A stretch of DNA of 64,000 nucleotides from Conchiformibius steedae. GTDB lineage: Bacteria > Pseudomonadota > Gammaproteobacteria > Burkholderiales > Neisseriaceae. Below the pieces are notes generated by a model. The model saw only the letters and a list, made by a program, of their open reading frames with translations, had not been told where the DNA came from and ran no database searches. Position numbers and translations under genes: made by a program. Where the stretch lies: contig NZ_CP059563.1 of assembly GCF_014054725.1 (NCBI RefSeq), positions 1,949,749 through 2,013,748 of the forward strand. The letters run 5' to 3'. Below, piece by piece: positions 1 through 64,000 of the stretch (within the stretch, counting starts at the first letter, position 1; every line of letters begins with the position of its first letter).

Positions 1-812
1 TCCGCCGCCGCAGGGTCAAAACGGGCGTTAAACGCTTCATTGGTGCCATACGCCAAAATCACCAAATCGGCACGGGTTTGCGCCAAATCTTGTTGCCAAT
101 CTTGTCGCCAAGCAGACCATTGCGACAACTGCGAACCGTTAATCCCCAGCGCCGACACCACCGCACCGCGTTTGCCGTTTTCCACACCCACCGCGCCGAT
201 GTCCCACACGCTACCCTTTGGCACGCTAAACTGCACGGGCAACACCGCTTCTACGGCAATCGGTTGCCAACCCTGCGCTGCTGCGGTTTCGGTATGTCTG
301 CCCTGCCCGTCCCGCAGCAATAAAGCACCGTCGCCCGCCACCCGCCGCGCCACCAGTTGCACGGATTGTGTGTCTGCCGATGCACGCGCTTCTGCCGCCG
401 CCAAAGCCAACGTTTTGCCTGCCTGCGAACGCGCCACCACCCCGCCCAAAGGAAAATCCAAACGGCTTTTACGCATATCCAGCGTTTGCCAACCGTTTTG
501 ATAACGCACCGTTGTCACCCGTTGTCCTTTAACGCTTTGTGGAAACACCCAACCGATGCCACCGTCGCCCCAACGCTGCTGCAAACGGCGGCGCAGTTCA
601 TCAGTAAAAAATCCGCCTGCGGTATGCGAATCGCCCAATTGCAGCACACGGAATACTACATTTTCGCCCTGTTCCAACTGCGCCAGCTTCTGTCGCCACG
701 GTGCAGACGGATTTGCGCCGTAATCCTGCACACTATCGGCAAACGCCGCCGTACCCACCGTTAAACCACACACCACCGCCACACCACGCCCAATATATTG
801 ACCCCAATTCAC
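1..812 (-). CDS. ape1: Peptidoglycan O-acetylesterase Ape1, SGNH hydrolase (3' part outside window)
   Basis: Removes O-acetyl groups from MurNAc in the periplasm so that lytic transglycosylases can act. The translation from a GTG at 812 (AGGAAAA ribosome site just upstream) starts with a signal peptide ending in AFA at residue 26. It then shows the SGNH block I GDSHT around residues 61-65 (Ser63 as nucleophile) and a later YGTNEAFN block. The C-terminal Asp-x-x-His block lies beyond base 1, so the gene is partial here. It follows patA and patB on the same strand, which fits the O-acetylation cluster known in Neisseria. A strong terminator separates it from patB, so it may have its own promoter. 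Family assignment is confident; the Ape1 name also relies on context. Confidence 0.85.
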   Translation of the reverse strand, partial: MNWGQYIGRGVAVVCGLTVGTAAFADSVQDYGANPSAPWRQKLAQLEQGENVVFRVLQLGDSHTAGGFFTDELRRRLQQRWGDGGIGWVFPQSVKGQRVTTVRYQNGWQTLDMRKSRLDFPLGGVVARSQAGKTLALAAAEARASADTQSVQLVARRVAGDGALLLRDGQGRHTETAAAQGWQPIAVEAVLPVQFSVPKGSVWDIGAVGVENGKRGAVVSALGINGSQLSQWSAWRQDWQQDLAQTRADLVILAYGTNEAFNARFDPAAA

Positions 813-887
813 GATTGTTTTCCTATCCAAAAATTCTCATTTTAGAACAATGCCCGTTTACCCCGCAGCTTTAACACCGCAAAAAAC

Positions 888-923
888 ATCGCGCCGTCTG
901 AAAAAAACATCAGACGGCGCGAT
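888..923 (-). terminator. Terminator built from an inverted pair of uptake-like words
   Basis: A 14-bp perfect stem (888-901 with 910-923) contains GCCGTCTGA on both arms, and on the minus strand it is followed by GTTTTTT. It lies just past the patB stop. Inverted DNA-uptake-sequence pairs serving as terminators are typical of Neisseriaceae. Confidence 0.8.
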
Positions 924-942
924 TTTAAAGTGAGGGCAAACC

Positions 943-2079
943 CTATTGTTGATACGACAACTGCCGTTCAATAAAATCCGCCACCAACTGCTGACCCTGC
1001 GTGGTAAAGTGAATCCCGTCCTTGCTGCGAACGCGCACGGTTTCGCCTTCCACCGTAATCGAATCTTGATATTCTCCGCTGTGGTCGCTCAACCAATCGG
1101 CGGTTTCCAGCCACAAAACGTGCGGATATTTGTCTTTTAAAGCTCGCGCTAATACTTGATTCACATAAATCATCTGTTTGTCCAACTTTTCACGCTTCAT
1201 GCGCGGCACACCCAACCACACGATTTTCGCGCCTGCTTTGTCGGCAGCCGCCACAATCCGCGCCACGCGTTTGGCGTATTCTTCTTCCCATTCCTGCGAT
1301 TCAAATTTCAAATATTTGGCAGCGGGATTATCGGGATTGGGGAAATCCCACGGGTCATTTGCGCCAATCAGCACCACCAGCAATTTGATGGTGTCGTCTT
1401 CCGCCAAATGCTGCTCGATGGTAGCGGGCCAGTCAAAAAATTTGGGATACGCCAAACCCGTGCTTTGTTTACTTAAATTCAGCGAATCGATTTGATGCTG
1501 GCTTTTTAAGGTTTTTTGTAGATGCGGTGCCACGCCCTGCAGCATGGAATCGCCCGCAAACAAGACTTTATTGCCCGGTGCCAGCAAAATGGTTTTGTCG
1601 GCAGTAGCGGCAGGCTTGGGCGCGGGTGCAGACGCAGCAGGTGTGGCAGCAGCCGCTTCTTCAGCCTGATGGGTGGGATAGAGCTTGTCCACTTCGGGCT
1701 TGGCAGGTTTTTTTGTTTTAACGGTGTGAACGGGCTTGGGGGCTTCGGGGACACGCCACTGCGCCACCCATTGGGTGTTCTGCTCGCTAAAGCCGTTACG
1801 CAAATTATCGTAAGCACCGTTCAGGCTGTCTTGCAGCTGTCCGCCTGCCCGCCACAGCGGTATGGTTTCCAATGCCAAAAACGGGCTGTCGGTATGATAG
1901 GTTTGCTGCCAATACGCACTGATGGATTTTTGCGCGAACCAAATGGTCAGCCATGCCACACTCATCAGCACAAAATACAGCCACAACAGCCGTTTGGCAA
2001 ACGAATAGCGTTTGTTACGGCGGCGTTTGGCGGGAAACAGCACGGTTTTGGCTTGACCGTTGTCGTCAGAAGTGAGCAT
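943..2079 (-). CDS. patB: Peptidoglycan O-acetyltransferase PatB-like, membrane-anchored SGNH protein
   Basis: Transfers acetyl groups, exported by the MBOAT partner PatA, to MurNAc in the periplasm. The start is set at ATG 2079, which overlaps the end of patA by 14 bases. An in-frame start at 2112 would overlap by 47 and is less likely. One membrane segment (about residues 32-50, LLWLYFVLMSVAWL) is followed by a proline/alanine/lysine-rich linker to about residue 160. The SGNH domain then carries AGDSM (nucleophile Ser), the IGANDPWDF block and a C-terminal DGIHFT block that supplies the Asp-x-x-His of the triad. Neighbours patA and ape1 support the role. Sequence alone cannot fully exclude another DUF459-type acyl transferase or hydrolase. 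Confidence 0.85.
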   Translation of the reverse strand: MLTSDDNGQAKTVLFPAKRRRNKRYSFAKRLLWLYFVLMSVAWLTIWFAQKSISAYWQQTYHTDSPFLALETIPLWRAGGQLQDSLNGAYDNLRNGFSEQNTQWVAQWRVPEAPKPVHTVKTKKPAKPEVDKLYPTHQAEEAAAATPAASAPAPKPAATADKTILLAPGNKVLFAGDSMLQGVAPHLQKTLKSQHQIDSLNLSKQSTGLAYPKFFDWPATIEQHLAEDDTIKLLVVLIGANDPWDFPNPDNPAAKYLKFESQEWEEEYAKRVARIVAAADKAGAKIVWLGVPRMKREKLDKQMIYVNQVLARALKDKYPHVLWLETADWLSDHSGEYQDSITVEGETVRVRSKDGIHFTTQGQQLVADFIERQLSYQQ

Positions 2080-3499
2080 AGATAAACCCCGGAATGCCCG
2101 CAGGGGCAACAATCATCAGAAAAAACAACACCGCAGCAATCGGAAACGGCCACGCCCAATACGGCAGCCGCGCCAACATCCGCACAAAACGGCGGAACAG
2201 CCACACCAGCTTACGGTAAAACAGCAATGCCAATGCCATCAGCACCAGCACCGCCAGCACGCCCAAATCGGGCATGTGCCAACCGCGCCCGCCGCCCAAC
2301 AGGGCTTTAAACACCAAACCCGCGTCGCCCAAAGAAGACGTGGCAAAAATCACAAAGGTAAAGCAAACAAAGTTTACCGTAGTAAAAATGCCCACGGCAC
2401 GTCCCCACGGAAACGACAATGCCAAGGCTTCACGCCCGAAACGGCGGTCGGCAAGGTTCAGCCCCACAAACGCCAGCCCGTGCAAAAAGCCCCACAACAA
2501 AAAGTTCCAGCCGTAGCCGTGCCAAATGCCCGACAACAGCATCGCCGCCATCACATTGATTTGTGTGCGCGTAAAACTGATGCGGCTGCCGCCCAAAGGA
2601 ATATAAATATAATCGCGAATCCAAGTAGAAAGCGTAATGTGCCAGCGTTCCCAAAAGCTGCGGATATTGGACGCATGCAAAGGCATGCGGAAGTTTTGCG
2701 GCAAACGGAAGCCCAACAGCATCGCCATACCGATTACCAAATCCGTATAGCCCGAAAAATCCAAAAACAACTGCACCGTATAACCGTACACCGCTGCCAG
2801 CACCGCCCACGCATCGTATTGCAGCGGATTGGCAAATACAGGCACCACCCAGCCTTCATTTAACGTGCCCGCTAACCACCATTTTTTAATCAAACCCAAT
2901 AAAATCAAGCTGATTGCCAAAGCGGGTTTAATCACAGTACGGCGCGGGGCGCGGATTTGCGCCGCAAAACCCGTTTGAATTCCATCTACCGTTTTAAAAT
3001 CATCGGCACGGATAATCGGACCTGAAGTAATGGTTGGGAAAAAGCTCAAGTGAAACAACAGCTCGTGCCATTGCAAACGCGCAGCGGGACGTTTGCTTGC
3101 CGACACCATATAGGCAATTGCCTGAAAGGTATAATACGAAATGCCCAAAGGCATCAGAATATCCACCACGCCCGCGCCCAATAATTCGCGCAACTGCGGA
3201 CGGAAAAAGTCAAAATACTTAAAAAAGCCCAAATTGACCAAGGACAGCACAATGCCCACGCGCAGCCAGTATTTGCGCTGCAAATCATCGCGGCTGAGTG
3301 CCATTTTTTCCGTAACCACATACACCGCCGAGGCAAACAGCACCACCGCCAATGCAAACAGGGGATTGACCGCTGCCAAACAGCCCAAACCCACAACCAA
3401 CAGCAACAGGTTTTGCAGGCGCGGCGTTTCCGCCAAAGCCCAATATAGCGGAAACAGGCAAAGAAAAAATACAGCAAACTCAATAGATAAAAACGACAT
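2066..3499 (-). CDS. patA: MBOAT membrane acyltransferase, peptidoglycan O-acetylation PatA
   Basis: Polytopic inner-membrane protein of the MBOAT/AlgI family (477 residues, about 10-12 hydrophobic segments), thought to move acetyl groups across the membrane for PatB. Visible family marks are ITSGPIIRADDF near residue 160, FRMPLHASNIRSFWERWHITLSTW and the conserved active-site histidine region SGIWHGYGWNFLLWGFLHG in the second half. AlgI in alginate O-acetylation is the closest named alternative. The SGNH protein translated directly after it and an Ape1-type esterase next in line favour peptidoglycan. The ribosome site ahead of ATG 3499 is weak. Confidence 0.88.
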   Translation of the reverse strand: MSFLSIEFAVFFLCLFPLYWALAETPRLQNLLLLVVGLGCLAAVNPLFALAVVLFASAVYVVTEKMALSRDDLQRKYWLRVGIVLSLVNLGFFKYFDFFRPQLRELLGAGVVDILMPLGISYYTFQAIAYMVSASKRPAARLQWHELLFHLSFFPTITSGPIIRADDFKTVDGIQTGFAAQIRAPRRTVIKPALAISLILLGLIKKWWLAGTLNEGWVVPVFANPLQYDAWAVLAAVYGYTVQLFLDFSGYTDLVIGMAMLLGFRLPQNFRMPLHASNIRSFWERWHITLSTWIRDYIYIPLGGSRISFTRTQINVMAAMLLSGIWHGYGWNFLLWGFLHGLAFVGLNLADRRFGREALALSFPWGRAVGIFTTVNFVCFTFVIFATSSLGDAGLVFKALLGGGRGWHMPDLGVLAVLVLMALALLFYRKLVWLFRRFVRMLARLPYWAWPFPIAAVLFFLMIVAPAGIPGFIYAHF

Positions 3500-3631
3500 G
3501 ATTCACACGCGGCGGGCAAAGGGGTCAAAAATAAAAAACCAAACCCCATTCGCGCCAGTAACACGCACGAATACGGGTTCTAAAAACGTGATGGTAACAT
3601 ATTTTGTCCTTTCCGCACCGCTGCGCCGCAA

Positions 3632-3664
3632 CAAAAACACCCCGAAACCTAGGGTTTCGGGGTG
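3632..3664 (-). terminator. dnaK transcription terminator
   Basis: A 12-bp perfect stem (3638-3649 with 3653-3664, CACCCCGAAACC) has a 3-base loop, and the minus-strand transcript continues with TTTTTG. It lies 25 bases after the dnaK stop and isolates dnaK from patA. Confidence 0.85.
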
Positions 3665-3688
3665 TGCTTTCAGATTATCAGACAGGAA

Positions 3689-5617
3689 TTAGCCTTTTTT
3701 GTCTTTCACTTCTTGGAATTCGGCATCTACCACATCGTCATCTTTGCCTTTATTGGGCGCATCGGCGTTGGCGGGGTCGGCGGCTGCTTCGGCTTGCGCC
3801 TGTGCGTACACCATCTCGCCCAGCTTGCGGCTAACGGTACCCAAGTTCTCGGTTTTGGCATCAATTTCGGCTTTGTCGTCGCCTTTTACGGCTTCTTCGG
3901 TTTCTGCCAAAGCGGTTTCAATTTGGGCTTTTTCATCCGCTTCCAGTTTGTCGCCGTATTCTTCCAGCGATTTTTTCACTGAGTGAATCATCATTTCTGC
4001 CTGATTACGGCTGAACACCAATTCCACCAGTTTTTTATCTTCTTCGGCATTGGCTTCCGCATCTTTTACCATGCGTTCGATTTCTTCCTCGCTCAAGCCT
4101 GAAGAACCTTGAATGGTAATGTTGGCGGCTTTGCCTGTGCCTTTATCTTTGGCGGAAACGTGCAAAATACCGTTGGCATCAATATCAAAAGTCACTTCAA
4201 TTTGCGGTACGCCACGCGGTGCGGGCGGAATATCGCCCAAATTAAACTGACCCAATGATTTATTCGCTGCCGCACGCTCACGCTCGCCTTGCAAAACGTG
4301 GATGGTTACCGCGCTTTGGTTGTTTTCGGCAGTAGAGAACACTTGGTTGGCTTTGGTGGGAATGGTGGTGTTTTTGTTGATGAGTTTGGTCATCACACCA
4401 CCCATGGTTTCAATACCCAAAGACAAGGGGGTTACGTCCAACAGCAATACGTCGTTACGACCACCGCCCAATACTTCGCCCTGAATGGCTGCGCCCACGG
4501 CAACAGCTTCATCGGGATTCACGTCTTTGCGCGGTTCTTTACCAAAGAAGGCTTTAACGGCTTCTTGTACTTTCGGCATACGGGTTTGACCACCCACCAA
4601 AATCACATCGTCAATATCCGATGCGCTCAAGCCTGCGTCTTTCAAGGCAATGCGGCAAGGATCGATGGAACGCGCCACCAAATCTTCTACCAAAGATTCA
4701 AATTTGGCACGGGTAATTTTCATTGCCAAGTGTTTCGGACCTGTCGCATCCATGGTGATGTAAGGCAGGTTGATTTCGGTTTGCTGACCGCTGGACAACT
4801 CAATTTTGGCTTTTTCTGCTGCTTCTTTCAAGCGTTGCAATGCCATTACATCATTTTTCAAATCAATGCCTTGTTCTTTTTTGAATTCAGCAATGATGTG
4901 GTCAATAATGCGTTGGTCAAAATCTTCGCCACCCAAGAAAGTGTCGCCGTTGGTTGCCAATACTTCAAACTGTTTGTCGCCATCTACATCGGCGATTTCA
5001 ATAATGGAAATGTCAAACGTACCGCCACCCAAGTCGTACACGGCAATTTTGCGGTCGCCGCCCGATACTTTGTCCATACCAAATGCCAAAGCAGCGGCAG
5101 TCGGCTCGTTAATGATGCGTTTTACGTCCAAACCCGCAATACGACCTGCGTCTTTAGTGGCTTGGCGTTGGCTGTCGTTAAAGTAAGCGGGAACGGTAAT
5201 CACCGCTTCGGTAATTTTTTCGCCCAAATAGCTTTCGGCGGCTTCTTTCATTTTACGCAGTACTTCGGCGGAAATCTGCGGCGGCGACAATTCTTTGCCT
5301 TGCGCTTTTACCCATGCATCACCATTGGCGGAAGCAATGATGTCAAAAGGCATGGTTTCAATGTCGCGTTGAACTTCGTTATCAGAGAATTTGTGACCAA
5401 TCAAACGTTTGGCGGCGTAAATGGTGTTTTTGGCATTGGTAACGGCTTGGCGTTTGGCGGGCGCACCCACCAAAATTTCGCCGCCGTCCAAATAAGCAAT
5501 CACGGAAGGCGTGGTGCGCGCGCCTTCGGCGTTTTCAATCACTTTGGTTTGACCGTTTTCGGAAACCGCTACACAAGAGTTGGTGGTACCCAAATCAATA
5601 CCGATGACTTTTGCCAT
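3689..5617 (-). CDS. dnaK: Molecular chaperone DnaK (Hsp70)
   Basis: Cytosolic ATP-dependent chaperone working with DnaJ and GrpE. The 642 residues match the usual length. Diagnostic segments are the phosphate loop [13 protein letters not shown] at residues 6-18, [24 protein letters not shown], the DLGGGTFD motif near residue 198, and [11 protein letters not shown] near residue 340. A substrate-binding domain from about 395 and a lid ending in the acidic EFQEV tail follow. GAGCAAAAC before the ATG includes the ribosome site. It stands alone: dnaJ and grpE are not in the window. Two promoters of heat-shock sigma type lie upstream (5657-5684 and 5732-5759). Confidence 0.99.
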
Positions 5618-5656
5618 AATGTTTTGCTCCTGAAAATTTAAAAACTGATGTTTGTA

Positions 5657-5684
5657 TAATGGGGATACAGGCGGCGGTTTTCAA
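5657..5684 (-). promoter_or_regulatory. Proximal sigma-32-type heat-shock promoter of dnaK
   Basis: On the minus strand TTGAAA (5679-5684) and CCCCATTA (5657-5664) are 14 bp apart. This is close to the RpoH consensus CTTGAAA-N11-16-CCCCATNT, and the position is about 40 bases before the start codon. Confidence 0.75.
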
Positions 5685-5731
5685 CTGCTTTTTATCTGAA
5701 ATAAACCGCTGCTGCATCTGTGATGTCTGCA

Positions 5732-5759
5732 AAATAGGGGGCAGGCTGCACTTTTCAAG
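5732..5759 (-). promoter_or_regulatory. Distal sigma-32-type heat-shock promoter of dnaK
   Basis: On the minus strand CTTGAAA (5753-5759) and CCCTATTT (5732-5739) are 13 bp apart, again close to the RpoH consensus. The two sites are separated by about 75 bp, which suggests a tandem heat-shock promoter. Confidence 0.65.
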
Positions 5760-5817
5760 TGCCATCAGCAAAGTTTTTTCTACAAACACGCCCCATATTC
5801 AAAAAATTGAATAAAAT

Positions 5818-5849
5818 AAACCCGTTGCACTTTAAAATGCAACGGGTTT
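5818..5849 (-). terminator. fbpA terminator
   Basis: A perfect 12-bp stem AAACCCGTTGCA (5818-5829) pairs with TGCAACGGGTTT (5838-5849), and the minus strand continues ATTTTATTC. It lies 34 bases past the fbpA stop. Confidence 0.8.
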
Positions 5850-5882
5850 GGCATTACGGTTTTATCCGTTTCAACAGGCTAA

Positions 5883-6878
5883 TTATTTAAAACCTGCTTT
5901 TTTCATCAACATAATGGCTTTTGCTTGATTGGCACCTGCGATGGATACATTGATAACATCTTGTTTGAATTTGCCCCAAGCAGCCACTTGGGCATGCGGT
6001 GCGATTTTGGGATTGGCGGGGTATTCGCGGTTTTCGTCCACAAACAGGTTTTGTGCTTCGGGGCTGCTGAGCCATTCAATGAATTTTTGCGCTTCGGCAG
6101 GTTGTTTGCTGTGTTTGGCAACGCCCGCGCCCGATACGTTGACATGCGTACCGCGTGCTTTTTGGTCAGCAAAGAAAGGACGCACTTTGGCAGAGGGGTT
6201 TTTCTTCAGCAAACGTCCCAAATAGTAGGTGTTGGTAATGCCTACGTCGCAACGCCCTGCATCAATGGCTTCCAATAATTGGGTGTCGTTGGAAAACGGT
6301 GCAGCGGCTAAATTATCCACCCAGCCTTTAACAATGCGGGCGGTTTCGGCTTCGCCTTTGTTGGCAATCATGGTGCCAACTAAAGATTGGTTATAGACAT
6401 TGTTAGAGGTACGCAGACACAGTTTGCCTTTCCATTTGGGGTCTGCCAAATCGGCATAGGTGGAAAGCTGGGAAGGCTTCACTTTGGTGGGGTTGTACAT
6501 AATGGTGCGGGCGCGTACAGACAAACCAAACCAGCGGTTAGCGGGGTCGCGCAGGTGGGCGGGAATATTGGCTTTCAGGGTGTTAGACTGAATCGGACGC
6601 AACAAACCCATTTGGGTGGCCTGCCACAGATTGCCGCCATCTACAGTAATAAACACGTCGGCGGGGCTGTTGCTGCCTTCGGCTTTCAGTTTTGCCATCA
6701 GCGGACCAGCTTTGTCTTCCACCAATTTGATTTTGTGTCCCGTTTTTTGCTCGTATTTGGCGGCAATGGGCTTCAGCAATTCGGTAGAACGTGAAGAATA
6801 CACCACCAGTTCGGCGGCAAAAGCGGGGGCGGCGGCAAACAGTGCGGCGGCGGATACGGCAAGGGCTTTGCGAATCAT
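5883..6878 (-). CDS. fbpA: Periplasmic ferric iron-binding protein FbpA
   Basis: Captures Fe3+ in the periplasm and hands it to FbpBC. The 331-residue protein has a signal peptide with cleavage after PAFA (about residue 21). The mature N-terminus [15 protein letters not shown] and the [14 protein letters not shown] segment are typical of the FbpA/FutA class. The paired tyrosines of TNTYYLGRL (near residue 217) match the iron-ligand tyrosines of FbpA. Usually fbpABC is one operon. Here fbpA is transcribed away from fbpBC and shares a 184-bp intergenic region with it, so substrate-binding protein and transporter have separate promoters. Confidence 0.95.
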
Positions 6879-6953
6879 GGGTCATTCCTTGGGTTGAGAA
6901 TAAAAAGCGCAAGATTGCGGCATGGATGCGCCTTCAGGCGCACCGGCAGGGGG

Positions 6954-6983
6954 CATTCTAATGTAAATGCTTGTTGCGAACAA
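6954..6983 (-). promoter_or_regulatory. fbpA promoter with overlapping palindromic operator candidate
   Basis: On the minus strand TTGTTC (6978-6983) and TAGAAT (6955-6960) are exactly 17 bp apart. The -10 box lies inside an imperfect palindrome GCATTCTAATGTAAATGC (6954-6971). A repressor there would block RNA polymerase, and Fur would be the expected regulator of fbpA. The match to the classic Fur box is only partial, so the operator call is an inference. Confidence 0.5.
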
Positions 6984-7024
6984 GAGACGTTATCATTTTT
7001 TTCCGCACTTTAGGCTTGACACGC

Positions 7025-7030
7025 TATAAT
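7025..7030 (+). promoter_or_regulatory. Candidate -10 box for fbpBC
   Basis: A perfect TATAAT lies 33 bases before the fbpB start. The -35 region 17-18 bp upstream (TTCCGC) is poor. The TTGACA-like word at 7016 is too close to serve as its partner. Confidence 0.4.
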
Positions 7031-7062
7031 CGCGCTTTTGTTTTTCCCGACTGCCTGACACC

Positions 7063-8658
7063 ATGTTTGCCAAAACTTTGCCGCGTCTGTGGCTGCTATT
7101 GTGTGTGTTGCTGACTTTGATTCCCATCGGCGTGATTGTGGCCGCTTGGGGCGAATTTGACCGCGAAATTTGGGCGTTTTTATTGGAACACCAGCTGCCT
7201 TTGCTGTTAAAAAACACGCTGCTGCTGGCATTGGGCGTGGGCGTGGGGGTGACGCTGCTGGGAACATCATTGGCGTGGCTGACGGCAGTATATGATTTTC
7301 CGCTGCGGCGCGTGTTTTTTTGGGCGTTGATGCTGCCTTTGGCAGTGCCTGCTTATGTGTTGGCGTTTGTGCAAATCGGTTTTACCGATTACAGCAGTCC
7401 GTTTGCCACTTGGCTGCGCGAAAGCCACAGCTGGGTGTTTCCCGATATCCGCAACGGCTGGGGGCTGGTGCTGGTGATGAGTTTAAGCTTTTATCCGTAT
7501 GTGTATTTGCTGGCACGGAATGCGTTTTCGGGCATGGGACGACAGGCTTTGGAAGCGGGCGCGTCTTTGGGTTTGTCGCCGTGGCGAGCGTTTGTGAAAG
7601 TGGCGTTGCCGATGGCGCGTCCGTGGATTGCGGGGGGAACGGTGTTAGCACTGATGGAAACTTTGGCGGATTTCGGTACGGTATCGGTGTTCGGTTACGA
7701 TACGTTTACCACTGCCATTTACGATACTTGGTTCGGTATGTTTTCGCTGGAAACCGCCAAGCAGTTGGCAGCGATTCTGATTACGGGTGTGTTTGTGTTA
7801 TTGGTGTTGGAACAGCTGGGGCGCGGGGCGCGGCGTTTTCACCGCAGCGACAACAGCGGTAACCGTCCGCGTCAGCCTTTACGCGGTTGGCAAGCATGGG
7901 CGGCGGCGGCGTATTGCGGGCTGGTGCTGCTGTCGGCGTTTGTCCTACCCGTGCTGCAATTGGTGTGGTGGGCGCACGAAACGTGGAATGAAGTGTTTAA
8001 CGCGGAATTGTGGGCGCAGGCGTGGCATTCGTTTGCAGGGGGCATGATGGCAGCGGGATTCACGGCAATAACCGCCATCTTGCTGGCACTTGCCAAACGC
8101 GCCGACCACAGCCGTTTTGCTGCTGTTGGCGCACGGCTGGCGACTTTGGGCTATGCTGTTCCGGGGACGGTGTTGGCGGTGGGGGTGTTTGTGCCTGTGG
8201 CGGCGTTAGACAATGCCTTAATCGCCTTTTTCAAACTGCCCGAAGAAACCACGGCGATATTTAAAGGCACGCTGGCGGTGCTGCTGCTGGCGTATCTGAT
8301 TCGCTTTTTGGCGGTGGCGTATGCCTCGGCGGAAGCGGGTTTGGAACGCATCAGCCCCAATCAGGCAGAAGCGGCGCGTTCGCTGGGCTGCACGGGCTGG
8401 GGCGTGTTGCGGCGGGTGTATCTGCCGCTGTTAAAAAGCGCGGGGGCAACTGCCGTGTTGATGGTATTTGTGGACATTATGAAAGAAATGCCGATTACGC
8501 TGATGATGCGCCCTTATGATTGGGACACTTTGGCGGTGCGGATTTACTCGTTTACCGGTGAAGGGCTGTTTGCCCAAGCCTCGCTGCCCGCCCTGCTGAT
8601 TGTGCTGACGGGACTGCTTCCCGTTATTTTGTTTTCACGCGCCGAGCAAACATCATGA
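7063..8658 (+). CDS. fbpB: Iron(III) ABC transporter permease FbpB
   Basis: Inner-membrane permease of the ferric-iron transporter, 531 residues with about 12 membrane segments in two homologous halves, as in FbpB and other fused thiamine/iron-type permeases. Each half carries the permease (EAA) loop that contacts the ATPase: EAGASLGLSPWRAFVKVALP near residue 167 and EAARSLGCTGWGVLRRVYLP near residue 437. The last base pairs overlap fbpC (ATGA), which implies translational coupling. Start ATG 7063 is the first in frame after a TATAAT box. Confidence 0.93.
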   Translation: MFAKTLPRLWLLLCVLLTLIPIGVIVAAWGEFDREIWAFLLEHQLPLLLKNTLLLALGVGVGVTLLGTSLAWLTAVYDFPLRRVFFWALMLPLAVPAYVLAFVQIGFTDYSSPFATWLRESHSWVFPDIRNGWGLVLVMSLSFYPYVYLLARNAFSGMGRQALEAGASLGLSPWRAFVKVALPMARPWIAGGTVLALMETLADFGTVSVFGYDTFTTAIYDTWFGMFSLETAKQLAAILITGVFVLLVLEQLGRGARRFHRSDNSGNRPRQPLRGWQAWAAAAYCGLVLLSAFVLPVLQLVWWAHETWNEVFNAELWAQAWHSFAGGMMAAGFTAITAILLALAKRADHSRFAAVGARLATLGYAVPGTVLAVGVFVPVAALDNALIAFFKLPEETTAIFKGTLAVLLLAYLIRFLAVAYASAEAGLERISPNQAEAARSLGCTGWGVLRRVYLPLLKSAGATAVLMVFVDIMKEMPITLMMRPYDWDTLAVRIYSFTGEGLFAQASLPALLIVLTGLLPVILFSRAEQTS

Positions 8659-9677
8659 TTTTAGAAATTTCCAACTTAAACCTCGCCTTTGGTGGCAAAC
8701 CCGTATTAAATGGCTTTGGCTTTGCCTTGGCAGAAGGCGAAACTGCCTGCCTGCTGGGACATTCAGGCTGTGGCAAAACCACTGCCTTGCGCTGTATTGC
8801 GGGTTTTGAAACCGCTGCTTCGGGCAGCATTGCCTTAAAAGGTCGCACCCTGTTTGCCGCAGGCAGCGAAAACATCCCCCCGCACCGCCGCCGCATCGGC
8901 ATGGTGTTTCAGGATTACGCCCTGTTTCCACATTTAAACGTGGCTGCCAACATCGCCTTCGGCATCGCCAAACAACCCGACCGCCAACGCCGTGTAGATG
9001 AACTGTTGGAACTGATTGGTTTGACAGGCTACGGCAAACAATACCCACACCAGCTGTCAGGCGGACAACAACAGCGTGTTGCCCTCGCCCGCGCCCTTGC
9101 CCCGCGCCCCGATTTGATTTTGCTGGACGAACCCTTTTCCAGCCTTGATGCCGATTTACGCGCCCGTTTGTCGCAAGAAGTGCGCCAACTGCTCAAACAA
9201 GAACACACCAGCGCGATACTGGTTACCCACGACCAAAACGAAGCCTTTGCCATGGCAGACAAAATCGGCATGATGGCGCACGGCACGCTGCAACAGTGGG
9301 ACAATCCGCAAAACCTGTACCGCCACCCTGCCACGCCCGATGTTGCCGCCTTTATCGGACAAGGCGCATGGCTGAACGGCATAGTTGCCGCAGACGGCAC
9401 GGTAGAAACCGCTTTGGGGCGCACTGCCGCCGTCCTGCCCGCACAACACAGCGGCAGCGTGCGCCTGCTGGTGCGCCCCGAACACCTGTCTGCCGCCGAA
9501 GACCACACCAACGCCCACATCAGCGAATGCACCTTTACCGGCAGCCATTTCCGTTACCTGCTCACCTTGGATAACGGCGAAAGCCTGTATTGGCTCGACA
9601 GCCAGCACCATCCTGCCGACAGCCGCATCCGCCTGTGTTTTGCCGAAGCCGCCGCACCCGCAGCCTTTAATATTTAG
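8655..9677 (+). CDS. fbpC: Iron(III) ABC transporter ATPase FbpC
   Basis: Cytosolic ATPase that powers FbpB. The 340-residue sequence shows Walker A GHSGCGKTT (about residues 35-43), Q-loop MVFQDYALFPHLNV, signature LSGGQQQRVALARALA, Walker B LILLDEPFSSLD and the switch histidine in LVTHDQ. A TOBE-like regulatory domain occupies the last 110 residues. The stop codon TAG is also the first three bases of a repeat element (9675-9720), so the natural stop may have been altered by an insertion. Confidence 0.95.
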   Translation: MILEISNLNLAFGGKPVLNGFGFALAEGETACLLGHSGCGKTTALRCIAGFETAASGSIALKGRTLFAAGSENIPPHRRRIGMVFQDYALFPHLNVAANIAFGIAKQPDRQRRVDELLELIGLTGYGKQYPHQLSGGQQQRVALARALAPRPDLILLDEPFSSLDADLRARLSQEVRQLLKQEHTSAILVTHDQNEAFAMADKIGMMAHGTLQQWDNPQNLYRHPATPDVAAFIGQGAWLNGIVAADGTVETALGRTAAVLPAQHSGSVRLLVRPEHLSAAEDHTNAHISECTFTGSHFRYLLTLDNGESLYWLDSQHHPADSRIRLCFAEAAAPAAFNI

Positions 9678-9720
9678 GACGTGTCCCCATCTGCTTATAC
9701 AACGGTATTTTTGGCACAAA
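9675..9720 (+). repeat. One-ended, diverged copy of the TA-flanked inverted-repeat element
   Basis: TAGGACGTGTCCCC followed by CGGTATTTTTGGCA at the same distance matches the left two thirds of the complete element at 16942-17005. The right inverted repeat is not recognisable downstream. As in the complete copy, the leading TAG is the stop codon of the upstream gene. Confidence 0.7.
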
Positions 9721-9810
9721 TCCGCGTCTGCCGCGTTAAAAATGCACAGGCACGCACCGCCGCATTGTGGCATAATCCCCCTATCCCATCCGTAAAGATA
9801 GTTTGAGTTT

Positions 9811-10209
9811 ATGCTGTTATCGCTGACACAATATTTTTTGTATTTAAAATACATGTTGGGCGGCATACTGATGCTGGTGTTGTTTGCCGCCGTCTATATC
9901 CGCATCACCCCTGCCCGCGAGCTGTACCTAATCCGCAACGGCAATTTGGCATGCGCCCTGTCTTTGGGCGGCGCACTGGTGGGATTTTGCGCGGCACTGG
10001 CTTCCAGCATTGCCCACAGCCTGTCGTTTTTTGACTTTATCGTTTGGGGTTTGGCGGCTGCCGTGATTCAAATCGGCGTGTATTTTGCCGCTGCCCGCCT
10101 GATTCCCAACGCCGCCGTGGAACTGGAAAACAATAATGTTGCCGTGGGCGCGTTTTTATGCGCCCTGTCGCTGTCTATCGGGCTGCTGAACGCCGCCTGC
10201 CTGACTTAA
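9811..10209 (+). CDS. DUF350 (YjfL-like) small membrane protein
   Basis: A 132-residue protein with four hydrophobic segments (about residues 12-30, 47-66, 72-94 and 110-128) in the duplicated two-helix arrangement of the DUF350 family. The family has no proven biochemical role. It is often found with PspA/PspC-type stress genes, DUF4178 proteins and membrane spermidine synthase homologs. Here it lies 33 bases before an SPFH-SHOCT protein and a PspC protein on the same strand, which fits that theme. The ribosome site before ATG 9811 is weak. Confidence 0.75.
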   Translation: MLLSLTQYFLYLKYMLGGILMLVLFAAVYIRITPARELYLIRNGNLACALSLGGALVGFCAALASSIAHSLSFFDFIVWGLAAAVIQIGVYFAAARLIPNAAVELENNNVAVGAFLCALSLSIGLLNAACLT

Positions 10210-10242
10210 GCCGCTTTTCAATCCGAACAAAGGGAAACCGCC

Positions 10243-11247
10243 ATGTTTAACTTTATCCGCAAACAGTTTATCGACGTTATCCAATGGGAAAGCCCCAATG
10301 AAGCAACTTTGGTGTGGCGTTTTCCCGTTGCCGACCAAGAAATCCAAAACGGTGCCAGCCTTACCGTGCGCGAAGCACAAATGGCATTGTTTGTTGATGA
10401 AGGCAAAGCCGCCGATGCCTTTGCCCCCGGACGCTACACCCTCACCACCCAAACCCTGCCCGTTTTAACCAATCTGAAAAACTGGGACAAATTCTTCCAA
10501 TCGCCGTTTAAATCCGACGTGTATTTTTTCAATACCCGCCAACAGCTCGGACGACGTTGGGGAACGGCACAACCCGTTACCGTGCGCGATGCCGAATTCG
10601 GCGTGGTGCAATTACGCGCTTTTGGCATGTTTGCCTACCGCATCAGCGACCCCGTTGCCTTTTTTAAAGAAGTGTCGGGCGTGGTGGAACATTACAGCGG
10701 CGAACAATTGGAAGCCCAGTTGAAAAACATCGCCATGACCCAACTGGCTGCCGCATTCGGCACATCGGGCATTCCGTTCTTGGACATGGCGGCCAATCAG
10801 GTTTTACTCTCGCAAACCATGACCGAACGCCTGCGCCCCGAATTTGCCAAATTGGGCGTGGCATTGGAAAACTTTACCGTAGAAAGCGTTACCCTGCCCG
10901 AAGCGGTACAAAAAGCCCTCGACAGCCGCATGAGCATGGGTATTGTCGGCGATTTGGGCAAATACACCCAGTTCCAAACCGCACAAGCCATTCCCTTGGC
11001 AGCGCAAAACGAAGGCGGCATTGCTGGCATCGGCGCAGGATTGGGCGTGGGCGCAGGCATCGGTCAGGCGATGGCGGGCGCAATGGCAGGCATGATGCAG
11101 CCCCAAGCCGCAACCCAGCCCGCCCCCGCTGCGGAAGACCCGCAAGCCAAATTAGCCAAACTCAAAACCCTGCTGGATAACAATCTGATTTCGCAAGAAG
11201 ACTACGACACAGCCAAAAACGAAGTGTTAAAACAACTGATTGGCTGA
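10243..11247 (+). CDS. SPFH-domain protein with C-terminal SHOCT domain
   Basis: A 334-residue protein of the COG4260 virion-core-like stomatin group. Residues about 1-250 form the SPFH/band-7 region (WRFPVADQEIQNGASLTV; LRAFGMFAYRISDPVAFFKE). A Gly/Ala-rich stretch around 255-285 (GIAGIGAGLGVGAGIGQAMA) and a Pro/Ala linker follow. The last 35 residues are a SHOCT domain (KLKTLLDNNLISQEDYDTAK). No signal peptide or clear membrane helix is seen, so membrane association would be peripheral. Members of this group often end in a zinc ribbon; this one has SHOCT instead. AAAGGGAAACC precedes the ATG. It is probably co-transcribed with its DUF350 and PspC neighbours. Confidence 0.85.
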   Translation: MFNFIRKQFIDVIQWESPNEATLVWRFPVADQEIQNGASLTVREAQMALFVDEGKAADAFAPGRYTLTTQTLPVLTNLKNWDKFFQSPFKSDVYFFNTRQQLGRRWGTAQPVTVRDAEFGVVQLRAFGMFAYRISDPVAFFKEVSGVVEHYSGEQLEAQLKNIAMTQLAAAFGTSGIPFLDMAANQVLLSQTMTERLRPEFAKLGVALENFTVESVTLPEAVQKALDSRMSMGIVGDLGKYTQFQTAQAIPLAAQNEGGIAGIGAGLGVGAGIGQAMAGAMAGMMQPQAATQPAPAAEDPQAKLAKLKTLLDNNLISQEDYDTAKNEVLKQLIG

Positions 11248-11284
11248 ACCCCCTTAACACCCATTCAAGAGAAAGGAAACAACC

Positions 11285-11470
11285 ATGAAAAAACTGCACC
11301 GTTCCCGCCAAAATAAAATGCTGTTCGGCGTATGCGGCGGCTTGGCAGAGCATTTTAATACCGACCCCAGTCTCGTCCGTGTGGTTTGCGTGGCATTGTG
11401 CTTAATCAGCTTTGGTTTTCCCATGCTGATTTTGTATGTTGCCATGGGCTTTATTCTGCCCGCCAAGTAA
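11285..11470 (+). CDS. PspC-domain small membrane protein
   Basis: A 61-residue protein consisting almost only of a PspC domain. KMLFGVCGGLAEHFNTDPSL is the family signature, followed by one long hydrophobic helix (about residues 34-58) ending in ILPAK. PspC proteins sense envelope stress in the phage-shock response. A strong ribosome site (GAGAAAGGAAAC) precedes ATG 11285. No pspA is visible in the window. The terminator right after it closes the DUF350-SPFH-PspC group. Confidence 0.88.
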   Translation: MKKLHRSRQNKMLFGVCGGLAEHFNTDPSLVRVVCVALCLISFGFPMLILYVAMGFILPAK

Positions 11471-11484
11471 CTCCGCCAGACAAT

Positions 11485-11515
11485 AAAAAAACAGCCCCAA
11501 ACGGGCTGTTTTTTT
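11485..11515. terminator. Bidirectional terminator between PspC gene and tRNA-Leu
   Basis: A perfect 13-bp stem AAAAAAACAGCCC (11485-11497) pairs with GGGCTGTTTTTTT (11503-11515) around a 5-base loop. It reads as an intrinsic terminator on both strands and serves the convergent PspC gene (+) and tRNA-Leu/secG (-). Confidence 0.88.
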
Positions 11516-11518
11516 ATC

Positions 11519-11604
11519 TGGTGCCGACAATGAGACTTGAACTCATACGACCTGCGGTCACTACCCCCTCAAGATAGCGTGTCTACCAATTCCACCATGT
11601 CGGC
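11519..11604 (-). tRNA. tRNA-Leu (anticodon GAG)
   Basis: The minus strand reads GCCGACA at the 5' acceptor arm pairing with TGTCGGC at the 3' end, then discriminator A and an encoded CCA. The D-arm TGGTGGAATTGGTAGACACG is typical of leucine tRNAs. The anticodon stem CTATC/GGTAG encloses loop TTGAGGG with anticodon GAG, and a long variable arm and T-arm GTTCAAGTC follow. It lies just downstream of secG, as in many proteobacteria. Confidence 0.95.
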
Positions 11605-11611
11605 ATAAAAC

Positions 11612-12178
11612 TTATTTTTTGGATTTTTTATCTTTATCTGATTTTTTACTTTTGGATTGGCTTGCTGCCGCTTTTTTATCTTTATTGTCCGCAACTTTAT
11701 CAGCTGCTATTTTGGCAGCTGCTGCGCCAGCTGCGCCCGCCAATGCTGCTTCACCCGCAGAAAAACTGCTTTCTTTGGCTTCGGGTTTGGCAGCTTCGCC
11801 GGCACTGCTTGCCGCAGAAGCAGCAGACGGAACACTTAAGCTATCCTGCATGGGAACAGGTGCTGACGTGCTTTCTATTGCGGGTGCGCTTTGGCTTTGT
11901 TGGATATTGCTAAAATCCAAACCACTACTTGAACCGCGTTGGCTGTGGATATAGCCCAACAGCAAACAAGTGGCAAAAAATACCGTTGCAGCCACGCCCG
12001 TCATGCGGCTTAAGAAATTGGCATTACCGCCCGAACCGAATACGCCCTGTGCGCTGCCCGAACCGCCAAAACTCGCCCCCGCATCCGCACCACGACCGTG
12101 CTGCATCAGCACCAAGCCGATAATGGCAAGCGATGAGAAGATATTAACGATTAAGATAAGGGTTTTAAAGGCTTCCAT
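11612..12178 (-). CDS. secG: Protein translocase subunit SecG
   Basis: Small membrane subunit of the SecYEG channel. Residues 1-80 hold the two helices and the conserved loop LMQHGRGADAGASFGGSGSAQGVFGS. The rest, to residue 188, is a low-complexity Ser/Ala segment followed by a Lys-rich tail, which makes it longer than the 110 residues of E. coli SecG. Long Ala/Lys tails also occur in neisserial SecG. It starts three bases after the tpiA stop, and a tRNA-Leu follows. Confidence 0.95.
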   Translation of the reverse strand: MEAFKTLILIVNIFSSLAIIGLVLMQHGRGADAGASFGGSGSAQGVFGSGGNANFLSRMTGVAATVFFATCLLLGYIHSQRGSSSGLDFSNIQQSQSAPAIESTSAPVPMQDSLSVPSAASAASSAGEAAKPEAKESSFSAGEAALAGAAGAAAAKIAADKVADNKDKKAAASQSKSKKSDKDKKSKK

Positions 12179-12181
12179 GGG

Positions 12182-12958
12182 TTAGTCGGTTTCCTGAGCG
12201 GCTCGGATAATAGCGGCAAACGCTTCACTTTTCAGCGATGCGCCACCCACCAATGCGCCGTCCACATGGGCGACGCGGAAAATGGCTGCGGCGTTTTGGT
12301 CGTTTACGCTTCCGCCGTAAAGAATGCGGATATTAACACTGCCGCCAAGCAAAGACAATAGTGTATCGTAAATAAATTGATGCATTTCGCCGATTTGCTC
12401 GGGCGTGGCGGTTTTTCCCGTGCCAATCGCCCACACAGGCTCGTAAGCCACCGCCACACCGTTGGCAAACGATAAATCTTTTAACACAGCCAACTGCGCC
12501 GCTACTGTGTCAAAATGTTGTTCTGCTTCGCGCTGCGCCAAACTTTCGCCCACACACAGCAAAGGCTGCAAACCTGCTGCCAAAATATGTTCCAACTGGC
12601 TGCGGCGTTGTTCGGCGGTTTCGGCAAAATACAGGCTGCGCTCGGAGTGTCCGACCAACACCAGCTTCACGCCCACATCTGCCAGCATGGGTGCGGAAAT
12701 TTCGCCCGTATACGCACCGCTGCCATTAAAACGGCTTGCCATTTGTGCGCTCAAGCAAATGGGATTGGCGGAATTTGCAGCGGCAAGCTGTGCGGCAGTG
12801 GGTGCCAAATACAAAGCAGGCGGGACAACGCCCACGCATACTTTATCTGCCTGCGGTAAAGCGCAAATTTCTTCCAGCAAACGCGTGTTTTGTGCGCTGC
12901 TGCCGTTCATTTTCCAATTACCGATAACCCATTTTTGCTGCCAAACGCCTTGTTGCAT
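12182..12958 (-). CDS. tpiA: Triosephosphate isomerase
   Basis: Interconverts dihydroxyacetone phosphate and glyceraldehyde 3-phosphate. The start is placed at ATG 12958 (AGGAATCGGCACC upstream), because a longer reading to 13072 would run into the divergent gene. From there the protein is 258 residues, the usual size. Active-site residues are Lys in GNWKMN, His in LVGHSERS and Glu in VAYEPVWAIGTGKTA. The C-terminal phosphate loop LYGGSVN is present. It forms an operon with secG. Confidence 0.97.
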   Translation of the reverse strand: MQQGVWQQKWVIGNWKMNGSSAQNTRLLEEICALPQADKVCVGVVPPALYLAPTAAQLAAANSANPICLSAQMASRFNGSGAYTGEISAPMLADVGVKLVLVGHSERSLYFAETAEQRRSQLEHILAAGLQPLLCVGESLAQREAEQHFDTVAAQLAVLKDLSFANGVAVAYEPVWAIGTGKTATPEQIGEMHQFIYDTLLSLLGGSVNIRILYGGSVNDQNAAAIFRVAHVDGALVGGASLKSEAFAAIIRAAQETD

Positions 12959-13026
12959 GGTGCCGATTCCTGTGTTTTGAAACAAAACGCTTATTTTAGC
13001 GCAATTACGGCGGCGTTTACAGGGTT

Positions 13027-13035
13027 TGTTATAAT
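13027..13035 (+). promoter_or_regulatory. Extended -10 promoter for the spermidine-synthase-like gene
   Basis: TG at 13027-13028, one base, then a perfect TATAAT at 13030-13035 form an extended -10 element 35 bases before ATG 13071. No good -35 box is seen, which is normal for this class. Confidence 0.55.
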
Positions 13036-13070
13036 GTGTCCTTCCTGCAAACACTGCCCCGATTTTTCCC

Positions 13071-14585
13071 ATGAAGCCTCAAGCCGTTCTGATTATTTCC
13101 GTTTTTATTGTTGCCAGCTGCGGTTTGGCTTATGAATTGGTGATGGCTGCGCTGGCAAGTTATCTTTTAGGCGACAGTATTTTGCAGTTTTCTTCCATTA
13201 TCGGGCTGTATTTGTTTGCGATGGGTATTGGCGCACACCTAACGCGCTACATTGGCGATGGCGATACACTTAAACGCTTTATTGAAATTGAGTTGCTGGT
13301 GGGCTTGATTGGCGGGGTGTCGGCGTTGTTTTTGTTTGTGGCATTCGGTATGCAGGCTGCGCCGTTCCGCACCCTGCTGTATGCGCTGGTGCTGATTGTC
13401 GGCACGGTGGTAGGCATGGAAATTCCGCTGGTGATGCGCGTGTTGCACGAACAACAAACATCGTTTAAAGATTTGGTGGCGCGGGTGCTGACGTTTGACT
13501 ATTTGGGCGCATTGGCGGTGTCGCTGTTGTTTCCCTTGGTACTCGCCCCTAAATTGGGCATGGCACGTTCTGCCTTATTATTCGGCATTTTAAACGCGGC
13601 GGTTGCCATGATAACGGCGTATCTGTTCCGTTCGCGTTTACAGGCGTATCGCGGTTTGCAAAGCCGCGCCGTGCTGGTGCTGGCCTTGCTGATACTGGCG
13701 TTTGCCTATGCCAACCGCATTACCTTCCGCGCCGAACAGCATTATTTTGGCGACCCTGTGATTTATCAAAGCCATTCGCCCTACCAGCGTTTGGTGCTGA
13801 CCCGCTGGAAAAACGATATCCGATTGTATATCAATGGCAATTTACAGTTCTCCGCCAAAGACGAAGCCCGTTATCACGAAGCCTTGGTGTTGCCTGCCAT
13901 GCAAAACGCCGCTTCCCGCGCCCAAGTGCTGATTTTGGGTGGCGGCGACGGCTTGGCGGCGCGTGAAGTATTAAAATATCCTGACGTTCAACAGCTTACA
14001 TTGGTGGATTTAGACCCGCAAATGACGGATTTTTTCCGCACCGCGCCCGAATTGGTCAAACTGAACGCCAATGCCCTCAATCATCCCAAACTCAAAATTG
14101 TCAATGACGATGCCGCCAAATGGCTGGAAACCGTTAGCCAACGTTTTGATGTGATTATTATTGATTTGCCCGACCCGTCCAATTTTTCATTGGGTAAGCT
14201 GTATTCCGTGCCGATGTACCGTTTGGTGGCACGCCATTTGGCAGACGGCGGAAAAATCGCCGTTCAATCCACATCGCCGTATTTTGCGCCCAATGCTTAT
14301 TGGTCGGTGGTAAAAACATTGGAAGAGGCAGGTTTACACACCGCGCCTTATCATGTGTATGTGCCTTCATTTGGCGAATGGGGATTTGTGTTGGCATCGC
14401 AGCAAAACGATTTGCGCCCGCCGCAACGCATTGATGTGCCTGCACATTACCTCACCCCCGAAACCGCCGCGCAAATGTTCCGTTTTCCGCCCGATATGGC
14501 ACGGCGCGAAGTGGCAGCCAATTATTTGAACAATCAAGCACTGGTGGCGTATTTTGAGCGCGACTGGCGCGAAGTGATACGTTAA
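13071..14585 (+). CDS. Membrane-embedded spermidine synthase-like protein
   Basis: A 504-residue fusion of an N-terminal membrane part (about seven helices, residues 5-225) and a C-terminal aminopropyltransferase/methyltransferase-like domain. The catalytic part shows YQSHSPYQRLVLTRWKNDI, VLILGGGDGLAAREVLKYP (nucleotide-binding glycine motif), the acidic LTLVDLDPQMT and IIIDLPDPSN, where spermidine synthases carry the catalytic aspartate. This architecture recurs with DUF350 and DUF4178 genes in many proteobacteria. The DUF350 gene lies 3 kb upstream and the DUF4178 gene 24 kb downstream. Its substrate is unknown and it need not make spermidine. It overlaps tilS by one base (TAATG). Confidence 0.85.
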   Translation: MKPQAVLIISVFIVASCGLAYELVMAALASYLLGDSILQFSSIIGLYLFAMGIGAHLTRYIGDGDTLKRFIEIELLVGLIGGVSALFLFVAFGMQAAPFRTLLYALVLIVGTVVGMEIPLVMRVLHEQQTSFKDLVARVLTFDYLGALAVSLLFPLVLAPKLGMARSALLFGILNAAVAMITAYLFRSRLQAYRGLQSRAVLVLALLILAFAYANRITFRAEQHYFGDPVIYQSHSPYQRLVLTRWKNDIRLYINGNLQFSAKDEARYHEALVLPAMQNAASRAQVLILGGGDGLAAREVLKYPDVQQLTLVDLDPQMTDFFRTAPELVKLNANALNHPKLKIVNDDAAKWLETVSQRFDVIIIDLPDPSNFSLGKLYSVPMYRLVARHLADGGKIAVQSTSPYFAPNAYWSVVKTLEEAGLHTAPYHVYVPSFGEWGFVLASQQNDLRPPQRIDVPAHYLTPETAAQMFRFPPDMARREVAANYLNNQALVAYFERDWREVIR

Positions 14586-15889
14586 TGTTATATCAGCGTT
14601 TACAGCCTGTTTGGAAGCGTTTGCGCGACAGCCGTCCCACGCTGGCATTAAGCGGTGGATTGGATTCTATGGTGTTGCTGCACCTGCTGTTGCGGTGTCG
14701 CGCTGATACGGGCATGCCGTTTTCCGCCGCGCACGTTCACCACGGCTTGAGTGCCAATGCCGATGCGTGGGCGCGTTTTTGCCAAGACTTTTGCGCGGCA
14801 CACGATGTGCCGTTTCACTTACTTAAAGTGCAAGTGATAAACCGTGGCGAAGGCTGGGAAGCCGCAGCGCGAAAAGCGCGTTATCAGGCATTGGCGGACG
14901 TATCGTCCGAAACCCTGTTACTCGCCCACCACGCAGACGACCAACGCGAAACCTTTTTACTGGCGGCGTTGCGCGGTGGTGGCACACGCGCTTTGGCTGC
15001 CATGCCTGTGGCGGCGGAAATGTCTGCCATCCGTTTGCTGCGCCCTTTGTTAAACGTTTCCCGAGCCGAACTTGCCGATTACGCCCGCGCCCACGCCGTT
15101 ACGCATATTGAAGACGAAAGCAACAGCAATCCGCGTTTTTTAAGAAACTGGTTGCGCCATCAACTGCTGCCGTTTGCCTTGCAACGCTTGCCGCAACTGC
15201 CGCAACAATTAGACGCTGCCGTTGCCGCTGCCCAACAAGATTTGGCATTATTGGACGAATTTACCCGCAGCGACCGCGAATATGTTTGTGTCGATGGCGT
15301 GTTTCAGTGCTTGCGTTGGCGCGAATTGTCGGAACTGCGCCGCCGCAACCTGTTACACGATTTTGCTAAACAGCACAATTTAGGCAACCCTAGCCGCGCT
15401 GCCGTTTATGCCTTTGAGCGCACACTCGCCGCCGCCCCAACCCAGCACGCCGAATGGTCTTTACCACACGGCACTGCTGTGGCACATCAAGGGCGTTTGT
15501 TGCCCGTTCCCCATGCGCTGATGCACCCACCTTGGTTAAAACAACCCCTAATCGGCACAGCAGCGCAATTGGCGCAAAACTGCGGTATGGAGTGGCGTAC
15601 GGGGCGCGGTTTTGCCCCCGATATATTGCAACACACCCTACAACTGCGCCCGCCTGTCCCCAGCGACCGCATGATGTGGCGCGGCACGCGCAAAACCGTC
15701 AAACGCATTTTGCAAGAACACAGCGTACCGCCACGCCTGCGCCCGATTTTTCCGATTTGGTGCAATCTGCACGGCGAATGCCTTGCCATCAGCGGTATCG
15801 GCGTGAGTGATACGGTTGCCGTTGATTCGGGTTTAATTCCCTATTTACCTGATTGGGAAAATTATTTTATTAACCGCCAACAGCAATAA
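14585..15889 (+). CDS. tilS: tRNA(Ile)-lysidine synthetase TilS
   Basis: Attaches lysine to C34 of the CAU-anticodon tRNA-Ile so that it reads AUA, using ATP in the cytosol. The PP-loop ATP motif SGGLDS lies at residues 24-29. HVHHGLS, LLAHHADDQRETFLLAALRGGG and the DESNSNPRFLRNWLRH segment are specific to TilS. The C-terminal half carries the TilS substrate-binding domains, ending with CLAISGIGVSD. At 434 residues the length is normal. Translation is coupled to the gene before it. Confidence 0.95.
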   Translation: MLYQRLQPVWKRLRDSRPTLALSGGLDSMVLLHLLLRCRADTGMPFSAAHVHHGLSANADAWARFCQDFCAAHDVPFHLLKVQVINRGEGWEAAARKARYQALADVSSETLLLAHHADDQRETFLLAALRGGGTRALAAMPVAAEMSAIRLLRPLLNVSRAELADYARAHAVTHIEDESNSNPRFLRNWLRHQLLPFALQRLPQLPQQLDAAVAAAQQDLALLDEFTRSDREYVCVDGVFQCLRWRELSELRRRNLLHDFAKQHNLGNPSRAAVYAFERTLAAAPTQHAEWSLPHGTAVAHQGRLLPVPHALMHPPWLKQPLIGTAAQLAQNCGMEWRTGRGFAPDILQHTLQLRPPVPSDRMMWRGTRKTVKRILQEHSVPPRLRPIFPIWCNLHGECLAISGIGVSDTVAVDSGLIPYLPDWENYFINRQQQ

Positions 15890-15945
15890 TTAACCGCTGG
15901 AAGCACATTATTTAAACCAACCCACTCAATATTTTGGAGAAAATG

Positions 15946-16944
15946 ATGACTGTATACCGTTGTTCCCATTGCAAACATTTGGGTGAACACACTGCGCCCG
16001 TCGGTATCGGCAAATGCGCCCAATGCGGTAGCGAAACCAAGTTGTATGATACGGTATTTTTTATTAATCAGATACTTGCCAGATACAGCACGGCTTTGCG
16101 CGAATTGGAAGCCTTAAAATGTGCAGATGACGGCGAACCTGCCGAAGCTGCCCGTGAACAGGACGGTCATGTGAATCCCCTTGCCGGTCAGGATTTTTCC
16201 GAAACCGACATACTGGCAAACGCCGCACAACATCGCCCTTTGGAACAATGGTTTGCCAAACACCGTATTAAGGCGGATTTTGATTACGGCAAAGTGGATA
16301 TGAGCGGTTATTATGACGAAGCTGCCGCCGCCATCGGCAAACATTATGATTTATTTAAAGATGTTTTGAGTAAAATCAATTGGGCATACCGCAACAACCA
16401 CAGTGGTGCCAATTTTGATTTGAAAAAATACAGTCAAAAAGACGCGCAAACCCTGAACCGCATCTGCCGCGAGTTTTACAGTCATACCCTGTTTTCCCGC
16501 TATCATTACCAAAAACCCGAAAAACTGCTTAACCTGAAGTTGCAAAGCGCCCCGCCCGTGCGTCAGTTTTTTACCGGTGGCTGGCTGGAGTGGTTTGCTT
16601 TGGGCAAACTGCTGGCACAAGCGGCACAACGCGGTCAGCAATATACGTTTTCCTGCGCCCGTTCGGTCAATATCCGTTTTGACAATCAGGATTTGCATGA
16701 ATTGGACGTGGTCTTTTTGCCTGCTGCGGGCGCACCGCTGGTTATCGAATGCAAAACGGGCGAATACCGCCGCGATTTGGATAAGTATTTAAATTTAAAA
16801 AAACGTTTAGGAATTGACGCCTGTCATTTTATGATTTTGGTTACCGATATTGACGAAAGCCAAGCCAAATCGCTGCGGGCAATGTATGATTTGACTTTTG
16901 TGACCCCGCAGTCGCTTGCTGCCTATTTGCAGGAAGTTATGTAG
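15946..16944 (+). CDS. Zinc-ribbon protein with Card1/Can2-like PD-(D/E)xK nuclease domain
   Basis: A 332-residue protein. Start ATG 15946 is six bases after GGAG; ATG 15943 is an alternative. Residues 6-27 form a zinc ribbon (CSHC and CAQC). The middle third has no recognised domain. The C-terminal third looks like a PD-(D/E)xK nuclease: GGWLEWF (Glu215), HELDVVF (Asp254) and LVIECKTGE (Glu268, Lys270). The order and wording closely resemble the DUF1887 nuclease part of the CRISPR-associated effectors Card1/Can2. No CARF ligand-binding domain is present and no CRISPR array is nearby. A restriction or defence role is possible but not shown. The stop codon is supplied by an inserted repeat element. 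Confidence 0.7.
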   Translation: MTVYRCSHCKHLGEHTAPVGIGKCAQCGSETKLYDTVFFINQILARYSTALRELEALKCADDGEPAEAAREQDGHVNPLAGQDFSETDILANAAQHRPLEQWFAKHRIKADFDYGKVDMSGYYDEAAAAIGKHYDLFKDVLSKINWAYRNNHSGANFDLKKYSQKDAQTLNRICREFYSHTLFSRYHYQKPEKLLNLKLQSAPPVRQFFTGGWLEWFALGKLLAQAAQRGQQYTFSCARSVNIRFDNQDLHELDVVFLPAAGAPLVIECKTGEYRRDLDKYLNLKKRLGIDACHFMILVTDIDESQAKSLRAMYDLTFVTPQSLAAYLQEVM

Positions 16945-17005
16945 GGCGTGTCCCTATTGACTGATGCGGCGGTATTTTTGGCAAAGCAAAGAGGGACACG
17001 CCCTA
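16942..17005. mobile_element. 64-bp inverted-repeat mini-element flanked by TA
   Basis: Perfect 14-bp terminal repeats TAGGGCGTGTCCCT (16942-16955) and AGGGACACGCCCTA (16992-17005) enclose a 36-bp core containing CGGTATTTTTGGCA. The outer TA on each side looks like the TA target duplication made by IS630/Tc1-type transposases, so this reads as a non-autonomous MITE. Removing one TA plus the element restores ATG TAA AAC, meaning the insertion changed the upstream gene's TAA stop to TAG without altering the protein. Confidence 0.75.
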
Positions 17006-17006
17006 A

Positions 17007-18392
<1,386 letters not shown>

Positions 18393-18408
18393 TCGGATTT
18401 AAATTATA

Positions 18409-18446
18409 CGCCCGCGCCTGATGAATTTCTGGCGCGGGCGTTTTTT
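18409..18446 (+). terminator. purA terminator
   Basis: A 10-bp perfect stem CGCCCGCGCC (18409-18418) pairs with GGCGCGGGCG (18431-18440), followed by TTTTTT. It overlaps the last codons of the convergent comEC. Confidence 0.85.
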
Positions 18447-20685
18447 ACAATGGCTTACGTTGCCACCATTGGCGCGGAAAACGCTGTTCGCGCATTTCGC
18501 CGCCGCCAAAAGAAAAAGCAAACGCGCCGTTGTGGTCAGTACGAATCACGCGAATATCACGCGTTTGCAGCTTGGCAAGCACATCGGGGTGTGGGTGTCG
18601 GAAAGCGTTGGCAAAACCGCTGCTGGCAACGGCAATTTCGGGTTCAACAGCGTTCAGCAGTTCGTCTGAAGTAGAAGTTTTGCTGCCGTGATGTCCCAAC
18701 ACCAGCACATTGCTATACAGGGCATCGCCATATTGGGCAACCATGGTGCGTTCGCCTGCCACGCCCAAATCGCCCGTAATCAAAATGGCACGCCCGTCTG
18801 CAATCACGCGCAAAACGCAGCTTTTTTCATTGTCTTTGGCATGGGGTAGCGGCGGCGGGGTGAGAAATTCAAAAACGGTGCGCCCGCTTTGCCAACGTGT
18901 ACCATTGGTGCAGTGATGTGCTTTGGGGTAAAACTCGGGTTGTCCCGCCCATAGTTTTTTGATGTGAATGGCTTTGGCAAGTGCGGGATAACCGCCGTCG
19001 TGGTCGTCATCGTGATGCGACAACACCAGCGCGTCTAATTGTTTGATGCCCAAGGCGCGTAAATTGGGCAGCAGCGACATTTCGGCAGCGGGCGTGCCTG
19101 TGTCAAACAAAACGTTTTGTGACGGGGTTTGCAGCAGCACCGACAAACCTTGTCCCACGTCCCAAACATAAACATTTAAATCGGTTTTGGGTGCAGACGG
19201 ACGGTAAAGGGTAAACATCAGCACGCCGCAACACGCTAAAGGTCGCCAACCGCCACCGCGTGGCAATAACAGCAATAAAGCACACGCCAATGCTGCCATC
19301 AGCAAAGGTGCGGGCGCGTGTGCCAACGCCCAATCGGGAACACGCGCCCCCAACCACAACAGCACGTCTGCGGTGTATTGCGCCAGCCAGGCAGCAAGGT
19401 CGCGCACAAAGTCAAACGGCGACAGCGAAGCCGCCAACGCCACAGGCACGAGTATCCACGAAAACAGCGGAATCGCAACGGCGTTCACGGGCAAGCTGAA
19501 CACGGGAAACGTGCCGAAAAAATACGCTGCGCCAATGCCACCCACCAAAGTGGCGGCGCATTGTCCGCGCCATGCCTGTCGCCATTTGTTTTCGGGCAAA
19601 CGCGCCGCCAAAGTCCACAATAAAGTCGCCACCAAACCGAAAGATAACCAAAATCCCGCCGCCAATACCGCTGCAGGTTGTAACAGCAGCACCGCCGCCA
19701 ACGCTGTCCACCACACCTGCCACGCCGTCATCACGCCGCGTTGCAGCCATGCCCATGCAAACACCGTCAGCATCAGCAAGCTGCGTAAAGCGGGAATGCC
19801 GAATCCCGCCAATGCCGTGTAAAACGCCGCTGCCGCCACGCCTGCGCCCAACTGCCACACTCTCGGACGGGCAGGCACACGCGGTAAAAACCGCATCAGC
19901 CATTTGCACAACAGCGCCGCCATCACCGCCACCATAGAAATATGCAAACCCGAAATACTGACCAAATGGTTTAAACCCAAAGGTCGGAACGCTGCCCATG
20001 CTTCAGGCGGCAAACCCGAACGGTCGCCCACCGCCAGCGCTCGCATCAGTCCCGCGCCGTGTGCCGTTTCTTTGCCCGTGCGCTGCCACGCCGCCGAAAT
20101 CCGCGCCCGCCAGCCATTGGCATTCCACACGGGCGCATCGCCCAAACGTTCCCGCTCGCGCCCCACCGAAGCCAAACCGTCTATCCCGTTTGCCAACGCC
20201 CACGCCTCGCGGTCAAAACCCACAGGATTACGCATACCCAAAGGTGCGCGTACCCTTGCCTTAATGCGCCAACGCTCGCCCGTGTGCCAATCGCGTTTGT
20301 TGTAATCGTAAAATAAGAAACGGTATTCTTTGCCTTGCTCGGTACGCGCCGTGGCGGTAAAACGGCTGCGACCGTCTTCGCTGCGTTCGGGCAAACCCGT
20401 TACCGTGATGTCCAATAATTGCGATTGTGGCGACTGCGCTACCTGCCATTGTGCCTGCAATGCCGTTTCGGTGCGCCACAGCGAATACACTGCGCCCGTT
20501 ATTAGGCAAAACAGCGTCAGTGCCATTGCCAACAGCCGCTGCCGTTCCCAAAAATACGCGCCTGCTGCCGTTGCTGCTGCGGCAAACCATGCTGTTGCCC
20601 ACCATGCCCACGCGCCGCGTTCGGGCAAAAAAAATGCCGCCGCCGCACCGATGCAGAACGCAGGCACACACAAACCATAGCGCAT
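18445..20685 (-). CDS. comEC: DNA uptake channel protein ComEC/Rec2
   Basis: Inner-membrane channel for single-stranded DNA during natural transformation. ATG 20685 has GGGGAAGG in front; a longer reading to 20772 would start before an intergenic hairpin. The 746-residue protein has an N-terminal soluble domain (about 80-210), a competence membrane domain with LNHLVSISGLHISMVAVMAALLCK, and a C-terminal metallo-beta-lactamase-like domain. That last domain carries HHDDDHDGGY and LVLGHHGSKTSTS. Presence of comEC agrees with the uptake-sequence remnants in the window and suggests natural competence. Confidence 0.95.
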   Translation of the reverse strand: MRYGLCVPAFCIGAAAAFFLPERGAWAWWATAWFAAAATAAGAYFWERQRLLAMALTLFCLITGAVYSLWRTETALQAQWQVAQSPQSQLLDITVTGLPERSEDGRSRFTATARTEQGKEYRFLFYDYNKRDWHTGERWRIKARVRAPLGMRNPVGFDREAWALANGIDGLASVGRERERLGDAPVWNANGWRARISAAWQRTGKETAHGAGLMRALAVGDRSGLPPEAWAAFRPLGLNHLVSISGLHISMVAVMAALLCKWLMRFLPRVPARPRVWQLGAGVAAAAFYTALAGFGIPALRSLLMLTVFAWAWLQRGVMTAWQVWWTALAAVLLLQPAAVLAAGFWLSFGLVATLLWTLAARLPENKWRQAWRGQCAATLVGGIGAAYFFGTFPVFSLPVNAVAIPLFSWILVPVALAASLSPFDFVRDLAAWLAQYTADVLLWLGARVPDWALAHAPAPLLMAALACALLLLLPRGGGWRPLACCGVLMFTLYRPSAPKTDLNVYVWDVGQGLSVLLQTPSQNVLFDTGTPAAEMSLLPNLRALGIKQLDALVLSHHDDDHDGGYPALAKAIHIKKLWAGQPEFYPKAHHCTNGTRWQSGRTVFEFLTPPPLPHAKDNEKSCVLRVIADGRAILITGDLGVAGERTMVAQYGDALYSNVLVLGHHGSKTSTSDELLNAVEPEIAVASSGFANAFRHPHPDVLAKLQTRDIRVIRTDHNGAFAFSFGGGEMREQRFPRQWWQRKPL

Positions 20686-20701
20686 AAGCCTTCCCCCATT
20701 G

Positions 20702-20734
20702 CAAACAGGGCGGAAACCCCTTCCGCCCTGTTTG
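20702..20734. repeat. Perfect 14-bp intergenic hairpin ahead of comEC
   Basis: CAAACAGGGCGGAA (20702-20715) and its exact complement (20721-20734) enclose a 5-base loop. It lies between the DUF1877 gene and comEC, both on the minus strand. No U-run follows on that strand, so it may be a weak terminator, a processing site or an RNA stabiliser rather than a classic terminator. Confidence 0.6.
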
Positions 20735-20746
20735 AAAAAATTGTAC

Positions 20747-21313
20747 TTAAACGTGTTCCACAAACGACACAATCACACCGCAGCCGTCTGCCGCCGCCGC
20801 ACGGTAAAACCCGCACAAACGCGCAAACCACGCGCCCAGTTCTTCGGCGCGTTCGGGGCTGTCGCTGTGGTCAAACTCTTCGCTGCCGCGAATATGAAAG
20901 GCTTCGGCAAACGCCGCCAAATCCGCTTCGGCAGACAGCTCTTCGGCATTTTGCGCCAAATCCGCGTTAAACGCCGCCAAACGCGCCGCAAAGTCCACTT
21001 TTGCCAAGGCTGCGGCAATGGCAGCAGTATCATCGGGCAGAATATACGCCGCACCCATATCGCTCCAGCCATCCAAATACTCAATACCGTCAATCGCGGC
21101 AATCAGCTGGGCATTGTCGGGCGTGTCTGCACCCGTAAACACCGCCTGCAACACCCGCCATAGTTGCGGCACTTTCAAATAACGGCGGCTTTGGTCTTCA
21201 GGCAAACCAAAACGGCGCACCACTTCGCCCTTATCGGCGCGGCGGTGGTTCAACGTATCGGCAATTTCGCGCAAATCGGCTTCGGGATAAGCCGTATAAA
21301 CCAAATTGGTCAT
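20747..21313 (-). CDS. DUF1877 (YfbM-like) cytosolic protein
   Basis: A 188-residue protein starting at ATG 21313 (AAAGGA upstream). The pattern resembles YfbM of E. coli. An early helical region with LKVPQLWRVLQAVFTGAD (about residues 46-63) is followed by the acidic DGIEYLDGWSDMGAAYILPDD. The end is AWFARLCGFYRAAAADGCGVIVSFV. No catalytic motif is evident and the function is unknown. It lies upstream of comEC on the same strand with a hairpin between them. Confidence 0.7.
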   Translation of the reverse strand: MTNLVYTAYPEADLREIADTLNHRRADKGEVVRRFGLPEDQSRRYLKVPQLWRVLQAVFTGADTPDNAQLIAAIDGIEYLDGWSDMGAAYILPDDTAAIAAALAKVDFAARLAAFNADLAQNAEELSAEADLAAFAEAFHIRGSEEFDHSDSPERAEELGAWFARLCGFYRAAAADGCGVIVSFVEHV

Positions 21314-21449
21314 GGGATTCGTCCTTTGTTGTAGCATTTAACAAATGCTTACAGTGTAAACCCAAACGCCAGCCCCGTCCACATACACAGCAGCAGTATA
21401 ATCACGGTTTCCCCACACATACCAACTGGCATGCGCGAGTAAGAATAAC

Positions 21450-22118
21450 ATGGAAACCATTAAATTCATCATTCTTGCCATTGTGTATTATGCAACCATC
21501 GCAGCGATAACGTTGTTTTTCTGCTCGCCTGTTATCATGCTGTTGCGTAAAATGTGGAAACAACCGCAGCCTTTCCGCAGCCGTGCATGGTGGCTTGCCG
21601 TGCCGTTTCATTTATTGTGGCTGCCTGCGTGGTACGGGCTACTGGCAACCGCTTCACACAATATAGAATATAATCCCGAAATCTCTCGTTTTAACGAATG
21701 GAATATTACTTGGCTGCTCGCAGCCTTTGCCCTACAAATATGGATTGCCGTGATATTGCTGTGGCAATACCAACGCGGGCACCCCCGTGCTTTAGTCCGC
21801 TGTAACGCTTTTTTGCTAACAGGTTTCACCACCATGGCATTATCCTATTGGCTGGCAGACTATCTGTATCCGCTGCTTTATCGTTGGTGGTGGCAACCTT
21901 TACTTCAGATCATGGATTTGGGCAACGATACCACCTTGCGCGGGCTTAACCACACCAGATACAGCGTCGCTTCTTTCTTGCTGTATTTGGCATTTCTTTA
22001 CCCGTATGGTTTAGTACTTTCTGCAGCGTGGTATTTACTGCTGGAAAAATTTGTCCCCGCACAATCCCCGTTATCCAAGCCATCCAAACGTTATAAAATA
22101 CGCAAACCTGAACGTTAA
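21450..22118 (+). CDS. Hypothetical multi-pass membrane protein
   Basis: A 222-residue protein not recognised as any named family. Five hydrophobic segments are visible (about residues 5-30, 48-66, 88-105, 123-145 and 176-198), with tryptophan-rich stretches such as YRWWWQPLL. Soluble loops are short and the tail is basic. It has no strong ribosome site (GTAAGAATAAC). It starts divergently from the DUF1877 gene and ends 26 bases before ubiD, so it may share a transcript with ubiD. Confidence 0.65.
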   Translation: METIKFIILAIVYYATIAAITLFFCSPVIMLLRKMWKQPQPFRSRAWWLAVPFHLLWLPAWYGLLATASHNIEYNPEISRFNEWNITWLLAAFALQIWIAVILLWQYQRGHPRALVRCNAFLLTGFTTMALSYWLADYLYPLLYRWWWQPLLQIMDLGNDTTLRGLNHTRYSVASFLLYLAFLYPYGLVLSAAWYLLLEKFVPAQSPLSKPSKRYKIRKPER

Positions 22119-22144
22119 ACCAATAATCATATCAAAGAAAATAT

Positions 22145-23623
22145 ATGAAATATAAAGACCTGCGCGGATTTATCGCACAACTGGAAAACCAAGGCAAGCT
22201 TAAGCGTATTGCTGCGCCCGTTTCACCGCATTTGCAGATGACCGAAATTGCCGACCGCGTGTTACGCGCCGAAGGTCCTGCACTGCTGTTTGAACAGCCC
22301 GTGCGTTCAGACGGTACGCGCTATGATTTTCCCGTGCTTGCCAACTTGTTCGGCACGCCTGAACGCGTGGCAATGGGCATGGGCGCAGACAGCGTGGACA
22401 AATTGCGCGAAATCGGACACACCCTTGCCTACCTGAAAGAACCCGAACCGCCCAAAGGCATTAAAGATGCCTTTTCCAAACTGCCTTTATTAAAAGACAT
22501 TTGGAGCATGGCGCCGAATATCGTTAAAAACGCGCCCTGCCAAGAAATCGTGTGGGAAGGCGATGCCGTTGATTTAAATAAACTGCCGATTCAGCATTGT
22601 TGGAAAGACGATGTTGCCCCCTTAATCACTTGGGGCTTAACCGTTACCAAAGGACCGCATAAAAAACGCCAAAATCTCGGCATTTACCGTCAGCAACTGA
22701 TTGGCAAAAACAAACTGATTATGCGCTGGCTGGCGCACCGTGGCGGCGCATTGGATTTTCAGGCGCACAAAAAGCTGTATCCCGACACGCCTTACCCCGT
22801 TGCCGTGGTGTTGGGCTGCGACCCCGCCACCATTTTGGGCGCGGTAACGCCTGTTCCCGACACCTTGAGCGAATACCAGTTTGCAGGATTATTGCGCGGT
22901 TCGCGTACTGAATTGGTCAAGTGCATTGGCAACGATTTGCACGTTCCCGCGCGTGCCGAAATCGTGTTGGAAGGCGTGATTTATCCTGATGAAACCGCGC
23001 TGGAAGGACCGTACGGCGACCACACGGGCTATTACAACGAACAAGACCGTTTTCCCGTGCTGACGGTGGAACGCATCACCATGCGTGAAAATCCGATTTA
23101 CCACAGCACCTACACAGGCAAACCACCAGATGAACCCGCCGTTTTGGGCGTGGCGTTAAACGAAGTGTTTGTGCCCTTGCTGCAAAAACAGTTTCCCGAA
23201 ATTGTGGATTTTTACCTACCACCCGAAGGCTGTTCCTACCGCATGGCAGTGGTTTCCATTAAAAAACAATACGCAGGACACGCCAAACGCATCATGATGG
23301 GCTGTTGGTCGTTTTTGCGCCAGTTTATGTACACCAAATTTATTGTGGTGGTGGACGACGATGTCAATTGCCGCGACTGGAAAGAAGTGATTTGGGCGAT
23401 TACCACGCGCATGGACCCCGTGCGTGATACCGTGCTGATTGAAAACACGCCGATTGACTACTTGGATTTTGCCAGTCCCGTTAGCGGTTTGGGCGGAAAA
23501 ATGGGCTTGGACGCCACCAATAAATGGGCAGGCGAAACCTCGCGCGAATGGGGGCGCGTGATTCAACGCGATGCGGAAACGGTAAAACAAGTGGATGCGA
23601 TGTGGGGGGAGTTGGGTTTATAA
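22145..23623 (+). CDS. ubiD: 4-hydroxy-3-polyprenylbenzoate decarboxylase UbiD
   Basis: Prenylated-FMN-dependent decarboxylase of ubiquinone synthesis, 492 residues as expected. The start [19 protein letters not shown] and the inner motifs are those of bacterial Ubi[47 protein letters not shown] with the catalytic Glu/Asp region, and [18 protein letters not shown]. The partner that makes the flavin cofactor (UbiX) is not in this window. Confidence 0.96.
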
Positions 23624-23711
23624 GATAAAATATCCGATTGTCCATACGGCAGCAGTACTTGCTGTTTGATGGGAAAACATTATTTCAACCGTATAATCAG
23701 AAAGTAAACAA

Positions 23712-25115
23712 ATGAAACAACTCAACGCCGATGTGGTGATTATTGGGGGCGGTTCGGCGGGCATGGTGGCGTTCCGCAACGCCCGTTTGCACACCGAAAA
23801 CGTGTATCTGCTGGAAAACCATCAATTTGGCACCACTTGCGCCCGCGTGGGCTGTATGCCGTCCAAACTGCTGATTGCTGCTGCCGAAGCGCGTTACCAC
23901 GCTTTACACACCGCGCCTTTTGGTGTGTATGTAGATAGCGGCAGCGTGCGCGTAGATGGCGAAGCTGTGATGCGCCGCGTCAAAAGCGAGCGCGACCGTT
24001 TTGTCGGGTTTGTGCTGGAAGATGTAGAAGCATGGCCTGCAGAACGCCGTATCATGGGCAACGCCAAATTTGTGGACGCGCACACCGTGCAAATTGACGA
24101 CCACACCCAAATCTGCGCCGAACGCATTGTGATTGCCACAGGTTCGCGCCCTGTTGTGCAAAACGAATGGTATGCCTTGGGCGACCGTTTGATTGTAAAT
24201 GATGACGTGTTTGCATGGAACACCTTGCCCGAAAGCGTAGCGGTTATGGGAACAGGTGTGATTGGTTTGGAATTGGGACAGGCATTGGCACGTTTGGGTG
24301 TGCAGGTAAAAGTGTTTGGGCGCAGCGGCAGCTTGGGCGGGATTTCCGACCCCGAAGTTTTGCAAGCCGCACAAAAGATTTTTACCAACGAATTCCCGCT
24401 GCATTTGCACACCCAAACCGATGTTGCTTTAAATTCAGAAGGCAAAGTGCAACTGCGTTGGACAGAAAACGGCGAAACACGCGAATGGGTAGCCGATTAC
24501 CTGTTGGCAGCGGCAGGTCGCCGCCCCAATGTAGATAATATCGGTTTGGAAAACTTGAATATTGAGCGCGACAAACGCGGCGTGCCTGTCGTGCGCGACC
24601 CGCATTTGATGCAAACCTCTATTCCGCATATTTTCATTGCGGGCGATGCCTCCAACCAAATTCCCCTGCTGCACGAAGCCTCTGACCAAGGCAAAATCGC
24701 GGGCGACAACGCAGGACGTTATCCCGATTTGCATCAAGGTTTGCGCCGCAGCCTGATTGGGGTAGTGTTCAGCGACCCGCAAATTATTGTGGTGGGGGCG
24801 CGTTATGCCGATTTGCTGGCGCAATATGGCGATGATTTGGCGGTAGGGCAGGTGTCGTTTGAAAATCAGGGGCGCAGCCGCGTGATGCTGGTGAATAAAG
24901 GACGTATGCGCGTGTATGCCGACAAAAACAGCGGGCGTTTTTTGGGTGCGGAAGCCATCGGACCTTCCGCCGAACATTTGGCGCACCTGCTGGCGTGGTC
25001 GCACCAGCAAGGTTTAAGCATCGCGCAAATGTTGGATATGCCTTTCTATCATCCTGTAATTGAAGAAGGTTTGCGTACCGCTTTGCGCGATGTGGCAAAG
25101 CAGTTAAAACCTTAA
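23712..25115 (+). CDS. Dihydrolipoyl dehydrogenase-type flavoprotein
   Basis: A 467-residue class-I pyridine nucleotide-disulfide oxidoreductase. FAD motif VVIIGGGSAGMVAFRNA lies at residues 8-24, the redox disulfide in TTCARVGCMPSK around residues 43-54, and NAD motif VMGTGVIGLELGQALARLG near residue 178. A second FAD motif, IFIAGDAS, is near residue 310. The C-terminal active-site region reads PFYHPVIEEGL rather than the usual HAHPTLSE, keeping His-Pro and Glu. It is not beside pyruvate or 2-oxoglutarate dehydrogenase genes, so it may be an accessory lipoamide dehydrogenase or serve another disulfide. Confidence 0.85.
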   Translation: MKQLNADVVIIGGGSAGMVAFRNARLHTENVYLLENHQFGTTCARVGCMPSKLLIAAAEARYHALHTAPFGVYVDSGSVRVDGEAVMRRVKSERDRFVGFVLEDVEAWPAERRIMGNAKFVDAHTVQIDDHTQICAERIVIATGSRPVVQNEWYALGDRLIVNDDVFAWNTLPESVAVMGTGVIGLELGQALARLGVQVKVFGRSGSLGGISDPEVLQAAQKIFTNEFPLHLHTQTDVALNSEGKVQLRWTENGETREWVADYLLAAAGRRPNVDNIGLENLNIERDKRGVPVVRDPHLMQTSIPHIFIAGDASNQIPLLHEASDQGKIAGDNAGRYPDLHQGLRRSLIGVVFSDPQIIVVGARYADLLAQYGDDLAVGQVSFENQGRSRVMLVNKGRMRVYADKNSGRFLGAEAIGPSAEHLAHLLAWSHQQGLSIAQMLDMPFYHPVIEEGLRTALRDVAKQLKP

Positions 25116-25129
25116 TTTCCTAAAGATTA

Positions 25130-25164
25130 AAAAGCTGTTCCCGATTTACTTGGGAACAGCTTTT
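25130..25164. terminator. Bidirectional terminator between convergent genes
   Basis: AAAAGCTGTTCCC (25130-25142) pairs perfectly with GGGAACAGCTTTT (25152-25164), giving U-rich tails on both strands. It serves the flavoprotein gene (+) and hisZ (-). Confidence 0.85.
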
Positions 25165-25175
25165 ATCTGATTGAA

Positions 25176-26318
25176 TCAAATATTTTTAACCACCCATTCG
25201 CCGTTTTCTTCAAGTAAACGTCCTTGGCGTGTGCCGCTGTTGTCGGGCAAACCGTAATCAATCACCACGCGCACGCCTTCACTACGCAGGCGTTCTACGG
25301 CGGCGCGGGCAGCGGCGGCATCTTGCTGTGCCACGGCAACGGTGGCAGGTGTTTGCGCGTGTTCGCCTGCAAAACGGCGCAAATCAAAGCTAAAGCCTGT
25401 GGCGGGGCGGGCGCGTCCGAAATACGCACCCAAGCCGTCATAACGTCCGCCACGGGCAACGGCATCATGATGGGCGGGGGTATAAGCAGCGTAAAGCAAA
25501 CCGCTGTGGTAACGGTCGGCGCGGACTTCTGCCAAATCAATGTGTACGGCTTGGTCGGGGAAGGCTTGGCAAATGCGTTCCAATTCGTCCAGAGCTTGGG
25601 TAACGGCGGCAAGCTGGGGCAGGCGTTGGCGGGCGGTTTGCGTGATGTTGCGCGTACCATATAGTTCGGTTAGCGAATCAAATGCTTGTGCCCAAATCGC
25701 GTCCAATTGCCAATCGCGGGTATGCGCAGCAACTTCGGCACGGTCTTTGTTTTGCAATAATGCCAACAGGGTTTGGCTTTGAGCTTCGTTTAAAGCGGCG
25801 GCGCGCGCCAAAGCTCGGAAAATACCGATATGCCCCAAAGACAACATCATTTTGCCACCACACACCATTTCCAAGGTTTTTAACATCAAATCAATCAGCT
25901 CAATATCGGCGGCGATGTCAGTACAGCCATATAGTTCCGCGCCTGTTTGTAAAGGCTCGCGGGTGGTTAAAAAGCCATCAGGTTGGGCGTGCAACACGGG
26001 CGCAGCGTAGCATAAACGGTTAATCCCTTGATTGGCAGACAATAAATGGGCGTCAATCCGCGCCACTTGTGGGGTAATATCGGCGCGGATACCCAATTGT
26101 CTGCCGCTGATGGGGTCGCTTAAACGCAAGGTTTTTAAGGACAAACCGCTGTCAATATGGGTAAGCAGTGCATCGCTGTATTCCAGCAGCGGCGGATACA
26201 CCAATTCGTAGCCGTGTCGTCCGAACAAAGCCAGCACATTGGCTTTAACCTGTTCAAGATGGCGGGCGCGTTGGGGAAGGATGTCGGCGATGTATTCGGG
26301 AAGCTGCCAAGTTTGCAT
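25176..26318 (-). CDS. hisZ: ATP phosphoribosyltransferase regulatory subunit HisZ
   Basis: A histidyl-tRNA-synthetase-like protein (380 residues) that activates the short form of HisG in the first step of histidine synthesis and gives feedback control. The N-terminal WQLPEYIADILPQRARHLEQ and GYELVYPPLLEYSD are typical. The class II core shows LRADITPQVARI and LCYAAPVLHAQP. The C-terminal region has the ARGGRYDGLGAYFGRARPATGFSFDL loop. It lacks the synthetase's anticodon domain. HisG is not in the window. Confidence 0.93.
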   Translation of the reverse strand: MQTWQLPEYIADILPQRARHLEQVKANVLALFGRHGYELVYPPLLEYSDALLTHIDSGLSLKTLRLSDPISGRQLGIRADITPQVARIDAHLLSANQGINRLCYAAPVLHAQPDGFLTTREPLQTGAELYGCTDIAADIELIDLMLKTLEMVCGGKMMLSLGHIGIFRALARAAALNEAQSQTLLALLQNKDRAEVAAHTRDWQLDAIWAQAFDSLTELYGTRNITQTARQRLPQLAAVTQALDELERICQAFPDQAVHIDLAEVRADRYHSGLLYAAYTPAHHDAVARGGRYDGLGAYFGRARPATGFSFDLRRFAGEHAQTPATVAVAQQDAAAARAAVERLRSEGVRVVIDYGLPDNSGTRQGRLLEENGEWVVKNI

Positions 26319-26463
26319 AACAATCTGTTTTCCTATGTGGTTTTTTCAATTTTCGCGGCGGTTGCCACAGGCGGACTTTACCATGTTTCGCCCCCCGTTT
26401 TCAACGTAGCGGCGGCGCAGGGGAATTTTACATTTTTTCGGGTCAGAAAATCGGCTTTACCCC

Positions 26464-26492
26464 TTGCATTGCAGGTGTTTTTTTCGTTTAAT
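26464..26492 (+). promoter_or_regulatory. Candidate potD promoter
   Basis: TTGCAT (26464-26469) and TTTAAT (26487-26492) are exactly 17 bp apart, about 108 bases before the potD start. The rest of this 282-bp divergent region holds a small GCGC/GCGC hairpin (26556-26569) and nothing else that I recognise. Confidence 0.4.
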
Positions 26493-26600
26493 CGCGCCTG
26501 CCGTCCAAGTGTGTTTGGGACTCGGTGTTTTCCGAACGGCAAAAACCCAAATATGCGCGTTTTTGCGCTTGATAAATTGATTTTTAAAGGAAAACAAAAC

Positions 26601-27767
26601 ATGAAAGCAAAATCCCTGTTGGTTGGTCTGATTGGCGGATTGTGTGTAGCGGCTTGCGGCGGCGGTAACGGCAGCCAGCACACCGCCGCTTCGGCTTCAG
26701 GCAGCGCCGAATCCGCCGCACCCCGCGCCCAAGCCGCCACCGCCGAGTTAAACCTCTACAACTGGTCAGACTACGCCGACCCCGCCACTATTGCCGATTT
26801 TGCCAAAGAAAACAACGTAAAAGTAAACGAAGCCTTTTACGACAGCAACGAAGTATTAGAAGCCAAAATCCTCACAGGCAAATCAGGTTTTGACTTAACC
26901 GCGCCCTCGCTGTCCAATATCAGCCGTCAAATCAAAGCAGGTGCATACCAACCCATTGATAAAAGCCAAATTCCCAACTACAACAACCTTGACCCCGAAC
27001 TGATGAAACTGATGGACCAAGTGGACCCCGGTAACAAATACGCCGTTCCCTATTTTTGGGGTGTCAACACACTCGCCATCAACACCGCCGCCGTTAAAAA
27101 AGCCATCGGCAGCGACAAACTGCCCGATAACGAATGGGATTTGGTGTTTAATCCCGAATACACCAGCAAACTCAAAAGCTGCGGCATCAGCTTTTTCGAC
27201 AGCCCTGTTGAGCAATTCCCATTAGCCCTCAAATACATCGGTAAAGACCCCAATAGCGAAAAACCCGAAGATTTGGAAGCTGCCACTGCCATGATGAAAA
27301 CCGTGCGCGGCGACATCAAACGCTTCAGCTCGTCAGGCTATATCGACAACCTTGCCAAAGGCGAATTGTGCGTTGCCATTGGTTACGGCGGCGATTTGAA
27401 CATCGCCAAACGCCGCGCCAAAGAATCAGGTGGCAACATTGACATCAGCGTACTCACCCCCAAAACAGGCGTGGCCTTGTGGATTGACGCTTTTATGATT
27501 CCCAAAGATGCCAAAAACACCGCCAACGCCCACAAATACATCAATCACACGCTCAACCCGCAAGTGGCAGCAAAAAACGGCGATTTTGTGACTTACGCCC
27601 CCGCTGCCAAGCAAGCGCGTGAACTGATGAAGCCCGAATTCGCCCAAGATGCGTCTATTTTCCCCAGCGAAGAAGTGAAAGCCAACAGCTATGTGGTTTT
27701 GCCCAAATCGCCTGAAGCCATTAAACTGCAAACCAAGCTCTGGCAAGGCTTGAAAGCAGGCAAATAA
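26601..27767 (+). CDS. potD: Spermidine/putrescine-binding lipoprotein PotD
   Basis: Periplasmic polyamine-binding component of a PotABCD-type ABC importer, 388 residues. The start ATG 26601 follows AAAGGAAAAC. The signal peptide ends in a lipobox (VAAC, Cys at about residue 20), and a Ser/Ala-rich spacer follows. ELNLYNWSDYADPATIADFAKE, the PYFWGVNTLAINT block and the IGYGGDLNIAKRRA block are typical of PotD/PotF. No permease or ATPase is adjacent, as is usual for neisserial polyamine-binding proteins. An intrinsic terminator follows, so it is monocistronic. Confidence 0.92.
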   Translation: MKAKSLLVGLIGGLCVAACGGGNGSQHTAASASGSAESAAPRAQAATAELNLYNWSDYADPATIADFAKENNVKVNEAFYDSNEVLEAKILTGKSGFDLTAPSLSNISRQIKAGAYQPIDKSQIPNYNNLDPELMKLMDQVDPGNKYAVPYFWGVNTLAINTAAVKKAIGSDKLPDNEWDLVFNPEYTSKLKSCGISFFDSPVEQFPLALKYIGKDPNSEKPEDLEAATAMMKTVRGDIKRFSSSGYIDNLAKGELCVAIGYGGDLNIAKRRAKESGGNIDISVLTPKTGVALWIDAFMIPKDAKNTANAHKYINHTLNPQVAAKNGDFVTYAPAAKQARELMKPEFAQDASIFPSEEVKANSYVVLPKSPEAIKLQTKLWQGLKAGK

Positions 27768-27789
27768 ATAATGATTTGATTTAAATAAT

Positions 27790-27823
27790 AAACGGGCGTA
27801 CCGCACAGGGTATGCCCGTTTTT
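27790..27823 (+). terminator. potD terminator
   Basis: AAACGGGC (27790-27797) pairs with GCCCGTTT (27814-27821), extended inside by TACC/GGTA, and the run TTTTT follows. Confidence 0.8.
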
Positions 27824-27835
27824 ACCATCCAATGG

Positions 27836-27955
27836 TTAAACCAATTGACAAATACGCATTCGCCAACCTTCATCAAGATTCTCTACTTTTAATTTGTGGT
27901 GCAGTTCATCAGAAACAAAAAACTCTGTTACCCATACATTTTTTACCTGCAGCAT
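27836..27955 (-). CDS. Possible small protein of 39 residues
   Basis: An ATG at 27955 has a good ribosome site (AGAAAGGAAAAAA) and opens a 39-codon frame starting MLQVKNVWVTEFFVSDELHH and ending WRMRICQLV. The composition is protein-like, with alternating charged and aromatic residues, and there is no membrane segment. It lies 86 bases beyond the glnE stop on the same strand and meets the potD terminator. I recognise no family. Its reality rests on the ribosome site and composition only. Confidence 0.45.
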   Translation of the reverse strand: MLQVKNVWVTEFFVSDELHHKLKVENLDEGWRMRICQLV

Positions 27956-28041
27956 TTTTTTCCTTTCTGATGCCAATACATGGCAAGCTACCCATTGCGG
28001 CGAAAAATAGGCAGCTTAATTTAAAAATATTTTATTGAATA

Positions 28042-30699
28042 TCAATCTTTAATGAAAACCTGCACCCACAATGCGCGTACTGCGGCGTAATCGGCTTGGC
28101 GTTCGGCATCGGGTGGCGCGGTTTTACCATCGTGCAAAGAAGCGGCGTGTTGGATATGGCGGAAACGGCGATAGGCTTCGGCAGCACGCTGTGCCGCTGC
28201 ACCGTCCAACAAACCGCGCTGCGCCATGCGTTGCAGCAAAGCAATATTTCCTTTGTTTTCTAATAGTTCGGGATAGCGGTGCGCGTGCGCCAACACGCCG
28301 TATTGCACGATAAATTCTACATCTACAATCCCACCACGCGCATATTTCACATCGTGTTCATGCGGCGGATGGGTGGCGCAAATTTTGTCGCGCATTTCTA
28401 TAATTTCTTGTTTTAATTTGGTTTCATCGCGCGGCTGTGACAGAATTTCATCGCGCAAGGCATTGAATTCGTCTGCCAAAGCAGGCGCACCGCATACCCA
28501 ACGCGCCCGCGTTAATGCTTGATGTTCCCATGTCCATGCTTGTTCGCGCTGGTAGTGGGCAAAGGCGGCGCAGCTGTGCGCCAAAAAACCGCTTTCGCCA
28601 TTGGGGCGCAGGCGCAAATCAATTTCGTATAACGTGCCTGCGCCCGTGCTGCCGCTTAACCATGTATTTAAACGGCGTGCCAGTTTGGCATAATGTTCGG
28701 CGGCTTCGGGGTGGGGGTCGTGATACAGGTAAACCAAATCCAAATCAGAAGCATACGCCAATTCTTTTCCGCCCAATTTGCCATAACCGATAATGGCAAA
28801 CTGCGGGTCGGGACGGTGGGTTTTGGGGATGCTGCGCCACACTTCGGGCAAAGCAGCGTTTAATACGGTATCGGCAAGCTGCGACAATTCATCACTCAAG
28901 GCTTCCACCGTCCACAATCCCGCTAAATCCTGTACCGCCAAACGGAAGGTTTGTGCGTGTTGAAAATGGCGCAACGTGTCCATTTTGCTTTCGGTATCAT
29001 CACACGCTGCCAAACGCCGCGCCAATTCGTCTGCCAATGCCGTCCAATCCAAACGCGCCATCAGTTGTGCCGATAATAATTCGTCCAACAAAATGGGATG
29101 CCGTTGCAGATAATCTGCCAACCACGCGCTTTGCGACATCAGTTGCGCCAATTGCGCCAACGCTGCGGGATATTGCTGTAAAAACACCAAATAAGCAGAA
29201 CGGCGGCTGACAGCTTCTAAAAAATCCAGCAAACGCCACAAGGTTTCATCGGCGTTGGCGCAACGGGCAGCGGCTTCAATCAAACGCGGTACGGCGGCAT
29301 CAAAACGCGGCTGGGCGTGGGTAGACAGGCGGCGGTAACGGTTGCCCGCTTTCAAACGCGCCAGCCGTGCGGCGGTTTCGTCTGCCGCTGCATAGCCCAA
29401 ATCACGCAAACGCGCGGCGGTTTCGCCTTCGTCATCGCTGTTTTGCCAAATATTATCAAGGCTGTGGCTGCTGTTGCGTTCGGTGTCGGGGGTGTCGAGA
29501 ATATCGGCAAACAAGCGGTGTACACGGCGGCGGTGCGCGTTTAAAGCATCACTAAACACGCCATAATCGGCAAATCCCATGCTTTGCGCCAAACTGTGCT
29601 GCTGTTCGGGCGTGGCGGGCAGGGTTTGTGTTTGTCCGTCATCCCAATATTGCAAACGGTGTTCGGTATCGCGCAAAAAACGGTAGGCTGCCAATAAATC
29701 GCGCACGTCCTGTTCGGGTAAAATGCCGTGTTGCGCCAAGCAGTTTAGGGTTTCCTGTGTGCCTTTTAATTGCAAGGCGCGGTTTTGTCCGCCGCGTATC
29801 ATTTGAAAAATTTGGGCGATAAATTCCACTTCGCGGATGCCGCCCGTGCCGATTTTGATGTTGTCTTCCGCGCCGCGTTTGTGCGCTTCGGCGGCGATTT
29901 GGCGATGCAAATCGCGCATGGCTTCATAAGCGTTGTAATCCAAATACTTACGAAACACAAACGGTCTCACCAAATCGCGCAAACCGTGCCGATGCGGGGT
30001 CAGTACACGCGCCTTGCACCACGCATAACGTTCCCACTCGCGCCCCTGTGTAATCAGATATTGTTCCAAAGCCGCTTCGCTGCACACCAATGCGCCGCTG
30101 TCTCCATCGGGACGCAAACGCATATCCACGCGGAACACTTGTCCGTCTTCGGTAATATCGTCCAGCAAGGCAATGATTTTTTTACCTACTTTGGTAAAAA
30201 ATTCCTGATTGCTGATGCTGCGCCGTCCGTCTGTGTCGCCGTTTTCGGGATAAACAAAAATCAAATCAATATCAGACGAAACATTTAATTCAAATCCGCC
30301 AGCCTTGCCCATCGCCACCACACTCAAACGCTGCTTTTCGCCGCTGTAATGCCCCACAGGTTCGCCGTAACGCGCCGCAAACGTTGCGTGTGCTGCTTGT
30401 TCCGCCGCATTTACGGCAAAATCCGCCAAACGGGTAACCGTGCCACACACTTCCGCCAAATCCGCCGCACCGCACAAATCGCGCATCATCACCTGCGCCA
30501 GCACATGACGGCGCAACAGGCGCAATTGCTGCGCCAATTCGCTTTCGTCCAAAGCCTGCCAATCGGCAAACGCCGCAAAATCCGCTTCGCTCAAAGGCTG
30601 CGGCAAATGTGCCTGCAGCCACGCTTCGTCCAATAATCCGTTATCTATTTGGCGCGACAGCCACAAAGAATGGTTACGCACGGCATCGGGGTGTATCAC
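28042..30699 (-). CDS. glnE: Glutamine synthetase adenylyltransferase/adenylyl-removing enzyme GlnE
   Basis: Bifunctional enzyme that adds and removes AMP on glutamine synthetase in answer to PII. Two nucleotidyltransferase domains are visible. The N-terminal one (deadenylylating) has KAGGFELNVSSDIDLIFVY and the C-terminal one (adenylylating) has GYGKLGGKELAYASDLDLVY, each with Asp-x-Asp metal ligands. GTG 30699 with AAAGGGAAAACC upstream is chosen as the start. The in-frame ATG at 30756 lies inside the oxyR terminator hairpin and would add 19 residues. From GTG the protein has 885 residues. Confidence 0.93.
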   Translation of the reverse strand: MIHPDAVRNHSLWLSRQIDNGLLDEAWLQAHLPQPLSEADFAAFADWQALDESELAQQLRLLRRHVLAQVMMRDLCGAADLAEVCGTVTRLADFAVNAAEQAAHATFAARYGEPVGHYSGEKQRLSVVAMGKAGGFELNVSSDIDLIFVYPENGDTDGRRSISNQEFFTKVGKKIIALLDDITEDGQVFRVDMRLRPDGDSGALVCSEAALEQYLITQGREWERYAWCKARVLTPHRHGLRDLVRPFVFRKYLDYNAYEAMRDLHRQIAAEAHKRGAEDNIKIGTGGIREVEFIAQIFQMIRGGQNRALQLKGTQETLNCLAQHGILPEQDVRDLLAAYRFLRDTEHRLQYWDDGQTQTLPATPEQQHSLAQSMGFADYGVFSDALNAHRRRVHRLFADILDTPDTERNSSHSLDNIWQNSDDEGETAARLRDLGYAAADETAARLARLKAGNRYRRLSTHAQPRFDAAVPRLIEAAARCANADETLWRLLDFLEAVSRRSAYLVFLQQYPAALAQLAQLMSQSAWLADYLQRHPILLDELLSAQLMARLDWTALADELARRLAACDDTESKMDTLRHFQHAQTFRLAVQDLAGLWTVEALSDELSQLADTVLNAALPEVWRSIPKTHRPDPQFAIIGYGKLGGKELAYASDLDLVYLYHDPHPEAAEHYAKLARRLNTWLSGSTGAGTLYEIDLRLRPNGESGFLAHSCAAFAHYQREQAWTWEHQALTRARWVCGAPALADEFNALRDEILSQPRDETKLKQEIIEMRDKICATHPPHEHDVKYARGGIVDVEFIVQYGVLAHAHRYPELLENKGNIALLQRMAQRGLLDGAAAQRAAEAYRRFRHIQHAASLHDGKTAPPDAERQADYAAVRALWVQVFIKD

Positions 30700-30721
30700 G
30701 GTTTTCCCTTTCACAAAACAA

Positions 30722-30764
30722 AACAGCCGTTTGAAAACGGAAACCCTCCGTTTCAAGCGGCTGC
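30722..30764 (-). terminator. oxyR terminator
   Basis: A long imperfect stem (CAGCCGTTTGAAAACGG at 30724-30740 with CCGTTTCAAGCGGCTG at 30748-30763) is followed on the minus strand by TTTTGTTTTG. It closes the min-oxyR transcript and helps to place the glnE start downstream of it. Confidence 0.75.
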
Positions 30765-30780
30765 AAAAAACCTTTAATCA

Positions 30781-31707
30781 TCAGGTAGTAGAAGCAATAA
30801 AACTCACGCCCGCCAGTTGGGCATTGACAATCGCGTTCTGCACTGCCGCCAAAGCCTTGGGACGGACAAAATTGCGGCGGTACGCCAACACAATGCGCCG
30901 CTGCGGTGCAGGTTGCGCAATCGGCACAATCGAAAACAACATATGGTCGTTTTCGGTCAATGCCGTAGCAGGCAACACACTGATGCCCAAACCGCTTGCC
31001 ACCATGTGGCGGATGGTGTTGATGGAACTGCCCTGCAAAGTGCTGGTTAAGCCCGGAATGCGCTGACGTTGCGCCAACTCGCTACAGCTGCCCAAAATCT
31101 GGTCGCGCATACAATTGCCTTCCGTCAGCAGCAGCAGGCGTTCTTTTTCCAGCTCTTTTGCCGATACCGCATCCAAATCCTCAAACGGATGCCCGCGCGG
31201 TACAATCACAAAAAACGGCTCGTCATACAAAGGTATCACCTCTACACCCGCTTCATGATACGGCTCTGCTACCACAACCGCGTCCAACTCCCCGCGTTTA
31301 AGCGATTCGGTCAGTGCATTGGTGTAGTTTTCTTCCAGCATCAGGGGCATTTTCGGGGCAATATCGCGCAGCGACAAAATCAGCTTCGGCAGCAGATACG
31401 GTGCCACGGTAAAAATCAGCCCCAGCTTTAACGCGCCTTCCAGCTCGTTTTGCTCTTCAGTGGCCATTTGGCGGATAACGTCCGCCTCGTTCAATACTTT
31501 ACGCGCCTGCTCGACAATGCGCTCGCCCGAATCGGTGGTGATGACTTCGTTGCTGCTGCGGTCAAACAAAATCACCCCCAGCTCTTCTTCAAGCTTTTTG
31601 ATGGCAATCGACAAAGTCGGCTGGCTTACATGGCAGCGTTGCGCAGCACGACCAAAATGCCGTTCCTGCGCCACCGCCACGATATAGCGCAACTCGGTCA
31701 GTGTCAT
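30781..31707 (-). CDS. oxyR: Peroxide-sensing LysR-type regulator OxyR
   Basis: A 308-residue LysR-family regulator. The N-terminal winged helix reads [33 protein letters not shown]. The sensing loop [12 protein letters not shown] (about residues 199-208) carries the two redox cysteines at the OxyR spacing. ATG overlaps the minE stop by four bases, so it is translated from the min operon transcript, an arrangement described for Neisseria gonorrhoeae. It would control catalase and other peroxide defences; the gpxA gene lies 3.3 kb upstream. Confidence 0.95.
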
Positions 31708-31988
31708 TGCAGTGTTACCTCTTTTTTGTTATCGGGCAAAGTGATATTCAATTCCAGCATATCGATGCCGTCGCGTTTTTCGTGCGCGATATTGATGTCG
31801 TCCAATTCGATTTTCACATATTTGGACAACACTTCCAGCAATTCTTTCTGCAAAGTAGGCAGAAAATCAGGGGTTTCGTTGTCGGTATCGCGGGTGTTGC
31901 GCTCTTGGGCGATGATGATTTGCAAACGGTCGCGTGCCAAATTCGCCGATTTGGTCTTTTTACCGAACAAAAACTCAAAAATAGACAT
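31704..31988 (-). CDS. minE: Cell division topological specificity factor MinE
   Basis: A 94-residue regulator that stimulates MinD ATPase and drives Min oscillation. The N-terminal membrane/MinD-contact segment [30 protein letters not shown] is followed by the dimerisation domain starting near [17 protein letters not shown]. Three bases separate it from minD, and four bases overlap oxyR. Confidence 0.95.
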
Positions 31989-31991
31989 GGC

Positions 31992-32804
31992 TTATCTCCC
32001 GAACAAGCGTTTGAAGAAGCCCTTTTTCTCGGGCGCGACAAAGCGGATTTCGCGGTTTTCACCCAACAGACGCGCCACCACATCTTTATAGGCTTCGGCG
32101 GCAGTGGCGTTGTCCTGATGAATCACAGGCGAACCCGCATTGGAAGCCTGCAATACACTTTGCGATTCGGGAATCACGCCCAACAGCGGAATACGCAGAA
32201 TGTCTTGAATATCCTGCACCGACAGCATTTCGCCTTTAGACACGCGCTCGGGCGAATAACGGGTAATCAGCAGATGCTCTTTAACGGTTTGACCGCGCTC
32301 AGCTTTGCGGGATTTGCTTTGCAAAATGCCCAAAATACGGTCAGAGTCGCGCACGCTGGATACTTCGGGGTTGGTGGTGATGATGGCTTCATCGGCAAAA
32401 TACAGTGCCATCAATGCGCCTGTTTCAATACCCGCAGGCGAATCGCAAATCACATATTCAAAACGCAGGCTTTGAATCAGCTCCGCCAACACGCGCTCTA
32501 CACCTGCTTTGTTCAGGGCTTCTTTGTCGCGGGTTTGCGAAGCAGGCAGAATAAACAGGTTGTCGCAATGTTTGTCTTTAATCAGTGCCTGATTTAAGGT
32601 GGCTTCTTTTTGAATCACGTTAATCAAATCGTACACCACGCGGCGTTCGCAGCCCATAATCAAATCCAAATTACGCAAACCCACGTCAAAATCAATCACG
32701 CAGGTTTTGTGTCCGCGCAATGCCAAACCGCTGGCAATGCTGGCGCTGGTGGTGGTTTTGCCTACTCCGCCCTTACCGGAAGTTACTACAATAATTTTTG
32801 CCAC
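31992..32804 (-). CDS. minD: Septum site-determining ATPase MinD
   Basis: Membrane-cycling ATPase (270 residues) that places MinC. The deviant Walker A KGGVGKTTTSASIASGLA is at residues 11-28, the switch DFDVGLRNLDLIMG near residue 40 and Walker B YVICDSPAGIE near residue 118. The C-terminal amphipathic membrane helix ends KKGFFKRLFGR. A 146-base gap with a G/C-rich hairpin separates it from minC. Confidence 0.97.
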   Translation of the reverse strand: MAKIIVVTSGKGGVGKTTTSASIASGLALRGHKTCVIDFDVGLRNLDLIMGCERRVVYDLINVIQKEATLNQALIKDKHCDNLFILPASQTRDKEALNKAGVERVLAELIQSLRFEYVICDSPAGIETGALMALYFADEAIITTNPEVSSVRDSDRILGILQSKSRKAERGQTVKEHLLITRYSPERVSKGEMLSVQDIQDILRIPLLGVIPESQSVLQASNAGSPVIHQDNATAAEAYKDVVARLLGENREIRFVAPEKKGFFKRLFGR

Positions 32805-32950
32805 TTTGGGGCTCCTTATCCTAAAAATATCGCGCCCGCCGCAGCAGGCGTGCGGGCCTTGAAAAATGCTTGCGCCGTATATGGGGCAAACTGCCGCAAA
32901 ATCAATTTTTCGGCAGCCGTGCTTGATTGAAGGGCGCGGTTTAGCGGCGT

Positions 32951-33883
32951 TTATTCGGTGTGAATCGCGCCAATCGCCAAACGGTCATCGTGCAACTCGA
33001 TTTGCACGGGTTTGCGGTGCAGGTGTTGCGGCAGGCTTTGCTCAAACACACGGTAAATACCTGCAATAGACACCAGCTCTGCCTGCATGGATTGAACAAA
33101 AATCCGCGCATTGGTATCGCCAGACGCACCCGCCAGCGCACGCCCGCGCAAAGGGGCGTAAATGTGGATATTACCGTCGGCAATCACTTCCGCACCAGGG
33201 CTAACCGAACCCAATACAATCAAATCTGCCTGCTCTGCGTAAATTTGTTGTCCTGTACGCACGGGCGCAGACACCACAATCGTGGGTTTGGAAGCATTGA
33301 CGCTGACTTTTTCACACGCCGTTTCGGTTTCGGGGGCATCTGCCACATCCATAGAGGTGGCAGGCGCTTCGGCGGTAACGTCCAGTAAATCGGCTTCTTT
33401 TGCCATTTCCACGGTTTTGACGGCATCGTTGTCGTTGTACAGCATATCGTCATCACGCACGGGTTTGGCGTTTTCTTCTTCCGCAACGGCTTCGTAACCT
33501 TCCGTATCGGCTTCTTCTGATTCGGTGTTTTCGGCATCGGCAGAACGGGTTTCTGCTTCCAAATCCGCCGACACTTCGCTACGTTGTGCTGCCACAAACG
33601 ACAATTCGTGTTTCGCTGCCAAGGCGGCTACTGCGGCATCGCTATGGCGCAAAGCCACAATATTGATTTCATACAAAGCAAACAGGGCGGCAATTTCGCC
33701 TATGGGCAAATTTTCGGGCGACTCAACAGCACTAATGTCCAACACAAAGGGCAGACTTTTAAATCGGATATATTTTTCAATATTTTGCTGCAAGGTTTCG
33801 CGCACATGCGCCAAATCGCAATCGTGCAGCTGCACCGCCAGCGCGTCCAAACGCGCAGACTTGACATTAAACGCAGGTTTCAT
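32951..33883 (-). CDS. minC: Septum site-determining protein MinC with acidic insertion
   Basis: Inhibitor of FtsZ assembly. Residues about 1-105 are the N-terminal FtsZ-inhibiting domain, and residues about 205-310 form the beta-helical MinD-binding domain ([39 protein letters not shown]). Between them lies an acidic stretch of roughly 90 residues rich in Glu, Asp, Ala and Val. At 310 residues it is clearly longer than the roughly 230-240 of E. coli and gonococcal MinC. The start ATG 33883 has an A-rich rather than purine-box leader. It is the first gene of the min-oxyR operon. Confidence 0.93.
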
Positions 33884-33918
33884 ATTTTTTAATGGCGATT
33901 GTTTTATTTAATGGCTGA

Positions 33919-33947
33919 AGTGTACCCTGTTTAAGCACCTTGTTCAA
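33919..33947 (-). promoter_or_regulatory. Promoter of the minCDE-oxyR operon
   Basis: On the minus strand TTGAAC (33942-33947) and TACACT (33919-33924) are exactly 17 bp apart, 35 bases before the minC start. The remaining intergenic bases up to 34052 hold an 8-bp GTGTGCGG/CCGCACAC hairpin without a U-run. Confidence 0.65.
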
Positions 33948-34052
33948 TAGCGCGGCAGGCGCAGCGGCGCGTGTGCGGACACTTTGCCCGCACACCCTGC
34001 AAATCCACAATTTTTTATAAAATAAAACAATTGATTAATCCATAAAACCGCT

Positions 34053-34997
34053 TTACACAGACACCGTATTTTGCGGCGTACCTGCAACAAAAGCCTCGAT
34101 ATTGGCTTCCAAAATCGTGGTCATGTTTTCCAAGGCTTCCGCCGAAGCCCATGCCACATGGGGCGTAACAATCAGATTGGGCAGGCGCGACAACAGCGGA
34201 TTGCCTTCACGCGGCGGCTCTTGGCTCAACACATCAAAGCCCGCACCGCCCAACTGCCCGTATTTCAATGCCGCAAAAACCGCTTGTTCGTCTGCCAAAC
34301 CACCACGACCAACATTAATCAGCACCGCATCGGGCTTCATCAATTGCAGTTCGCGCTCGCCTATCATATTACGGGTGTGTTCGTTTAAAGGGCAATGCAG
34401 CGACACCGCATCTGCCTGCGCCAAGGCTTCGTCAAACGCCGTATAGCCTTCACGCACCGTTGCTGCGCCCTTGTGTTCGCCCCACAATACGCACATACCA
34501 AATGCCTGCGCGTACCCCGCCAAGGTGCGCCCGATATTACCGCGCCCGAATATTGCCAAAGTTTTACCGTGCAGATTACGCACAGGCGCACCAAAATGGC
34601 AGAAAAACGGCGCGTTTTGCCATACGCCAGCCGCCACATCGCGCTGATAAGCAGGCAGATTACGCATCAGTGCCAACAACAGCATAAAAGCGTGTTCCGC
34701 CACACTTTCATTGCCATAGGCACGGATATTACACACCGTTACCCCTGCCGCTTGCGCCGCTGCCAAATCAATATTGTCGTAACCCGTGGCGGTGAGTGCC
34801 ACCAGTTTCAGGCGTGGCGCAGCAGCAAAAGCAGCGCGGTCAAACATCACCTTATTGCAAATCACAATATCGGCATCGGCAATCCGTTCTGCCAGCTGCG
34901 CGGGCGCAGTTACGGGATATTCGGTATAACAATGTTCAAAACCGAAACGCAACGCCCGCGCGGGCAAGGTATCGCGGTCAAGAAAAACAATATTCAT
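34053..34997 (-). CDS. D-2-hydroxyacid dehydrogenase (glycerate dehydrogenase/hydroxypyruvate reductase type)
   Basis: A 314-residue NAD-dependent enzyme. The Rossmann motif reads LAIFGRGNIGRTLAGYAQAFG (about residues 146-166). Catalytic Arg is in VLINVGRGGLADE (near 236), Glu in DVLSQEPP and His in VTPHVAWAS. It matches the HprA-type glycerate dehydrogenases of Neisseria best, but the substrate cannot be fixed from sequence. It ends 11 bases downstream of gpxA's reading direction neighbour region, so the two may be co-transcribed from upstream of gpxA. Confidence 0.8.
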   Translation of the reverse strand: MNIVFLDRDTLPARALRFGFEHCYTEYPVTAPAQLAERIADADIVICNKVMFDRAAFAAAPRLKLVALTATGYDNIDLAAAQAAGVTVCNIRAYGNESVAEHAFMLLLALMRNLPAYQRDVAAGVWQNAPFFCHFGAPVRNLHGKTLAIFGRGNIGRTLAGYAQAFGMCVLWGEHKGAATVREGYTAFDEALAQADAVSLHCPLNEHTRNMIGERELQLMKPDAVLINVGRGGLADEQAVFAALKYGQLGGAGFDVLSQEPPREGNPLLSRLPNLIVTPHVAWASAEALENMTTILEANIEAFVAGTPQNTVSV

Positions 34998-35008
34998 GCC
35001 GCTGATAA

Positions 35009-35557
35009 TTAGGCTGACTCTGCCAGCAAGCGTTCAATATCCGCCACGATTTCTTCAGGCTCGGTGCTGGGGGCAAAACGCGCCACCACTTCGCCTTTGC
35101 GGTTAATCAGGAATTTGGTGAAATTCCATTTGATGTCGCTGCCTTCGCGCTTTTCGCCCAAAGATGCCAAACGAATCAACAAATCTTGAAACTTGGCATT
35201 GCCTTGGTCTTCGGGTTGTTGTTCTTTCAAATACACATACAGCGGATGGGCGTTGTCGCCATTAACTTCAATTTTTTCAAAAATGGTAAATTCTGTACCA
35301 AATTTCATTTGGCACAATTGGGCGTATTCTTTGCCTTCTTCAGGGGCTTGCTCGCGGAACTGGTTGCAGGGGAAATCCAAGATTTCCAAGCCTTGCTCGC
35401 GGTATTTGGCATACAGGGCTTGCAGTTGCTCGTATTGTCCTGTTAAACCACATTTGGTGGCGGTATTGACAATCAGCAGCACTTTGCCACGGTAGTCGCC
35501 CAAAGAACGGGTTTCGTAATCCAAGGTATTAACATTAAAATCGTAAACAGAAGCCAT
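35009..35557 (-). CDS. gpxA: Glutathione peroxidase family protein
   Basis: A 182-residue thiol peroxidase of the GPx family. ATG 35557 follows AAGGAAAAAATC; an earlier in-frame ATG at 35608 adds residues unlike the family. Cysteine replaces selenocysteine in NTATKCGLTGQY (about residue 36), and the family motif LDFPCNQFREQAP follows. The third motif WNFTKFLINRKGEVVARF carries the active-site Trp and Asn. It reduces peroxides in the cytosol, probably with thioredoxin or glutathione as donor. Confidence 0.93.
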   Translation of the reverse strand: MASVYDFNVNTLDYETRSLGDYRGKVLLIVNTATKCGLTGQYEQLQALYAKYREQGLEILDFPCNQFREQAPEEGKEYAQLCQMKFGTEFTIFEKIEVNGDNAHPLYVYLKEQQPEDQGNAKFQDLLIRLASLGEKREGSDIKWNFTKFLINRKGEVVARFAPSTEPEEIVADIERLLAESA

Positions 35558-35680
35558 GATTTTTTCCTTATAAAAATTAAAAATAAGAGACGGGTAAATA
35601 CAATGCAAGACAGACCGTCCGCAAGACTAGCAGGGACGGCCTTTGGTGTACTTACGGGCGCATTTTGCGGCGCAAGGCGC

Positions 35681-35950
35681 TTATTTACGCAAGCCCAAAC
35701 GGGTAATCACGTTGCGGTAGGTGTCCGCATCGGTGCGGCGCAAGTACGCCAGCAAACGGCGGCGTTGGCTTACCATTTTCAGCAAACCGCGACGGCTGTG
35801 TACGTCTTTGGGGTTGGCTTTAAAGTGGGGGGTCAAGTCGTTGATGCGGAAAGTCAGCAGCGCGATTTGCACTTCTGAAGAACCCGTATCGCCTTCTTTG
35901 CGTTGGAAGTCTTTGATAATTTCTGCTTTTTGTTCTACGGTCAGAGCCAT
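35681..35950 (-). CDS. rpsO: 30S ribosomal protein S15
   Basis: 89 residues from ATG 35950 (AGGATTTTAATT upstream), the standard size. [31 protein letters not shown] and the rRNA-binding [20 protein letters not shown] are diagnostic. It lies alone here without pnp behind it. A candidate promoter 110 bases upstream leaves a long leader that could carry S15 autoregulation. Confidence 0.98.
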
Positions 35951-36065
35951 AATTAAAATCCTAATCAAAACAAGCCTTGCGGCGACAAGTTTGCCGAGCG
36001 GGATAAAAACCCCTGCAAACTCCGAAATATTGCACGCACACATGGCGGCAACGGCGCCGATTATG
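35951..36065 (-). promoter_or_regulatory. rpsO promoter and leader candidate
   Basis: On the minus strand TGGCATAAT (ending at 36060) looks like an extended -10 (TG, one base, CATAAT at 36060-36065). The roughly 100-base leader that follows can fold CGGC/GCCG next to the ribosome site. S15 is known to repress its own leader in several bacterial groups. Whether this leader does so is inference. Confidence 0.3.
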
Positions 36066-36111
36066 CCACAACACGCCGCAGCAATACAGAATTTTTTTGC
36101 AAAAAATAGCG

Positions 36112-36117
36112 TATAAT
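36112..36117 (+). promoter_or_regulatory. Candidate -10 box for the DUF2185 gene
   Basis: A perfect TATAAT lies 42 bases before the GTG start. No convincing -35 box is present at 16-18 bp. Confidence 0.35.
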
Positions 36118-36159
36118 CGCCACCGTTATTTTATCTTGACTGCCTGTTTAGGACGGATT

Positions 36160-36480
36160 GTGAATACTTTTGCCCAAGCCCTTGCCACGGCTTTAAGCTA
36201 TGCGGTGGTCAGCCGCGATTTGGACGACAGCACCGCTGTCGGTTTTGCCTACCGCGAAGCGCCCGCTTTTGAACACGACAGCGGCTGGCGTTTTTTCAGC
36301 GGCGGCGAAAGCGACGAATTTTGTGACGACGCTGCCAATTTTGATACCCTGCCTGTGCAGGAAGTGGCGTCTGCCCACCCCGAAATCGCCGCGCTGCTGC
36401 ACGAAAGCGAAGGCGCATGGGAATGGTGCGACCACACACAAGCCTATGTCGCCGCCGCCGACTGGCAGCCGCAAGATTAA
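36160..36480 (+). CDS. DUF2185 (Imm33-like) small cytosolic protein
   Basis: A 106-residue protein from GTG 36160 (TTTAGGACGGATT upstream). Translation can be extended in frame to an ATG at 36097, but that lies before the -10 box. The core SYAVVSRDLDDSTAVGFAYREAP and DSGWRFFSGGESDEFCDD is the DUF2185 pattern, a family also listed among polymorphic-toxin immunity proteins. No toxin gene is nearby, so an immunity role here is not supported. It precedes ribH by 42 bases. Confidence 0.7.
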   Translation: MNTFAQALATALSYAVVSRDLDDSTAVGFAYREAPAFEHDSGWRFFSGGESDEFCDDAANFDTLPVQEVASAHPEIAALLHESEGAWEWCDHTQAYVAAADWQPQD

Positions 36481-36522
36481 ATCAACGTTATCTCACCTTG
36501 AAACACAAAAGGATTGTTCATC

Positions 36523-36990
36523 ATGCAAATCATCGCCCCCAACCACAACGGTCAAAATTTAAAAATCGGTATTGTCCAAGCCCGTTTTTCTAACGAAATC
36601 GGCAGCGCCATGCTTGCCATCGCCCGCCAAAAACTGCTGGATTTGGGCGTGGCAGACGAAGATATTACGGTTACCACCGTTCCGGGCGCTTTGGAAGTGC
36701 CTTTGGTGCTGCAACGCATGGCGGCTTCAGGACAGTTTGACGCGCTGGTGGCATTGGGCGCGGTGATTCGCGGCGAAACCTATCATTTTGAATTGGTTGC
36801 CAACGAATCGGGCGCAGGCGTAACCCGCGTGGGCTTGGATTTCGGCATTCCGATTGCCAATGCCATTTTAACCACCGAAAACGACTCGCAAGCCCATTCG
36901 CGGGTGCGCGAAAAAGCCGAAGATGCCGCTGTAGTGGTGGTAGAAATGGCAAACCAGCTTCAGTATTGGGACGAGATTGCCGAAGATTAA
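36523..36990 (+). CDS. ribH: 6,7-dimethyl-8-ribityllumazine synthase
   Basis: Penultimate step of riboflavin synthesis, forming a capsid-like oligomer. 155 residues from ATG 36523 (AAAGGATT upstream). [38 protein letters not shown] with the catalytic His and [13 protein letters not shown] are all diagnostic. nusB follows after 26 bases, a classic pairing. Confidence 0.97.
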
Positions 36991-37016
36991 CCCTATCCGA
37001 AATTAAATATTAAAAA

Positions 37017-37457
37017 ATGAATAAAACCAAAACCCCGCGCCGCCGCCGTTCGCGCGAATTTGTGGTACAGGCACTGTATCAGTCTGCCATCAACCACACG
37101 CCCGCGCCCGAAATCGCCGCCAATATCCGCGCCAGCCGCGATTTTGTCCAAGCCGATGCCGATTTGTTTACGCAGATTTTTTTTGGCGCACACCAAAACC
37201 GCGCCGATTACGACAATCTACTTGCGCCTTTAATCGAACGCGATTTAAAAACCGTCAATCCGATTGAAAAAAGCGTTTTGCTGATGGCAGTTTACGAGCT
37301 GAAAGAAATGCCACAAACCCCCTATCCCGTGATTATCAACGAAGCGATTGAAGTCACCAAAACCTTTGGCGGAACGGACAGCCACCGTTTTGTGAATGGG
37401 ATTTTGGACAAATTGGCAGTATCGCTACGCCCCCACGAAATCAAACGCGCCCCATAA
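37017..37457 (+). CDS. nusB: Transcription antitermination factor NusB
   Basis: A 146-residue RNA-binding helical protein for rRNA antitermination with NusE. The basic start TPRRRRSREFVVQALYQ is followed by YDNLLAPLIER, VNPIEKSVLLMAVYELKEMPQTPYPVIINEAIEVTK and FVNGILDKLA, all family marks. It is the second gene of the ribH-nusB pair; pdxH follows after 45 bases. Confidence 0.96.
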   Translation: MNKTKTPRRRRSREFVVQALYQSAINHTPAPEIAANIRASRDFVQADADLFTQIFFGAHQNRADYDNLLAPLIERDLKTVNPIEKSVLLMAVYELKEMPQTPYPVIINEAIEVTKTFGGTDSHRFVNGILDKLAVSLRPHEIKRAP

Positions 37458-37502
37458 ACCTGACGTTTTGTCTGCTTTGTTTAACCCATAAGGAAAACCG
37501 CC

Positions 37503-38138
37503 ATGAACCTGCACGACATCCGCGCCGAATACAGCAAACAAAGCCTCAGCCGCAGCCAGTGTGCCGACCATCCGATGACGCAGTTTGCCCGCTGGTTGGA
37601 TGAAGCGGTGTCGGCGCAGGCAAACGAAGCCACCGCCATGAACCTTGCCACAGTGTCGCCCGATGGTTTACCTGAAGCGCGTATGGTGCTGTTAAAAGAA
37701 GCCGATGAACGCGGGTTTGTGTTTTTCAGCAATTATTTAAGCGCAAAAGGCAGGGCGTTGGCGCACACGCCGCAAGCAGCGTTAACCTTTTTTTGGGCGG
37801 AATTAGAACGGCAGGTGCGCGTGCAAGGCAGGGTGGAACGCCTACCCGCCGCCGAATCAGATGCCTATTTTGCTTCACGCCCGCACACCAGCCGCATCGG
37901 TGCTTGGGCAAGCGAGCAAAGCAGCGTGATTGAAGGCAAAAGCGTGTTGTTGGCGCGGGCAGCGAAATTTGCGGCGCAATATGCCTTAAACGTACCGCGC
38001 CCACCGCATTGGGGCGGTTACCGCGTGATACCTGACCTAGTGGAATTTTGGCAGGGACGCCCCAGCCGCCTGCACGACCGCATACGCTACCGCCTGAACG
38101 ACGACGGCAGTTGGCAGAAAGAGCGTTTAGCACCATGA
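37503..38138 (+). CDS. pdxH: Pyridoxamine 5'-phosphate oxidase
   Basis: FMN enzyme that makes pyridoxal 5'-phosphate. 211 residues. [34 protein letters not shown] binds FMN and substrate. [26 protein letters not shown] and the C-terminal [29 protein letters not shown] are signature segments. GGAAAACCGCC precedes ATG. Its last bases overlap the DUF4178 gene (ATGA). Confidence 0.97.
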
Positions 38139-39673
38139 GCCAAACTTTCTTTCATACCGATTGCCCTTCTTGTGGTGCGCCGGTGGATGTGGCTTCGCCC
38201 ACCGCCGTTACCGTGGTTTGCGGCTATTGCAACAGCATGCTGGTGCTGGAAAACGGCGCGTTAAACGACACGGGGCGCGATTCTGCGCTGATTGAAGACG
38301 CTAGCCCGCTGCAAATCGGCACGCAAGGGCATTTTGGCACGCTGGATTTTGTGTTAATCGGGCGTATTCAGGCGCGTTACGATGCGGGCGTGTGGAGCGA
38401 ATGGTATGTCCGTTTTGCAGACGGCAGCCACGGCTGGTTAAGTGAAGCGGGCGATTTGTATGTACTGGTACGCGCCGCCGCACCCCCCGACACTTATCCC
38501 GAATTCCAAGACATACGCGCAGGCGTAACACAAGTACATTACAGCAAAACCTTTATTGCTGCCGATGTGCGCGACATTACCCTGTCTAACGCCGCCGCAC
38601 AGGGCGAACTGCCTTTTGCCCTGCCCGCCCAATGGCATAACCGCGTGGCAGATTGGCGTTGCGAAAACCACTTTCTCACATTGGATTACAGCCAAAATCC
38701 CCCCTTGGCGTTTTTGGGCGTGGTGGTGGATTTAAACAGCTTGGCACTCACCCACACCCGCGACAACCACCAAATCCGCCAAGCCGCAGGCAAATTAAAA
38801 GGCGAACGCAGCAGCGACCGCTGCCCCAACTGCGGTTCGCCCGTGCGTTGGCCTCACGGTTTAACGCAAGCCCTGATTTGTCCCGCCTGTAACAGCGAAT
38901 TGGCGGTGGATTCGGGCAAAGCCGAACTGATTGCCGCCAACACCCTGCGCCACGCCCAACAGCAGGCACTTACCCTGCCGATTGGTCTGCAAGGCACTTG
39001 GCGCGGTACTGCCGTTACCGTTGTCGGCGCGGTGCGTTATGAAGAGCTGGAAAGCAACGACGCACTCGCCCTGATAGACGGCAAAGCTACCCGCGCCACG
39101 CCTGTGGGCTGGTGGCGGGAATACCTGCTGCATTCGCCCGAAAAAGGCTTTATCTGGCTGGTGGAAACACCTGAAGACGGTTGGTTTGTCTCGGAAACCC
39201 TAGCCCATTTCCCCCGTTTGGACACGCACGGCAAACCGCAGGGCAGCCGTTTGCTTTACCACTACGGCGGACGGGTCAGCTATGCCGCAGGTGCGTTTTA
39301 CTGGCACATCCGCGCGGGCGATGTCAGCCATTACAGCGATTATTCAGACGGCAAAGGCAAGCTGTGCGCCGAACAAAGCCGCAACGAACTGGCATGGAGT
39401 CGCAGCACGCCCGTTGATTTTAATCAGGAAATCGCCCCTGCGTTTAAGCTGTCGCCGCACAAAAAAACCACGCCCCAATCTTCCCGTACACCTGCCGTCA
39501 GCAACAAGCTGCGCCAAGTTTTTTGGGCTGCTTATCTCATTATCAATATCCCCGCATGGTGGACGATTATTCTGGTACACGAAGACATTAACGCACTGTT
39601 TATCAGCGGTATGATCAGCTACATTGTTTTTAAAGTATTATTTGCGGGCGATGATGATAATGATGATGATTAA
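38135..39673 (+). CDS. DUF4178 protein with two zinc ribbons and C-terminal membrane helices
   Basis: A 512-residue protein whose ATG overlaps the pdxH stop. Residues about 9-33 hold a zinc ribbon (CPSCGAP and CGYC), and the first DUF4178 domain follows ([25 protein letters not shown]). A second ribbon (CPNCGSP and CPAC) lies near residues 230-252, with a second DUF4178 copy behind it ([23 protein letters not shown]). Two hydrophobic helices and an Asp-rich tail end it. DUF4178 proteins commonly neighbour DUF350, SPFH/PspA and membrane spermidine synthase genes; these occur in this window but at other loci. Function unknown. Confidence 0.8.
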
Positions 39674-39727
39674 ACCCGTAATTGATTTTCAAAAGCCCCT
39701 TTCTGTAAACACATTTGGAGTAAAACC

Positions 39728-41146
39728 ATGCAATTGAGCGTATCTGCACACAGCGCCCTGCCCCACGCCGCCCGTTTGTTTGTCTGCACCGTAGGCACAC
39801 AAGACCAAGCCACCGATGAAATTGACCGTTTGCTGTTGGCAAGTTTGGGCGAAGGCGAAACCTTTACCGCCGCCCAAATCCCCACTGACGGCGCATTGCA
39901 GGCGCGTGCCGTGCTGCGTTTGGCAGACGTGCAAACCGCCACCTTAAACAAAGGCGCGCGCGAAGCCGCTGCGTGGGCGCAAAAACAAAACACCGTTTCG
40001 GTAGAAGCCAATATTTTCTGCCACATCAACGCCCCTCGCCTTGCCGCTGCGCTGGTTGCCGCTGTGGGCGAAGCCGTTTATCGTTTTGACCGTTTTAAAT
40101 CCACTGCCACACCCGCCGCGCTGGAACAGCTTGAGTTCGTTCACGGCGAACACGGTCAGATTTTGGAACAGGCACTTGCCGATGCCCAAGCCCTGTTGTA
40201 CGGCGTAAACCTGTGCAAAGATTTGGGTAATGCCCCGTCTAATGTCTGCACACCCACTTATTTGGCGGAAACAGGCGCAGCCGAAGCCGAAAAATGTGGC
40301 GCACAAGCCAAAATTTACGGCGGCGACTTTATCCGCGAACACATGCCCTCGTTTTGGGGCGTGGCAAAAGGCAGCGTACAAGAACCCAAGCTGTTGGAAT
40401 TAAGCTATCAGGGCGCAGCAGACCCCGAACAAGCCCCAATTGTGCTGGTGGGTAAGGGTTTGACCTTTGACAGTGGTGGTATTTCGTTGAAACCCGGTGA
40501 AGGCATGGACGAAATGAAATACGATATGTGTGGCGCAGCCGGCATGATTGGTGCATTTGTTGCCGCCGTTAAAGCCAAGCTGCCGATTAACCTGAAAGCC
40601 GTGATTGCCACTTGCGAAAACATGCCTGATGGCGGCGCGTCCAAACCGGGTGACATTGTGAAAACCATGAACGGCACCACCGTAGAAAACCTGAACACCG
40701 ATGCCGAAGGACGTTTGGTGCTGTGCGATGCGCTGACTTTTGTAGAACGCTTCAACCCCCGCGCCGTGATTGACGCCGCCACCCTGACAGGCGCGTGCAT
40801 TATCGCTTTGGGACACGTTGCCAGCGGCTTAACCGCCAACAATCAAGATTTGGCAGATGCCCTACTCGCCGCTGCCCGCGAAACCGACGACAAAGCATGG
40901 CAATTGCCGCTGTTTGACGAATACAAAGAACAGCTTAAATCCAATTTTGCCGATTTGCAAAACATTGGCGGACGTCCCGCAGGCACGATTACCGCCGCCA
41001 CTTTCCTTGCCCATTTCGCCCAAAACTACCCGTGGGCGCATTTGGACATCGCAGGCACTGCATGGAAATCAGGCAAAGACAAAGGCGCGACAGGTCGTCC
41101 CGTACCGCTGCTGATGCAGTATCTGCGCCAAGCAGCGGCACAATAA
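39728..41146 (+). CDS. pepA: Leucyl aminopeptidase (M17)
   Basis: Cytosolic two-metal aminopeptidase of 472 residues. The catalytic domain begins near residue 160. Lys and Asp metal ligands are in [27 protein letters not shown], and the signature [10 protein letters not shown] lies near residue 320. [14 protein letters not shown] follows. A strong GGAG lies eight bases before ATG 39728. The N-terminal domain is of the short divergent type. Confidence 0.95.
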
Positions 41147-41239
41147 GCCTTTTGTACCATTAAGAAAGCGCAAGCAGGATACAATCCATGCTTGCGCTTT
41201 TGTTTTTTCGCCAACAATGTTTGAATACCCTGCACATTA

Positions 41240-41348
41240 CTCCCTCCCCCGTCCAAACGGGGGAGGGTCGGGGTGGGGGTAAAGTGTTTAGTTATATCAA
41301 CAATATCCCCCACCCTAGCCCTCCCCCACTTTCGCGGGGGAGGGAATA
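41240..41348. repeat. Nested G/C-rich hairpin element (REP/BIME-like)
   Basis: Two hairpins share the same arm CCCTCCCCC/GGGGGAGGG (41242-41266 and 41319-41344). Between them GGGTCGGGGTGGGGG pairs with CCCCCACCCTAGCCC over an A/T-rich centre. The whole forms a cloverleaf-like inverted repeat of about 109 bp between convergent pepA and galE. Such structures occur as dispersed repeats in many bacteria. Here it could also stop transcription from both sides. Confidence 0.8.
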
Positions 41349-41374
41349 AGTTTATGGCAAGAAAAAATTATCCC

Positions 41375-42391
41375 TTAATCTTCATATCCGTTCGGATTGC
41401 CACTCTGCCAATGCCACGCATCGCGCATCATTTCGTCCAAACCGCGTTGCGCCTGCCAACCGATTTCGGCAGCGGCTTTGGCGGGGTCAGCATAACACAC
41501 GGCAATATCCCCTGCACGGCGCGGCTGCAAGGCATAAGGCACAGTTTGCCCCGATGCCGCTTCAAACGCCCGCACAATCTCCAACACCGAATAACCGCGC
41601 CCCGTTCCCAAATTATAAATATGTACGCCCGCTGTGCTGCCTTTGCGTTCCAAAGCCGCCACATGCCCCTGCGCCAAATCCACCACATGAATATAATCGC
41701 GCACCCCCGTGCCGTCGGGCGTGGGATAGTCGCTGCCGAATACCGACAACTGCGCCAGTTTGCCTGCCGCCACTTGGCACACATAGGGCAACAGATTATT
41801 GGGAATACCATTGGGCATTTCGCCGATTTGTCCGCTTTCGTGTGCGCCAACAGGATTGAAATAGCGCAACAAAATCACGCTCCAACGCGCATCTGCCGCC
41901 GCCAAATCCTGCAACACACGCTCCACCATGTGCTTGGACGTGCCGTAAGGATTGGTGGTTGCGCCTGTGGGGTCGTTTTCGCTGATGGGCACGCGCTGCG
42001 GGTCGCCATACACGGTGGCAGACGAACTGAAGACTATGCTACGCACCCCCGCTTTTTCCATTTCTTCCAATAAAATCAGGCTTCCGCCTACATTATTGTC
42101 GTAATACGCTAAAGGTTTCTGCACACTTTCGCCCACGGCTTTTAAGGCGGCAAAATGCATCACGCTGTCAATTTTGTGTTCGGCAAACACGCGCTGCAAT
42201 AAGGCGCGGTCGCGGATGTCGCCCTGATAAAACACGGGCGTGTGCCCGCTGATGCGGGCAATGCGTTGCAAAACCTTGGCAGACGAATTGACCAAATTAT
42301 CGAGAATAATCGGGGTGTGCCCCGCCGCCAGCAGTTCAACAACCGTGTGTGCGCCAATAAAACCGCAACCGCCCGTTACCAAAATATTCAT
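41375..42391 (-). CDS. galE: UDP-glucose 4-epimerase
   Basis: Interconverts UDP-glucose and UDP-galactose for lipooligosaccharide and other glycans. 338 residues. NAD motif [16 protein letters not shown] opens the protein. The catalytic pair Ser/Tyr-x-x-x-Lys sits in [10 protein letters not shown] and [11 protein letters not shown], and [17 protein letters not shown] and [15 protein letters not shown] are typical of GalE. It ends close to a repeat element and lies downstream of mltA on the same strand (29 bases between). Confidence 0.96.
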
Positions 42392-42420
42392 GCTTGGATT
42401 CCTTATTTTTTAATTGGATA

Positions 42421-43728
42421 TTAAGGCATTACGCCGTTGGGCAGCAGCTGCCACACATAACCGGGGTATTTCATTTTGCCTGCGGTTTGTCCTGCCGCAT
42501 CGCCATAGCCCCAAAAAAAATCCACACGCACCGCACCTTTAATCGCGCCGCCTGTGTCCTGCGCCACAATCAGGCGGTTTAAACCTTGACGGGTATCAGG
42601 GTGAGTGGTGGCAATAAAAATCGGTGCGCCCAAGGTAATAAACTGACGGTCCACCGCGCCCGAAAAACCACCGCTCAAAGGCACGCCCAATGCGCCAATC
42701 GGTCCTTCGTGCGGTGCGCCTTCCAAGGGGCGGAAAAAGACATAGCTGGGATTTTGTCCCAATACTTCCGCCAAACGGCCGGGATTGGCAGCCAACCACG
42801 ATTTGATGTTTTGCATGGACGTTTGCGACAACGGCAAATAACCGCGGTCTGCCATGTATTTGCCAATGGAAACATAGGAATGGGCGTTTTTATCGGCATA
42901 GCCCAAACGCAAAAAACGTCCGTTGGGGGTACGCACACGCCCCGAACCTTGAATATGCAGAAAAAACAGTTCTACAGGGTCGTCTGCATAGCCCAAAATC
43001 GGCGCACGTCCGTCTAATGCGCCGCCGTTGATTTGGTGGCGGGTAAAGTAGGGAACAAAGCGGTTGCCTTCAAAACGTCCTTTTAGATGGGTGGTGTTGG
43101 TAACGGGCGAAAATTTAGACAAATCCGCCGTATAAGCACCGTTTGCCATAATTGCGCCTGTATTGGGCGCGGTGGGATTAACGCGCACGGTGGCGCGGCT
43201 GCCTTTTAAAGACGGCGGCAGCGGCACGGATACAAAATCGGCAGGCACGCCGTAAATCGGGAAACGCGAACGCGCAGTCGGGCGCACATCGCCACCGAGT
43301 ACAGGTTCGTAATAGCCTGTAAACAAGCCCTGTGTCTTACCGCCCTGACTTACCTGCCACGCAGTAAAGTAGCGTTCAAAAAAGGCTTTGGCGGCACGGT
43401 GGTCAGGTGGCGTAGCGGCTGCCTGACGGCACACCCCCGCCCATTCGGCGCGTGATGCCAGCTTCATGCAGCTTTTGCGGAATGCGTCTAAAGAAGCGGC
43501 AAAAGGCTGGCTGTGCCATTCGGGCAAGTGTTGGTAAGACACCACACGGAAAGTCGCCCCGCCCGCGCCCTGACGCACAAAGCCTTCAGGCGGTGCTGTA
43601 CCCACAGGCGGCGCAACCGTTCCGCCACCCGTATCGGGACGACTAATACCCCCTCCCCAAAAACAGCCCGATAACACCGCTGCCGCCACACCCCAGCAGG
43701 CATAACGCCACAAAGATTTTTGATTCAT
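42421..43728 (-). CDS. mltA: Membrane-bound lytic murein transglycosylase A
   Basis: Outer-membrane lipoprotein that cleaves peptidoglycan glycan strands to 1,6-anhydro ends. ATG 43728 gives 435 residues; an upstream GTG at 43740 adds four. The lipobox LSGC (Cys about residue 22) is followed by a Gly/Pro linker. GLFTGYYEPVLGG and FFLHIQGSGRVRTPNG are MltA domain marks. The 3D (catalytic Asp) domain ends with DTGGAIKGAVRVDFFWGYGDAAG. In Neisseria this class is called GNA33. Substrate access may depend on the patA/patB/ape1 acetylation state. Confidence 0.95.
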   Translation of the reverse strand: MNQKSLWRYACWGVAAAVLSGCFWGGGISRPDTGGGTVAPPVGTAPPEGFVRQGAGGATFRVVSYQHLPEWHSQPFAASLDAFRKSCMKLASRAEWAGVCRQAAATPPDHRAAKAFFERYFTAWQVSQGGKTQGLFTGYYEPVLGGDVRPTARSRFPIYGVPADFVSVPLPPSLKGSRATVRVNPTAPNTGAIMANGAYTADLSKFSPVTNTTHLKGRFEGNRFVPYFTRHQINGGALDGRAPILGYADDPVELFFLHIQGSGRVRTPNGRFLRLGYADKNAHSYVSIGKYMADRGYLPLSQTSMQNIKSWLAANPGRLAEVLGQNPSYVFFRPLEGAPHEGPIGALGVPLSGGFSGAVDRQFITLGAPIFIATTHPDTRQGLNRLIVAQDTGGAIKGAVRVDFFWGYGDAAGQTAGKMKYPGYVWQLLPNGVMP

Positions 43729-43769
43729 ACCGAAAACCACTACTTATCTATTTCTTAAAATACAATATA

Positions 43770-44483
43770 TTACAACTTAGCAAACACCAAATCCCACACC
43801 CCGTGCCCCAAACGCTTGCCCCGCGCCTCAAACTTGGTTTCGGGACGGTAAGCAGGCACGGGCGCAAAATCCGCCGCCGTATTCTTCAGCTCGGCAAAAC
43901 CGCTCAACACTTCCAGCATTTGCAACGCATATTCTTCCCAATCCGTTGCCAAATGAATATAGCCGCCACTGTGCAGCTTGGGCAACAGCTTGGCAACAAA
44001 AGGCGTTTGAATCAAACGGCGTTTGTGGTGGCGTTTTTTGTGCCACGGGTCGGGGAAAAAAATATGAATCCCGCGCAGGCTGTTGTCGGACAACATATTT
44101 TCCACAATTTCCACCGCATCGTGGCGCATTACCCGCACATTGTGCAAATCCTGCTCTGCCAACAACTTGCACAAATTGCCCACCCCCGGACCATGCACGT
44201 CTGCCGCCAAAAAATCATAATCGGGCAAACGGCGGGCGATTTCAGCCGTTGCCGTACCCATACCAAAACCAATTTCCAACACCTTGGGCGCATCACGCCC
44301 GAACACGCGGTTTAAATCCACCGCTTCCGCGCGGTAATCCAAGCCCAAACGCGCCCAGTTTTCATCAATGGCGCGTTGTTGCGCCGCAGTCATATGCCCT
44401 TGGCGCAACACAAACGATTTGATGCTGCGGCGGTGTTCGGGTTCGGAAACGGACAGATGTTCGGCAGGTGTGTCAGACTTCAT
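43770..44483 (-). CDS. trmB: tRNA (guanine-N7)-methyltransferase TrmB
   Basis: Methylates G46 of tRNAs using SAM. 237 residues. VLEIGFGMGTATAEIA is the SAM-binding motif (about residue 68). LAADVHGPGVGNL and the RGIHIFFPDPWHKKRHHKRRLIQ block with the catalytic Asp are specific to TrmB. The C-terminal TKFEARGKRLGHGVWDLVF is conserved. It lies 41 bases upstream of mltA on the same strand and diverges from ybeY. Confidence 0.96.
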   Translation of the reverse strand: MKSDTPAEHLSVSEPEHRRSIKSFVLRQGHMTAAQQRAIDENWARLGLDYRAEAVDLNRVFGRDAPKVLEIGFGMGTATAEIARRLPDYDFLAADVHGPGVGNLCKLLAEQDLHNVRVMRHDAVEIVENMLSDNSLRGIHIFFPDPWHKKRHHKRRLIQTPFVAKLLPKLHSGGYIHLATDWEEYALQMLEVLSGFAELKNTAADFAPVPAYRPETKFEARGKRLGHGVWDLVFAKL

Positions 44484-44574
44484 GATTTTATCGGCATAAA
44501 AATGGAAAAACGGCGGCGATTATAGACGATTGCCCGAATATTTGTAACAATCCCCGTTTTTTCCCCGCATCATC

Positions 44575-45093
44575 ATGCCCCGATTCCACCCCCGCGCCCG
44601 CAAACGCAGCCGTGATTTTCCCTTTTCCCGCATTTTGCGCCAACGCTTCATCCTGTATTTTGACAACCGCAGCAGCCTTGCGGTCCCCCCCGAAGCCGAT
44701 TTTTACCGCTGGTTGTGGCAGGCACTCAAACCCCATTGCCGCCGCGTCCACATCAGCCTGATGCTGTTTGACGAAGAGCAAGCCCGCAGCTACAACCGCG
44801 ACTACCGTGGCAAAGATTACGCCACCAATGTTTTGAGTTTTGAAAGTGGTTACGACCACACCAATACCTTGCAAGGCGATTTGATTATCTGCCCGCAAGT
44901 GGTGCTGCGCGAAGCCGCCGAACAAGGCAAAACCCCAACCGCCCATTTCGCCCATCTTGCCATACACGGCGCACTGCACCTGCTCGGTTACGACCACTTA
45001 AACGACAGCGACGCCGAAATCATGGAAGCCCTTGAAATCCGTACCATGGCACAATTGGGCTTTGCCAATCCCTACGTTTCCACACACAGCTAA
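44575..45093 (+). CDS. ybeY: Endoribonuclease YbeY
   Basis: Zinc-dependent endoribonuclease for 16S rRNA maturation and ribosome quality control. 172 residues, with a basic N-terminal extension of about 25. YRGKDYATNVLSFE and the metal signature HGALHLLGYDH (near residue 130) are diagnostic. An 8-bp hairpin AACACATA/TATGTGTT covers the stop codon. CorC follows, keeping the common ybeY-corC order. Confidence 0.93.
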   Translation: MPRFHPRARKRSRDFPFSRILRQRFILYFDNRSSLAVPPEADFYRWLWQALKPHCRRVHISLMLFDEEQARSYNRDYRGKDYATNVLSFESGYDHTNTLQGDLIICPQVVLREAAEQGKTPTAHFAHLAIHGALHLLGYDHLNDSDAEIMEALEIRTMAQLGFANPYVSTHS

Positions 45094-45209
45094 CACATAA
45101 AGTATGGTTCTATGTGTTGCCCTGATTCAGACGGAATAACGCCCCGCCCGAACACAAGCGGATTTTACCGCCGTAAATAACAGGGTTTCAAACCACAAAA
45201 AGGAACAAG

Positions 45210-46046
45210 ATGAACAACCCCTTCCACGCCCTCAAACAATGGCTGGCACGCCGCTTTGCCCCGCACACCCGCCCGCAACTGCTGCAACTGCTGCGCCAAT
45301 CGCCCGAACTGCTCGGCGGCGACACCCTCAAACACATCGAATCGCTGCTGGCATTTGAACAACTCGCCGTGCGCGATGCCATGATGACCCGCGCCCAAAT
45401 GGACGTTGTCAAAACCACCGACAGCATCGAGCGCATCATCGCCTATGTTGCCGAAACCGCCCATTCGCGCTTTCCCGTCATCGCAGACGACAAAGACCAC
45501 GTTTTAGGCATTTTGCACGCCAAAGACCTGCTTAAATACACGCTTAATCCCGAAGCCTTCCGTTTGGAAAGCGTGTTGCGCCCCGCCGTGTTTGTTCCCG
45601 AAGGCAAATCGCTGGTTGCCCTGCTCAAAGACTTTCAAAGCGGACGACACCACATGGCAGTGGTGGTGGACGAATACGGCGGCGTATCGGGTTTGGTTAC
45701 CTTTGAAGATTTGATTGAACAGATTGTTGGCAAAATTGAAGACGAGTTTGACGAAGACGACAGCGCCGACCATATTTTTCCCGTGTCGTCCGAACGCTGG
45801 CGCATCCACGCCGCTACCGAAATCAGCGACATCAACGCATTTTTCGGCACACAGTTCAGCAACGAAGAAGCCGATACCATCGGCGGACTGGTGATTCAGC
45901 AATTGGGACACCTGCCCGTGCGTGGCGAAAAAGTACAGTTGGGCGATTTGCTGTTTACCGTAGCCCGCGCCGACAACCGCCGTTTGCACACCCTGATGGC
46001 AACCCGCACCAAAGACGACCAAGCACAAAGCGATTCAGACAATTAA
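45210..46046 (+). CDS. corC: CorC/YbeX-type CBS-domain protein
   Basis: A 278-residue cytosolic protein without the membrane DUF21 domain. Two CBS domains (about residues 65-185: RDAMMTRAQMDVV; HHMAVVVDEYGGVSGLVTFEDLIEQIVGKIEDE) are followed by a CorC_HlyC domain (about 195-270: RWRIHAATEISDINAFFG). E. coli homologs are linked to magnesium/cobalt efflux and, more recently, to ribosome-related functions with YbeY. AAAAAGGAACAAG lies before ATG. Confidence 0.9.
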   Translation: MNNPFHALKQWLARRFAPHTRPQLLQLLRQSPELLGGDTLKHIESLLAFEQLAVRDAMMTRAQMDVVKTTDSIERIIAYVAETAHSRFPVIADDKDHVLGILHAKDLLKYTLNPEAFRLESVLRPAVFVPEGKSLVALLKDFQSGRHHMAVVVDEYGGVSGLVTFEDLIEQIVGKIEDEFDEDDSADHIFPVSSERWRIHAATEISDINAFFGTQFSNEEADTIGGLVIQQLGHLPVRGEKVQLGDLLFTVARADNRRLHTLMATRTKDDQAQSDSDN

Positions 46047-46088
46047 AAACAATCATCTCTTTCATCAACACCAAAAGGGTATCAAACC

Positions 46089-46577
46089 ATGCCATCTGCC
46101 CGATACACCCTACTGCTTTTCAGTTGGGTAGTTTGCAGCACAGCTCCAGCAGAAGTTTTACTGATTAACGGCTTTTATCCCGCCAACTGCCACAACAGGT
46201 TTTATTCCGAAACAGGCAATCCCTCACTCATCCGCACCGTAGTGGTAGGCAAAACCGAACATGCCACCGCATTAAGTTTTGACAACCAGCCGCCACAGCC
46301 GTTTAGCCAAACGGTAAAACAATGGCTGCTTACCCAAGCCCAAGCGTTGTTAGCGGATGCCCCTGCTGCCATCTCCCCGCTGCGCCCCATTATTCCCCCC
46401 AAAATGGCAGATGATTTAGCCTGCCGCGACCGTGCCAAACTGCTGCTGCAAACCTTGCACGATGCCGCTGCCGAAAACCGCCGACACATGGACGACAAAC
46501 ATTATATCCCTTATGATATTCAAGGATGGTTTACACACTTACAATCCGATGACGAATTAATTAAAATATTGCAATAG
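46089..46577 (+). CDS. Small secreted protein, family A, copy 1
   Basis: A 162-residue exported protein of unknown family. A signal peptide (residues 1-21, ending STAPA) leads into EVLLINGFYPANC. The C-terminal half carries PLRPIIPPKMADDLACRDRAKLL and the tail HYIPYDIQGWF. The mature part has two cysteines, which could form a disulfide in the periplasm. The gene 19 bases downstream is a paralog with a nearly identical C-terminal half. No enzymatic motif is visible. AAAGGG precedes ATG. Confidence 0.7.
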   Translation: MPSARYTLLLFSWVVCSTAPAEVLLINGFYPANCHNRFYSETGNPSLIRTVVVGKTEHATALSFDNQPPQPFSQTVKQWLLTQAQALLADAPAAISPLRPIIPPKMADDLACRDRAKLLLQTLHDAAAENRRHMDDKHYIPYDIQGWFTHLQSDDELIKILQ

Positions 46578-46595
46578 CAAGAAAGGGGTCAATCC

Positions 46596-47075
46596 ATGTC
46601 TGCTATAAAATACCCGTCCTTATTGATTGCACTGTTTTTATTGCCCTTATCCGCACCCGCCAAAGTGGTGATAACGGGCGGATTTACACCTGCCTGCCAT
46701 CAACGCACTTATACCGAAACGGGCAATCCCGATTTAAAACGATACCAAATACACGAAACCGAAACCGTCATCAGCGTTCATCCCGAATATTCGCCACCAG
46801 CCAATATGCAAACCGTTCAGCAATGGCTGCTTACCCAAGCCCAAGCGTTTTTAGCGGATGCGCCCGCTGCCACCTCCCCGCTGCGCCCCATTATTCCCCC
46901 CAAAATAGCAGATGATTTGGCTTGCCGCGACCGCGCCAAACTGCTGCTGCAAACCTTGCGCGATGCCACCACAGAAAACCGCCGACACATGGGCGACAAA
47001 CACTATATTCCTTATGATATACAAGGATTTTTCACACGCCTGCAATCCGATAACGAACTGATGAAGATGATGTAA
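46596..47075 (+). CDS. Small secreted protein, family A, copy 2
   Basis: A 159-residue paralog of the gene before it. Its signal peptide ends SAPA, and the mature start KVVITGGFTPACHQRTYTET matches the order of the first copy. From QQWLLTQAQAF to the C-terminus the DNA is nearly identical to copy 1, while the N-terminal half differs far more. That pattern suggests duplication followed by gene conversion or diversifying change at the N-terminus. GAAAGGGG lies upstream of ATG. The function is unknown. Confidence 0.7.
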   Translation: MSAIKYPSLLIALFLLPLSAPAKVVITGGFTPACHQRTYTETGNPDLKRYQIHETETVISVHPEYSPPANMQTVQQWLLTQAQAFLADAPAATSPLRPIIPPKIADDLACRDRAKLLLQTLRDATTENRRHMGDKHYIPYDIQGFFTRLQSDNELMKMM

Positions 47076-47106
47076 TCATATATTTTGTGATACAAAGGAA
47101 TATAAT

Positions 47107-47688
47107 ATGCGATTTCACATATTTGGCTTGTGTCTGCTGCTGATGTGTCCAAGCACATACGCCGAAGTGGTTTTACACAGCGGTTTTCACCGTTCGCCAA
47201 TATGCGGCGATACTGCACCCCAATCCGCCCATACTGCCACCCCTGCTATTCGGGATTACTCGCCCCCAAATACCGCGCCCACAATAAAGAATATTCGCTT
47301 TGTCAAAATACAAAACTATTCCCGCAAACAATTCAACACATGGCGCGAAGATTTTGCCAAAAAAGTATTGTCGTTACTGAATACTGTACCGCTATCCGAA
47401 CCCACCCTTGCTTTGCAGCAACATTGGTCTGTTCACATAGCTGACGACACCACTCAAACACAGCATTGTCCCGATTATTTGAATACCCAATACCGTCTGT
47501 TACAGCAATTGGCAGCAGACCCCCGCCACAATCGGTTGGTGCTTGCCCACACCGTTAATGAGTTAAACAAACTGTATCTGACCCAATACGACAACGACAA
47601 CGCTGATTTAAAACAATTGCTTCAAAAGCATATTGCTTCAGATACAGATGTTTATCATTATTTATTAAAAACATTCCGTTTAAGATAA
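47107..47688 (+). CDS. Small secreted protein, distant relative of family A
   Basis: 193 residues with a signal peptide (LLLMCPSTYA) and mature start EVVLHSGFHRSPICGD, which repeats the pattern V-V/L-hydrophobic-x-G-F-x-P-x-C of the two preceding proteins. The later part is helical and polar, with two more Cys-containing stretches and no known domain. It has no visible membrane anchor. AAAGGAATATA precedes ATG 47107. It belongs to the same run of exported proteins with gaps of 19-31 bases. Confidence 0.65.
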   Translation: MRFHIFGLCLLLMCPSTYAEVVLHSGFHRSPICGDTAPQSAHTATPAIRDYSPPNTAPTIKNIRFVKIQNYSRKQFNTWREDFAKKVLSLLNTVPLSEPTLALQQHWSVHIADDTTQTQHCPDYLNTQYRLLQQLAADPRHNRLVLAHTVNELNKLYLTQYDNDNADLKQLLQKHIASDTDVYHYLLKTFRLR

Positions 47689-47714
47689 ATACCAACAGAC
47701 CTAGGGAGTGAATA

Positions 47715-48194
47715 ATGTTGAAAAAATATGGCTTTATCCTGTGGCTGCTGCCCGTTACAGCAGCGGCGCAATCTTGCCATTGGCGCAACATTGATTTTGC
47801 CACACGCCAACACCAGTGGCTGATTCTCAGTGCCCCCGATGCGCCGTTTTTTCCCGTCAGCGACATTATCATCACGCGAAACGGCTGGAGAGTAAAACCC
47901 TTGCACAGCAAATACCGTCCTGTGCGTGTGCGCGCCCTTGGCAGCAACCGTTACCGTTTTTCTTTGCGCGACAGGGCTTTTGCCTTGGATTACCCCAATT
48001 CGCGCAGCGACCCTGATTTCTCAAAATATCAGCTATTTAGTCGCGGCGGCAGTTATACCGTCACTTTGTTTTATGCGCAAAACTGCCGCCATGTGGCTTA
48101 TGCCGAAATCCGCCACACCTTAATCCATCAGGGCAAAAAATATGATTTAAAACAAAAATTGCTTCCTGTAGCAGATTTGGTCAGGGTGGGTTGA
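47715..48194 (+). CDS. Small secreted protein, last of the run
   Basis: 159 residues with a signal peptide ending TAAAQ, then SCHWRNIDFATRQHQWLILS. Basic, beta-rich composition (VRVRALGSNRYRFSLRDRAF; GGSYTVTLFYAQNCRHVAYAEIRHTL) with two cysteines. It is not clearly homologous to the other three, and I recognise no family. CTAGGGAGTG lies before ATG. Orientation and spacing suggest one transcript with the three preceding genes. Confidence 0.6.
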   Translation: MLKKYGFILWLLPVTAAAQSCHWRNIDFATRQHQWLILSAPDAPFFPVSDIIITRNGWRVKPLHSKYRPVRVRALGSNRYRFSLRDRAFALDYPNSRSDPDFSKYQLFSRGGSYTVTLFYAQNCRHVAYAEIRHTLIHQGKKYDLKQKLLPVADLVRVG

Positions 48195-48262
48195 ACCTTG
48201 CTTCCCCATTTAATTGCGTATGCGTTACAATGGCATGCATATTGATTACTCTAGGAAAAAAG

Positions 48263-48776
48263 ATGAATTTACCCCATCCAGCGCAAGTCAAACAACAAAT
48301 TGTCGCCTTTACCGAAAAAGCAGTGGCACAATTTTTGCAACAACACCCCCGATTTAAGCTTTTATGCCTTCTGCTATGATTTAAATATGGCATATGGCGA
48401 GATTAATCTGTCTTTTAATACTGAACAGGCATTTGCTGAAACTTTGCAAGATTATCAAACACATGATCCCGAAACGTACCACCAAGCTGAACAACAGCTA
48501 CTGCTAAAATACCACTCAGGCGATTGGGCATACGCCTGTTTTGATACATTATATGTTTGGGAACAAGAAATTGAAGCAGAACTCAAGCGATTCCTGCATG
48601 ATGATAATGATGAGAGATTACAGGCTTTTTTAAAAGAACTGAATGATTTTTTTGCTGATTGTTTGGCTGCGTTTACCCAAACGCCCACTTATCACGCCAT
48701 CCCGAAAACAGCGGATTTTATTGCATTCAGTTTAGACCACGATGAAAGCCCTGATGTGGTTTTGGAACAATTATAG
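48263..48776 (+). pseudogene. DUF4303 family gene broken by a +1 frameshift in a C5 run
   Basis: ATG 48263 (AGGAAAAAAG upstream) opens a frame reading VKQQIVAFTEKAVAQFLQQHP. That frame then fails, while the next frame continues DLSFYAFCYDLNMAYGEINL to a stop at 48776. Removing one C from the run CCCCC at 48346-48350 joins them into a protein of about 170 residues with the usual DUF4303 start. It could be a true mutation, a short slippage-prone tract, or a sequencing error. The 158-residue reading from 48300 alone lacks the family's first helix. Confidence 0.7.
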
Positions 48777-48874
48777 TATAGATAGGTTGGGTTGAAGCGC
48801 AGCACAAATCCGACATTTTTATTTTATTTGAAAAAGTTGGGTTACGGCTTTGCCTAACCCAACCTACCTATACT
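48775..48874. repeat. 100-bp element with 19-bp inverted ends
   Basis: AGTATAGATAGGTTGGGTT (48775-48793) and AACCCAACCTACCTATACT (48856-48874) are inverted copies with one mismatch. A second AGTTGGGTTA word lies inside. It sits between a plus and a minus gene, touches the stop codon of the first and ends 6 bp from the second. It could be a small non-autonomous repeat and could also act as a terminator structure. Confidence 0.7.
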
Positions 48875-48880
48875 TTGCTG

Positions 48881-49450
48881 TTAAAGCTTGGGTTTTGGGG
48901 TATTGATTATCTTCATATTTTCCTCTAATACCGCCAAATCAAACCAGCCTGCCATGATAAACAGCGACAACAACAGCGAACCCGCTATCATAGCCACAAC
49001 AAAATACGCCAAATAGCCCAATAAAACCTTGCCTGCGCCTTGTTTACCGATGTGGTAAAAACCAATGCACTGCACCCAAAATATCCACGACAACCAAAAC
49101 ACCCACACAGGCGCAGTTTGTGGCAAATAAAACACCAGCACAATGGGTAGAATCAATGCTTCGGTCAGGACGCTGTAACCAAACAGCGGCAGGCGCGTTC
49201 CGCCAAAATACGCCAGCACCGCCGACATCGTCCGCGCCAGCAACACACAACGCAGCAGCGACAACAGCATAATAAACGCTAACGTGGCGTGTCCGCTGCC
49301 AAAGAAAGGGACAGCAGCAGGGGTTTGTACCGCGCCCACCGCTGCCAGCACCGCCAAACACAGCGGCAGCGGGTAATGGTATTCGCCCGCTTCGCGGAAA
49401 CGCAGGCGCAACACCTGTCCCGCATCGCTAAAAAATTGGCTGATATTCAT
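48881..49450 (-). CDS. Hypothetical multi-pass membrane protein
   Basis: 189 residues with about five hydrophobic segments (residues 28-50, 56-85, 92-110, 115-132 and 140-168). The soluble N-terminus MNISQFFSDAGQVLRLRFREAG and topology recall Yip1/YrdC-free small membrane families, but I cannot assign one. It lies downstream of parE on the same strand with 31 bases between. Confidence 0.6.
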   Translation of the reverse strand: MNISQFFSDAGQVLRLRFREAGEYHYPLPLCLAVLAAVGAVQTPAAVPFFGSGHATLAFIMLLSLLRCVLLARTMSAVLAYFGGTRLPLFGYSVLTEALILPIVLVFYLPQTAPVWVFWLSWIFWVQCIGFYHIGKQGAGKVLLGYLAYFVVAMIAGSLLLSLFIMAGWFDLAVLEENMKIINTPKPKL

Positions 49451-49481
49451 GGTTTTATATTCCTTGATGAATGGTGTGTGT

Positions 49482-51446
49482 TTAAATATCCGCTTCCACG
49501 CGGTCGCCTTCGGCTTCCATCCACGCCCGCCGCGCCGCTGCTTCGCCCTTGCCCATCAATTTGACAAAAACGGCTTCGGTATCGGTATCATTGATTTGCA
49601 CACGCAGCAAACGGCGGGTGTCGGGGTGCATGGCGGTGTCTTTGAGCTGGTCGGGATTCATTTCGCCCAAACCTTTAAAACGACTGACGCTGTAGGCGTT
49701 TTCTTTGATTTTTTCTTTGTGCAGCTTGGCTAAAATACTGTCCAATTCGGCTTGGTCCAGCGCGTACAGCTTGCGGGCAGGACGGTTTTTGCCCTGCGCG
49801 TTTACATCCACGCGGAACAGCGGCGGTTGCGCCACATAAATATGCCCGTGTTCAATCAGTTTGGGGAAATGGCGGTAAAACAGCGTCAGCAGCAACACCT
49901 GAATATGCGCCCCATCCACATCGGCATCCGACAAAATGGCGATTTTGCCGTAACGCAAACCGCTTAAATCCACTTCATCATCTGCGCCGTGCGGATCCAC
50001 ACCGATTGCCACGGCAATATCGTGAATTTCGGCATTGCCGAATAATTGGTCGCGGTGAACCTCAAAGCTGTTCAACACCTTGCCGCGCAAAGGCAAAATG
50101 GCTTGCGTGGCTTTGTCCCGTGCCAGTTTCGCCGAACCGCCTGCCGAATCGCCTTCCACCAAAAACAATTCGTTTTCGCGGATGTCTTCGCTTTCGCAAT
50201 CGGTGAGCTTACCGGGCAACACCGCCACGCCGCTGCCTTTTTTCTTTTCAATTTTCTTAACCGAACGCAAACGCGCCTGCGCCTGACTAATCGCCAGTTC
50301 TGCGATTTTTTTACCGTGGGCAATATTTTGATTTAACCACAATTCCAGCGGGTCGCCGCACACCGTTGCCACCAGCTTCAGCGCATCGCGGCTGGTGAGT
50401 TTGTCCTTGGTTTGCCCCTGAAACTGCGGGTCCAGCAAACGCGCCGACAACACAAAACACGCCCGCGCAAACACATCATCGCTTTGCAGTTTTACCCCGC
50501 GCGGCAGCAGGTTGTGGTGTTGCACAAAATTGGCAACCGCATGAAACGCCGCCTGTTTCAGCCCCGCTTCGTGCGTACCGCCCAAGGGCGTGGGAATCAG
50601 GTTTACATAACTTTCGCCCGCACACGCGCCCTCTTCCAGCCAAGTCAGCGCAAACGCCGCGCCCTCGCCCGCGCTAAACGGACTGTCGGGCATATTGGCA
50701 GACACATAATTTTCCGCCGCAAACACAGGAACAGCCGTTTCCGCGCCGTTTAACAAATCGTGCAGATAATCGGTTAAACCGTTGGGATAACGCCAAACCT
50801 GCGTTTCGGGCAAGCCCTTAACAGGACGGGTTAAACGCACGGTTACGCCTTGCAACAGCACCGCTTTGGCGCGTAACAGCCGTTCCAGTTCGGCGATATT
50901 GTAATGGGAGCTGTCAAAATAGCGCGGGTCGGGATACACGCGGATTTCCGTTCCCGTTTCCTTAATGGGGCAACGGTCAATTTCCGCCAAAGGCTCAATC
51001 ACTTCCCCACCTGCAAACACCATGCGCCACACACGCCCGTCACGGCGCACCGTCACTTCCAAGCGTTGCGAAAGCGCATTGGTTACCGACACACCCACAC
51101 CGTGCAAACCGCCCGAAAACGCATACGCACCACCACCCGACTGCTTATCAAATTTCCCACCCGCGTGCAGGCGCGTAAACACCAGTTCCACCACAGGAAT
51201 ATTTTCTTCAGGATGCAAACCTGTGGGAATACCACGCCCATTGTCGCACACCGACAGCGAACCGTCTGCATGAATGTGTACGTCAATTTCGCTGGCAAAA
51301 CCGCCCAATGCTTCATCGGCAGCGTTGTCAATCACCTCTTGGCAGATATGGGTGGGACTGTCGGTGCGGGTGTACATACCGGGGCGTTGTTTAACGGGTT
51401 CCAGCCCCTTTAATACTTGAATACTGGCTTCAGAATAGGCGTTCAT
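49482..51446 (-). CDS. parE: DNA topoisomerase IV subunit B
   Basis: ATPase/TOPRIM subunit of topoisomerase IV, which decatenates chromosomes. ATG 51446 gives 654 residues; the upstream ATG at 51500 adds an unrelated 18. GHKL ATP motifs are EVIDNAADEALGG and DNGRGIPTG. The lid SGGLHGVGVSVTNALS follows. The TOPRIM domain has LVEGDSAGGSAKLARDK and the Asp pair SDADVDGAHI. The C-terminal RFKGLGEMNPDQL and TAMHPDTRRLLRV complete it. The order of domain words fits ParE rather than GyrB (no long insert). Confidence 0.95.
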   Translation of the reverse strand: MNAYSEASIQVLKGLEPVKQRPGMYTRTDSPTHICQEVIDNAADEALGGFASEIDVHIHADGSLSVCDNGRGIPTGLHPEENIPVVELVFTRLHAGGKFDKQSGGGAYAFSGGLHGVGVSVTNALSQRLEVTVRRDGRVWRMVFAGGEVIEPLAEIDRCPIKETGTEIRVYPDPRYFDSSHYNIAELERLLRAKAVLLQGVTVRLTRPVKGLPETQVWRYPNGLTDYLHDLLNGAETAVPVFAAENYVSANMPDSPFSAGEGAAFALTWLEEGACAGESYVNLIPTPLGGTHEAGLKQAAFHAVANFVQHHNLLPRGVKLQSDDVFARACFVLSARLLDPQFQGQTKDKLTSRDALKLVATVCGDPLELWLNQNIAHGKKIAELAISQAQARLRSVKKIEKKKGSGVAVLPGKLTDCESEDIRENELFLVEGDSAGGSAKLARDKATQAILPLRGKVLNSFEVHRDQLFGNAEIHDIAVAIGVDPHGADDEVDLSGLRYGKIAILSDADVDGAHIQVLLLTLFYRHFPKLIEHGHIYVAQPPLFRVDVNAQGKNRPARKLYALDQAELDSILAKLHKEKIKENAYSVSRFKGLGEMNPDQLKDTAMHPDTRRLLRVQINDTDTEAVFVKLMGKGEAAARRAWMEAEGDRVEADI

Positions 51447-51593
51447 GCTGTTGCGCGTGTGAGAAAAAGAAAAACGGCGTATTTTACGCGAAAACGGCAA
51501 AAAGCGATTCCCGTTTTGCCTGTAAAAATACCGATGCTGCGCCCGTATGACGGCAGCAGCATCGGTAGATTTCTGCGTATCAGTTAAAAAACC

Positions 51594-52361
51594 TTATTCG
51601 CAGCTGGATTTGCCCGTGCGATGGTTAATCACTTTGCGCTCAATCAGCAGCTTTTGCATTTCGGGGTGGTTACGCGTGCAGGCATACGATAAAGCACTTT
51701 GATTATACGCGCCCAATTTGGTGTCTTGGGTGGTGGTAACCAAATTCGGGTTCGCGCCCAAAGACAATAAATATTTCACCGTTTCAATGCGGTTGTTGCT
51801 GGCAGCCACCATCAGCAGGGTTTCGCCGTCGCTTTCTACGCTTTGGTCGTTTAAATCGGTGCTGTCTTTCAGCAGCGCATAAACTTTGCGGACGATATTG
51901 GTGTTTTTACCCAAAACGGCGGATTTCAACACATTATACACATCGCCACGGTCAGTCGCTTGCAGGCTCGCGCCTTGGGCAATCAGGTAGTCCACCATGT
52001 CTTCATAGCCGATAAACGCCGCCCAACCCAAAGCGGTTTGCCCCAGAGAAGCTTCATCTTTGGCCTCCAAGTTCTGACCGTTTTGCACCATGCGTTTTAC
52101 CGTTGCCAAATCGCCGCGTTTCACGGCATCAAACCAAGCGGCATCAGGTCCTTCAGAGGGTTTGTCGTAAAAAATGCGCCAAGACAGTTTTTTCGGATTG
52201 GCGATGTCTTGCATTTCTTCCATGCTGAAGCGGAAACCGTTTTGGCTTTTTGCGCTTTGGGTTTGCGGCTGTGAAGCGGCAGCAGTTTGCGCTTCGGGCA
52301 AGGTGCAGGCTGTCTGAAACAAGCACACAGTAGCAACTGCCAAGATTTTTTTATTTAACAT
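51594..52361 (-). CDS. Ankyrin-repeat lipoprotein
   Basis: 255 residues. The signal peptide has a lipobox (QTAC, Cys at about residue 19), followed by a Gln/Ala/Ser-rich spacer. About four ankyrin repeats span residues 75-245 (AAWFDAVKRGDLATVKRMVQNG; LGWAAFIGYEDMVDYLIAQGA; LMVAASNNRIETVKYLLSLGA; LSYACTRNHPEMQKLLIE). It probably binds a protein partner at the periplasmic face of a membrane. The uptake-like word AGGCTGTCTGAA lies inside the coding sequence near its start. It lies downstream of miaB with about 34 bases between. Confidence 0.85.
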   Translation of the reverse strand: MLNKKILAVATVCLFQTACTLPEAQTAAASQPQTQSAKSQNGFRFSMEEMQDIANPKKLSWRIFYDKPSEGPDAAWFDAVKRGDLATVKRMVQNGQNLEAKDEASLGQTALGWAAFIGYEDMVDYLIAQGASLQATDRGDVYNVLKSAVLGKNTNIVRKVYALLKDSTDLNDQSVESDGETLLMVAASNNRIETVKYLLSLGANPNLVTTTQDTKLGAYNQSALSYACTRNHPEMQKLLIERKVINHRTGKSSCE

Positions 52362-52395
52362 TTTGTTTTTCCTTATGTGTAGTGGTGTAAAAAGT

Positions 52396-53715
52396 TTAAA
52401 CTAAAGTTCCGCGCAAACTAAACGTAAACGCTTCAGTAATTTCCAAATCCACCATTTGATGAATCAAATCGGGCGTACCCGTAAAATTAACCACGCGGTT
52501 ATTGGCGGTACGCGCTTGCAGTTGGTCGGGGTCTTTTTTGGAAATGCCTTCTACCAAACAACGCTGTACCGTACCCAACATGGTTTGGTTAATGCGGGCG
52601 GTTTCGGCTTCAATCACTTCGTTCAAGGCTTCCAAACGGCGCACTTTTTCGGCGTGCGGGGTGTCGTCGGGCAGATTGGCGGCGGGCGTGCCGGGGCGCG
52701 GGCTGTAAATAAATACAAAGCTCAAGTCAAACGCCACGTCTTTTACCAGTTTTAAGGTTTGCTCAAATTCGCGCTCGGTTTCACCAGGGAAACCGACAAT
52801 AAAATCCGAACTCAAGCACAAATCGGGGCGGATGGCGCGTAATTTACGCACAATGGATTTGTATTCCAAAGCAGTATAACCGCGCTTCATCGCCGCCAAT
52901 ACGCGGTCAGAACCGCTTTGCACGGGCAAATGCAGGTGCGAAACCAGTTTCGGCAAATCGCGGTAACACTCAATAATCGCATCGGAAAACTCGCGCGGGT
53001 GGCTGGTGGTAAAGCGCATCCGTTCAATACCGGGGATTTCATGCACAATCCGCAGCAGAGTAGCAAAATCGCAAATGCCGCCGTCGTCCATCGCGCCGCG
53101 ATAGGCGTTTACATTTTGTCCCAATAGATTGATTTCTTTAACACCTTGCTGTGCCAAGCCTGCAATTTCGGTCAGCACATCGCTTAAAGGGCGCGAAAAT
53201 TCTTCACCGCGCGTATAAGGCACCACGCAGAAACTGCAATATTTGGAACAGCCTTCCATAATGGAAACAAAGGCGCTGCCGCCGTCCACACGCGCAGGCG
53301 GCAGGTGGTCAAATTTTTCAATTTCGGGAAAGGAAATATCCACTTGCGAATAACCGCTGGTTTCCTTGTCGGCAATCATTTGCGGCAAGCGGTGCAGGGT
53401 TTGCGGACCAAACACCACGTCCACATAAGGCGCACGTTTGACAATTTCCTCGCCCTCTTGCGATGCCACGCAACCGCCCACGCCGATAATCAGCTTGGGA
53501 TTTTTTTCTTTTAGCGGGCGCACCCGTCCCAAATCGGAAAACACTTTTTCCTGCGCCTTTTCGCGCACCGAGCAGGTGTTAAACAGAATAATATCGGCTT
53601 CTTCGGCGGTGGCAACTTGTTCCAAATCCTCGCCTTCCGACAAAACGGACAACATTTTTTCGCTGTCGTATTCGTTCATTTGGCAGCCGAAAGTGCGGAT
53701 AAATACTTTTTTCAT
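52396..53715 (-). CDS. miaB: tRNA-2-methylthio-N6-dimethylallyladenosine synthase MiaB
   Basis: Radical-SAM methylthiotransferase acting on A37 of tRNAs. ATG 53715 gives 439 residues. The N-terminal UPF0004 domain supplies three cluster cysteines ([31 protein letters not shown]). The radical-SAM motif CSKYCSFC lies near residue 154. [22 protein letters not shown] and a C-terminal TRAM domain ([15 protein letters not shown]) complete the family order. Confidence 0.97.
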
Positions 53716-53794
53716 GGTTTTCAATCTCTTTCAGGATTCCCGTAATTGCGGGGCTGACGGTTTGCCGCGCCACAAGCGCAACAAACGATAATTT

Positions 53795-53827
53795 CAGGCT
53801 GCCTGAAATCTTCCAAGCAGCCTGAAC
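53795..53827. repeat. Inverted pair of uptake-sequence-like words
   Basis: AGGCTGCCTGAA (53796-53807) and an opposed GCAGCCTG (53817-53824) form an 8-bp stem CAGGCTGC/GCAGCCTG. The first word matches one of the described Neisseriaceae uptake dialects. Unusually for such pairs it lies between divergent genes, not after a stop codon. Confidence 0.55.
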
Positions 53828-53892
53828 GGTTAAAAGCGCGTATTATATCGGTTTTTATCCGCCGATAGTTACGCCCACAAGGAAAAAACATC

Positions 53893-54747
53893 ATGATTGA
53901 TTTTATTCGGGAAAGCCAAGAAGTTATCCGCCAAATCCCCTTGTCGCGCGAATGGCTGTACACCATTATCCTGATTCCCACCATTATTTTGACCAAACTG
54001 GTGCTGCTGCGCCTGCATTTCCGCCAACATCCCGAATTGGAAATTGACGAAAAACGCCGCATTGTGGTGATGGGTCGCAACATTACCTTAATGCTCTGTA
54101 TTTTCGTGCTGTTTTTGGTGTGGGCAACGCAGATTCAAACTTTCGCCCTGTCCATGGTGGCATTGGCGGCGGCAGCGGTGCTGGCATTAAAAGAACTGAT
54201 TATGTGTTTATCAGGCAGCTTGGTGCGCTTTGCCAATAAACAATATTCCGTAGGCGACTACATTGAAATCAACCACATACGCGGGCGCGTGATTGATATT
54301 AACCTATTGAATACTTTGGTGATGCAAATTGGACCGAATCCGCTAATAGGGCGTTTATCAGGCAAAACCGTTTCTTTTCCCAACAGCCTGCTGCTGAGTT
54401 TTCCGCTCTACCGCGACAATATTTTGGGCAGCTATGTGGTGCATATGTTTGATATTCCCGTGCCGATTCATTTGGATTCGGATGCGATTGTGCCGCGCTT
54501 GGAAGCGGTGCTTTTGGAAAAATGTTCGCCCTATATTGATGAAATTTCGGCGCATTTGGAAGCGGTGCAGGTGCAGAAACTGTTTATTACCCCACCCGCA
54601 CAACCCAGCATCAGCCGCGTGCCTTATGATGACAAAGTATATAACTTGGCGGTGCGCTTTGCTGCGCCCGTGGGCTTGCGGGTGGATATTCAACAAGCGG
54701 TATTGGATGAGTTTATTCGGGTACAATACCGTTTGCTAAATCCTTAA
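53893..54747 (+). CDS. MscS-family mechanosensitive channel
   Basis: 284 residues with membrane segments at about 20-37, 60-78 and 83-105; the last is the Ala/Gly-rich pore helix (LSMVALAAAAVLALKELIM). The MscS beta domain follows with FANKQYSVGDYIEINHIRGRVIDINLLNTLVMQ. The C-terminal part (FITPPAQPSISRVPYDD) is shorter than in E. coli MscS. It probably releases solutes on osmotic downshift. The last four bases overlap the end of the convergent Sel1 gene. Confidence 0.88.
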   Translation: MIDFIRESQEVIRQIPLSREWLYTIILIPTIILTKLVLLRLHFRQHPELEIDEKRRIVVMGRNITLMLCIFVLFLVWATQIQTFALSMVALAAAAVLALKELIMCLSGSLVRFANKQYSVGDYIEINHIRGRVIDINLLNTLVMQIGPNPLIGRLSGKTVSFPNSLLLSFPLYRDNILGSYVVHMFDIPVPIHLDSDAIVPRLEAVLLEKCSPYIDEISAHLEAVQVQKLFITPPAQPSISRVPYDDKVYNLAVRFAAPVGLRVDIQQAVLDEFIRVQYRLLNP

Positions 54748-55391
54748 TGACCTTGAGATTTTAAAATTTCCAAGGCTTTTTTAGCATCTTCATGGTTTTG
54801 TGCAGCGGCTTTTTCAAACCATTGGCGTGCTGTTTGGTCGTTTTTCGCCACACCATACCCGTTATAATACAAACTACCAAGCCCATATTGCGCAACAGCA
54901 TGATTTTGCGCAGCGGCTTTTTCATACCATTTACGCGCAGCTTGATAATCTTGCTTTACCCCCCAGCCAAGCGCATATAAACTACCTAGATTATGTTGTG
55001 CAGTAGCATGATTTTGCGCAGCCGCCTTTTCAAACCATTGACGTGCTGTTTGGTAATTTTGTGTTACACCACGCCCATGTACATATAAATTACCCAAATT
55101 ACTTTGTGCGCCAGCATGATTCTGTGCAACAGCTTTTTCAAACCACTGACGCGCAGCTTGATAATTTTGCTTTACGCCCCAGCCATGCTCATACAATATA
55201 CCCAGTGCGTATTGTGCTTCAGCATGATTTTGTGCCGCTGCTTTACTAAACCACTGATAAGCACTTGGATAGTTTTGCCCTACACCCAATCCGTCTTTAT
55301 ACAAAATACCCAATCCAACTTGAGCATCAGAATTACCCTGAGCAGCCGATTTTTCAAACCATTGTCTCGCGGTTTGATAATTTTTTGTTAT
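54744..55391 (-). pseudogene. 5'-truncated Sel1-repeat protein gene
   Basis: Five complete 36-residue Sel1 repeats and part of a sixth are encoded (typical unit YQAARQWFEKAVAQNHAGAQ), ending in LEILKSQGH. The first repeat is entered in the middle, and Sel1 similarity stops at about 55391. The open frame continues to an ATG at 55475, but those 28 codons run through the inverted-repeat end of the prophage and encode no signal peptide. Sel1 proteins are normally exported or scaffold-like, so the true start is missing. The natural 5' part should lie at the far end of the prophage. Confidence 0.7.
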
Positions 55392-55394
55392 AAA

Positions 55395-55461
55395 TTTGCG
55401 CGGATTTTGACACGTTTTTGCGTTAATTTTGTCATACAGCACATGACAAAACAATCGCAAA
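55395..55461. repeat. Three copies of an 18-bp word at the prophage end (transposase-site-like)
   Basis: TTTGCGCGGATTTTGACA (55395-55412), TTTGCGTTAATTTTGTCA (55417-55434) and the inverted TGACAAAACAATCGCAAA (55444-55461) share TTTGCG, four variable bases, TTTTG, A/T, CA. The two direct copies start 22 bp apart, two helical turns, like MuA-binding repeats at Mu ends. The second and third also form a hairpin. Confidence 0.7.
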
Positions 55462-55497
55462 ATTTTAAAGCCCATTGCTCATCTTGGAAAATAAATC

Positions 55498-55520
55498 AGC
55501 CCTGCTATTAAAGCAGGGCT
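55498..55520 (-). terminator. Possible terminator hairpin inside the prophage end
   Basis: A perfect 9-bp stem AGCCCTGCT/AGCAGGGCT (55498-55506 with 55512-55520) is followed on the minus strand by GATTTATTTT. It could stop phage transcription before the end sites. Confidence 0.5.
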
Positions 55521-55619
55521 ATTGCTATATATGCCACTCAATAGCCATACTATTGCTTGGCTCTGTCGCCCCGATAAAGCATCATGCACCTATCGTTAAT
55601 CACCAATTAGGGGCTGACC

Positions 55620-55988
55620 ATGCTGGCTTACAATATTTACAACGGCTTTTGCAAACACCTGTTTGATGTGGGCGTGGAAGTGTACGAAGTACCGTTTGAC
55701 CTTGCCGCCGCCGCGTTGCAAAAGCACCTGCAGGGTGTATCTAAAGCGGAAGCTGCTGCATTTTTGGACGGCTGCGACGGTGGCGATTTTGCTGCCGACT
55801 TATTGTATTATCTGAATGAACAAGGCAGCGGTTATGATTGGGACAAGCCCGATGCACTTGTCTCACTGCAAAGTGCGCTTGACCGCGTTTGTGCTGATTG
55901 GCTGGCAGATGCTGTAAGCCCGCGCCCACGCAGCACGGATTTTTTAAGAACGGCATATCTGGGTTGCCGCAGGTTAATACAGGCATAA
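55620..55988 (+). CDS. Hypothetical prophage protein
   Basis: 122 residues, acidic and soluble, beginning MLAYNIYNGFCKHLFDVGV and containing AAALQKHLQGVSKAEAAAFLDGCDGGDFAADLLYYL. I recognise no family. ATG 55620 has TTAGGGG upstream. It is the only gene between the methylases and the prophage end, is transcribed toward the methylases and has its own strong terminator. A cargo (moron) gene is a reasonable inference. Confidence 0.6.
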   Translation: MLAYNIYNGFCKHLFDVGVEVYEVPFDLAAAALQKHLQGVSKAEAAAFLDGCDGGDFAADLLYYLNEQGSGYDWDKPDALVSLQSALDRVCADWLADAVSPRPRSTDFLRTAYLGCRRLIQA

Positions 55989-55991
55989 GAC

Positions 55992-56021
55992 AACGGCAGG
56001 GGTAACACCCTGCCGTTTTTT
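55992..56021 (+). terminator. Terminator of the 55620 gene
   Basis: A 10-bp perfect stem AACGGCAGGG (55992-56001) pairs with CCCTGCCGTT (56008-56017), with TTTTTT after it. The uptake-like word AGGCTGTCTGAA follows at 56023-56034. Confidence 0.85.
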
Positions 56022-56039
56022 CAGGCTGTCTGAATCCCG

Positions 56040-56870
56040 CTAGAAGCGGTAAACCAAATTATCCTCGTAAACCGCTTGTTGGTTAATATGGGTGGTCAGG
56101 CTGATTTTTTGGTAGTCCTTGAACCTGTCCCAGCCCTCCATCTTATCGCCAATCACCAAATCCAAATACTCAAGTAGCTCGCTGCGCGTTGATGAAAAGA
56201 ACACAAACGGCGGTCGCACCAGCCGCATCAGGCGCAAAAATTGTACCATGCCGAAGTAACCTGCCTTGCGGTAGCTGCCCTGCTGGGTACAGACATAAGG
56301 CGGGTCTAATACCAGCAGGGTTTTGGGGTCGTCCAGGTGCGGCGGAAGCAGCTCGTGATAGGGCTGGCTGACAATCTCAAGCCCGTCTAAATAGTCGGTG
56401 GCATCGGGGTAATCGTGCTGGCGCACGCAGTGGTAAAACTGATGGCTGTATAAATCAGGTAAATCGCGTGCGGTCTTGCCGCTAAACAACAGCCATGCCG
56501 CCAAACAGTCCAAATCCAAGTAACCGCCAAAGCCGTTAATCGCTGCTTCGGCTGCTTTTTTGACCGCATCGGGTAGCCGTTTTTGTCGCGGCTGGTGTTG
56601 AAGCAAATCGGCAAGAATCTGGCGCAGGCGGTTGGTGTCGGGGATATGTGCCAGCCGCTCGGCATAGCCGTCAAAATCATTATAGATAACGCGGGCGGCG
56701 GGCTTGCAGCGTTTGGCGGTGTGGGCGAGTAAGCCGCTGCCGCCAAAGGCATCAATAATGGTCCAGCCTGCACCATCGCCATCTAAATGCTGATTTAATA
56801 GGGATTTAAAGTGGTTTAAAAAGCGGCGTTTTTGCCCTGTGAACGGCAAAGGTGCTTGTGTATATGCCAT
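56040..56870 (-). CDS. D12-class DNA N6-adenine methyltransferase, copy 2 of the prophage
   Basis: 276 residues. Motifs PLPFTGQKRRFLNHF (D12 N-terminal), IDAFGGSGLLAH (SAM binding) and LLVLDPPYV (catalytic DPPY) are in the Dam/D12 order. The middle part is unlike Dam, and the target site cannot be told from sequence. ATG 56870 has an excellent ribosome site (AAGGAGATAT), but an 18-nt motif shared with the other methylase lies 16 bases upstream. It is probably a phage genome-protection enzyme and is last in the com-methylase transcript. Confidence 0.85.
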   Translation of the reverse strand: MAYTQAPLPFTGQKRRFLNHFKSLLNQHLDGDGAGWTIIDAFGGSGLLAHTAKRCKPAARVIYNDFDGYAERLAHIPDTNRLRQILADLLQHQPRQKRLPDAVKKAAEAAINGFGGYLDLDCLAAWLLFSGKTARDLPDLYSHQFYHCVRQHDYPDATDYLDGLEIVSQPYHELLPPHLDDPKTLLVLDPPYVCTQQGSYRKAGYFGMVQFLRLMRLVRPPFVFFSSTRSELLEYLDLVIGDKMEGWDRFKDYQKISLTTHINQQAVYEDNLVYRF

Positions 56871-56886
56871 ATATCTCCTTAATGGC

Positions 56887-56904
56887 GGTACTCACGGCAC
56901 TCTG
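56887..56904 (-). promoter_or_regulatory. Shared 18-nt motif upstream of methylase copy 2
   Basis: GGTACTCACGGCACTCTG (plus strand) differs by one base from the motif before methylase copy 1 and lies at the same 16-base distance from ATG 56870. On the mRNA it can also be read as the end (ECREY) of a 24-codon frame from 56957 whose stop overlaps the methylase ribosome site. Confidence 0.5.
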
Positions 56905-56968
56905 TTGGAAAAACAAACAACCGCCATCGCTGATGACGGTTATCAATAAGCATGATAAAATCTGTCAG

Positions 56969-57769
56969 CTATATATTATTTTTGAACAACGGATAGTTGG
57001 CAATCAGCAGCTCGTTGGCACGCTGGTTGCCGCCGCTGGGTACGCTGTAGCGCAGTTTAACGGGCAGCGTGTGGAAGCCGTCAAATATCTCTCTAATCTG
57101 CGGCACATCGTTGATAGACAGCAGAAATTTACCCTTAATCCCGCGCAATTGGGTTGCCAATGCGCTAAAATCATCACGGCTGAAAATACCCTTGCCGTAT
57201 GCGCCCTCGCAGCCCCAATACGGCGGGTCCACATAGAAAAAGGTATCGTCGGCATCGTAGCGGCGGATAAACTCGCTATACGGTAACCGCTCCAGCATCA
57301 CGCCCTGCAAACGTTGGCGGCTGTCTGTCAGCTCCTGCATCAGCTTTTGTGGGTTGAAGCGTGGCGGACGGTTGCGGCGCGATGCACAGCTCTGCTCTAT
57401 CACGCGCCCACCAAAGCTCAAACGGTGTAAATACAGGAAGCGCACGGCACGCTGTACATCGGTCAGGCTGTCGGGCGGGGTGGCTTGTAGCCGTTGATAC
57501 TCATCGCGGCTGGGCAGCATCTGCTCGGCAAGGCGCAACAGCTCTGGGCTGTGGTTTTGAACCACCCGATAGAGATTGATAATGTCGGCATTGATGTCGT
57601 TTAGGGCTTCGGTGCGGCTGGGGGATTTGTGGAATAGCAACCACGCTGCGCCCGCAAACACCTCTGCATAGCAGTGGTGGGCGGGAATCAAAGGGATTAG
57701 CGTGGAAGTTAAACGGGATTTGCCGCCAAACCAGCCGCGAAGCGGGCTGGCGGGTGGGGAATTAGCCAT
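56969..57769 (-). CDS. D12-class DNA N6-adenine methyltransferase, copy 1 of the prophage
   Basis: 266 residues from ATG 57769 (TAAGGAAACTA upstream). GWFGGKSRL is motif X-like at the N-terminus. EVFAGAAWLLFHK and LNDINADIINLYRVVQ bind SAM, and FFYVDPPYWGCEG holds the catalytic DPPY. It belongs to the same D12 class as copy 2, but the two proteins are too different to be a recent duplication. It follows the com-like gene by 66 bases. In Mu, Com switches on translation of the DNA-modification gene mom; here methylases occupy that position. Confidence 0.88.
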   Translation of the reverse strand: MANSPPASPLRGWFGGKSRLTSTLIPLIPAHHCYAEVFAGAAWLLFHKSPSRTEALNDINADIINLYRVVQNHSPELLRLAEQMLPSRDEYQRLQATPPDSLTDVQRAVRFLYLHRLSFGGRVIEQSCASRRNRPPRFNPQKLMQELTDSRQRLQGVMLERLPYSEFIRRYDADDTFFYVDPPYWGCEGAYGKGIFSRDDFSALATQLRGIKGKFLLSINDVPQIREIFDGFHTLPVKLRYSVPSGGNQRANELLIANYPLFKNNI

Positions 57770-57785
57770 TAGTTTCCTTATTATT

Positions 57786-57829
57786 GGTACTCGCGGCACT
57801 CTGGGTTAAAGGAACTCTGTGGCACTCTG
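57786..57829 (-). promoter_or_regulatory. Shared motif upstream of methylase copy 1 plus a second partial copy
   Basis: GGTACTCGCGGCACTCTG (57786-57803) lies exactly 16 bases before ATG 57769. A related GGAACTCTGTGGCACTCTG (57811-57829) lies next to it. On the mRNA the shared core is CAGAGTGCC. Placement between the com-like gene and the methylase makes a Com-binding or leader-peptide control site the leading guess. Confidence 0.5.
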
Positions 57830-57835
57830 AACGGA

Positions 57836-57952
57836 TTAAAAACTAAAACGGTTCATCACTTTACATTTACGGCATTTAATTTCTACCGTGCCGCCTGTGG
57901 CGCGGGCAAGTAATGACAAACATTTTTTACAACGAAGTTGGCGGTATTGCAT
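57836..57952 (-). CDS. com: Mu Com-like zinc-finger translational regulator
   Basis: A 38-residue protein from ATG 57952 (AAAGGACTGCACAG upstream). Cys8, Cys11, Cys27 and Cys30 form a CxxC-15-CxxC zinc finger (RCKKCLSLL; IKCRKCKVMNRF), as in the Mu Com family. Com of phage Mu binds the mom leader RNA and opens its ribosome site. The basic residues around the knuckles fit RNA binding. It directly precedes two DNA methylase genes on the same strand. It was found by eye and is short, but motif and context agree. Confidence 0.8.
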   Translation of the reverse strand: MQYRQLRCKKCLSLLARATGGTVEIKCRKCKVMNRFSF

Positions 57953-58084
57953 CTGTGCAGTCCTTTTGCGTAGTGTTACAATCGCGCCGCCTAGCTAGGT
58001 GGCGGCATTCTGACGCAGGCTGCTTCTGCTGATGGCGCGGGGCAAATGGTGTTGGTAGCACCGCTCCGCGTTGCCGTCTTTCTC

Positions 58085-58116
58085 AAAAAACGCCGCCAGT
58101 ATATCGGGCGGCGTTT
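58085..58116 (-). terminator. Terminator of the DUF4041 gene
   Basis: AAACGCCGCC (58088-58097) pairs with GGCGGCGTTT (58107-58116), and the minus strand then reads TTTTTTGAG. It separates the tail/DUF4041 block from com and the methylases. Confidence 0.85.
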
Positions 58117-58147
58117 GTCTTGACTGCTTGCGGCGTTTCAATACACT

Positions 58148-59605
58148 TTATGTTTCCTGCTCCAACAAGTGATTGAGGATTTTATCGCGCTCGCCGTGTG
58201 CCATTGCTTCAATCCGCAAGGTTTCGCGGTATTCGGCAGCTTCGGCGGCAAGGGTAAACTGTGCCTGAATACCCAGTTCCGCCAGCTTGTCTTTAAGCTG
58301 TTGCGGGCTGACACGGAAAAACTCTTTACGGTGGTTGACCTTGTTTACACGGGCATCGCTAAAGGCGCGGTGCAGTTGTTTTTCCAGCGCGGGCGCATCG
58401 TCTGAATAAATAATGGCGTGTACGTCAAACAGAAACGGTACGGACGCATCGCCCAGCTCACGCACGCGGTCAAGCGGTTCAAGGCGGCGCGTCATGCCGA
58501 TTTTAACCATGTTTTCGCCAAACGAGCCGATATTGGAAATCAGGTAAACGTGTCCCGCACGGGTTTGTTGCGCCATAGACAGGGCGCGTTGGTTTTTCTC
58601 TTCCGCTTCTTTAAGTTTTTGGCTTAAATCTGCCAGTTGGCTTTCGTATTGGGCGCGTTGTTCGGCGGTGGCGCGTTCCAATTCAGCGCGGGCTTTGTCC
58701 ATTGCTTTTTGCAGCATGGACTCTTCTTTGGCGGCATCGCGCATGGCTTTTTCGTATTCTTTACGGGCGCGTTCTTCTTCGCGTGCCTGTTCGCGGATGG
58801 CGCGTTGCTGTTCGCGCTCTTCCGTGCGTAGCGTGTGCAATACGCTTGCCCACTTTAATTCTTCTTGGCGCAGTTGGTAGTAATCTTTACGCACCGCACC
58901 AGCAAAAGCGGCGGCTTTAGCGTGGTATTCGGTCAGCGCGTAAATATCTGCCAGTTCTTGTTTGAGTTTGCCGTAGTTTTCGTGTTTGACTTCGGCAAGC
59001 AGTTGTTCGGCTTTGGTATTGAAAAAATCCAGCAATACTTTGGAAACAGCGGCATCGCCTGATGTGGCATTGCCTGACTGAATGCTGTCGCGCACTTGTT
59101 TGCGGCAGGTTTTCAGCTTTTCGCCTGCGTTGTGGATACTGTATTCTTGGGCGATGTCGTCAATCAGTTGCACGGACGGAATCAGATACTGGTCGCCGTA
59201 ACCGTTGATGCGCCGTTGTATGGCTTGTTCGGCTTGGCGTGTGGCAGATAAGCTGCGCTGGGCTTCGGCTTTGGCTGCTTCCAATTTGGCTTGTGCGGCA
59301 TTTAGTTGTTGTTGGATTTGACGTTGTTTTTCCGATAATTTGTTTTGTTGTGCAGCATATTTGTCCTGCTGTTTTTTCTCGCGCTCTGTCTGTTCGGTTC
59401 GCCATGCTTTGCGTTCATCTTCCAGTTTGCGTTTTTCCGCATCAGCTTCGGCAATCATGGCTTGCTTTTCCTGATGCAGTTTTTTGTTTAATGCGTCCAG
59501 TTTTTCCTGATTGTTTTTAAAGTTCTTTTTGCCCTGAATATACACACCCGCAAAGAACATACCCAACAACAAACCTGCAACAATAATCAACTTAATCCAT
59601 GCCAT
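58148..59605 (-). CDS. Membrane-anchored coiled-coil protein with DUF4041 and T5orf172 (GIY-YIG) domains
   Basis: 485 residues. One N-terminal membrane helix (about 4-24, LIIVAGLLLGMFFAGVYI) is followed by a long charged coiled coil (about 28-130) and a helical DUF4041-like core (about 140-265). A second coiled coil (about 265-350) follows. The T5orf172/GIY-YIG-like domain starts GHVYLISNIGSF.ENMVKIGMT near residue 357 and continues through RVRELGDASVP and the Glu-containing DDAPALEKQLHRAF to the Arg-Glu-Phe-Phe end. Such proteins are frequent prophage cargo. Nuclease activity, and a role in excluding other phages at the membrane, are inference. Confidence 0.85.
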   Translation of the reverse strand: MAWIKLIIVAGLLLGMFFAGVYIQGKKNFKNNQEKLDALNKKLHQEKQAMIAEADAEKRKLEDERKAWRTEQTEREKKQQDKYAAQQNKLSEKQRQIQQQLNAAQAKLEAAKAEAQRSLSATRQAEQAIQRRINGYGDQYLIPSVQLIDDIAQEYSIHNAGEKLKTCRKQVRDSIQSGNATSGDAAVSKVLLDFFNTKAEQLLAEVKHENYGKLKQELADIYALTEYHAKAAAFAGAVRKDYYQLRQEELKWASVLHTLRTEEREQQRAIREQAREEERARKEYEKAMRDAAKEESMLQKAMDKARAELERATAEQRAQYESQLADLSQKLKEAEEKNQRALSMAQQTRAGHVYLISNIGSFGENMVKIGMTRRLEPLDRVRELGDASVPFLFDVHAIIYSDDAPALEKQLHRAFSDARVNKVNHRKEFFRVSPQQLKDKLAELGIQAQFTLAAEAAEYRETLRIEAMAHGERDKILNHLLEQET

Positions 59606-59683
59606 AATCGGACCTATCTGTTTGCCATGATGTTAAAAAACTGCTTATATCACAGATAAAAGCAGTTTTAAACAGGATTTAAA

Positions 59684-59917
59684 TCACACATCAATCTCAA
59701 TGACAGTTAAATCAGGTGCAATCTCTAAAATCCGCCCCGTGGAAACATCGTAAAACACCGTCTGCCCCACCTGATAGCCCGTGCCATACAGCACCACCGC
59801 TGCCTTGCCTGCGGTGGTTTGTGCCGTCCATGCGCCGTTACCTTTGGGGGCAGTGATTTTGGCAACGGCGCGGGTTTCGTGGGGTAAAACGGCTCTTAAT
59901 TGTTGCAGGATATTCAC
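59684..59917 (-). CDS. Small phage tail-module protein
   Basis: 77 residues from GTG 59917. GGGAGA, which also covers the stop of the gene before it, is the ribosome site, and only four bases separate the two genes. The sequence (NILQQLRAVLPHETRAVAKI; KAAVVLYGTGYQVGQTVFYD) suggests a small beta-barrel. Similar short genes end the tail-tip blocks of related transposable siphophages. No specific function can be given. Confidence 0.65.
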   Translation of the reverse strand: MNILQQLRAVLPHETRAVAKITAPKGNGAWTAQTTAGKAAVVLYGTGYQVGQTVFYDVSTGRILEIAPDLTVIEIDV

Positions 59918-59921
59918 GGTG

Positions 59922-61688
59922 TTAATCTCCCATGTAACGGTCAATGGTTAAGGTTTGATAGACAGTGGGCGCATCGTTTTGCACGCTGGCAGAGATGCTA
60001 ATCCCCGTAATCACGCCGCGCCATGTGCCGCCTGCTTCGGCGAAACCCCACAACTCGCCCAAACCTGCCCGATGCAGCCCGTATTTGGGCATTAGCGGCA
60101 GTTTGACGGTCTCTATTTTGTGTGTGCCTGTATCGCTTAATGCGGCGATGCCCGCAGCACGGCAGACGTTTTGCGCGGCATACAGCGGATGGGTTTGCGC
60201 GGCGGTGCGCGGGGTGCTGTCTGTACCGTCACGGCGCACCAACGCGGCATAGCCTTGTGCATGGGTTGCCCATACTTCCGCGCCGTTGCAGCGGGCAGAA
60301 ACGCGCACTTGCCCGCTAATGGATAATATTGCGCTATCAGGCACTTGCACTTTGGGGGCAATCTCGCGCAACAACCATGCGGGTGCTGACCAGCGTTTTT
60401 TGAGGCTGATTTGTGGTAATTCGGGGTGGCTTTCTACGAAACCGCCTGCGGTGGTGGCAATTTCGGAAATCACTGCCATTGGCGTTTTGTCCGACAAGGC
60501 ATATACGCCCGCTGGAATCAGCCAATCGGCGATTTCCCAATTTGATATTTTGACCCCTGTAAACTCAAGCTGTTGCGCGGCAATTTGGCGGGCGTACAGA
60601 TTGGGGGCAATGCCTTGATTAACAGGCGCATAATCCGCGCCTAATAAGGCGGTTACGCTGCGCCCCGTTACGGTGTAGGTTTTGCGCCCGAATACGCGGT
60701 TATCGCCCCATTGCTCTGCCATGATGCGCCATGTTTCGCCGTTGATGTTGATGTCAATCAGCGGCGCATCGCCGTGGGCGCGGCTGGACAGGTTTAAGCG
60801 GGCAAACTCATCAGGCGGTAGGGTCAGGTTGCCTTGCCAGCAGTAACCGCCCATATCTGCGCGGATTTCAGCGGCAATCAGGTCTAAAGGCTTGCCGTCA
60901 AAGCTGGCAGAGATATGATTTTGCATAATATAACTGTCTCGCGGTGGAATTTCCGTGGATGTCTGCCCACAGGCAAACGGCAGCGGGATTTGCGCGGCAT
61001 CGGGCATCATGCGGCGGCGCAGGAACGGTATCGGCAGATGCCCCGCATCGGGGCGCGGGCAACGGCGGCGGCGTGGCGGGTCGGGACGCTCAATCACGAT
61101 TTCGCGCCATTCGCACGGCGGTTGCGTGCTGGGGCTGGTGGTGGTGCGGGCGCAGGAAACCACGTCTGCGCCGTGCTGGTGTGCTTGGGCGCAGCCTTTG
61201 ACACCCGCTGCCGTGCCTGTTTGTGTGTTGATGCAGCCGTGGCGCGGTAATACTGCTGTTGTTTCCACCGCAGCACAGGATAGGCGCGGTGCGCCCGCTG
61301 TGTTGCCTGTATCAGCACAATGGCGTACATCGGCGAACACATCAGCCAGCAGCTTGGCGCAGGCAGACAGGTCAAACGGTACACGCCAGTTTGCCTGTGT
61401 TTCGTGGTACAGCTGTGCGAACACGGCAGACGGCAGGAAGCTGCACGACACCGCGTCCGCTGCCTCGCCCCAATTATGGCGATGCTCGGCTGCGGTACTT
61501 GCGCCTTGCCAATGGGCGTTTGCGCCGCCTGCATCGCTTTTGCCGTGCGCCCACGCCACACCCCAACAGGCAGACACGATGGGCGGCTGCGGTTTGGGTT
61601 TGGGCGTGGCATCATCGCGCTTGCCGAAGGGTATCGGTAACGTATCGGCGGCGTGGTGGCGGGTGGTATGGCTGAAACGGATGTACAT
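59922..61688 (-). CDS. Phage tail-tip protein with Cys-rich, repeat-like N-terminus
   Basis: 588 residues. The N-terminal 270 are low in hydrophobic core. They contain about ten cysteines and the recurring phrase P-I/L-P-F at about residues 18, 218 and 237 (LPIPFGKRDD; LPIPFLRRRM; IPLPFACGQ). The C-terminal 310 form a structured domain (SASFDGKPLDLIAAEIRAD; TYTVTGRSVTALLGADYAP) seen in tail proteins of B3/D3112-type and related phages. It probably lies at the tail tip. The end YMGD overlaps the ribosome site of the next gene. Confidence 0.7.
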   Translation of the reverse strand: MYIRFSHTTRHHAADTLPIPFGKRDDATPKPKPQPPIVSACWGVAWAHGKSDAGGANAHWQGASTAAEHRHNWGEAADAVSCSFLPSAVFAQLYHETQANWRVPFDLSACAKLLADVFADVRHCADTGNTAGAPRLSCAAVETTAVLPRHGCINTQTGTAAGVKGCAQAHQHGADVVSCARTTTSPSTQPPCEWREIVIERPDPPRRRRCPRPDAGHLPIPFLRRRMMPDAAQIPLPFACGQTSTEIPPRDSYIMQNHISASFDGKPLDLIAAEIRADMGGYCWQGNLTLPPDEFARLNLSSRAHGDAPLIDININGETWRIMAEQWGDNRVFGRKTYTVTGRSVTALLGADYAPVNQGIAPNLYARQIAAQQLEFTGVKISNWEIADWLIPAGVYALSDKTPMAVISEIATTAGGFVESHPELPQISLKKRWSAPAWLLREIAPKVQVPDSAILSISGQVRVSARCNGAEVWATHAQGYAALVRRDGTDSTPRTAAQTHPLYAAQNVCRAAGIAALSDTGTHKIETVKLPLMPKYGLHRAGLGELWGFAEAGGTWRGVITGISISASVQNDAPTVYQTLTIDRYMGD

Positions 61689-61690
61689 GG

Positions 61691-62047
61691 CTAACCACTA
61701 TCCACTTTGGGGCGCACAAAATCATACGCCACTGGCTCGTACTCGCCCTTGTAATCCCGCGCTAACAGCAGATAATCGCGGCGGTGGTCAAGATGGCTCA
61801 AGCGGTATGTGCCGTCTGCCGCGCTCCAAGTGCTGCGGACACAGCGCATACTGGCGCAGTCGTACAGGTAGATTTTGCGGCGGGCAGGTATGCCGTTTAC
61901 GGTAACAATGCCCGCACCCGTCCCCGCAATATAGCCCTTGCCCGAATAACGGCTGCTCACCGCCGCACGGCGCGGCAGGCGCAAACTGATATTGATGCGG
62001 CGCGGCGGACGGGTACGCAGCGGACGGCGGGTAATCAGCAGGTTCAT
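61691..62047 (-). CDS. Phage tail-module protein with carboxypeptidase-regulatory-like fold
   Basis: 118 residues. A basic N-terminus (RRPLRTRPPRRINISLRLPRR) is followed by a beta-rich stretch GIVTVNGIPARRKIYLYDCASM and SAADGTYRLSHLDHRRDYLLLARDY. That is the pattern of small Ig/carboxypeptidase-regulatory domains in tail-tip gene blocks. Its ATG overlaps the preceding stop by one base, and two bases separate it from the next gene, so the module is translated as a tight unit. Confidence 0.65.
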   Translation of the reverse strand: MNLLITRRPLRTRPPRRINISLRLPRRAAVSSRYSGKGYIAGTGAGIVTVNGIPARRKIYLYDCASMRCVRSTWSAADGTYRLSHLDHRRDYLLLARDYKGEYEPVAYDFVRPKVDSG

Positions 62048-62970
62048 CAGGACTCCCAGTGGCTGACATTGAGCAGGTAATAACCGCGCTCTTGGTCGCC
62101 CGCGTTAAACTTGAGATACACATCATCTGTGCCATCAATCACAATCGGCGAACCGTCATGCACAATCCGCAAATTATTGTGTGCCTTAAACCAGCCGGGC
62201 ATCAGTCCGCGCAGGCTGTAACGCTCGCGGACGGTTTCTTCCGCCAAATAAATCTCTGAAGCCAATGTACCGCCGCTAATCACATCGGGATAGTCGGCGT
62301 TTGCCGCTGCAAAACCCAAACTGTGCAGCAGCACGCCCGCTTCTGTTTCCGTATTGCCCCAAGTCCGCGCCATGCGTGCGCTGTTGCCGTAGGTGGTGGT
62401 CAATGCACGCAAATTGCCGTTAGACAAATAATCGTAACCGTCATAATGGCTGGATACAAACAGCGTATTGCCCGTGTCATCAGGTATCAGACTGGGGACA
62501 TCGCCAAAAAAGAACATGGAGCAACCGTTGGTTTTGTAATAGTCGCCCATCGCGCCCACAATCAGGGTAAAGGCTTTGTCATGCCCAATTAACCACCAGC
62601 GGTCAGTGTTGTTTACATCCCGCTCAACATAGCCGAAACGGTCGTAGTTATTACTACGGTCACGCCCAAAATAGCCCGTTCCCGCATCAATGCCCGTCAT
62701 CTCGCGGTAGGGGTGCAGACGCACCGAGCGGGTGCTGCTGTTATCTACGCGCAAATAATGGCGGTTGCTTTCGCCCGATGCGCTGCGAAACACGGCTACA
62801 TTGGGCGTTTCAAAGGGCATATCCCAGCCCAAAGCGCGTTTTTCGCCATAACCTGATACCAAACAGGCTTTTAATACGGTTTTAAGGCTGCCAGCGGATG
62901 CGCTTAATTGGGGTGCGCCGTTGTCTTTTGACGAGAATAAAGTAACGGGTTTTAAAGTGGTTTGAATCAT
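62047..62970 (-). CDS. Phage virion structural protein of the tail-tip module
   Basis: 307 residues from ATG 62970 (GGATAAG upstream); an earlier ATG at 63042 adds an unlikely hydrophobic stretch. SAGSLKTVLKACLVSGYGEKRALGWD near the N-terminus and HYLRVDNSSTRSVRLHPYREMTGID match a conserved phage protein found next to the tail-tip gene in transposable and other siphophages. No enzymatic motif is seen. The exact position in the virion is unknown. Confidence 0.65.
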   Translation of the reverse strand: MIQTTLKPVTLFSSKDNGAPQLSASAGSLKTVLKACLVSGYGEKRALGWDMPFETPNVAVFRSASGESNRHYLRVDNSSTRSVRLHPYREMTGIDAGTGYFGRDRSNNYDRFGYVERDVNNTDRWWLIGHDKAFTLIVGAMGDYYKTNGCSMFFFGDVPSLIPDDTGNTLFVSSHYDGYDYLSNGNLRALTTTYGNSARMARTWGNTETEAGVLLHSLGFAAANADYPDVISGGTLASEIYLAEETVRERYSLRGLMPGWFKAHNNLRIVHDGSPIVIDGTDDVYLKFNAGDQERGYYLLNVSHWES

Positions 62971-63031
62971 TTTGCTTATCCAAATCAAGTAATGATGAAG
63001 TAATATATAGGTTTCAAATGGAGTTTGACTG

Positions 63032-63265
63032 ATGCACGACATTCAAAAGCAACAACATATTGCTTTATGTTTAACCAAAATACTGTTACGGCATCACCCC
63101 GAATATATTTTTGGCTCATTAAGCGGGGAACATACAGAAAACGACCAAGCCCATCGGCTGGCGCAATTTTGTCAAACGTTGTCGCAAGAATTAAATATGT
63201 TTAATCAGCTGCAATCTGATGATGTGAATAAGATTTTTCACAATCCCAATCAGTATGTTGATTAA
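63032..63265 (+). CDS. Hypothetical prophage protein on the opposite strand
   Basis: 77 residues (MHDIQKQQHIALCLTKILLR to NKIFHNPNQYVD), polar and helical, with GGAG nine bases before ATG. It points against the tail module and overlaps the end of the 63201-63383 gene by 65 bases. Composition is more protein-like and A/T-richer than its neighbours, which fits a phage cargo gene. No family recognised. Confidence 0.5.
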   Translation: MHDIQKQQHIALCLTKILLRHHPEYIFGSLSGEHTENDQAHRLAQFCQTLSQELNMFNQLQSDDVNKIFHNPNQYVD

Positions 63266-63383
63266 GTAAGGCAAATCCTGCTGCCAATTCCGCTGCCAAA
63301 TTTGCCGAATATGGCACACCGCTTTGCGCTAAACGTTGCAATAAGGCACTTTTCAGCAGTTCGTTGTCTTTTGTGGTAATCAT
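63201..63383 (-). CDS. Small hypothetical phage protein
   Basis: 60 residues (MITTKDNELLKSALLQRLAQ ...), helical. ATG 63383 lies three bases after the stop of the gene before it, with AAGGAATAAACC as ribosome site, so it belongs to the tail transcript. The last 20 codons overlap a gene on the other strand. Function unknown. Confidence 0.55.
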   Translation of the reverse strand: MITTKDNELLKSALLQRLAQSGVPYSANLAAELAAGFALLNQHTDWDCEKSYSHHQIAAD

Positions 63384-63386
63384 GGT

Positions 63387-64000
63387 TTATTCCTTGTTTA
63401 AGATTTCCGTGTTGCCGCGCAAACATACGGTCACACCATCATTTTCAGCTTGTTTTTCGGTGGACGGCTGCACCACACGCAGCAGCCATACCGCTAAAAT
63501 CGTGCCGCTGGTATTGAAACGGATACAGTTACCCGCCCGCCAGCCACCACCAAATGCCAAATGTGGCAAGGTAAAATACGGCTTGCCCGTGGCGGGATTA
63601 ACGGGGGCAAGGTCGTTAAGCGTATCCGATTGCAGCACCAAACCCAGCTGCTCGCCGTACAGGTCAAACTGGGTGTCGGATTTGAAGCGAATCAGCCAAC
63701 GCTCGGTAATTGCGCCATCGGCGGTTAATGCCATTGGGTAATCCTTAACATTGACACGGCTTAACAGCGCGTCGCCTTCTCTGATTTCTTGCCATCTGCC
63801 GCGCCATGCGTCTTGGGCAAACGGCTCGGTGGCGCGGACTTGTAAGTCGCCGCCCAGTACCGCGCTGGATACATGGGTGTTTTCCTGCGGCCAGTCGCGG
63901 GATAAAGCGTTTTGCAACTTGATTTCGCCGCTGATGTCTGTGGCGCGGATGCGGTTATGCTCTTCCCACACACAGCACGCCGTTAAGGGCATTTTGTAGC
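63387..64000 (-). CDS. Phage tail-module protein (5' part outside window)
   Basis: At least 204 residues. The frame stays open past an internal Met at 63992 to the window edge. DGAITERWLIRFKSDTQFD, APVNPATGKPYFTLP and AFGGGWRAGNCIRFNTSG are a conserved block in tail proteins of transposable siphophages, usually encoded just before the two proteins seen downstream here. It is the first visible gene of the minus-strand tail unit. Confidence 0.65.
   Translation of the reverse strand, partial: YKMPLTACCVWEEHNRIRATDISGEIKLQNALSRDWPQENTHVSSAVLGGDLQVRATEPFAQDAWRGRWQEIREGDALLSRVNVKDYPMALTADGAITERWLIRFKSDTQFDLYGEQLGLVLQSDTLNDLAPVNPATGKPYFTLPHLAFGGGWRAGNCIRFNTSGTILAVWLLRVVQPSTEKQAENDGVTVCLRGNTEILNKE

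Follow-up and report, generated by a model that had tools for sequence, protein, structure and literature searches.

The prophage and its gene content

The window (the whole 64,000-nucleotide stretch of Conchiformibius steedae DNA that was analysed) contains the right end of a transposable prophage, which begins at position 55389 and runs through position 64000 and on to G000:C3:2046384 (contig C3 of the host genome, G000), 41,248 bp in total. It adjoins the 3′ part of a Sel1-repeat gene (54744–55388, minus strand; Pfam Sel1, E = 1.3e-59), whose 5′ part (L011:10386–10687, minus strand; L011 is the locus of the left prophage end) lies 41 kb away, directly past the far end of the prophage. The phage DNA opens with the terminal dinucleotide TA (55389–55390, plus strand), TG in canonical relatives, as determined by a comparison of the right ends of 11 elements. 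Three putative transposase sites follow, recognized by a pattern scan and by the same comparison: R1 (55395–55412, plus strand; TTTTGACA core from phage base 17), R2 (55417–55434, plus strand; 22 bp after R1, core from base 39), and a third, inverted site (55444–55461, minus strand) whose placement differs among relatives.

Further inward, a 122-aa ORF without a family match (55620–55988, plus strand) is followed, all on the minus strand, by two D12-class N6-adenine DNA methyltransferase genes (56040–56870 and 56969–57799), a phage gene with a T5orf172/MUG113 domain (58148–59605), a tail protein gene (59922–61688; phrog_6079, E = 4e-77), and a tail assembly protein gene (62047–63042; phrog_9600, E = 2e-40). 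The two methyltransferase genes stand side by side at the right end of the prophage (56040–57799). The product of 58148–59605 comprises 485 aa; its N-terminal part weakly matches Rz-like spanins, and the C-terminal part is the T5orf172/MUG113 domain.

The prophage, about 91% of which is covered by mechanically called ORFs, also encodes a Gam-like protein, an HU-like protein, a late activator, an endolysin, and an Rz-like spanin, as well as head and packaging proteins (terminase, portal, minor head protein, head protease) and tail proteins (major tail protein, tape measure, tail proteins). Its left end adjoins a repressor gene, an HTH gene, and the transposase/ATPase operon; the outward order in L011 is the minus-strand transposase operon, the divergent S24-type repressor, the repeat, and the 5′ part of the Sel1 gene. 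The transposase (L011:6704–8821) bears the Pfam domain Mu-transpos_C, matches the PHROG transposase family with E = 1e-145, and has a frame without a stop; the nearest solved structures are MuA and TnsB. The partner ATPase is 53% identical to the DMS3 transposition protein. The N-terminal part of the repressor (L011:9484–9663) resembles the N-terminus of the transposase (42% over 61 aa), which suggests that both proteins have the same kind of predicted DNA-binding domain, as their Mu counterparts do. The stretch from the repressor gene to the phage tip contains a long inverted repeat, AAAACCGCGCAAAA..TTTTGCGCGGTTTT (L011:10232–10278), that overlaps the inner left-end site; relatives appear to keep its pairing despite changed bases.

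The repeated end sites

The first-pass annotation of the window had described three copies of TTTGCG-N4-TTTTG(A/T)CA, two direct with a 22-bp period and one inverted. A pattern scan with TTTGCG-N4-TTTTGWCA finds all three as exact copies, at the positions and on the strands given above for R1, R2, and the third site; the remaining matches within the window carry 2–3 mismatches, and the number of such matches falls inside the range for shuffled sequences. The whole 2.2-Mb genome holds one additional exact 18-mer, at G000:C3:2046226–2046243 (minus strand), 41 kb off and inside the opposite end of the prophage, where a matching repeat had been predicted. With two mismatches or fewer allowed, 48/49 matches are counted genome-wide versus 47/60 for a reversed-pattern control; there is no excess, and hence only the exact 18-mers stand out. 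Three copies in the window and a single one at the far end mean that the repeats are real and specific to two places; likening them to transposase sites was correct.

Eleven right ends were aligned from the tip. The sites of DMS3 did not fit the simple pattern; in the other ten right ends, the first core begins at base 17 or 18, and in all of these but G481 and G483 a second core was scored at base 39 or 40, 22 bp beyond the first. The Neisseriaceae elements have an inverted third site as well, at a variable distance. Given the conserved core positions, the direct repeats with the 22-bp period are R1 and R2, and the inverted copy is the third site; the distance of R1 and R2 from the tip and their 22-bp spacing are those of the first right-end sites in most relatives compared. 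P. aeruginosa members carry three 22-bp putative sites per end (PMC4378225). R1, R2, and the third site would each be bound by the transposase, to judge by their sequence.

The split Sel1 gene and the target-site duplication

The 5′ part of the Sel1 gene, an ORF on the minus strand, starts like a signal peptide and contains the first Sel1 repeat. The minus-strand ORF of the window is made up of Sel1 repeats right to the junction, and the similarity stops at 55388, six bases ahead of the first 18-mer, which bears out the earlier remark that it halts within a few bases of the repeats. Comparison of the flanks revealed the 5-bp target-site duplication TTTGT, at 55384–55388 and at L011:10386–10390. 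Fused over a single TTTGT, the flanks form one uninterrupted Sel1 frame of 316 codons with GLGVT/KNYQTARQW at the join (marked by the slash); the joined frame reads YLKGLGVTKNYQTARQWFEKSAAQ there and matches other repeats in the same protein, e.g., GVTQNYQTARQWFEK. Thus, the proposal that a prophage end cuts the Sel1 gene was correct: the two parts lie on either side, joining them restores the frame, and the 5′ part that was to be sought past the window adjoins the far prophage tip. The expected 5-bp direct repeat also exists at both ends, at 55384–55388 and not just left of 55386. Among the relatives searched, no uninterrupted copy of the split gene was found (in the only congener, the genes neighbouring Sel1 sit on separate contigs), so the empty site is deduced from the frame and the repeat similarity and not from a second allele.

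Just past the Sel1 start there is a run of nine G (L011:10660–10668; nine C on the coding strand), and slippage in this tract might switch the gene on and off.

Relationship to DMS3/D3112-type phages

Several features of the Mu superfamily are present: a MuA-family DDE transposase with its partner ATPase, a 5-bp duplication (TTTGT, within the Sel1 gene), and repeated putative transposase sites at both ends. The TG..CA tips are absent, with TA at both tips instead; since exceptions have been published for Leptospira (see below), TG..CA is regarded as conserved but not strictly defining for the superfamily. Of the features of the DMS3/D3112 group, the transposase, the ATPase, and the left-end motif are found. 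All complete members of that group examined have 5′-TGT at both tips (PMC4378225); the window prophage has no such tips and is therefore classed as a relative of the group, not as a member.

The nearest transposases among GenBank phages are of the DMS3 type (42%). With the DMS3/D3112 group (Casadabanvirus), the window prophage shares the left-end gene order, the transposase (41–42%), the ATPase (53%), the right-end register, and the left-end motif TGTGGGG-N-RGTG, while DMS3 differs in its TG..CA tips, its host, and its sequence. With phage Mu, it has in common the MuA-type DDE transposase superfamily, several sites per end, and the 5-bp duplication, but the transposase similarity is only short and weak (23% over 131 aa), and the Mu tips are canonical TG..CA. 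The initial description of the locus as the end of a Mu-like prophage in a neisserial host therefore stands as regards a transposable prophage in Neisseriaceae, whereas the kinship is with DMS3/D3112-type siphophages, distant from Mu itself. Closer still are Neisseriaceae prophages in G076, G057 (Neisseria sp. 83E34), and G044, with transposases 62–68% identical and the same left-end motif; in G076 and G044, whose right ends were found, the right-end site register is shared as well. Unlike the window prophage, all three have TG at the left tip, and G076 and G044 have TG..CA at both tips.

It is very probable that a Neisseriaceae Sel1-repeat gene was the target of a transposable phage of the DMS3/D3112 type, which entered it through strand transfer by a DDE transposase, with a 5-bp stagger that duplicated TTTGT. 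The sequence itself shows where the two ends lie, that TTTGT is duplicated and the Sel1 gene split, that the site spacing is conserved, and that both tips are TA. That the insertion is not a phage, or is a prophage of the ordinary integrase kind, is scarcely conceivable: nothing was found in favour of either, and both are refuted by the MuA-family transposase, the 5-bp duplication inside a gene, and the junction without a tRNA.

Terminal dinucleotides

A TG at 55386 had been put forward as the phage terminus. This TG lies in the host duplication TTTGT, and the phage starts at 55389 with TATAAA. Canonical TG..CA tips with the terminus at 55386 would agree with the TG itself and with a CA at the far end (CCCCA followed by TATTT), but are very improbable, because the candidate duplications would then be TTTTT and TATTT, which are unequal, and the fused Sel1 gene would be frame-shifted; these two points refute a terminus at 55386. 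Moreover, the first site core of the relatives lies at base 17–18 counted from 55389, not from 55386.

At both ends, the tip register was fixed by alignment and by the duplications. In the window prophage, where TTTGT is duplicated, the left tip reads TATGGGG and the right tip TATAAA; the Neisseriaceae element G004 (transposase 54% identical) has the same two tips, TATGGGG and TATAAA, and its own duplication, CATGT. The left end is TATGGGGTAGTG in both, versus TGTGGGG in canonical relatives and in DMS3. Base 2 of the right end is A in these two elements and G in the other nine of the 11 right ends, and base 1 is T in every element compared.

TG..CA tips are found in G076, where TCCGC is duplicated and the prophage is inserted exactly in a CRISPR spacer, which fixes the register; in G044, on contig 4 (CTTTT duplicated) and contig 10 (ACAGG duplicated); and in the IMG/VR records G477, G479, G481, G483, and G485, all with matching duplications. 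The Mu, B3, and DMS3 records have TG at the start of both ends. The two G076 prophage ends (L079:5415–5419 and L080:8693–8697) lie within a spacer of a long CRISPR array.

The left tip is TA in G082, next to a truncated transposase, and in the IMG/VR records G470, G475, and G476 (transposases 41–43% identical). In G475, a metagenome record, a TA left tip is combined with a CA right tip and the flanks are unlike, which is possible in metagenome or virion DNA; given this CA, mixed tips may occur. A search by duplication and sites did not find the right ends of G057, G090, G003, and G082, and those of G470 and G476 were not found either. TA at both tips is duplication-proven in two elements only, the window prophage and G004. 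The left-end pattern with TA also fits G471 and G472; with no transposase found near them, they are probably chance matches; a looser scan of IMG/VR for the TA pattern gave more than 120 mostly unselected matches, which were set aside.

The G004 element is 22.9 kb long, shorter than its relatives, and is probably internally deleted. The same probably holds for other shortened relatives: like G004 (L081/L087), the elements on G044 contig 4 (L086/L090, ~7 kb) and contig 10 (L156, ~3.2 kb) retain both tips and a matching 5-bp duplication.

Origin of the TA tips

The insertion most likely took place by the usual strand transfer of the Mu type, with a stagger of 5 bp. MuA-type strand transfer with a 5-bp staggered cut would have duplicated TTTGT and split the Sel1 gene, acting on a right end (55389 inward) with putative sites R1 and R2 in direct orientation 22 bp apart and the third site inverted, and on a left end 41.2 kb away. 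We infer that the transposase would join ends whose transferred strand finishes in TA-3′, not CA-3′, and that the prophage may still be able to transpose.

With somewhat less than an even chance of being right, it is tentatively proposed that transposases of the DMS3-type lineage repeatedly switched from TG..CA to TA..TA, both tips in concert, and that sister enzymes (54–68% identical) differ in end preference. If true, natural sister enzymes can reveal the residues that read the terminal base pair. Mapped on the transposase tree, the TA label requires four changes, of which supported branches force three or more, and its clustering is not significant. Such recurrence also suits a reading that comes close to an even chance and competes with the concerted switch, not with the identity of the element, namely that TA tips are merely tolerated: the transposase would take TG or TA, and the tips would drift with no matching change in the enzyme. 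The mixed tips of G475 (TA left, CA right) point the same way, as does the first base T, kept in all elements; a terminal T reportedly specifies stable transpososome assembly. In addition, the TA and TG types are not cleanly told apart by any residue of the transposase. At Y546 and G107 (numbering of the window phage transposase), 24 TG types show no variation and some TA types vary; but among 500 random label sets, two attained the best contrast, and one clade accounts for three of the rows that vary, so the two residues are only a lead. Against mere tolerance, both tips are TA in both duplication-checked TA elements, and all other duplication-checked elements have TG..CA at both tips.

It is improbable that the prophage integrated with TG..CA tips that both later decayed to TA, leaving a locked fossil. 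G-to-A is a common transition, and some Neisseriaceae copies are shortened remnants; however, two distinct elements, inserted at different sites, would each need this same change at both tips, as would G082 and three IMG/VR records at the left tip, and the 41-kb element is mostly coding, with the main gene modules present and a transposase frame without a stop.

The Leptospira precedent

TG..CA has been described as conserved in Mu-like phages and used to locate their ends (PMC4378225), and every Mu and B3-like element described before a study of Leptospira had kept TG-CA; in that study, 28 of the 74 complete prophages, all of one clade, had TA at each end and 6-bp duplications (PMC8705779). 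The authors left open whether TA-TA prophages exist in other bacteria (PMC8705779). In the limited set of literature searched, no other report of TA-TA ends was found; on that basis, TA-TA ends occur for a second time in the window prophage, whose lineage is of the DMS3 type and has duplications of 5 bp. It resembles the Leptospira prophages (WETA1 group, PMC8705779) in having TA at both tips of a Mu/B3-like transposable prophage, and differs in that theirs have a 6-bp duplication and belong to one Leptospira clade, while the window prophage has a 5-bp one and belongs to the DMS3-type lineage.

The question of the Leptospira authors is thus answered in the affirmative, for an unrelated host group and with a 5-bp instead of a 6-bp duplication. 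The existence of TG..CA sisters in the same bacterial family makes the role of the terminal base pair testable by exchanging ends and enzymes. Programs that require TGT to find prophage ends will overlook or misplace TA-tipped prophages.

Follow-up and report, generated by a model that had tools for sequence, protein, structure and literature searches.

The zinc-ribbon protein Com and its RNA hairpin probably constitute a portable translational switch placed before unrelated DNA-modification enzymes of phages (D12 methylases of two types, C5, N4/N6, Mom and, probably, an ABC-ATPase/GNAT protein), often with one hairpin per gene; the same reading holds that Com and its site have co-evolved to give two or more specificities (GAG and GCG) and that many of these phages have com behind a second, undescribed structured RNA. 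The window, i.e., the whole analyzed stretch of 64,000 nucleotides, contains one such cassette with com followed by two methylase genes, M1 and M2. Here, Com is very probably an RNA-binding zinc ribbon that would control the translation of both methylases by activation via hairpins in their leaders. The interpretation offered by the first-pass annotation, in which a Com-type regulator was coupled to methylases through a shared leader motif, was supported by the computations.

The com gene (57952..57836, minus strand) is an ORF preceded by an AAGGA Shine-Dalgarno sequence and encodes a 38-aa zinc-ribbon protein with a CxxC...CxxC pattern; all four cysteines are present and invariant in alignment A1. 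The ORF scored 22.8 bits with Pfam PF10122 (cut-off 22.9), and a six-frame search of the window gave 23.9 bits at com, above the cut-off. The protein matched phrog_6417, a translational regulator (E 1.2e-5), and an NCBIfam search returned no name for it. It belongs to Com by both the PF10122 profile and the cysteine pattern. The M1 gene (57769..56969, minus strand, 266 aa) starts 66 nt past the com stop codon and encodes a D12 adenine methylase (PF02086, 97.2 bits; phrog_56, 8.8e-82; TIGR00571, 100.8 bits, under that model's cut-off). The M2 gene (56870..56040, minus strand, 276 aa) encodes a second D12-like methylase (PF02086, 22.4 bits at a cut-off of 22; phrog_56, 7.1e-43; phrog_28718, 6e-53). 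Both proteins contain the DPPY motif and, with the PF02086 profile, are assigned to the D12 methyltransferases, so that Mom (PF25680) is not the gene behind com in the window. The ORF, PF10122, phrog_6417, and PF02086 data agree with the earlier description of a 38-residue Com homolog before two D12 methylases. The com-M1-M2 genes, all read from the minus strand, occupy the right end of a prophage that is recognised as Mu-type from a MuA-like transposase, a MuB-like protein, a repressor, and proteins of the portal, head, and tail. The MuA-like and MuB-like genes lie about 34-37 kb away at the opposite prophage end, with late genes in between. Like other Com genes, com of the window sits immediately before a gene for DNA modification, at the right end of its Mu-type element.

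Both methylase leaders contain the motif CAGAGTGCCGYGAGTACC on the minus strand (57803..57786 for M1 and 56904..56887 for M2). The two copies are identical in 17 of 18 bases, each is exactly 16 nt before the ATG, and the neighbouring bases differ, as the first-pass annotation had reported; the chance expectation for such a match in the window is 0.03 at three or fewer mismatches. The shared motif is not left over from a gene duplication, given the different neighbouring bases and the slight similarity of M1 to M2 (64 aa aligned, E 0.006). The motif contains the Com hairpins of M1 (GAGTGCC-GC-GAGTACC, stem GUGC/GUAC, 57801..57786, minus strand) and M2 (GAGTGCC-GT-GAGTACC, 56902..56887, minus strand). 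A third copy, overlooked earlier, is the upstream Com site GAGTGCC-ACA-GAGTTCC (57827..57811, minus strand), located 8 nt past the com stop. Each copy is a double half-site GAGNNCC-N2/3-GAGNNCC, and all three fit exactly the SELEX target of the Com from a Haemophilus sputorum Mu-like prophage, NGAGNNCC(N)2-3GAGNNCCNN, with a hairpin closed by C-G (PMC6483171). The SELEX target is an in vitro result, whereas the window sites are natural copies of it. According to the pattern search, the core pattern has three matches in the whole 2.2-Mb genome, all in the com cassette; about 90 exact matches were found in 83 family genomes, 29 of them in com cassettes, which represent a tiny share of the sequence. 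The leaders of both M1 and M2 have, therefore, the sequence-predicted Com-type RNA target expected of genes controlled by Com.

Covariation shows the actual element to be a hairpin, GA-NNNC-C(N2-3)GA-GNNN, in which the two sides of the stem change together. Among 144 distinct elements picked by sequence alone (GA-N3-CC-N2/3-GAG-N3), full pairing at the three variable stem positions was found in 85%, compared to 24% in shuffled sets (maximum 35% in 500 shuffles). The stem pairs comprised A-U, G-C, U-A, C-G, and G-U, and the proportion of the last (37/432) points to RNA. The base following the stem was C in 254 of 272 cases. The earlier claim that the target could be read from the two copies holds as far as they match the SELEX site; its fixed CAGAGTGCC core has given way to a hairpin with a variable stem. 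Where elements occur in tandem, a spacing of exactly 22 nt from start to start prevails (36 of about 54 pairs, e.g., L260, L289, and L343), perhaps for cooperative binding of Com. The element was located 3' of the com stop in 38 cases, a few of which are chance patterns, and within the com ORF in 11. Because most elements in the window's family are past the com stop, coding constraint is not the cause of their conservation, and the motif is not conserved only as a coding sequence.

The PF10122 profile detected com in 29 of 83 family genomes; used alone, it missed divergent Coms in the genomes G082 and G065, which were recovered via their methylase. Two weak Com matches (L077 and L078) were discarded as false. 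The family cassettes are com-M1, com-M2, com-C5-M1, com-C5-M2, and com-M1-M2, nearly always with one hairpin per methylase. With start codons of relatives picked by rule, the strict hairpin was present in 40 of the 45 distinct methylase leaders of related cassettes, thus confirming the motif before methylases outside the window; most exceptions were swapped or decayed pairs. The distance from hairpin to start in these cassettes ranged from 8 to 63 nt, the 16 nt of the window not being universal. A wider set, taken from viral contigs and named bacterial genomes, comprised 212 distinct Com loci. The strict hairpin was located 3' of com in 163 of these loci, counted as distinct regardless of phylogeny (one sequence per cluster was taken only in the per-cluster tests), and was absent from the tested interval in 49; the controls gave 0 on the reverse strand, 2 upstream, and 1 farther downstream. 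The enzymes behind com fell into the groups D12-M1, N4/N6, D12-M2, Mom, C5, and ABC-GNAT, and 33 of 46 enzyme clusters (60% identity) had the hairpin. The coupling of Com to methylases, proposed at first pass for this cassette (adenine methylases instead of Mom), is shared with other prophages, and no other arrangement was found as often. Across the loci compared, five or more kinds of phage DNA-modifying enzymes appear to be under the control of the Com-hairpin pair. Phage records with both com and the hairpin include SuMu and Aeromonas, Vibrio, Stenotrophomonas, and Pseudomonas PAN70 phages; on visual comparison, the PAN70 enzyme behind com resembles Mom. In Escherichia phage Chuche, three of the four hairpin pairs are formed.

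Unknown genes behind a Com hairpin are likely to be DNA-modification enzymes. A protein of about 375 aa with ABC-ATPase and GNAT-acetyltransferase parts is encoded behind com, mostly with a Com hairpin, at six loci (L175, L176, L178, L282, L290, and L394) and is a candidate new DNA-modification enzyme; its structure model was poor (mean pLDDT 47) and was not used as evidence.

The association of the hairpin with com was evaluated on 68 distinct M2-type leaders selected by the enzyme alone, without regard to com. Both com and the hairpin were present in 31 leaders and neither in 35; thus, 66 of 68 were concordant (p=5e-17). The two discordant leaders were L430, with a hairpin and com farther upstream, and L432, with com and a degenerate site. 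Tetranucleotide or homopolymer repeats, which are typical of phase variation, occurred in 17 of the 35 com-less M2-type leaders and in 0 of 32 when com was present. These repeats (AAGC, CAAA, or G-tracts) are located near the start at L429, L434, L438, L441-L443, L446, L456-L459, L463, L464, L473, L477, L479, and L480. Their distribution suggests that phase variation replaces Com control in com-less M2-type methylases, so the same enzyme type is, by its leader sequences, under either of two different controls.

Five distinct Coms (L049, L118, L135, L411, and L412), a small and partly related sample, have a CRRC second knuckle, and in all five, the sites carry GCG in place of GAG. A regular double-GCG site was seen with no other Com, and most of the remaining, about 195, have GA sites. 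Such correspondence is the pattern expected of a protein-RNA pair changing together. An arginine before the first cysteine was ruled out as the specificity determinant, as L049 has it and yet its sites are of the GCG type; the CRRC knuckle is preferred because it fits all five GCG Coms. Natural protein-RNA pairs with covarying sites, including the change from GAG to GCG, provide material on how a tiny zinc ribbon reads RNA. The gene behind the two GCG-type sites at L049 (G003) is a 50-aa ORF (MHPTKKAPGKNGFKYRQQYGIIIICSSEQ...) that is not a methylase.

The computations establish the site and its structure, show that it goes with com, and reveal that it is complementary to the ribosome-binding region; the binding of Com, activation, and timing are what we infer. 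The cassette at the right end of the prophage would probably be transcribed late. Each methylase leader would bear the small Com hairpin, and without Com, nucleotides of the hairpin, mostly of its 3' half and flank, would pair with the Shine-Dalgarno/start region and keep the gene off. Com on the hairpin would prevent or melt this inhibitory pairing, so that the ribosome could start, and the methylase would be made only after Com has built up; the Com-hairpin tie would predict the timing of phage methylase production. Activation is favoured because of the analogy with Mu and the closed leaders. The predicted accessibility of the ribosome-binding region in 120 leaders was 0.43, less than the 0.51 obtained with shuffled upstream sequence. 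Against the model, the fold energies of the single window leaders were unexceptional (z -0.9 to -2.4). The complementarity of the hairpin 3' half to its own ribosome-binding region was 12.84 versus no more than 11.06 after swapping and, with one sequence per enzyme cluster, 12.21 versus 9.98 +/- 0.45 (0/1000).

In the predicted folds of the window M1 and M2 leaders, the site pairs its CC with the Shine-Dalgarno GG, leaving a loop of 8 nt, and its GCCG with the UGGC of the start region. This shared fold register would explain the equal 16-nt distance despite the differing spacer bases. Within the upstream site, the stretch AGUUCCUU is complementary to the Shine-Dalgarno AAGGAAACU of M1, and this pairing closes M1 when the site is included in the predicted fold. 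Enforcing the Com hairpin raised the mean predicted accessibility from 0.42 to 0.52 in M1-type leaders and from 0.49 to 0.61 in C5 leaders. In the model of the window M2 leader, the start codon stays paired (GCCAU:AUGGC) even with the hairpin enforced; therefore, holding the hairpin cannot be all that Com does in this leader. The enforced hairpin by itself opened the start codon in the mean of the leaders and in the short M1 leader, yet failed to do so for M2 and for the M1 leader with the upstream site, so plain competition is not proposed as the whole mechanism. A strong terminator-like hairpin of the intrinsic type (56944..56916, minus strand; 13 pairs and a T-rich tail) is located between M1 and M2. 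As read from the sequence, its 3' arm GAUGGCGGU can pair with ACCGCCAUU, which follows the M2 Com hairpin and adjoins the Shine-Dalgarno, so that Com may be coupled to attenuation between M1 and M2.

Other readings of the motif have lower probability. Com could bind the same hairpins as a repressor that blocks the ribosome and keeps methylase low in the lysogen, an unlikely reading; the hairpin ends 16 nt before the start in the window and the site is 8 to 31 nt away in many leaders, a typical repressor position, but it is 45 to 63 nt off in many other loci, a repressor would not need the closure predicted for ribosome-binding regions without Com, and Com of Mu activates (PMC6483171). It is very improbable that the motif serves as a DNA operator or transcription signal on which Com or another factor works. 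Com-type zinc ribbons do resemble nucleic-acid binders generally (weak Pfam matches), but the element is strand-specific, with none of 212 loci having it on the reverse strand, its stem tolerates G-U pairs, there is scant promoter room between site and start codon, and the published target of Com is RNA. Least probable of all is that the two copies lack a regulatory role and stem from recent duplication of a leader segment or from conservation of the com coding sequence. This would account for the near identity (17/18) within the window cassette and for the sites inside com in long Coms and in Mu; however, other cassettes differ in stem sequence with the pairing kept, 38 elements are past the com stop, and enzyme homologues without com are also without the site. 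Translational activation by Com through the leader hairpins remains the preferred reading.

The closest known system is com-mom of phage Mu, where com likewise sits at the right end of the phage, immediately before the modification gene. There, Com binds a hairpin beside the structure holding the mom start codon and melts the inhibitory structure of the mom mRNA; the Mu site GAAUGCC-UGC-GAGCAUCC is laid out like the window sites, which also stand beside a (predicted) start-hiding structure (PMC6483171). Unlike Mu, the window has two D12 methylases in place of Mom and three copies of the site, located outside the com ORF. The 62-aa Com of Mu has a disordered C-terminal tail, which is absent from the 38-aa Com of the window and from many equally short relatives. 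The tail was not taken as defining Com because it is dispensable for RNA binding, although it was suggested as a possible need for the rearrangement (PMC6483171). The available part of that paper discusses mom alone and names no natural methylase target. Like the window, SuMu, Aeromonas phiARM81ld, Stenotrophomonas Smp131, and Escherichia Chuche have com just 5' of a methylase gene, with the hairpin in most of them; their records give gene names only, unlike the site-based reading of the window. The open-access papers propose no target site or control for these pairs: the SuMu paper lists Com with no target (PMC3447690), and the absence of a com-mom module was noted elsewhere (PMC4553209). Descriptions of Com in the open-access literature link it only with Mom (PMC6483171); on the basis of that literature, priority is not claimed with certainty. 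Treated so far as the private activator of Mom, Com now has a target readable in well over 100 phage leaders and seems to be a switch that phages use for DNA modification in general, beyond helping the Mom of Mu.

Directly 5' of com, a conserved structured RNA element (58081..57973, minus strand) was predicted, consisting of a three-way junction and then a palindromic hairpin. This RNA of about 105 nt has an outer stem CGGC/GCCG, an inner helix rich in compensatory changes, a GCAG/CUGC hairpin, and, after it, the hairpin with a variable palindromic centre (AGCT, CGCG, CTAG, TCGA, or GTAC); compensatory changes were found in 9 of 21 pairs. The covariance model R1 scored the window copy, which was in its training set, at 67.9 bits (E 1.7e-17). 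The Rfam search gave no family matching the leaders or this RNA, and no match to it was found in Mu or SuMu. In the family genomes, 52 matches were obtained in 33 of 83, mostly adjoining com (L034-L075, L149-L207, L209, L210, L252, L272, L413, L432, and L440). The RNA is retained at two loci of one genome (L059 and L060, G054), where com is continuous with a longer ORF and no methylase gene follows; these are apparently two copies of a decayed cassette. Just 5' of the com region in the window, a 485-aa protein (58148..59605, minus strand; phrog_1847) is encoded, whose N-terminus is hydrophobic and whose long middle part is charged; it also has a T5orf172/MUG113 domain.
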